From a virus: a stretch of 24,351 bases of DNA. Of this stretch, positions 1 to 24,351 are shown piece after piece; position 1 is the stretch's first letter, and each line of letters starts with the position of its first letter. The stretch spans positions 1-24,351 of the IMG/VR virus record IMGVR_UViG_3300017971_000750; one strand, given 5' to 3'. The position numbers were made by a program, and so were the translations under genes. The notes under the pieces were generated by a model. That model searched no databases. It was not told the origin of the DNA and saw only the letters and a program-made list of their open reading frames with translations.

Positions 1-425
1 AGGGCTTCATTGTCGCCAGCGTCACGCAGCCAATACAGGAGCGTTCCCTGGAGAAATTCCTCGGCGATTGGGACGAGGCAACCGAAGGCAGATTCGACGC
101 CTGGGGGCATTTTTCGATAGGCAAAGCCGGCCTCGTGAATGAGGCATGCAAGGTCCAGAATCTCGTTCACCGTCTTCGGCGTTTCCGGAACCGGCTCTAA
201 TTCCGAATCCTCGATGATTGTCCGTCGCGCGATGCCGGCGTTGGCAAACATGACAGCGCTCTCGAGGTTGGTCACGGCGAGCGATTGCTCCCGAGACTCG
301 GGAACCAGGTCGACCAGGGTTTCGGCGAAGGCCCGGGCCTCGTCCCGGATGCGCTCATACTTCGGGAGCTGTCCCGAGGTCGGCGGGTGATAGGTGAATC
401 GGTTCAGGATCTCTTTAGCGTCCAT
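1..425 (-). CDS. acb2: Acb2-like anti-CBASS cyclic-nucleotide sponge with C-terminal extension (partial)
   Basis: The minus-strand frame opens with ATG at 425-423 and runs off the left edge: 141 residues are visible with no stop. A GGAGG site inside the end of the upstream gene supports this start. Residues 8-68 match the Acb2/Vs.4 family by recall: an FTYHPP start, then a Y-x2-IR-x2-A block, then a PESREQSLAVTNLESAVM stretch ending in ANAGIAR. Known Acb2 proteins are small helical-hairpin proteins that oligomerise and sequester CBASS cyclic di- and trinucleotides, which blocks effector activation. Tyr12 could correspond to the ligand tyrosine and Arg27 to the ligand lysine I recall for the PaMx33 protein; this alignment is by eye. 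Oddity: classic members are about 70-95 residues, while this one continues for at least 73 more residues of unknown, probably helical sequence (rich in Leu, Ala and Glu). It is separated by one base from the SEC-C gene and is presumably co-transcribed. Family call fairly secure; function inferred. Confidence 0.8.
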   Translation of the reverse strand, partial: MDAKEILNRFTYHPPTSGQLPKYERIRDEARAFAETLVDLVPESREQSLAVTNLESAVMFANAGIARRTIIEDSELEPVPETPKTVNEILDLACLIHEAGFAYRKMPPGVESAFGCLVPIAEEFLQGTLLYWLRDAGDNEA

Positions 426-426
426 G

Positions 427-690
427 TCAGTCCTCCAGCCTTTGGCAGCACCGCTTGAACCTCTTGCCTGATCCGCACGGGCACTTCGAGTTTCTCGTGA
501 CGAAGGCGCGGCCGCTTTTCTCCAGCACCGCACGCGTTCGCCTTGACAGGTTCTTGGGGTCGATCGGTTTAATGATCGTGCCGGCATAGCTGCGGGCCTG
601 CTCCTCAGTTTGGCCGGCGCTCTTCAGCTCCTCGACGAGTCGGCCCATCAGGCTTTCGCAGTTTCCGATCTCTCCAGTTCTCGTGTCCAT
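427..690 (-). CDS. Small SEC-C zinc-motif protein
   Basis: This is an 87-residue protein with an ATG start behind GGAGGAGACT. The last 20 residues hold a SEC-C signature: C70-P-C72-GSGKRFKR-C81-C82, the CxCx8CC zinc ligand pattern found at the SecA C-terminus and in many small proteins. The N-terminal 65 residues are charged and mostly helical, and I recognise no catalytic domain. SEC-C motifs bind zinc and usually mediate protein contacts (SecB or ribosome in SecA), so an adaptor role is possible. No signal peptide is present, so it should be cytoplasmic. It lies 17 bases after the lipoprotein gene and one base before the Acb2-like gene, and its reading frame contains the Acb2 ribosome binding site, so the two are probably translationally coupled. 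Specific function unknown. Confidence 0.85.
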   Translation of the reverse strand: MDTRTGEIGNCESLMGRLVEELKSAGQTEEQARSYAGTIIKPIDPKNLSRRTRAVLEKSGRAFVTRNSKCPCGSGKRFKRCCQRLED

Positions 691-707
691 AGTCTCCTCC
701 GTTTCGT

Positions 708-1985
708 TCAGTTGATCGTCTCTGACCAGCGCGACGTGTTGCCGGTCTCGAAGCCGTCAGCGAAGATGAAGTCGGTCGGTGTCAACCATCCATCGACGTC
801 TATCCGTTGCCCCTTTCCGAACCGCAACATGACCAGCTCGGGGCGGCCGATCATGAACATGGCGTCCTGGAAGTTGGCGCAGCCGGGCCCAGGATAGTTC
901 CACGGGTTCGCCGAATCCCAATAGTCAGCCTGCACCTCGACAGGGACGGCCGGGTTGCTGATGTCCCATGTGCTCTCGCTGTTCTTGAATCCCTTGCGGC
1001 CGAAGAAAGCGAGGTCACCTTTCAGGGCTGAGCGGTTGTCGTCGAAACACTGCGGAATCTCTCCGACCTCGACGGGCCACGGGACGTTGCTCAGGCTGTA
1101 GATTTTCCCTTTATTGATCATTTGCTCGCCCCAAAAAGAGAACGACGCGGCCTTGATTCCGTAGCCTGTGAACGGCGTTTGGACGTAGGTCAGGGGGCCG
1201 CTCTCCTGAATCTCGAAGATGTGGACCCAGGTATCCCGGTCGATCAGGTAGGCATATCCGTAGACATTCCGGCCGTTCACAATCTGTGGAATCCTGCCGG
1301 GCACGGTGACGCATTCGACGAACTCGTCCGAGTCCGGTATGCCGATGTCGTCGAATTCATAGATTGCTGATCCCCCGCCGCAGTCGGCACCGAGGCCGGC
1401 CGCCACGAGATACTGCGTCCCGTCCGGTGCTTTGTACGTGAATGCGCCTTCCACACTCTGGCTCACCCCCGGGTAGTATTCGTGATCGTAAAATTCCGGG
1501 TCAATCCCGTACCACAGATCGAAAAGAACCAGCCCCGCTTTGTAGACAGCCGCCCCGAATCGGCACTGATCGCAGACAGCTACATTCATGAGGTCATAGT
1601 CGGAATCGCCGACGTTCGGGACGTTGAAATATGACGAATCGACAAATCTCCAAGGCGTGCTGTCGTAAATGCTGACCTCGTTTCCGCGGGTCACCCACGT
1701 ATATTTGTTGGTGTTCCGAAGCACTTCCTGAGCGCCGAAAACGCGATCGGAACTCGGCTGGGATGCGCAGTTCGGAGAAGAGAACCACTCGACAGCCCCG
1801 CCGTCGTCGGTCTCGGTTGCTGCGGTCGACGCAGTCGGATCGAATTCTGGCGCGATATTTGGCCCTCTCGCCGTTTTTGCGACCGTTACGACCTCCGGTG
1901 CGTCTGCGGGCTGAAGCGAGCTACAGCCCTGCAGGATCGCGACGACAGCCGCAAAAAAGATGATTCCGAACGGGTTCCGCTTCAT
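708..1985 (-). CDS. Secreted lipoprotein with LVIVD/beta-propeller-like repeats
   Basis: The product is 425 residues. It starts MKR, followed by a hydrophobic stretch and a lipobox-like LQGC with Cys21 as the likely lipidation site. Ser22 at position +2 would favour outer-membrane sorting in a Gram-negative cell. The mature part has short repeated beta-rich segments such as VSIYDSTPW, LVLFDLWYG, VHIFEIQ and, near residues 338-352, TWDISNPAVPVEVQ. The last of these is typical of LVIVD repeats in choice-of-anchor-B-like propellers. Many cysteines (CDQC, ADCGGG, ECV, QCFDD, GCAN) suggest disulfides in the periplasm or at the surface. The C-terminus (406-425) carries FADGFETGNTSRWS, a signature I recall from secreted proteins of environmental bacteria. 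Lying after the lysis genes, it is out of place in a phage morphogenesis operon. It could be a receptor-masking or superinfection-exclusion protein, or captured host cargo; both are inference. Confidence 0.8.
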   Translation of the reverse strand: MKRNPFGIIFFAAVVAILQGCSSLQPADAPEVVTVAKTARGPNIAPEFDPTASTAATETDDGGAVEWFSSPNCASQPSSDRVFGAQEVLRNTNKYTWVTRGNEVSIYDSTPWRFVDSSYFNVPNVGDSDYDLMNVAVCDQCRFGAAVYKAGLVLFDLWYGIDPEFYDHEYYPGVSQSVEGAFTYKAPDGTQYLVAAGLGADCGGGSAIYEFDDIGIPDSDEFVECVTVPGRIPQIVNGRNVYGYAYLIDRDTWVHIFEIQESGPLTYVQTPFTGYGIKAASFSFWGEQMINKGKIYSLSNVPWPVEVGEIPQCFDDNRSALKGDLAFFGRKGFKNSESTWDISNPAVPVEVQADYWDSANPWNYPGPGCANFQDAMFMIGRPELVMLRFGKGQRIDVDGWLTPTDFIFADGFETGNTSRWSETIN

Positions 1986-2003
1986 TTGTCTGTCCTTTCT
2001 CCG

Positions 2004-2492
2004 TTAGGTTGCCGAAAACATGAGGAGCATCGGATTGACCGCGACTCCTCCAGAAACATGATTCCCGGACCCGTCGAGGGTTGCTTCCCCGTCTAGCAGG
2101 ATCTCGAAGTGTAGGTGGTTGGTCGATCCGGGATGGACCGCGGCCACGTCCTGCAATCGTCCAATGACGTCGCCGGCCTTGACCGATTGTCCCGCATGGA
2201 TCGACGGCTCGACGTAGAGGAGCCGGATCCGTCCGAGCGGGAAGGATAGGACCATCAGTTTGAGGTGAGACCGGGTCGGGTATTTGGTGGGGTTGTAGCA
2301 GATACCGTTCCGCTCGAGTACCGACGTCGCCGGCGCGAAGATCAGGGCGCCAGGCTCCCCGAGGAGGTCAACGCCGCGGTGCGGATAGACGACGCACTCA
2401 TCGTCGACCAGCTTCGTGCGACGGGCACCGAAGGCACCGCTGCCGGCTGAGTCGTTGCGCACTCTCGGGTTCTCGATCGGCCAATAGAACAT
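2004..2492 (-). CDS. M23 family metallopeptidase (putative endolysin or tail-tip peptidase)
   Basis: The product is 162 residues. The M23 zinc motifs are present: H38-x3-D42 (PHRGVDL) and H126-L-H128 (NHLHFEIL), the HxxxD and HxH ligands of LytM-type endopeptidases. The usual fold landmarks lie between them, including SIHAGQSVKAGDVIGRLQD at 97-115 (the glycine-turn strand pair). At the place where bacterial members usually have a Y-x-H catalytic histidine this protein reads YVEP (93-96), a variant I recall from other phage M23 proteins. There is no signal peptide. The start at 2492 follows an in-frame stop in the upstream frame, so no longer start is possible; the ribosome binding site (GAGG, very close to the ATG) is weak. 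It sits directly after a membrane-anchored holin-like protein, so a lysis role is the simplest reading. A tail-tip role in cell entry is the alternative. Confidence 0.85.
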   Translation of the reverse strand: MFYWPIENPRVRNDSAGSGAFGARRTKLVDDECVVYPHRGVDLLGEPGALIFAPATSVLERNGICYNPTKYPTRSHLKLMVLSFPLGRIRLLYVEPSIHAGQSVKAGDVIGRLQDVAAVHPGSTNHLHFEILLDGEATLDGSGNHVSGGVAVNPMLLMFSAT

Positions 2493-2510
2493 GCCTCATA
2501 GTAGCAAACA

Positions 2511-2891
2511 TCACTCGGCGAGAATCGAGATCACTCCGAAGGCTGTCCCCAATAGGGCAATCAGGGCAAAGACGATTCTCGGCCATGGGGACTCGCTGCC
2601 GTTCTTCGAATCTTCTTCTTTCGCCTCATTCTGTTGTTGGTTTGGCTTGCTTGAATTCCCAGCGACGAGACCTTCGATCGCGGCGAGAATCGTCTTTTCG
2701 CTCACGTCGAAACGGCCCTCAAGGCGTGCCTGACCTGTTTGCACAGATGAAATGTCAGAACCGACGACAGCAAAGCGTTGCGAGACCTCTTCCCGGAACT
2801 CGTCGAATCCATGTTGCATGGTGTCTAGGGCACCACTCAGATTCTCGAGGGCCTCTTTTGTCTGGCCGTCGTTGGTTCCTTGTTCTTCCAT
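2511..2891 (-). CDS. Coiled-coil protein with C-terminal membrane anchor, holin/XhlA-like
   Basis: The product is 126 residues. The first 75 or so are hydrophilic, with heptad-like helices (ALENLSGALDTM, FDEFREEVSQRF, ARLEGRFDVSEKTILAAIEGL). A polar linker rich in Asn, Gln, Lys and Glu follows at about 78-100, then one hydrophobic segment at about 104-124 (IVFALIALLGTAFGVISIL) ending one residue from the C-terminus. This tail-anchored layout resembles XhlA-type lysis accessory proteins and some single-span class III holins. It starts at an ATG behind GGTGGAGAC, 12 bases after the tip protein gene and 18 bases before the M23 peptidase gene, which is the usual place for a lysis cassette. I have no diagnostic motif, so holin is a context-based call. 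A membrane-tethered spanin-like or exclusion protein is also possible. Confidence 0.6.
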   Translation of the reverse strand: MEEQGTNDGQTKEALENLSGALDTMQHGFDEFREEVSQRFAVVGSDISSVQTGQARLEGRFDVSEKTILAAIEGLVAGNSSKPNQQQNEAKEEDSKNGSESPWPRIVFALIALLGTAFGVISILAE

Positions 2892-2903
2892 GTCTCCACC
2901 ATT

Positions 2904-5900
2904 CTAGGCGATTGAATCGCCGATGGCGATTGCCAAATATGACATACAGAGCCCGTGTAGGTGGGCCGCTGCGTTGAGAGTGTCGTTCGGGTCGTTCCCG
3001 TCGCGAATGATCTCGATGTGCAGGTAGAGGTCGTCGGCGCTGATATTCGCTGCCGGTATCGTGAACAGCGCCGTGCGGAGACCATCGGCCGTTGCTGACG
3101 ACGTCGGGTATTGCTGCAGGGAAACAGTCGGCGTCGTGTTGTCTGTGTCATCGTCGAGAGCAGTGACAAGGACGTTCAATTCCCAATCGCAGTCGAGTGA
3201 TATAGCAGGGCTTGACCACCCGATGATGATCGTCAAGTCTTCGTCTGTGTCGAGGCCTCCAGGGAGGCGCATCGTTGCAACAGCCCTGTTTTCCTGTGAG
3301 TTGTCGAACTCCAAAGCGCCTGAGATTCCATGATTGACGAACGTCGCTGCGCTCTCACCAATAGCCTTTAGACCTTGAGCAGGAATCCACCGAGAGAGGA
3401 CCGGCCGCGCGTCGCCAAAGAAAGAAATCACGCCGTCTTCGTCGATATCGAGATAGTCGCCACCTGCGAGATCTCCGACGATGAGGGAATCGATATCGAT
3501 GTCCCGTTTCGATTCGTTCACCCAACGGCCGTCAGGCTCCTGAGTCTGAACAAGGAGACCGAGTTCGGCCGGGGCACCTTCGAAGTCTTGAGAACCGAGA
3601 ACCGTTCCGCCGATCGAGAGGCCGGTCTCGGTGACTGTCGTCGGCTCGAACTCGGTGACGTGGTCGCCGCGGATAGCGACGATGCGCCAGTCGTAGAGCT
3701 GGGGACTTGAGGTCGGAGCCATCTCAGAGACTTCCTGGAATGGGAAATGAGGAGCGTCGGTTTTCGGTCCGCTCCCGAAGGTGACGCGATCCGCCGCAGC
3801 GCCGATAACTGCATGCGTTATCCAGTCGGAAACGGTTCCGGTCTCCTGCGTCCGATACTGCAATTCGTACCGGTCGAGGCTTCCGGCATCCACGGCCGGC
3901 GCCCATGAAATTGTAAACCGATCGAGGTACGCGGCGTCGTCTTCCGGAGTCCAGTATTTTGCACCGCAGACTATGAGATCGGTCGCCGGTGTGAGCGGGT
4001 CTGCGGGATGACCCTTGATAACCGGTCCGGCAAACGACGCGAGCGGCGAATAGTAGAAGATCGCCGGCATCCTGAAGAGCCGCCACTCGCCGTAGACGCG
4101 GACGATCTTGCTGTACTCGGTCGCGTCGATCCGCGATTCGATTGTCACGTCCATCGGGTCGCCGGAGTAGGTCTTCATCCAGATTGTTTGGACGAAGGAG
4201 TTCGAATTTGCAGGCCTGTCGATGACGGCGTCGTTGCTCTGAATCGAGCCGATCGCCGTGAACTGGACACGGTCCGCGGTGACGTTCCCCTCCGGCGTCG
4301 TGTCAACGTCGGTTGTGATAGAGGGAGGCGTTCCGGTCGTCTGCCAATTTTCAGCCTTGTCCTCATTCGCGAGGCCCGTTTCCTGCCCACGATCCCATCT
4401 CATCGCGACATTCGTCGGGGCGATCGGGGCCGGGTCAATCTCGAAGGTGGTTACCGGATCCGGGAATTCGGTCACCGTGTCGTTGGTGCCGAGATACCAC
4501 ATCCACACAGCCCACGAAGCAAACCCCAGAAGGCCGATTGTTCGGCCGCCAAGGGATCCGACTATGCCGGATGGAACGGGAGAGAATTCGATGTCGTTCT
4601 CACCCTGGGGGACCTCGGCAATTACTGCGCCTGGCGACCCGTTCAGGTTCCATCGCCTGGCCTGCAGGGAGAGAACCAAGGTATCCCAGTCGGGGCCGTC
4701 ATCCCACGTCCAACGCTCGAACAGATCGAGATCGTTCCCGTTCACAAGCGGCGACGGATCCCACTCGACAGCATGGAAGCGCTTCACGGCCCATGTGTTC
4801 GTGCCGGCGCTGAGCTCGAGGCCGATCAGGTGGTATGTGTCCCCGCCCAGATACCACGGAATGTTGTAGGCCCACCGGAGGAGGGTGCCGGCTCCGACTG
4901 CCCCGGGCGTGATCTCTCGTCGGAATCGCTCGGTGAATGGGCCTGTCAGAGAATTCCCGGTCTTGTAGACGACGGCGATCGACGCGTCTCCGTCCGTCCC
5001 TGATTCCAGAGCAATACACAGAGTCGTCTTGATATATCTCCGCAGGCCAGGGTCTGTTGCCGCTAGGTGATGCAACCATTCGTTTGAAGGGGCGATCCCT
5101 GTCGGGACGGTTGGCGTCAATTTGGTCCATTTGTTAATGGCGTCATAAACCACCGTCGGGTCAGGGAGGTCAAAGCCATTCCAGTGATTCTGTACCGTGA
5201 GCTCATTCGGGTCCTCAAACTCTGATCTCTCCGCCCAGTTTCCAAGCTCACCGAGTTCCCGAGTCACATTGGTCGGAGGATCTGGCGGCAGCGTCGAGTA
5301 TCCGCCGTCGATCGAAATCGGGGTGTCATCGGTGGCGATCGCGTCGGAGTCGGTGTTCGGGTCGTACTCAGTCAACTCGATCAGAATCCACCCGTCGCCC
5401 ATCTCCTTGAGGCGCTCGACGCGCGCCGGCTGATTCTCGACTCCCTCCGGCGTGTTGATTGTGATGATGTGGCCCGGGAGAACCTCGGCGATCTTCGATT
5501 CCGGAACATAGCCCATCCACTGGAACCGCTCGAGGTGGTGGTGGTTGTATTTCTTCGTCCCCCACCTGGTCGCGGCGCTCCGCGTAATGCCTCCGCTCAG
5601 GGTCGCCTTGGCCTCGACCATGTTCGAGCCGGAGACGCCGGCCGGATCTTCGATGGGGACCGACGCCGGCTTCCAGTCGAGGCTGTTGGTGTAGCTGACT
5701 CGAATCGAATTTGGGATAGTCTTCTTCGAAATTTCGCGCCACTTCGGCGGGCTCTTCCAGTCGCCGGCGTTGATGACCTCCGGCCGGATTGTGGCCGGGT
5801 TCTCCATGCTCTTGATTTCGTATTGGCCTCTGACGAAATGGAGTTCCATAAAGGCGTGATCGCCAACGATTGCGAGGGCTTGCGCTGGCCGTTGCTCGGT

Positions 5901-6674
5901 CAACCGGGCGTTGAATGAGTATCGCCTTGTGAGGTCGCCCATGACCTCGTCACAGTGGTCGGCCGCCTCCCGCCACGTACTCCCGACGCCGGTCGGGATC
6001 TTCGTAGGGTCGAAACCGAGGCCGATCTCCTCATCGGTCAGGATGAAGTATTTGACGAGTGGAATGTTGCCAGTTGATACCTTGAGCCCAGTCCGGAAGT
6101 CTGTAATCAGCATTCCCTTGAGGAGAGCCGTCGCGGCGAACGACGTCGGAGCCCCTGACTTCGTGGTGTCGATGATGATGACCGAATAGGCGTAACCGGG
6201 ATATGTCTCGACAAAACCTTTTGCGCCGAGGGCCCGCTCAAGATCGACTGAGATGGGCTGCGTGTCGGACCCGTAGAAGTGCTCGACAGAGACGACCCAG
6301 GTCGCTTCTGAGGCGTCCTCATCGTTGATCTGAAGTCCGTCGATGCCATCGGGTGGCAGTTCGCCCTCAGACCACACGACGGCGACGTAGACGTCCTCAC
6401 GCTGGAGAACCTGCCGACGCTCGACAGCGGCAACGAATCCCGGGTATCGACGCTGTGCGCCAAACACACCGCCCACGGTTTGCTGGAGGATCGTCGACGA
6501 AACTGAGAAGTTGCGCTCGAGGGACCGGGCCGGGTATGACGGGCTGATAGGATGGCCGCCACGGGTTCCCCAGTATGGGAGGTTCCAAGGCTGATCCGGG
6601 TCGAGGTCGTCATTGAGCCCGAGTTCATCCTTTGGCGGAGCGTCGCTTGGGTCGCTGGTCGGGTAGCCGCTCAT
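2904..6674 (-). CDS. Tail tip / host specificity protein, lambda gpJ-like
   Basis: This very large protein (1256 residues from this start) is the probable central tip and receptor-binding protein. Residues from about 40 to 470 resemble the hub region of gpJ and GTA gp15 proteins, including WREAADHCDEVMGDLTRRYSF then AQALAIVGDHAFMELHF (about 228-278) and IPNSIRVSYTN (about 317-328), the typical gpJ strand. A region with no clear match follows. Residues 770-910 look like a CBM4/9-type beta-sandwich (AENWQTTG, ADRVQF, WMKTYSG, GEWRLFRMP). Residues 923-1011 look like fibronectin type III (DRFTISWAPA, DRYELQYRTQ). A C-terminal beta domain ending LCMSYLAIAIGDSIA probably contacts the receptor. Start choice: ATG at 6674 overlaps the upstream stop as TGATG, favouring coupling. 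An ATG at 6689 would add five residues but has a poorly spaced ribosome binding site. Confidence 0.8.
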   Translation of the reverse strand: MSGYPTSDPSDAPPKDELGLNDDLDPDQPWNLPYWGTRGGHPISPSYPARSLERNFSVSSTILQQTVGGVFGAQRRYPGFVAAVERRQVLQREDVYVAVVWSEGELPPDGIDGLQINDEDASEATWVVSVEHFYGSDTQPISVDLERALGAKGFVETYPGYAYSVIIIDTTKSGAPTSFAATALLKGMLITDFRTGLKVSTGNIPLVKYFILTDEEIGLGFDPTKIPTGVGSTWREAADHCDEVMGDLTRRYSFNARLTEQRPAQALAIVGDHAFMELHFVRGQYEIKSMENPATIRPEVINAGDWKSPPKWREISKKTIPNSIRVSYTNSLDWKPASVPIEDPAGVSGSNMVEAKATLSGGITRSAATRWGTKKYNHHHLERFQWMGYVPESKIAEVLPGHIITINTPEGVENQPARVERLKEMGDGWILIELTEYDPNTDSDAIATDDTPISIDGGYSTLPPDPPTNVTRELGELGNWAERSEFEDPNELTVQNHWNGFDLPDPTVVYDAINKWTKLTPTVPTGIAPSNEWLHHLAATDPGLRRYIKTTLCIALESGTDGDASIAVVYKTGNSLTGPFTERFRREITPGAVGAGTLLRWAYNIPWYLGGDTYHLIGLELSAGTNTWAVKRFHAVEWDPSPLVNGNDLDLFERWTWDDGPDWDTLVLSLQARRWNLNGSPGAVIAEVPQGENDIEFSPVPSGIVGSLGGRTIGLLGFASWAVWMWYLGTNDTVTEFPDPVTTFEIDPAPIAPTNVAMRWDRGQETGLANEDKAENWQTTGTPPSITTDVDTTPEGNVTADRVQFTAIGSIQSNDAVIDRPANSNSFVQTIWMKTYSGDPMDVTIESRIDATEYSKIVRVYGEWRLFRMPAIFYYSPLASFAGPVIKGHPADPLTPATDLIVCGAKYWTPEDDAAYLDRFTISWAPAVDAGSLDRYELQYRTQETGTVSDWITHAVIGAAADRVTFGSGPKTDAPHFPFQEVSEMAPTSSPQLYDWRIVAIRGDHVTEFEPTTVTETGLSIGGTVLGSQDFEGAPAELGLLVQTQEPDGRWVNESKRDIDIDSLIVGDLAGGDYLDIDEDGVISFFGDARPVLSRWIPAQGLKAIGESAATFVNHGISGALEFDNSQENRAVATMRLPGGLDTDEDLTIIIGWSSPAISLDCDWELNVLVTALDDDTDNTTPTVSLQQYPTSSATADGLRTALFTIPAANISADDLYLHIEIIRDGNDPNDTLNAAAHLHGLCMSYLAIAIGDSIA

Positions 6675-7744
6675 CAGTCGAATTCCCATACTTCCATGAG
6701 GTCAAATTTCACAATCAAGTTACCTCTCGGATCGTGGGTGCGCGTGACCTTGTCTGTCATGGTCATGTACGGTTTCAGGATCCTCGCCTCGAGAGATGCG
6801 TACAGGTTCTCGCCGTCGTTTGCAGTGAAAAAGAACGTCGCGACCATCGGTGCGCAGGATGGAAGCCACCATTCTGGACGCTCGTATGGAGTGATCCCGA
6901 GGCAATCGAACCAGGAATTCGTGTCTGTCGAACCGTCACGGCGCGCGATGAGCTGAGCCTCGACGGCGCCAGCCGGCGCTGTGCCCTGGACGTTGATGGG
7001 TGTGAAATCGCCAGTTGCGGCCGTGATCGTCCCGACTGCATTCGGCAGAATCGGAAGGCCTCCAGAGTCCAGCCATTGCAGCTCAGCGACGATATCACCC
7101 GAACCTGAGATGTAACCCCACGCAACGCCGTAGAACGGATGTCCCTCGTTCACTGGAACCGGCGACGTTATGACGCCCGGATCGTCAACGACTCCAGTCG
7201 GATCTGCTCGAAACGAGTTCCCGCCGAAGAAGTCGAATCGCGGATCGAAGACAACAGAGCCGGCCCCGGAGTTCGAGAAGAATGAAACACCACCGGCCCC
7301 GGAAATCGCCGCGGCTTCGTCATCGTCGAGGAGGTTCGCCCTTTCGTAGACGATGGCATTCTTTGCGCCTCCGAAATCGCCACGCCGGAGCGTCGGAACT
7401 GATCCGGTGTAGAGGGCTGGAATTATGAATGAACGGCTGACGCCGTCGCCTTGGCCAATGAACAAATCGCGGTGGTATTCAGTGATCGGCTGGGGCATCC
7501 AAATCTGAGAACCTCGGCCCTTGATACGCTTGATGACGTCTTTGATTGCTGGCAGCTTCGGTTCGTCCACTGCAACGGCGAAGAGTGGGTCCATGCTGTC
7601 TTTGCCGAATTCCCAATAGCGCCTGACGCGGATGTATCCGCCGAGAGTGTCAGTCACGTCGTTCCGGTAGTTCTGATCGAGGTCGATCGTATCCATTGGC
7701 TTCGCTTCTTCGTGGAACCAACAAATGTGTCTTCTCTGCGCCAT
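6674..7744 (-). CDS. Distal tail / tip-associated protein with inserted beta-sandwich-like domain
   Basis: The product is 356 residues and starts at an ATG behind GGGGGA. The N-terminal part (about 1-160) and the C-terminal part (about 290-356, FFFTANDGENLYASLEARILKPYMTMTDKVTRTHDPRG) look like the two halves of a tail-tip ring protein. Between them, about 165-290 forms a Gly/Asp-rich beta segment (FDPRFDFFGGNSFRADP, ELQWLDSGGLPI, GAVEAQLIARRDGSTDTNSWFD), reminiscent of carbohydrate-binding insertions in evolved distal tail proteins. The position between the gpL-like and gpJ-like genes supports a tip location. The gene overlaps the gpJ-like gene at its stop and follows the gpL-like gene by 8 bases. 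I do not recognise a specific family signature, so the distal-tail call rests on position and domain layout. Confidence 0.6.
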   Translation of the reverse strand: MAQRRHICWFHEEAKPMDTIDLDQNYRNDVTDTLGGYIRVRRYWEFGKDSMDPLFAVAVDEPKLPAIKDVIKRIKGRGSQIWMPQPITEYHRDLFIGQGDGVSRSFIIPALYTGSVPTLRRGDFGGAKNAIVYERANLLDDDEAAAISGAGGVSFFSNSGAGSVVFDPRFDFFGGNSFRADPTGVVDDPGVITSPVPVNEGHPFYGVAWGYISGSGDIVAELQWLDSGGLPILPNAVGTITAATGDFTPINVQGTAPAGAVEAQLIARRDGSTDTNSWFDCLGITPYERPEWWLPSCAPMVATFFFTANDGENLYASLEARILKPYMTMTDKVTRTHDPRGNLIVKFDLMEVWEFD

Positions 7745-7752
7745 CTGTCCCC

Positions 7753-8538
7753 CTACGATGCGTTGCCCGGGATTGGCGGGGCGTCAATTGGACCATCATA
7801 AACGCCGTCTGGACCAACACCGAAGCCGAACTCGTGGTCATAGTCGGAATCGCCTGCTGGCGGCCCCGGGATGTATTCGGATGTACTGCTCGAGCCCGGG
7901 ATCTGCTGGGAACCGGTATTCGAGAGCTTGATCACTGCGCCGGCCTCGAGAGCAAACCGCCAGCCACCGAAACGCGACCCGTTCCCGCGGGCGTCACATG
8001 TTGCAAAGGTTCGGTCGCAATTCAGCTCCGGGCCCGGGTACGTGCAACGCCGGCCGCCGTAGATATGCCTGCAGGACTTCTCCCCCTGGCGCCACAGGGA
8101 CCGCCGTTGAAGCCCGGAGAGACCTGAGAGGAGGATGGTAGCTGAATGTGATGTCCCGCTAACTTCTGCGATTTCAGCACTGATAGGCTCGTATACAGGC
8201 TCCCAAGGGTCGTTCCACTCCGCCTTGACCAGGATGCCAACGGTGAGAATTTTCCCGGTGAGATATTCCGAATAGGAGAGGTTTGAAATCAGGCTGTCAC
8301 GGTTGTCGATGACGATCTTCGCGCCAGCCTGGTCGAGCCGGCCCCACGCGATGTCATTCACCGTAAATCGACGCTGAAAATAGGCATGACCTCCCTCGAT
8401 TTCCCTCAGTGGACCATCACAGAAACGCTGGACTGTAGACGTCTCGATCGTGAGGAGATGCCGGTAACACGGGTAGCGCTCGAGCTGGAATACCTGCAGC
8501 GTCGACGGCGGTATGTTCTTCGAAAGTGACTGACTCAT
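7753..8538 (-). CDS. Minor tail protein, gpL / DUF2163-BR0599-like, four-cysteine cluster
   Basis: The product is 261 residues. The ATG overlaps the tape measure stop as ATGA. The C-terminal half carries the phage BR0599/DUF2163 signature: SCRHIYGGRRCTYPG, then LNCDRTFATCDARGN, then RFGGW. The four cysteines C156, C165, C174 and C181 are in the spacing I associate with the C-terminal domain of lambda gpL, which holds an iron-sulfur cluster. The N-terminal half (VFQLERYPCYRHLLTIET, TVNDIAWGRLDQAGAKIVIDNRD) fits the beta-rich hub-associated domain of the same family. GTA gp13 and lambda gpL homologues lie between the tape measure and tip genes, as here. The last 60 residues are Gly/Pro/Asp rich and less conserved. 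Role: links the tail end to the tip hub. Family assignment is confident; cluster occupancy is inference. Confidence 0.85.
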   Translation of the reverse strand: MSQSLSKNIPPSTLQVFQLERYPCYRHLLTIETSTVQRFCDGPLREIEGGHAYFQRRFTVNDIAWGRLDQAGAKIVIDNRDSLISNLSYSEYLTGKILTVGILVKAEWNDPWEPVYEPISAEIAEVSGTSHSATILLSGLSGLQRRSLWRQGEKSCRHIYGGRRCTYPGPELNCDRTFATCDARGNGSRFGGWRFALEAGAVIKLSNTGSQQIPGSSSTSEYIPGPPAGDSDYDHEFGFGVGPDGVYDGPIDAPPIPGNAS

Positions 8539-11500
8539 GAGGTCTGACCTCTGTAGCTGAACTGTTGGGCGACGACGGTTTTGACTGTGCGCGTCAGGGC
8601 TGCGAGGTCCGGACTCTGATTGATCTCGACTTTGGGCGGCTTCATGTTGGCGATTGCCTTCACAAGCTCTTCGATTGCATCCACGATTCTATCGTTCGAG
8701 TCAATCAACTCATCGACTTTCGGCGGAGGCATCCCGCTGGGGCCTGGGGCGTCCGGATCTTCACCACCTGGGTCAAAGTCTCCGGTGTCTCCGGCTCCTC
8801 GATCGCTCTCAACCTGCCATGCGTCCGGCTCGGTGAGCAAATCGTCCCAGCGCTCAAGCCAATTAATAACCCCCTCGGCTCCAGAACCCTGGCTGGTTGG
8901 CGGAGGTGGCTCCTTCCCTGGAATGTTGAATTCGTCGTAATCGGTGATGTCACCGATGTCGCCGGCATCACCGAAGCCCGTGTCTGTCTCGCCGCCTTGT
9001 CCTTGAGCGCCAAGGAGGTTTTGGATTCGCTCGACCTGGTCATTGAATCCGGTAAGCGCCAGGTTGAGCCGCTGCAGAATGTCGATTTGCTCTTCGTTCA
9101 GCGCGGCAATTTCGTCCACCTGATCCTGAATGGCTGCCTGCGCATTCGTATTCAGCGTGTCCAAGAGAGCAATGAGTAGCGCTCGTCCAGTGTCGTCGAG
9201 ATCAAATCCCAGGCCGGTAAGAAGCCCGAAGATGTCATCGCCGGCGCCGGTCTCTACGCCCTGCTCCTGAAGAATCGCGCCACTGCCTCCAAAGGCATAC
9301 GTTACGAGGCTGTCAGCGAATGCTGCCAGGGCATCATTCAGCCGCTCGAGAATGCCGATCTGCTGCTCGTTGAGGTCCTGAATCTGCGTGATGTTGTCGT
9401 CTAGCGCGCCCTGCGCTTCGACGTCGAGGGCCTCAAGGAGGGAGATCAGGAATTCACGGCCTGTACCTTCGAGGTCGAGCCCGAGATCTGCGAACTCACC
9501 ACCCCCGAACAGCTCGCCAAGGATGGCCGCAACGTCGGGCATGTTCTCGACGAGATCGAGGTCGATGTTCTCCCCGAAGAGATCCTCGAGCATGGCAATG
9601 AAGCCCTGAGCGTCTCCGGTGAGCTGAGCAATCGTCGCCGCGTCAAGGCCGCCCATTCCAAGCTGGTCGAAGATGTTTTCGAGGCGGTCGGCGACGAATT
9701 CGCCCTGTTCCTGCTCGGTCATGCCGCCCATTCGGAGCCGGTCAATCTGGTCCTGAATGCTGCGGGAGATGTCGTCGGAGAGGCGCAGGATCTCGCCGAG
9801 GTACTGTATTTCAGCCTGCCGTGCCTGATCGACCAGGCCCATGATTGCAAGAGCGTCTGTCGGGTCGTCGAAGTCTGTGAGGAGGAGAGAGGCCTCGTCC
9901 AACATTCCGGTGACCGAATTCACGAAAGCCGTTCTCGGGTCGATGGTCGCTTCCTGGATCATCGCTTCCCAGTCGAGACCGGCGAGCGCGTTGGCGTTGG
10001 CTTCGAACGCGGCGACGTAGTCTTCAAATCCGCTCAGGTCAGCTTCCTCGATTCCACCGAGGATCTCCCCAAGAGTGAGGTCGATGTCCTCACCGAAGAG
10101 GGTCTGAAGCATTGAGATGTAATTCTGCGCATCTCCGGTGAGTTGCGCGATGGTATTCGGATCCAGGCCTCCGACGAGCAGATCGTCAAAGATGTCGCCG
10201 ATGTTCCCGAAAATGGCTCGAGTCTGTTCAGCGAGATTCATCCCGCCGAGTTCGAGGGCCTCGATCTGCTGACCAATGCTCCGCGCGATGTCCTCGGAGA
10301 GCTGAAGGATTTGAGTCAGGTATTGCAGTTCGGCTTGCCTGGCCTGGTCGATGAGTTCCTGGATGACGAGGGCCTGGTCGGCCTGCTCCGTAAGGCTCAA
10401 GTGTTCGAACCCTGCGAACTGGAGTTCGGCCTGGTCGAGGATGGTCCGAATAGCCTCACCGAATGCCTCGCGCGGGTCGGCGCTGGCGACGCGGATCATC
10501 TCGTTCCAGTCGAGACCCTCGAGCAGTTTCGCGTTATTGACGATCGCGCGAATATAGGTCTCGAGAGCGGTGAACCTGTCGTCGCCGGTCATCCGACTGA
10601 GTTCGCCGAAGAGTGCGTCGATAACTTCCTGCTGCACATTCAGGTCGGCGAAGCCTGCCGAGAGCGCTTCCTTGAATGTGGCCTCCATGTGCTCCGGGAT
10701 GAGGCCACCAACGAGCCATTGAATAACCTCGTCGATGGTCCCTTCGAATTCCTCACCTCCCGGGAACATCATTTCTATCTTCTCGACAAAATCGAACAAT
10801 GCAGGATCCTCGAAGACTCGCAGGAGGTCGAGGTATCCGACTTTGATGTCGTCGAACGCCTGTTTCAGTTGGCGCTCGATTCGTTCGAGTTCGAGCTCTG
10901 CGACATCGCCCTGATGGCGTGGCCTTACGCTTGTGACCGCACCGATTCTGCTGACTGTCGTCGTCGGGATCTCTTCGTCACCGGAGCCGAAGTACCCAGC
11001 GGCGCCACCGAGGACGCCGCCGATAATTGCACCGATCCACCCGCCTGCCTGACCTCCAACTTGGGCACCGCCGATAATTCCCTGAATGGTGGCCGTTGTT
11101 TGGTCCATCATCTGGGTAGCCTGGTAGACCATCGAAAGCCCACCGACGACGCCGGCAAGTCCAAGGTCTTGCATCCCGGCTATCAGGTTTCCGCCGAGCG
11201 CTCCGAAGTCGCCAGTCTTGAATGCTTCGCCGAGGGCCCCTCCGATCACGTCCGTGATCATCGCGCCCCAGTCATCCATCAGGCCCTCAAGGTAGTCGCC
11301 GAAGTTGTCGAACTCGCTGAGGCCGTCCATGATCGCGAAGCCGAGCGACTCCTTGAAATAGTCGGATATCTCGTTGACCTGTTTGCGCCAGCCGGCGAAG
11401 GAAGGCGGTTCGATCTCCTGAGCGATCGCCAGGAAGAGGTCTTCGGCTGCTTCCTCAGACAATCCCATCGCGTCAGTCATGTCGATCACGGCGCCAGTCA

Positions 11501-13565
11501 CCGCATCGACGTTCATTTTGTCGAGGTCGTCGAGCTGGTCGTTCAGAGACCGCATGTAAATGGTGGTGTCGTCGAGCTCCACGCCAACGAGGCCGAGTTC
11601 GTTCGCCACGATCGCGAGATAGTCGGCCATGTTCTTCTCGACCTTGAGAAGTTCCCTCTCAGCATCGGCGAGCCTGTCGGCCTTCGTCTTCGCTTCTTCG
11701 CGTGCGTCGGCTGATTTTTTGAGGGCCGTAACTTCCCTCATCAGCTCGTCATTGGCTTCTTTTCTGGCCTTCGTCTCTTTCTCAGCGGCTTCCTTCGCAT
11801 CCTTCGATGCGTCGGCTTCCTTCTTCTTTGCCTTGGCGAGTTTCTCAGCCTCTTCGCGCCGCTTTTTTTCGATCTCAGCGGCCTTCTTCATTACCTTTTC
11901 GAAGTCTTCGGCGAGCTCCTTGTTTTTCTCCTGCTCGAGTCGCGCTTCGCGCATGGCCGTGCCGAGTCCGAATTCGGTTTCGGTGAGATCCTCGGCAGCT
12001 CGGAGATTCTCAAGGTACGCGTCGGCGTTCTGTGAGAGGGCTGTTGCACTCTCGCCAAAGTGCTCGGAAGCGGCGTCGACAGATCCATACAGCTCCTTGA
12101 GAGCCGCCTGCATCGCCGAGATACTCTCCGCCTGCTCGTTGAACGCCTGCCCTGAACCCTCCGCGCCTGCTCTGAGAAATTCCTGGTTGACGTTATCGAG
12201 CATCTCCGCGAAGGCGAGCCCGAGAGCTGTCCCGGCTCCGATTGCGAGGTTGAACTTTGCGACGCCTGACATTGCCGTCGCGGCACTCGTCCCGGTAGCT
12301 GTGATCGCTGTTGAGATGGCCTTGTATGCCGCGAGCACCTTCGGGGCCGCCAATACCAACGCGCCCCAAATCGCGGCCCATTCGCCGGCCGTGATGATCA
12401 GGTCTTTCGCCTCCGGGTCGAGGTTGCGAATCACGCTGATGATGTCGGTCATTCCGCCGATGAGGCCTTGCACCTCGTCCGAAGTCAGCTCTCCGAACTC
12501 GATCCCGAGTTTCTTGAACTCAGCGGTCAGGGCCTCGGTTTGACCCGTGACAGTGGCGCTCATCCGCTCGAAGTTGCGCTCGACTTTGCCAGCGCTGTTC
12601 TCGATCTCGTTGAGCGTCTCGAGGTACTTCGCTCCGCCCTCCTCTGAAGCGAGCTTCATGGCGCCATTCATTGCGCGCATGTTCGGGAATAGCGCAGCGG
12701 TTGCAGCGGCGTTCCCTTCCGTAGCTTTGGCAGCCTCACCCATCCACTTTCCAAAGCCTTGCGCCTGCAGAGCTGTCAGGCTCAGGTCAACCCCGAGTTC
12801 GGCCATCGCCTCGGACTCTTCCTTCGTCGGCTTCAGAGCCACGCGAAGAATGTTCCGAACGGCGGTCATCGACTCCTCGACGCTCAGGCCGTTGAGGGTC
12901 AGCGTCGCCAGGGTGGCCATGAGCTCCTGGTAACTCACGTCCGCGGCTGAGGTGATGGAGACGCCCTTTCCGATGTTGTCGGCGAGTTCGGCAAACGTCA
13001 GTTTTCCGAGATCGACCGTCTTCGTCATCGCGTCGAGAACTTCGGTGATCTCCGACGCTTCGAGTCCATAGGCGTTCAGAATGGACGTTCCGGCGTCCAC
13101 CGTCTGCGTCATGTCTGAGAGGTTGCCCTTGGCGGCCTTCGCGCTAGCGACAATCACCCCGAATGCGTCTTCTGTACCAGTGACACCTGCGGAAATCGTC
13201 TGATAGAGGCCGGCCATGATGTCATCGGCTTCGCCGAGGGTCGGCGGAAGCTGCATGATACTGGCGGCGAGCTGGGCCATGCTCGCGTCAGTGGCCTCGG
13301 TGATGTTCTGAACGTTGACGGTCTGTTTTTCGAAGGATCCATAAGCGACCGTCGCGCCGGTGATGGCGCCGGCAACCACGCCCATGGTTTTTTTCGCGGT
13401 CCCGCCAAGTTCCTCGAAGTCCTTGGAGAGACCGTCAATGGAATTTCCAGCGTCCTTGGCTGAGTCGTCCAGCCCTAGAATTGCGTCCTGGACGCCTTTG
13501 ATCTCGGCGACAGCCGCTTTCAGCCTCGATTTGATTTCGAGGGTGAGCACTGATTTCGAGGCCAT
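8535..13565 (-). CDS. Tail tape measure protein
   Basis: With 1676 residues this is the longest gene in the window and sets tail length. The ATG lies behind GGAGGTGGCTTC. The N-terminal 350 residues match TP901-type tape measures (SAKAAKGNLSDMTQTVDAGTS, ITSAADVSYQELMATLATLT, LFPNMRAMNGAM). A hydrophobic, Ala-rich region lies near 385-450. A long Lys/Glu/Ala coiled coil spans about 528-650, and a Gly-rich membrane-active-looking stretch about 790-860 (GGAQVGGQAGGWIGAIIGGVLGGAAGYFG). From about 1000 to 1510 there are two pairs of internal duplications, listed separately. A proline and glycine-rich linker precedes a helical C-terminus. Using the usual 0.15 nm per residue, the tail would be about 250 nm, a long siphophage tail. 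It is preceded by the frameshifted chaperone gene, as in lambda, and followed by the gpL-like gene with a 4-base overlap. Confidence 0.95.
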   Translation of the reverse strand: MASKSVLTLEIKSRLKAAVAEIKGVQDAILGLDDSAKDAGNSIDGLSKDFEELGGTAKKTMGVVAGAITGATVAYGSFEKQTVNVQNITEATDASMAQLAASIMQLPPTLGEADDIMAGLYQTISAGVTGTEDAFGVIVASAKAAKGNLSDMTQTVDAGTSILNAYGLEASEITEVLDAMTKTVDLGKLTFAELADNIGKGVSITSAADVSYQELMATLATLTLNGLSVEESMTAVRNILRVALKPTKEESEAMAELGVDLSLTALQAQGFGKWMGEAAKATEGNAAATAALFPNMRAMNGAMKLASEEGGAKYLETLNEIENSAGKVERNFERMSATVTGQTEALTAEFKKLGIEFGELTSDEVQGLIGGMTDIISVIRNLDPEAKDLIITAGEWAAIWGALVLAAPKVLAAYKAISTAITATGTSAATAMSGVAKFNLAIGAGTALGLAFAEMLDNVNQEFLRAGAEGSGQAFNEQAESISAMQAALKELYGSVDAASEHFGESATALSQNADAYLENLRAAEDLTETEFGLGTAMREARLEQEKNKELAEDFEKVMKKAAEIEKKRREEAEKLAKAKKKEADASKDAKEAAEKETKARKEANDELMREVTALKKSADAREEAKTKADRLADAERELLKVEKNMADYLAIVANELGLVGVELDDTTIYMRSLNDQLDDLDKMNVDAVTGAVIDMTDAMGLSEEAAEDLFLAIAQEIEPPSFAGWRKQVNEISDYFKESLGFAIMDGLSEFDNFGDYLEGLMDDWGAMITDVIGGALGEAFKTGDFGALGGNLIAGMQDLGLAGVVGGLSMVYQATQMMDQTTATIQGIIGGAQVGGQAGGWIGAIIGGVLGGAAGYFGSGDEEIPTTTVSRIGAVTSVRPRHQGDVAELELERIERQLKQAFDDIKVGYLDLLRVFEDPALFDFVEKIEMMFPGGEEFEGTIDEVIQWLVGGLIPEHMEATFKEALSAGFADLNVQQEVIDALFGELSRMTGDDRFTALETYIRAIVNNAKLLEGLDWNEMIRVASADPREAFGEAIRTILDQAELQFAGFEHLSLTEQADQALVIQELIDQARQAELQYLTQILQLSEDIARSIGQQIEALELGGMNLAEQTRAIFGNIGDIFDDLLVGGLDPNTIAQLTGDAQNYISMLQTLFGEDIDLTLGEILGGIEEADLSGFEDYVAAFEANANALAGLDWEAMIQEATIDPRTAFVNSVTGMLDEASLLLTDFDDPTDALAIMGLVDQARQAEIQYLGEILRLSDDISRSIQDQIDRLRMGGMTEQEQGEFVADRLENIFDQLGMGGLDAATIAQLTGDAQGFIAMLEDLFGENIDLDLVENMPDVAAILGELFGGGEFADLGLDLEGTGREFLISLLEALDVEAQGALDDNITQIQDLNEQQIGILERLNDALAAFADSLVTYAFGGSGAILQEQGVETGAGDDIFGLLTGLGFDLDDTGRALLIALLDTLNTNAQAAIQDQVDEIAALNEEQIDILQRLNLALTGFNDQVERIQNLLGAQGQGGETDTGFGDAGDIGDITDYDEFNIPGKEPPPPTSQGSGAEGVINWLERWDDLLTEPDAWQVESDRGAGDTGDFDPGGEDPDAPGPSGMPPPKVDELIDSNDRIVDAIEELVKAIANMKPPKVEINQSPDLAALTRTVKTVVAQQFSYRGQTS
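9038..9212 (-). repeat. Tape measure internal duplication B, copy 2
   Basis: Second copy of the 58-residue unit (LGFDLDDTGRALLIALLDTL, then LNEEQIDILQRLNLALTGFND). About half of its residues are identical to copy 1 by eye and the helical heptad pattern is preserved. Confidence 0.85.
9311..9485 (-). repeat. Tape measure internal duplication B, copy 1
   Basis: A unit of about 58 residues (LGLDLEGTGREFLISLLEAL, then LNEQQIGILERLNDALAAFAD) that recurs 273 bases (91 residues) further along the transcript at about 9038-9212. Confidence 0.85.
9561..10019 (-). repeat. Tape measure internal duplication A, copy 2
   Basis: This stretch of the tape measure gene repeats the segment at about 10080-10556 with a period of 519 bases (173 residues) from the aligned DQARQAE site. 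Shared landmarks in order are GLDWxxMI, DPRxAF, DQARQAExQYL, SRSI/ARSI, LGGM/MGGM, then GGLDxxTIAQLTGDAQ and LFGExIDL. Divergence at the residue level is clear, so it is an old in-frame duplication. Confidence 0.85.
10080..10556 (-). repeat. Tape measure internal duplication A, copy 1
   Basis: First copy (in transcription order) of the duplicated unit of about 155-160 residues in the tape measure protein. It contains GLDWNEMI, DPREAF, DQARQAELQYL, ARSIGQQIEAL and GGLDPNTIAQLTGDAQ. It is six residues longer than copy 2 in the segment just before DQARQAE. Confidence 0.85.
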
Positions 13566-13581
13566 GAAGCCACCTCCAGGG

Positions 13582-14495
13582 CTATCTGCGTGGCCTCCGT
13601 GCTCCTTTGGTCCTTCTCCGTTTTCGGTCTCGTTCGGCCTTTTGTCGTTGGCGTTCGGCTCGCTCGCCGTGGATCTTCTTCAGCTCAAGCATACAGGTGC
13701 TGATCTGCTTTTGAGTTTCAGGGGTGAGCTGATCTTCGGTCGCATGCCCGAACCGTGTGAGCTTCGAATGCACGTTCGTCCAATGGACTCGAGAGGGACC
13801 GTTCACGCCGTCCACCCAGCAATCCTGGACGATCAGGAAGTATCGCCAACCGTCATCGATCTGTGGTGATATCTCAGGGTGAGGGCCCTTCGGCTTGCGC
13901 CTCTCTGCGATCGCGTCAGCGTCAGCTATTTTGCCTTGGGCGCGGAGCTTTTCTTCGAGGATGCTCGCCTTCGCTTCGGCTTCGCCTTCGCCTGCCTGGT
14001 CGAAGTAGTAGCGGACGAGCTTTCGGAGTTTTTTTCATTCTCCACATTGATCGCGGTGCAGAGGGCGTAGCACTTGCCCTTGAATGTCCCGAAGAGCTTG
14101 ACAGCCCCTGTCGCGAGCATCACGCGGCAGTCTTCAGCGGTGCCTTCCGTCTCATCGTCAGGGATGACGTACTCGAACTCATCACCATCCCAGCGGAAGA
14201 GATCCTTCCACCCCCTGTCCTTGTCGATGAGGAGCACTGGCAGACAGCGGTTCTGGGCGCGGAGTTTCGATTGATCCTGCTCGAAAACGTTGGTGCTGAC
14301 GCCGAGTTCCTCGAGTTCGTCAAGGACGTTTTGGTCGAAGGCATACCCGTAGAAAGTCGCCATTTTCGGGCCGTCCTTGGTGGGCACGTCGATCTCGACA
14401 GGAAACGGCCCGGACCGCCCAACGGACGGCCCGAGCCCAACGACGAGTTTCGGGATTTTCAGAGTTTCCTCGGTGGATTCGGTTTCCTTTTTCAC
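13582..14495 (-). CDS. Frameshifted tail assembly chaperone (lambda G-T-like fusion)
   Basis: This is the predicted 304-residue product of a -1 ribosomal frameshift at the A AAA AAC heptamer (14034-14028). Residues 1-156 are the zero-frame chaperone. The ribosome then continues in the -1 frame from 14028 to the TAG at 13584-13582 for 148 residues with no stop. The shifted part begins LRKLVRYYFDQAGEGEAEAKA, contains ILEEKLRAQGKIADADAIAER and a Trp/Cys-containing core (DDGWRYFLIVQDCWVDGVNG), and ends in a very basic tail (RDRKRRRTKGARRPRR). In lambda and most siphophages the gene just before the tape measure is decoded this way, and both G and G-T proteins coat the tape measure during tail assembly. 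The shifted frame ends 17 bases before the tape measure ATG. The frame and slip site are visible; frameshifting itself is inferred. Confidence 0.85.
13926..14495 (-). CDS. Tail assembly chaperone, zero-frame product (lambda G-like)
   Basis: The product is 189 residues. The globular part (about 10-153) is acidic and mixed alpha/beta, for example KLVVGLGPSVGRSG, VLDELEELGVSTNVF and CRVMLATGAVKLFGTFKGK. After the slip codons at 155-156 the zero frame turns into a low-complexity basic tail (SSSATTSTRQAKAKPKRRRASS) ending at a TAG. The sharp change of character after the heptamer, contrasted with the more protein-like -1 frame, supports regulated decoding into two products. The gene lies between the tail tube and tape measure genes, the standard place. 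I recognise it by position and slip site more than by sequence family. Confidence 0.85.
   Translation of the reverse strand: MKKETESTEETLKIPKLVVGLGPSVGRSGPFPVEIDVPTKDGPKMATFYGYAFDQNVLDELEELGVSTNVFEQDQSKLRAQNRCLPVLLIDKDRGWKDLFRWDGDEFEYVIPDDETEGTAEDCRVMLATGAVKLFGTFKGKCYALCTAINVENEKNSESSSATTSTRQAKAKPKRRRASSKKSSAPKAK
14028..14034 (-). promoter_or_regulatory. Programmed -1 ribosomal frameshift slip site A AAA AAC
   Basis: On the minus strand the codons GAA AAA AAC supply X XXY YYZ in the correct phase (A AAA AAC), one of the most efficient bacterial -1 slip heptamers. A GGAG sequence at 14043-14040, five bases upstream, could act as a stimulatory Shine-Dalgarno-like element. The -1 frame is open for 148 codons afterwards. 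No clear stem-loop was found at the ideal distance downstream. Confidence 0.85.
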
Positions 14496-14525
14496 GCTCT
14501 TCTCCTTTTCGTCTGTTCGGTCGGT

Positions 14526-15494
14526 TTACGGGGTGGTGTTGACGAGTTCCACGGTCAGGCAGTCAGCATACGCATTCCAGTCGAACGTGATCAACTGGCC
14601 ACCGGAGCTGTCAACGGCCTCGCCGGTTTGGGCAAGCTCCGCGTTTTCGATGAGGAACGAGAGGTTCTCAGTGTTCGGGTCGGCACCCGGGGTCACGATC
14701 TCGAACGACTGGACGGTCTTGTTCTCGGCCGCCGTGATGAGGGCGTGAGTCGGATCTCCGAAAAACGCCGCGATGGAACCGCTCAGCATTGGCTTCATGC
14801 GGATCAGGTTCGAGCGAACCCCACCACAGCCGACCGGATGTCGGTCGGTCTGGAGACGCCAGTCAAGGGTTCCGCTGAAGCTCTCGACGTTGCAATCCTG
14901 GGATCCGTTGACCTTGAGGATTTGCGTCAGTGAATCGATCGGAAGAGAGGTGAACTCGGTGGGTGCAGGAACGATGAGAGTCGGGGACCACGGGTCCATG
15001 TTCAGGAACTCGCACCCGAGATTGAAGATCACGGCCGATGTGAGCGCGCACTCGAAGCCGAAAGTGTTGACCCTGCTGCCCCACATGAGACGGCTTTGAA
15101 GCGTGGTCGCGTCGAGTTGCTGTTTCTCGATCGCGAACCCAGGAACCTCACCAAAGACGCTCCCAAGGTTGAAGGTGTGCGTGTAGGACCCAACGACCGG
15201 GGTGTCGCCGGCAGTGGTCTGAATACCGATACCGAAGCGGAGCGCCCACACCCCTGAGTCGAAGTGGAACGGGATATTGACCGTACCGTTCGGCGCGACG
15301 ACGGTGCCCATGGGCTTCGTCGGATGGGAACCGCCGTCGATCTCCTCGAAGTCGGTGAATCCGTCGTTCGGAGAGGCATCCTCGTCGGTGAAGGCAAGGA
15401 CGTAGCCGGGGCCAGCTACCGGTTTGGTTTGGATGGAAAGAGGCTGCTCGATGAAAACGAGCTTGACGTACCTTCCTTCATATTCATTCGGCAT
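14526..15494 (-). CDS. Major tail tube protein
   Basis: The product is 322 residues from the ATG at 15494. The sequence is beta-rich with two similar-sized halves, as in siphophage tube proteins of the Phage_tube_2 type: VPGFAIEKQQLDATTLQSRL in the middle and LSFLIENAELAQTGEAVDSS near the end, and an N-terminal part (GYVLAFTDEDASPNDGFTDF) that reads like the first tube repeat. It precedes the chaperone and tape measure genes, the standard tail order. Start choice: an ATG at 15506 is in frame, but GGAGG lies between the two ATGs with a 5-base gap to the second. The same leader precedes the upstream gene, so 15494 is preferred. The start overlaps the upstream gene by 11 bases. Confidence 0.85.
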   Translation of the reverse strand: MPNEYEGRYVKLVFIEQPLSIQTKPVAGPGYVLAFTDEDASPNDGFTDFEEIDGGSHPTKPMGTVVAPNGTVNIPFHFDSGVWALRFGIGIQTTAGDTPVVGSYTHTFNLGSVFGEVPGFAIEKQQLDATTLQSRLMWGSRVNTFGFECALTSAVIFNLGCEFLNMDPWSPTLIVPAPTEFTSLPIDSLTQILKVNGSQDCNVESFSGTLDWRLQTDRHPVGCGGVRSNLIRMKPMLSGSIAAFFGDPTHALITAAENKTVQSFEIVTPGADPNTENLSFLIENAELAQTGEAVDSSGGQLITFDWNAYADCLTVELVNTTP

Positions 15495-15897
15495 TGGTGC
15501 CTCCATTTGCCGCGGTTGCGGCCTTGGCGTTCTTCACCGCGTCGGTCTCGGCCTTGCGCTTCGCGGCGACCTTGGCATCGTCGCGCTTTCTGGCCTTGTC
15601 CTCTTCGGCCGCCCGTTTCGGATTCAGCTTACGGAAGAGGGCTTCGCCGGCCTTGGCAGCGGCCTCGTTGGCTGCCTTTTCCTTCTTCATCGAGGTTTCC
15701 TCGGATCCCTCGAAAAAGCCCTTCTCGCCATCGATTTTCTTCTCCGGGTTGCCGAGGAGAAGTTCCGCGAGTTCGGCCGGCACCTTGGTGCTACGGCGCT
15801 TGTTGAAAATGTACGGAACGCGGCCGAGTCGCTTGACGATCTGCGGAGCTTGCCCGCGCTCGGTCGCGGCGTAAAAAACAAAGACTTCCTTCGGCAT
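15484..15897 (-). CDS. Small lysine/alanine-rich protein before the tail tube gene, unknown
   Basis: The product is 137 residues, with ATG behind GGAGGCACCA. Residues 1-65 may fold (MPKEVFVFYAATERG, VKRLGRVPYIFNKRRST, AELAELLLGNPEKK). The remainder is a long charged helix rich in Lys, Ala and Glu, likely coiled coil or disordered. I do not recognise a family. Its position between the gp37-like gene and the tail tube gene suggests a head-tail joining or tail-assembly role. It shares with the 73-residue protein at 17399-17620 a short folded start followed by a Lys-rich tail, but I see no convincing homology. The end of its reading frame carries the ribosome binding site and start of the tube gene. 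Confidence 0.8.
   Translation of the reverse strand: MPKEVFVFYAATERGQAPQIVKRLGRVPYIFNKRRSTKVPAELAELLLGNPEKKIDGEKGFFEGSEETSMKKEKAANEAAAKAGEALFRKLNPKRAAEEDKARKRDDAKVAAKRKAETDAVKNAKAATAANGGTNAE
15487..15504 (-). promoter_or_regulatory. Ribosome binding site leader of tail tube gene (repeat copy)
   Basis: The minus strand reads GGAGGCACCAATGCCGAA here, an exact 18-base match to the leader and start of the previous gene at 15890-15907. It has GGAGG, a 5-base gap and ATG CCG AA, and it decides the tube protein start at 15494 rather than 15506. Confidence 0.8.
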
Positions 15898-15907
15898 TGG
15901 TGCCTCC
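15890..15907 (-). promoter_or_regulatory. Ribosome binding site leader of the 137-residue gene (repeat copy)
   Basis: First copy of the 18-base sequence GGAGGCACCAATGCCGAA, covering the ribosome binding site and first codons of the 15484-15897 gene. Confidence 0.75.
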
Positions 15908-16362
15908 TATGTCAGCGCGTTAACGATACCCGGGCACGTCCAATCCTGCGACCATACTAGCAGGTTGGAATCTTCGAACGCGCCGCGCTCTTCCTCGTCG
16001 CCCTCTTCCATGGCACCGTTGCTGCCCTCGGGGCGGAACCCCTGCAGGCATTCGCGGGCCTGAGACTTGAGGTCATGAATTCCAACGGTCGCCCGGGCTT
16101 CATCTGTCACTCTGAGGTTTTCACCGACGAAAAGAACCGTGATCGTGAACACCCTCCGACGCTGCGTAGGGCATCCTTTCGGCTGCTTCTCGTCAGGCGT
16201 GCTGCCCGTGCATTGAACGAAAATCACGGGTGGCTGCTGGGAAATCCGGTGAATGTCCTCGTCGATGCTGGCGCTCGGATACACCTTGTCATCGATTCCG
16301 GTGACGCTGCTTTTCAGCTCGGCGACGACAGAATCCTCGAGTGTTTCTTCGATCGATGCCAT
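15907..16362 (-). CDS. Mu gp37-like (DUF1834-type) tail terminator/completion protein
   Basis: The product is 151 residues. It reads like DUF1834/gp37 proteins: an N-terminal helix (ASIEETLEDSVVAELKSSV), a PPVIFVQC strand, then RRRVFTITVLFVGENLR and a helix LKSQARECLQGF, ending in a strand pair with NLLVWSQDWTCPGIV. Proteins at this locus cap the tail or join it to the head completion proteins. Two adjacent ATGs exist (16365 and 16362). The second has the better distance to GGAGG and overlaps the upstream stop as TGATG, so it is preferred. The order gp36, gpG, gp37-like fits Mu-related head-tail connector clusters. Family call is by pattern and order. Confidence 0.75.
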   Translation of the reverse strand: MASIEETLEDSVVAELKSSVTGIDDKVYPSASIDEDIHRISQQPPVIFVQCTGSTPDEKQPKGCPTQRRRVFTITVLFVGENLRVTDEARATVGIHDLKSQARECLQGFRPEGSNGAMEEGDEEERGAFEDSNLLVWSQDWTCPGIVNALT

Positions 16363-16943
16363 CATCCCTCCATGCGCCCGTCAAGATCTTCGGCGATCAT
16401 CTTCGAAATCATGATCGACATACCGCGGCTCAGGCCAAGCATTCTACGCCGAGGCAGGCCCGGGTGAGTCACCTCACGAGCGAAAGCCCAAAACCCGCCA
16501 GCGTCGCGCGGCGCCTCGGTCTTGCCGGCGACAGGGAACCGGAGGGATTTCTTCCGCTTCTTCCTGATCTTGTACGGGCCTTTGGTGCCCTCGTTGTGGA
16601 ATACAGCTTTCTTCGAGCTGCTCCCGATGATGAGAGCATCGCTTCCGCGGAATTTCCAAATGTTCTGGCGGCCCCCACGGTTGAAGCTGGCGCGGAGTAA
16701 ACCGCGATCGAGGAGTGGCTTCGAACTCTGGCCACGTCGGCCGGTGACGGTGTTCGGCCTCAGTCGCTTCCAGGGCTGCTTCGTCACCGGGTCGTATCCT
16801 CTCCGGAATGCGGCGGCCGTCCTGTTGAGGACGTGCTCTCCGGCGACCTCCAGACCCTCCTGTGAGCGAAGGTATTTCTCCACTCGTGAGAGCTTCATGT
16901 TCACAGCATTGGCACCGAAAAGAATCGAGGGCACAGCTACCAC
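16362..16943 (-). CDS. Phage virion morphogenesis protein, Mu gpG-like
   Basis: The product is 193 residues. The Phage_tail_S / Mu gpG family pattern is visible: RGYDPVTKQPWKRLRPNTVTGRR, then KPLLDRGLLRASFN, then DALIIGSSSKKAVFHNEGTKG, and a late PRRRMLGLS. These proteins act in tail completion or head-tail joining. Start: the longest form begins with GTG at 16943, overlapping the end of the gp36-like gene by 7 bases; a GTG at 16934 and an ATG at 16898 are alternatives, and none has an ideal ribosome binding site, so translation is probably coupled to the upstream gene. The protein is strongly basic (KIRKKRKKSLRF near 125-136). Ends in a TGATG overlap with the gp37-like gene. Confidence 0.85.
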   Translation of the reverse strand: MVAVPSILFGANAVNMKLSRVEKYLRSQEGLEVAGEHVLNRTAAAFRRGYDPVTKQPWKRLRPNTVTGRRGQSSKPLLDRGLLRASFNRGGRQNIWKFRGSDALIIGSSSKKAVFHNEGTKGPYKIRKKRKKSLRFPVAGKTEAPRDAGGFWAFAREVTHPGLPRRRMLGLSRGMSIMISKMIAEDLDGRMEG

Positions 16944-17395
16944 CAGTTGAGCTTGTCGCGGGTCATCTCGCGAGTGTTTGCTTCGACCTGAGATACGGAA
17001 CCCCCCTCAGGGGGATCCGGCTGCGGCTCTGCGTCGATCAGGTGCGCTTTCGACATGGCGACGTCCTTCACCCACGCTTTCCACATGTCGCAGCGATCTT
17101 GGACGTTCTGAGGTGCACCGCGGCCGCGGTTGTACAAGTTGCACACCGAAATCGATCCTGTGGCGTTCTTCAGTGCCTTCGTCGGCGAAGCTACAGGGAC
17201 GTCGTATCGCGAGCTCAGGTAGCTGTTCAGGAACGCCTCGGCCCCGTCGATTGCCTCGTCGACGGCTTCCTGCTGCTCCTCTGTCGTGGTGAGATCCGTC
17301 ATGATGTGAGCGAGCGTCTTCGTCCCGAGGAACTCGTTCAGCTCTTTCGGCTCTTCTGGACCGCCGCCAACGATGTGGACGAGATAGTCGCCCAT
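16937..17395 (-). CDS. Mu gp36-like (DUF1320) head-tail connector protein
   Basis: The product is 152 residues. The DUF1320/gp36 pattern is clear: DLTTTEEQQEAVDEAIDGAEAFLNSYLSSRYDVP, then ALKNATGSISVCNLY, and a helical remainder. Members bind the portal side of the capsid as an adaptor, comparable to the gp6/gp15-type connector. Start is ATG at 17395, just 3 bases after the stop of the 73-residue gene. The last codons are TGG TGG TAG, overlapping the start of the gpG-like gene. Confidence 0.88.
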   Translation of the reverse strand: MGDYLVHIVGGGPEEPKELNEFLGTKTLAHIMTDLTTTEEQQEAVDEAIDGAEAFLNSYLSSRYDVPVASPTKALKNATGSISVCNLYNRGRGAPQNVQDRCDMWKAWVKDVAMSKAHLIDAEPQPDPPEGGSVSQVEANTREMTRDKLNWW

Positions 17396-17398
17396 GGG

Positions 17399-17620
17399 TT
17401 ACTCCTCGACAGCCGGATTTGGCTTCTTTTCAGCCTTCTGTTTCGGTCCTGGCTTCGCGTATTTCCTGACGCCGAGGCCATCTGTTTTCATGAGCGCCTT
17501 CGCGTAGTCCTCGGTTGCGATAAACGGCTTCCCAGCTGGCTGGATCTTACTGCGGCCAATCCCGTCTTCGCCGCGTAGCAAGAGGCTTTCTGTTGCGACG
17601 AGTTCGACTTTGTTTCCCAT
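17399..17620 (-). CDS. Small unknown protein after the capsid gene
   Basis: The product is 73 residues from ATG at 17620 behind GGAGGAAAGC, ending in TAA at 17401-17399. The sequence has a short beta/alpha start (MGNKVELVATESLLLRGEDG), then FIATEDYAKALMKTDGLGVRKY, and a Lys/Pro-rich tail. A similar-sized gene between capsid and gp36-like gene is common in Mu-like head clusters, but I recognise no family. It starts 19 bases after the end of the terminator T-run, so its expression depends on read-through or antitermination. The same frame is open further upstream inside the capsid gene, but that part is a shadow. Confidence 0.7.
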   Translation of the reverse strand: MGNKVELVATESLLLRGEDGIGRSKIQPAGKPFIATEDYAKALMKTDGLGVRKYAKPGPKQKAEKKPNPAVEE

Positions 17621-17638
17621 GCTTTCCTCCAGTCGGTC

Positions 17639-17669
17639 AAAAAGAGGGGCGGCCCGAAAGCCGCCCCCT
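17639..17669 (-). terminator. Intrinsic terminator after the major capsid gene
   Basis: The minus strand forms GGGGCGGC (17669-17662), loop TTTCGG, GCCGCCCC (17655-17648): a perfect 8-base-pair G+C-rich stem. TC and a run of seven T (17645-17639) follow. It lies 33 bases after the capsid stop and ahead of the next ribosome binding site, on the transcribed strand. Confidence 0.88.
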
Positions 17670-17702
17670 GGACCAGATTGCCCGAGGGCCTGATCTTGGG
17701 CT

Positions 17703-18662
17703 CTACGGAGTGTTGGTCGCCTTGAGCAGATAGCCGGCATCGTTCTTCGCAATCCACGGCTTGAGCTGCTCCATGTACCACATCTCCGACACCCACTGCT
17801 GCTCGGTGAGGTCATCACCGGCGATACCGAGGAGCGGGACGCCGTCAACCTCACCGTAACGTCGAGTCGCGGTGAACCCGAAGGTCGGCGCTTCGCGCTC
17901 GGTCGGGTTCGGATCGACGTAGGACAAATGGACGTTGTCCGGCCACATGTCAACGAAGTCAGTGCCGTCGTGGTAGGCAGCCGTTCCGACGTTGAAGTAT
18001 GGCATGTTGAGGTAGTCGGAGAACTGCTGCATCGACACCGTCTGCGTCGTGCGGTCTGCCCCGGTTCCACCCGGCATTTTGTTGATGACGTTCGGATTGC
18101 CGCGTGCCGAGGTCCAGGCCGACCACCCCATCTCGAGGTTATTCGGCAGGACGCCAACCTTCTGGCGAATGGCATCCATGACCGCCAGGAGGTCGTTGAA
18201 GGGGTCGCCGGTATCGGTGTCCCACTTCACGGAGACCGTCGTCACCATACCGGCCGCGTAGGTGGCGTCGGTGTTGATGAGATCGGCGATCGCCTTCTCG
18301 CGATTGAGAACCACCATCCGCTGAGCGGTGCCACGGGCACGTCCACGGGCATCGATGCCGGCGACGCTGGCTTCCTCGATTTCGAGGCGATCGAGCGGAG
18401 CAGAAAGAGCGAACTCTTCCAACTGCTCGGTCGTGTAGTCAACGGCGAACTCAACCTGTTTCGGCTTCGAACGCAGCGCACGACGTGCGTCCACGAGCTT
18501 GAATGCCTCATAGCCGTAGATGGGAGCCTTGAACGACATAGACGGGACGATGTAGTACGGCAGAACCTTGTGCCCGATCAGCTCCGGCATCATGAAGCCG
18601 ATCGACAGGGCGGTCTGCAGGGGATCGATGTTGAGGCGCAGTTCGGAAAGTCTGTCAGGCAT
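17703..18662 (-). CDS. Major capsid protein
   Basis: The product is 319 residues, ATG behind a G-run (GGGGGGG, 5-base gap). The N-terminal sequence (MPDRLSELRLNIDPLQTALS, GFMMPELIGHKVLPYYIV, MSFKAPIYGYEAFKLVDARRALRSK) is typical of coat subunits with an HK97 fold found in Mu- and P22-related phages. The middle contains NREKAIADLINTDATYAAGMV and WSAWTSARGNPNVINKMPGG, matching the spine helix and A-domain pattern of this group. It follows protease/scaffold and decoration genes and precedes the connector genes, exactly where a major coat gene belongs. An intrinsic terminator directly downstream fits high expression of this transcript part. I am sure of the role and less sure of the exact Pfam family (gpE-like or gpT-like). 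Confidence 0.9.
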   Translation of the reverse strand: MPDRLSELRLNIDPLQTALSIGFMMPELIGHKVLPYYIVPSMSFKAPIYGYEAFKLVDARRALRSKPKQVEFAVDYTTEQLEEFALSAPLDRLEIEEASVAGIDARGRARGTAQRMVVLNREKAIADLINTDATYAAGMVTTVSVKWDTDTGDPFNDLLAVMDAIRQKVGVLPNNLEMGWSAWTSARGNPNVINKMPGGTGADRTTQTVSMQQFSDYLNMPYFNVGTAAYHDGTDFVDMWPDNVHLSYVDPNPTEREAPTFGFTATRRYGEVDGVPLLGIAGDDLTEQQWVSEMWYMEQLKPWIAKNDAGYLLKATNTP

Positions 18663-18675
18663 GTCATCCCCCCCC

Positions 18676-19056
18676 TTACGGTGCCGGCGCCATGGTGCCG
18701 GAGACGAGCGGCATCACGAAAGCCTCGATGAGATCGGTGTCGACGCCGGCCTCTTGGGCGACGGCGTACCACGGCTCATCCGCGGCAGCGGCGGTGAAAA
18801 TCCCGGTGCCGTCGCCGATGGTCAGGCGATCGCCAGCCGAGACGGGTCCACCGAGTAGGACGGGAACCATACCGGTTTGAACCGTCATGGCTTTTCCGTC
18901 GTCGGTCTCGAATTTGTTGACGCCGGCGAGCTGCGCACCATCAGCGCTCGCGACGAAGATCGCACCATCAGGACCGACAGCGACTCCCGCATCGACGGAA
19001 GCGCCCTCGGCGTTGGTGAGCGTGAACGTGTTGAATGGCTGGTTTGCCACTTTCAT
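18676..19056 (-). CDS. Capsid decoration/stabilising protein, DUF2190-like
   Basis: The product is 126 residues, ATG behind GGGAGG. It has the small beta-barrel pattern of DUF2190/cement proteins: GVAVGPDGAIFVASADGAQL, AGVNKFETDDGKAMTVQTGM, GGPVSAGDRLTIGDGTGIFT, then YAVAQEAGVDTDLIEAFVMP. Such proteins trimerise on the outside of the expanded capsid and stabilise it. The position directly upstream of the coat gene, with 13 bases between, is standard. About 53 bases separate it from the protease/scaffold gene; that gap holds no gene. Confidence 0.85.
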   Translation of the reverse strand: MKVANQPFNTFTLTNAEGASVDAGVAVGPDGAIFVASADGAQLAGVNKFETDDGKAMTVQTGMVPVLLGGPVSAGDRLTIGDGTGIFTAAAADEPWYAVAQEAGVDTDLIEAFVMPLVSGTMAPAP

Positions 19057-19109
19057 ACCCTCCCAGAAGTCTCAAGCCGATAACGAAAAGGACACAGAGA
19101 GCGGCTTCT

Positions 19110-19631
19110 CTACTGCGTGATCGTCGAACGGCCGAGGATCCGGATTGCCTTTGCGGTGTTGCCGCCCTGGCTTGCGGATGCCTTCGCGATGACGGCGTTG
19201 GCCTTCGCGAGGCGTTCCGGGTCGATCCGGTGGCCTTCAGCGGATGAGATGTTGAATTTGAGAATCGCGTCCCCGTTTTGATCGGCCGCGGCCTGCGAGG
19301 TCTGACGACCCTGTGGGGGCTTGTCGGGGCCGCCAGGCTCGGTCTCGATCGGCTTGAGGGTACCGGCGATCACGTCGAAGCGTTCGCGGTCGTTGGTGGC
19401 GAGGTCGATGAAGGCCTCGCGCTGGTCTTTGTGCAGCTTGCCCTCGGCGATGAGGGTATCGACATCGGCTTCCGCCTTTGCCTTGACCTTCTCCGCCTCC
19501 AACTCGGCTACGCGAGTCGTGGCAGTTGCACCCTGTTCCGCCTGCTGTCGAAGGGCTGCGGCCTTGGCGACGAAGTCTTCCTCGCTGTCCGCCTGGATGC
19601 CCATCTGTGCGGCTAGGGTTTTCCAATCCAT
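19110..19631 (-). CDS. Nested scaffold protein from internal start (Mu gpZ-like)
   Basis: An in-frame ATG at 19631 (residue 346 of the protease gene) has a perfect ribosome binding site, GGAGG at 19643-19639 with a 7-base gap. It would give a 173-residue protein starting MDWKTLAAQMGIQADSEEDF, followed by a coiled-coil region (AKAAALRQQAEQ, VAELEAEKVKAKAEADV). This is the typical composition of a phage scaffold. The arrangement is that of Mu I/Z and lambda C/Nu3. The start signal is seen; separate production of the protein is inferred. Confidence 0.75.
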   Translation of the reverse strand: MDWKTLAAQMGIQADSEEDFVAKAAALRQQAEQGATATTRVAELEAEKVKAKAEADVDTLIAEGKLHKDQREAFIDLATNDRERFDVIAGTLKPIETEPGGPDKPPQGRQTSQAAADQNGDAILKFNISSAEGHRIDPERLAKANAVIAKASASQGGNTAKAIRILGRSTITQ

Positions 19632-20666
19632 GTCCTGACCTCCAGTAGTTTTCGCCGGCTCGCCGGCTCGTTGACGATCGGCCTTTGTCCTGCCAACCGT
19701 ATCACCAGAGGCGGAAATATCCAAATTTCCGGATTTATCCGGTTCCTTGGATTTCAGGCGCTTCGCCGCCGCTGCCATCATGCCCTCAAAGGCCGGGTCG
19801 TTGGTCAGAGCGGCAGAGAAGAGTTCCAAGACGACGCCCTCATTCGTGTGGCTGAAGACGGGAGAGATGAACTGGTATTCGCGGTTCCTGATCAGCTCGG
19901 CAGCCTTCGCCGTCCATTTCACCAGGGCATAGACGCCGGGGCCACTCTTCGCGATTCTATCGGCCGCCTCGGCTCCCATCTCCGCCGTGATCTCGTCCAG
20001 AGATTCCGCGCTGACTTCGCTGGTTGTGATGTCGCCCTCGTCCGTCGCCGGCCACGCGGCGAGAACTGCCCACATCCACCCGGCCGCCAAGCTGGCGAAC
20101 GGTTCTGAAGAATACGTCCGATGCTCATAGTCGATCACCATCGGATTCGATCGCTGAGCGAAGAGGCGCGGGACCATCCCCATGGAGATTTCGTTGATGA
20201 CGTAGTGACGCCCGTCGACCAGGTCGGACGGCCCGTATGGGAAGAGCTGAATCACACCCTCGGCCATGTCATCCCATTCGACGGCTTCAATCATCGACGC
20301 GCCGGCTGCGAACCCAACGGCGCCGATGTTGTCGAGCCCCCGCGAACCCTCATCGCCGTCAATCAGCGCAAGGAGCTGCCCGGCCGCCTCGGCGATCGGG
20401 GTGTGTCCACGGCTCACGGCCCGGGCGCGCGCCAAGATGACAGCCGGTCGGCTGACCTTCCCGTCCTGCGTGATGATCGGGTATTCCCACGCCGAAGCTT
20501 TCGCGCGGTCCTCACCTGTCACGATTCCAACGCAGACCTCCCCGGGGTCAAACCCTTCGCCAATGACAGCGGCGCACACCTTCGACGGGTCCGTGATGAT
20601 GTCCCCGGCCTCGATCAGTTCGGCCGCTTTTTTGAATCCCTTGTCGTTGAGTCTGACGATTGACAT
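19110..20666 (-). CDS. Mu gpI-like prohead protease with scaffold C-terminus and N-terminal extension
   Basis: The product is 518 residues. Residues 137-297 carry the Mu-like protease pattern: GVIQLFPYGPSDLVDGRHYV, IDYEH with His182, LAAGWMWAV, VKWTAKAAELIRNREYQFISPVFS and AALTNDPAFEG. A low-complexity Lys/Glu/Gln-rich scaffold segment follows, from about 346 to the end. In Mu, gpI processes the prohead and an internal start gives scaffold gpZ. Odd points: about 135 residues precede the protease domain (VRLNDKGFKKAAELIEAGDI, SAWEYPIITQDGKVSRPAVI), which canonical Mu gpI lacks as I recall, and roughly 30 extra residues (GDITTSEVSAESLDEITAEMG) lie between the GW and WT motifs. It starts 9 bases after the gpF-like gene. 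Confidence 0.85.
   Translation of the reverse strand: MSIVRLNDKGFKKAAELIEAGDIITDPSKVCAAVIGEGFDPGEVCVGIVTGEDRAKASAWEYPIITQDGKVSRPAVILARARAVSRGHTPIAEAAGQLLALIDGDEGSRGLDNIGAVGFAAGASMIEAVEWDDMAEGVIQLFPYGPSDLVDGRHYVINEISMGMVPRLFAQRSNPMVIDYEHRTYSSEPFASLAAGWMWAVLAAWPATDEGDITTSEVSAESLDEITAEMGAEAADRIAKSGPGVYALVKWTAKAAELIRNREYQFISPVFSHTNEGVVLELFSAALTNDPAFEGMMAAAAKRLKSKEPDKSGNLDISASGDTVGRTKADRQRAGEPAKTTGGQDMDWKTLAAQMGIQADSEEDFVAKAAALRQQAEQGATATTRVAELEAEKVKAKAEADVDTLIAEGKLHKDQREAFIDLATNDRERFDVIAGTLKPIETEPGGPDKPPQGRQTSQAAADQNGDAILKFNISSAEGHRIDPERLAKANAVIAKASASQGGNTAKAIRILGRSTITQ
19639..19643 (-). promoter_or_regulatory. Internal ribosome binding site for the nested scaffold
   Basis: GGAGG inside the protease coding region, 7 bases before an in-frame ATG at the point where the protein changes from globular to coiled-coil scaffold sequence. 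Confidence 0.75.
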
Positions 20667-20675
20667 TGTGTCCTC

Positions 20676-21341
20676 CTACGCTGTCCTCAAAAAGTGCTTC
20701 AGAATAGTCAGGCGACGATTCGCCATCGCGTTCCAGTCCGTCGCCGGATTGCCGGCCCACCCGGCCTGAGGCCCTTGATAATCTCCAGGCGTCCCGCGCT
20801 TCTTCGGCCTGCGGTCTGCGAGCTTCTTCGTGATCTGTCTGACCACGCTCCGGCACTGGTGATGATTCGGCGGGTATAGGTGTTGCGGGAATTCCCCCCT
20901 GATCCACCAACGACCGTCGAGGGGCCTGCAGATCTTCGAGGTTCTCGAATCGAGAATCGCATCGTACACCAGGACAGGGAATGCCTCTTTCATGTGGCCC
21001 CTGTTCATCGCGATCCAGCGCGCCTGATTGTACGATCCGATCACGGCGTTTCGATAGACGACCTCGATGTACCACCGTTCCCACGCGATGCCGGCTTCTT
21101 CAAGCCAGATCTCGAAGTCTCGCATCGTGCCGCCCGTCTTTACGAGCTTCTGAAGCTGGCGCTTGCAGCGGGATAGCACGGAGGCGTTGCGGACCTCCGA
21201 CAGGGTGAAGGCCACCTGTTTGAGGTCGTCGGAGAGGGCGTAGAACTCCTCCTTCTGCAGGATGCCGGCTTCGTCGAGGTACCGCGCTGCGTCCTCATCG
21301 GAGAGCGGCTCGCGGAGCGGGATGGCTACGAGTTCGCCCAT
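20676..21341 (-). CDS. Minor head protein, Mu gpF / SPP1 gp7-like
   Basis: The product is 221 residues. The Phage_Mu_F signature is explicit: YDAILDSRTSKICRPLDG (126-143) and PPNHHQCRS (157-165), with the conserved Asp, Cys and His-Cys residues. The N-terminal part is helical (SEVRNASVLSRCKRQLQKLV). Proteins of this family are packaged in small numbers inside the head near the portal and act early in assembly or DNA delivery. The gene starts 1 base after the stop of the 82-residue gene and is followed by the protease gene, matching the Mu gene order portal, gpF, protease/scaffold. Confidence 0.92.
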   Translation of the reverse strand: MGELVAIPLREPLSDEDAARYLDEAGILQKEEFYALSDDLKQVAFTLSEVRNASVLSRCKRQLQKLVKTGGTMRDFEIWLEEAGIAWERWYIEVVYRNAVIGSYNQARWIAMNRGHMKEAFPVLVYDAILDSRTSKICRPLDGRWWIRGEFPQHLYPPNHHQCRSVVRQITKKLADRRPKKRGTPGDYQGPQAGWAGNPATDWNAMANRRLTILKHFLRTA

Positions 21342-21342
21342 G

Positions 21343-21591
21343 TCACCAGTCTGGATTCTCGAAGCTGTCGTTGTGCTCTTTCCGCTTCTCTCGGCGGTAG
21401 AGCTTCAGCATTTCGAGAGGGAACCGCGTGTTGTAAAACTCCAGCATCGCGGCCTCGTCGGCGTACGCGGCCTCGTCGAATGACTTCGTCAACGGATTCC
21501 AGCCGTACCGCTTCGACCGGCAGAAAGCCCACACGGCCTTCCGTTTCTGTTCGACAAGAACTTGCGTACCGGGGAACAGTCGGACGCTCAT
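21343..21591 (-). CDS. Small unknown protein between portal and gpF-like genes
   Basis: The product is 82 residues. The start ATG overlaps the portal stop as ATGA and the stop lies one base before the next start, so it is embedded in a translationally coupled run. The sequence is basic and aromatic (VEQKRKAVWAFCRSKRYGWNPL, FYNTRFPLEMLKLYRREKRK). I recognise no family. Given its position it may be a portal- or DNA-associated small head protein. It is likely real because it fills the only gap between two well-supported genes with tight coupling at both ends. Confidence 0.7.
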   Translation of the reverse strand: MSVRLFPGTQVLVEQKRKAVWAFCRSKRYGWNPLTKSFDEAAYADEAAMLEFYNTRFPLEMLKLYRREKRKEHNDSFENPDW

Positions 21592-23318
21592 TCGTCACCA
21601 CCTTCGGGCTCCGGGACCTTCGTCGGCTTGTCGTCGCGTCCGGGGCCCTCTCCGCGGGCTTCCCGCTCGATGCCGTCATGGCGGTCCTGCTCTGGGTTGT
21701 CTGACTCGGCGTCGATCTCGATGAGGCCATTCGCCGCAGCGGCCACCATGGTCTCGTGAATGGCTTCCTGGAGCTGCTCGACGGGGAGAGTCGGGTAGAG
21801 GGCCGTGAGCCGCGGGATCGCATCTGAAACGCTCAGCTCTGGATTCTCCCGGACCATCGTCGCGACGTCGTTCATGACAAACTGCCCGTTGAGGTCGGCC
21901 CACTCTTCGGCCGAGAGGGACGCGAGGGCCGCCAGGGCGAGCTGGGTTTCGTCGGCGCCTTCTCCAGCGATCGCTAGAGCATGGTCGCACGATTGTCGGC
22001 GCGCTGCCGCGAACTCCGGAGGCACTGTGGAGGTCTGACTCTGGCCTGGGAGAATCTCCTCCCCTTCCTCCGGGGGCCTGATCCTGAGCATTCGGTAACC
22101 CTCGGCGGCCGGCACCTCGAGCCCGAGTTTGTTCACGGCCGTGTCCAGCTTCGAGGCGTCCTTTTCTTCGTCGTCGGTGTTCTCAATCTCCAAGTTCAAG
22201 ACCGGAACCACGACATCCCACCCGAGGCCGTATCCGATGATCGGGGCGAAGAAGTCTCGGCGGACCGTGTCCGCGATATCCTCAACATCGGCCTCGACGA
22301 TGTCTAGCTCGACCTCCCTGTGAACCTTCGCTGCAGCATAGGTTCCGGTCTGCCCTGTCGTGTCCGTGGTGAGAGTTTGACCGAGCACGGCCTTCGAAAA
22401 CTGCTGATCGCACCAGAGGACGAAATCCTTGTGAGGCGAACCGCTGGCACCAACGCCTTTGGCGAACGCCTCAATTTCGATGTCCTCGTTGAAGACTCCG
22501 AAGCCGTCAGACGACATGGCCTTCAGGGCATTCCACAGCCTGATAAGACGGGGGTCTCCATCTTTCCAGTCCTTGGGCACCTTTGCCATCCTGGTCGGCA
22601 TTCCAAAGACCTCGACGAAGGATGCCCAGTCCCGCGTGGCAAAATGTTTCAGCACCCACGCATAGCAGATCGTCCGCATGACGCCGCGCCTCACGAGCTG
22701 AGGGGAATTCCCGCGGGGGCTGTGGATGATGAACTTGTCCTGGGGGACATTGAGCCATTCGCCCTTGTCGTTCTGGAACTGGAGGCCGCCGCCCCACCAC
22801 CTCCAGCCGATGTTCGGCGTTTCGTGGAGAGCTACCGGAACCTGTCCACGCCACTCGATCTCGAGCCCCTTGAAGCCGTCAATCGGTCCGTCGATCAGGA
22901 GGCCGACGAGCCCCTTGTAGCCGGCGACGTCAACCAGAACGGCATTGAGGTAGTCGACTGCCTTGTTGGCCATTGCGTCTTCCTCGAAGCCTTCCGGGGG
23001 GGTGATGGACGATTTAGCCTTAGACGCTTTCAGCCGGCGAGACTGCACGTTCGCGCCGAGGTGGGCATCCCCTTCCTTCATCCGCTGGAACATGTTGAGC
23101 TGTGGGCCGAAGTTGCCATATTCGGCATTCTTCAGCGTCATGTGGATCGCGGTCGGGTTGTAGACCGTGTTGTCGAAATATGGGTTCTTCTCTTGCTGTT
23201 TCGTGACGACGGCACCGATTGGCATCTCTCCGCGTTTCGTCCGCTCGCGGCCGAGGTTGTCTTTGCTCAGCGCGCTACCCTTGGCTTGTTCCTGTTGGAT
23301 TTCGCTCTCTGTTGGCAT
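21588..23318 (-). CDS. Portal protein, Mu gp29-like (DUF935)
   Basis: The product is 576 residues, ATG behind GGAGG with a 5-base gap. DUF935 hallmarks: GDAHLGANVQSRRLKASKAK (83-102), GLEIEWRG (151-158), KFIIHSPRGN (195-204), and LVRRGVMRTICYAWVLKHFATRDWASFVEVFGMPTRM (208-244), the diagnostic stem and wing segment. The portal dodecamer sits at one capsid vertex, where DNA is packaged by terminase and where the connector proteins attach. It starts 14 bases after the terminase stop. The C-terminal region (about 420-576) is a helical extension ending in a disordered acidic tail. Confidence 0.93.
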   Translation of the reverse strand: MPTESEIQQEQAKGSALSKDNLGRERTKRGEMPIGAVVTKQQEKNPYFDNTVYNPTAIHMTLKNAEYGNFGPQLNMFQRMKEGDAHLGANVQSRRLKASKAKSSITPPEGFEEDAMANKAVDYLNAVLVDVAGYKGLVGLLIDGPIDGFKGLEIEWRGQVPVALHETPNIGWRWWGGGLQFQNDKGEWLNVPQDKFIIHSPRGNSPQLVRRGVMRTICYAWVLKHFATRDWASFVEVFGMPTRMAKVPKDWKDGDPRLIRLWNALKAMSSDGFGVFNEDIEIEAFAKGVGASGSPHKDFVLWCDQQFSKAVLGQTLTTDTTGQTGTYAAAKVHREVELDIVEADVEDIADTVRRDFFAPIIGYGLGWDVVVPVLNLEIENTDDEEKDASKLDTAVNKLGLEVPAAEGYRMLRIRPPEEGEEILPGQSQTSTVPPEFAAARRQSCDHALAIAGEGADETQLALAALASLSAEEWADLNGQFVMNDVATMVRENPELSVSDAIPRLTALYPTLPVEQLQEAIHETMVAAAANGLIEIDAESDNPEQDRHDGIEREARGEGPGRDDKPTKVPEPEGGDE

Positions 23319-23332
23319 GGCAGCCTCCGCCC

Positions 23333-24351
23333 TCAGCTTATCATCATGTTTCGCGAGACGCGTCGGCCGGATCTTGCCGCCTGAGGAGGTGCCGGCGAAA
23401 CGTTCTCGATCTGAGGGGCGACCAGGGCCGGGGCCAAGGCGTACCCAATGGCGTCGAGTTCGTCAGGGCTCTCGAGACCGAATTGCCGCTTGAGTTCGTC
23501 TTTCGACATGAGCGACGTCCTCCCGTCCTTCTCGACTTTGTACCTGATCGTCGTCGCCTGGATGCTGGCGCGCTCATCCACCGGGACTGCAGCCTTCCCT
23601 TCCATCAGAGCGATTCTCATTTCCCAACCGAGCTGAGCACGGATGTTGGTGAACATCTTCTTTCCCTTGACGCCCCGGGGCGTTCCGTTCCCGTGCCACC
23701 TGACGATATTTTTGTATCCTGCCTCGAGCACCGCATCGGCGACGCCGGCCCCATACCCACCGTCAGCGTCAATCACCACAATCTCCGGATCGAAGTCCTC
23801 AATGTGCTGCATCACCTTCCCGGCGATCGCCATCGTTCGGAGCTTGCTCATCTTGTCGAGGCTGTGGACCACGGGACCGGTTGCCCGGGCGATCACCGTC
23901 CGATCGTCGCCACCGTCCGCGACATCGACGCCGAGGGCCCGCCTCCCAATCCCGTCGTTCAGAGCCATGATCTCTTCGTGAATACTCGGGTCAGTTGCCC
24001 TCTCCCAGGCCCAAAGGGGGATCAATCCGAACTCGACCTCATCAGGGAATTCTCCGAGGGCCTTGACCTGAACCCACGGATGGTCGATACCGTACATCTT
24101 GATCAGCTCTTCAGCCCATTTCGTCGATACCTGCGGGCTGTCCTTGTAGCTGACGGTGTGGAGATTCCACATGTCCCGGTGTTTGTGGAAGGCGTTGAAG
24201 AAGAAGCCGCGCGGGCAGTTCGGGTTCCCGGTGACGAGAGCGAGCGCCTCTTTTTCAGATGCTAACGACCCCTCTATCGCGCCCCAAATCGCATCATCGA
24301 CGCCGGATCCTTCATCGACGATGGCTAGGAGGTGATCAGCATGACGACCCT
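23333..24351 (-). CDS. terL: Terminase large subunit (partial, N-terminus beyond the right edge)
   Basis: The frame is open from the right edge (24349) to TGA at 23335-23333, giving 338 visible residues. The ATPase end is present: HLLAIVDEGSGVDD near 24334-24293 fits Walker B with the catalytic Asp-Glu, followed by LVTGNPNCPRGFF (the C motif region). The nuclease domain follows, with acidic residues in GVDVADGGDDRT (about 23938), VVIDADGGYGAG (about 23783) and ELDAIGYAL (about 23466), matching the RNase H-type metal ligands. Walker A lies outside the window. Terminase cuts concatemers or, in Mu-like phages, packages from integrated copies, and it drives DNA through the portal encoded next door. 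An ATG at 24172 is inside the gene and not the true start. Confidence 0.93.
   Translation of the reverse strand, partial: GRHADHLLAIVDEGSGVDDAIWGAIEGSLASEKEALALVTGNPNCPRGFFFNAFHKHRDMWNLHTVSYKDSPQVSTKWAEELIKMYGIDHPWVQVKALGEFPDEVEFGLIPLWAWERATDPSIHEEIMALNDGIGRRALGVDVADGGDDRTVIARATGPVVHSLDKMSKLRTMAIAGKVMQHIEDFDPEIVVIDADGGYGAGVADAVLEAGYKNIVRWHGNGTPRGVKGKKMFTNIRAQLGWEMRIALMEGKAAVPVDERASIQATTIRYKVEKDGRTSLMSKDELKRQFGLESPDELDAIGYALAPALVAPQIENVSPAPPQAARSGRRVSRNMMIS

Follow-up and report, generated by a model that had tools for sequence, protein, structure and literature searches.

A tail assembly chaperone gene very probably expressed by −1 ribosomal frameshifting in a divergent phage with Mu-like head genes

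Between its tail tube and tape measure genes, the phage studied here carries a short reading frame that overlaps a second one shifted by a single base, an arrangement that raises the question of whether the two frames are independent genes or the two parts of one. The DNA analysed, hereafter termed the window, is a stretch of 24,351 bases corresponding to positions 1 to 24,351 of virus record IMGVR_UViG_3300017971_000750. The locus is very probably a tail assembly chaperone gene that makes two proteins by −1 ribosomal frameshifting, in the manner of gpG and gpGT of phage lambda. The sequence layout, the phase, the frame switch at the slip site, the gene neighbourhood, and the likeness to other phages were read directly; the coordinates are collected in the table.

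Table. Features of the chaperone locus and the flanking genes, with positions in the window
Feature	Position	Strand	Remarks
Tail tube protein gene, upstream	14526..15506	-	PF18906, E 6.6e-15; phrog_290, E 8.4e-19
Zero-frame ORF, putative gpG-like short chaperone	13926..14495	-	189 aa; GTG start with AAGGAG upstream; between the tube and tape measure genes
-1-frame TGA stop	14035..14037	-	abuts the heptamer on its upstream side
Slippery heptamer A AAA AAC	14028..14034	-	in zero-frame phase
Possible downstream stem-loop	13962..14020	-	7 bases past the heptamer; MFE -24.3 kcal/mol, z -1.69
-1 extension, putatively gpT-like	13582..14028	-	148 codons plus TAG; codon-usage switch; best DUF1799-type profile match among window ORFs
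Tape measure protein gene, downstream	8535..13565	-	1676 aa; TIGR01760, E 4.6e-29; tblastn to annotated tape measure proteins

The slippery heptamer falls inside the overlap of the zero-frame and −1 open reading frames. Codons 153–156 of the zero-frame ORF read AAT GAA AAA AAC, giving the heptamer the X XXY YYZ phase, and the GAA AAA AAC at 14036–14028 that an earlier, sequence-only reading of this DNA had described as correctly phased is indeed in frame with the GTG at 14495. Following a slip of −1, the message continues as CTC CGA AAG and remains open for 148 sense codons up to a TAG that ends at 13582, with the product LRKLVRYYFDQAG...RRPRR. Translation thereby bears out the claim of a −1 frame open over this length to a stop near the tape measure ATG at 13565; the intervening bases number 16, not the 17 that had been given. 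In the zero frame, 33 codons rich in Lys, Arg, and Ser follow the heptamer, in agreement with the description of this stretch as low-complexity and basic. ATG, GTG, and TTG are absent from the first 71 codons of the −1 frame, the first such codon being the GTG at 13815. Together with the TGA that abuts the heptamer, this lack of a start codon makes slipping the natural way into the −1 frame.

The heptamer alone is not rare, as AAAAAAC is found three times in the window where 1.6 occurrences are expected, and an open −1 frame of 148 codons has, taken alone, a probability of ~0.007–0.026. Only 0.017 in-phase occurrences of AAAAAAC or AAAAAAG are expected per 189-codon ORF. A codon-usage model trained on the other genes of the window, from which the single best change point was taken, places the switch from the zero to the −1 frame at 14022, with a 2-log-unit interval (14036–14018) that overlaps the heptamer. 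The coding signal of the −1 frame under this model is weaker than that of the other window genes and fails over the last ~30 codons, which are low-complexity and basic. The conjunction of the heptamer phase, the change point, the abutting TGA, and the missing start codons is far beyond chance.

The surrounding genes are those of a phage with Mu-like head genes (Portal_Mu, Mu F, Mu I protease, and Gp36), the capsid protein of which matches those of B3-, RcapMu- and phiSHP3-like phages at 22–28%. Because the tail cluster of the window showed no sheath gene, we infer a long non-contractile tail, which would here be combined with a Mu-type head. Large proteins are encoded downstream of the tape measure gene at 2904–6689 and 6674–7744 (minus strand). 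A 1261-residue protein downstream of the tape measure gene has neither a Pfam match nor a tblastn match among phages, which suggests that tail tip and chaperone are equally divergent.

Relationship to known chaperones was sought with profiles of DUF1799-type chaperones built from 11 members, with separate profiles for the N and C domains. The −1 part aligns to the C-domain profile from its first residue with an E value of 0.0066 (0.061 without Lsp-JY19, the most distant member) and outscores 5000 of 5000 shuffles, or 4998 of 5000 when Lsp-JY19 is left out. The match of the N part is weak: it outscores 4990–4993 of 5000 shuffles, leaving 7–10 as good, and the zero-frame ORF ranks second or first among window ORFs with the N profile. 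The chaperones of phiSHP3 and StM171, which are of another family, have profile scores at or below zero. Two motifs are common to the window and the 11-member family, a KL immediately following the slip site, and FLxVQxxWxxG. These profile matches, weak as they are, make it probable that both halves are homologous to the DUF1799-type chaperone family.

The same layout is seen in other phages. The gene that separates tube from tape measure has an in-phase A AAA AAC in six (Lsp-JY19, S-CBS1, S-LBS1, S-CBS3, phiES15, and Envy) and a G GGA AAC at the corresponding spot in five (RcapMu, the IMG/VR relative L012, ThpS-P1, RC1, and PS-1), while two phages of another chaperone family, phiSHP3 and StM171, have T TTT TTC; the heptamer itself was the search target and several of the phages came via a DUF1799-type query, so these numbers are not a frequency. 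The same scan found nothing comparable to these heptamers in POA1180 or Komp_PAO1_1. The distance from the end of the −1 frame to the next annotated gene is at most 50 bases in nearly all of these phages and usually at most 10; in Envy, the −1 frame ends 385 bases before the annotated start of the tape measure gene, and in PS-1 no nearby tape measure gene is annotated. In most compared members of the related family the zero frame has its stop at the slip site itself, and conservation of this site is seen between distant phages only. The N part of the chaperone of Synechococcus phage S-LBS1 (positions 830–1210 of record L021) carries in its public record the evidently wrong annotation of an ABC-type siderophore transporter ATPase.

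Two of these phages are among the known systems closest to the window. Similar to the window, RcapMu has a Mu-like head and a PF18906 tube protein, followed by a chaperone and then the tape measure gene, and its −1 part opens with the KL motif and contains FxxxQxxW. A potential −1 frameshift was annotated at this place by the submitters of RcapMu, as was a frameshift in phiSHP3. The differences are that the RcapMu heptamer is G GGA AAC and that no zero-frame codons follow it, compared with 33 in the window; the window halves also fall short of the curated thresholds of the RcapMu family (phrog_569 and phrog_680/DUF1799). The Leptolyngbya phage Lsp-JY19, a relative by its Mu-like capsid, has the identical A AAA AAC; its −1 frame continues for 149 codons, against 148 in the window, and stops 8 bases short of the tape measure gene. 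Its zero-frame tail, in contrast, is 5 codons long, its −1 part is annotated as a separate hypothetical gene, and its chaperone proteins are not alignable with those of the window at the level of pairwise BLAST. The same heptamer has been described elsewhere: AAAAAAC is the reported slippery sequence of the pre-tape-measure chaperones gp93/gp94 of phiCbK-type Caulobacter phages (PMC3556154), it was proposed as the slip site in Loki (PMC5313236), and A AAA AAC is given for the haloarchaeal virus HCTV-2 (PMC5009743). The phiCbK-type phages have large prolate heads and are likened to the window by the site alone.

Could the −1 part instead be a separate 77-residue gene that starts at GTG 13815 and needs no frameshift? 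An ORF of this length is listed by a mechanical ORF caller, as the sequence-only reading had foreseen, and an AGGA lies ~7 bases upstream of the GTG. The −1 coding signal, however, starts at the heptamer, 71 codons ahead of this GTG, and since no start codon precedes it, ordinary initiation does not reach these codons. The GTG also lies inside FLIVQDCW-V, which aligns with the conserved FLxVQxxW of the other chaperones, so that a product started there would lose the conserved stretch; a separate gene is highly unlikely.

Two other explanations turn on the run of seven adenines. Were the true run A8, the locus would be a single continuous ORF that an assembly homopolymer error, or a real one-base deletion, had split; A7 is a typical spot for such an error, and one extra A joins both frames. 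The break would then coincide with a perfect in-phase slippery heptamer, and many phages keep the same arrangement in this gene, including some with the non-homopolymer G GGA AAC, which renders this explanation extremely unlikely. An added A would yield the same frame if RNA polymerase, rather than the ribosome, slipped on this homopolymer, but transcriptional slippage is hardly credible as the source of the fusion: the phase is exactly that required for ribosomal slippage, the corresponding site in relatives is G GGA AAC, and seven A are short for efficient transcriptional slippage in bacteria. Read as one recoded chaperone gene, the locus corrects an automatic annotation that would show two unrelated small genes.

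The position, phase, frame architecture, codon-usage switch, and other phages all support the chaperone frameshift of the lambda G/G-T type that had been proposed, and from them we infer that slippage occurs and is ribosomal, as well as its rate and the protein functions. Most ribosomes would stay in the zero frame and produce the 189-residue, gpG-like short form. On A AAA AAC, where Lys-tRNA occupies the P site and Asn-tRNA the A site, a minority would slip back one base by tandem slippage of both tRNAs from AAA AAC to AAA AAA, and would continue in the −1 frame to give a gpGT-like fusion of ~304 residues with the junction ...NEKN-LRKL.... By analogy to lambda, the N-terminal part common to both forms would serve as the binding partner of the tape measure protein, tail tube subunits would be brought in by the −1 extension, and both chaperone forms would leave before tail completion. 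It is very unlikely that the two basic stretches, the 33 zero-frame codons rich in Lys, Arg, and Ser past the slip site and the terminus of the −1 part, are functional, such that the choice of frame swaps a basic tail for another domain.

The lambda heptamer is G GGA AAG, compared with A AAA AAC in the window, and no detectable sequence similarity was found between the two chaperones. As reviewed for lambda, the tape measure protein is the binding partner of gpG and of the G portion of gpGT, and the tube protein that of T; gpG and gpGT are made at a ratio of ~30:1 (PMC5009743). Similar to the window, the lambda gene lies between the tail tube/terminator cluster and the tape measure gene and has a −1 slip heptamer late in its first ORF; the extension is made by a minority of ribosomes, as proposed for the window from its sequence alone (PMC5009743, citing Xu, Hendrix and Duda 2004). 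In Escherichia coli, A AAA AAC slips far less readily than A AAA AAG (PMC5009743), which counts against the site yet also fits a low ratio of long to short product. The downstream stem-loop is possible and not clearly better than shuffles, 9 of 200 of which fold as well, and a longer stretch of 99 nt downstream of the heptamer has a folding z of +0.35. An upstream Shine-Dalgarno stimulator was rejected, as the GGAG is only 4 bases before the heptamer and the spacing range used was 6–17 nt (PMC4066793).

No close relatives of the window were found in viral contigs, genomes, phages, or plasmids. Neither chaperone half has a tblastn match among 50,697 phage records, and the tube and tip proteins likewise found no relatives in tblastn against phages. 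No curated family is above threshold for either half: the −1 part was found by neither the PF08809 nor the phrog_680 search, the N part has no library match to phrog_569, and the C-terminal region of phrog_8233 (tail assembly chaperone) matches the −1 half below threshold, at E 0.011. A match of PF16006 (NUSAP) to the −1 part at E 0.057 was dismissed, as it concerns the basic low-complexity helix. AlphaFold models made without an alignment have mean pLDDT values of 35 and 56, too poor for a fold search. The window would add a very divergent Mu-head phage that keeps the frameshift though its proteins have lost nearly all detectable similarity; the known mechanism of chaperone frameshifting is unchanged by this example.

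The capsid protein alignment was too diverged for scanning. A scan with the RcapMu chaperone recovered L012, and one with TerL recovered only contigs L002 and L003. The IMG/VR contig L002 (17892–18556) has a terminase 39% identical to that of the window and a different tail module, which suggests that terminase and tail have had separate histories in these phages.

Beyond the tail tip genes, positions 2004–2492 (minus strand) encode a Peptidase M23 domain protein (PF01551), possibly a lysis or tail peptidase. The adjoining gene at 708–1985 (minus strand) encodes a predicted lipoprotein of 425 residues with an ILQGCSS signal and no Pfam match, possibly a phage-encoded surface lipoprotein. A small protein encoded at 427–690 (minus strand) ends in a SEC-C zinc motif (PF02810, E 2.1e-07).
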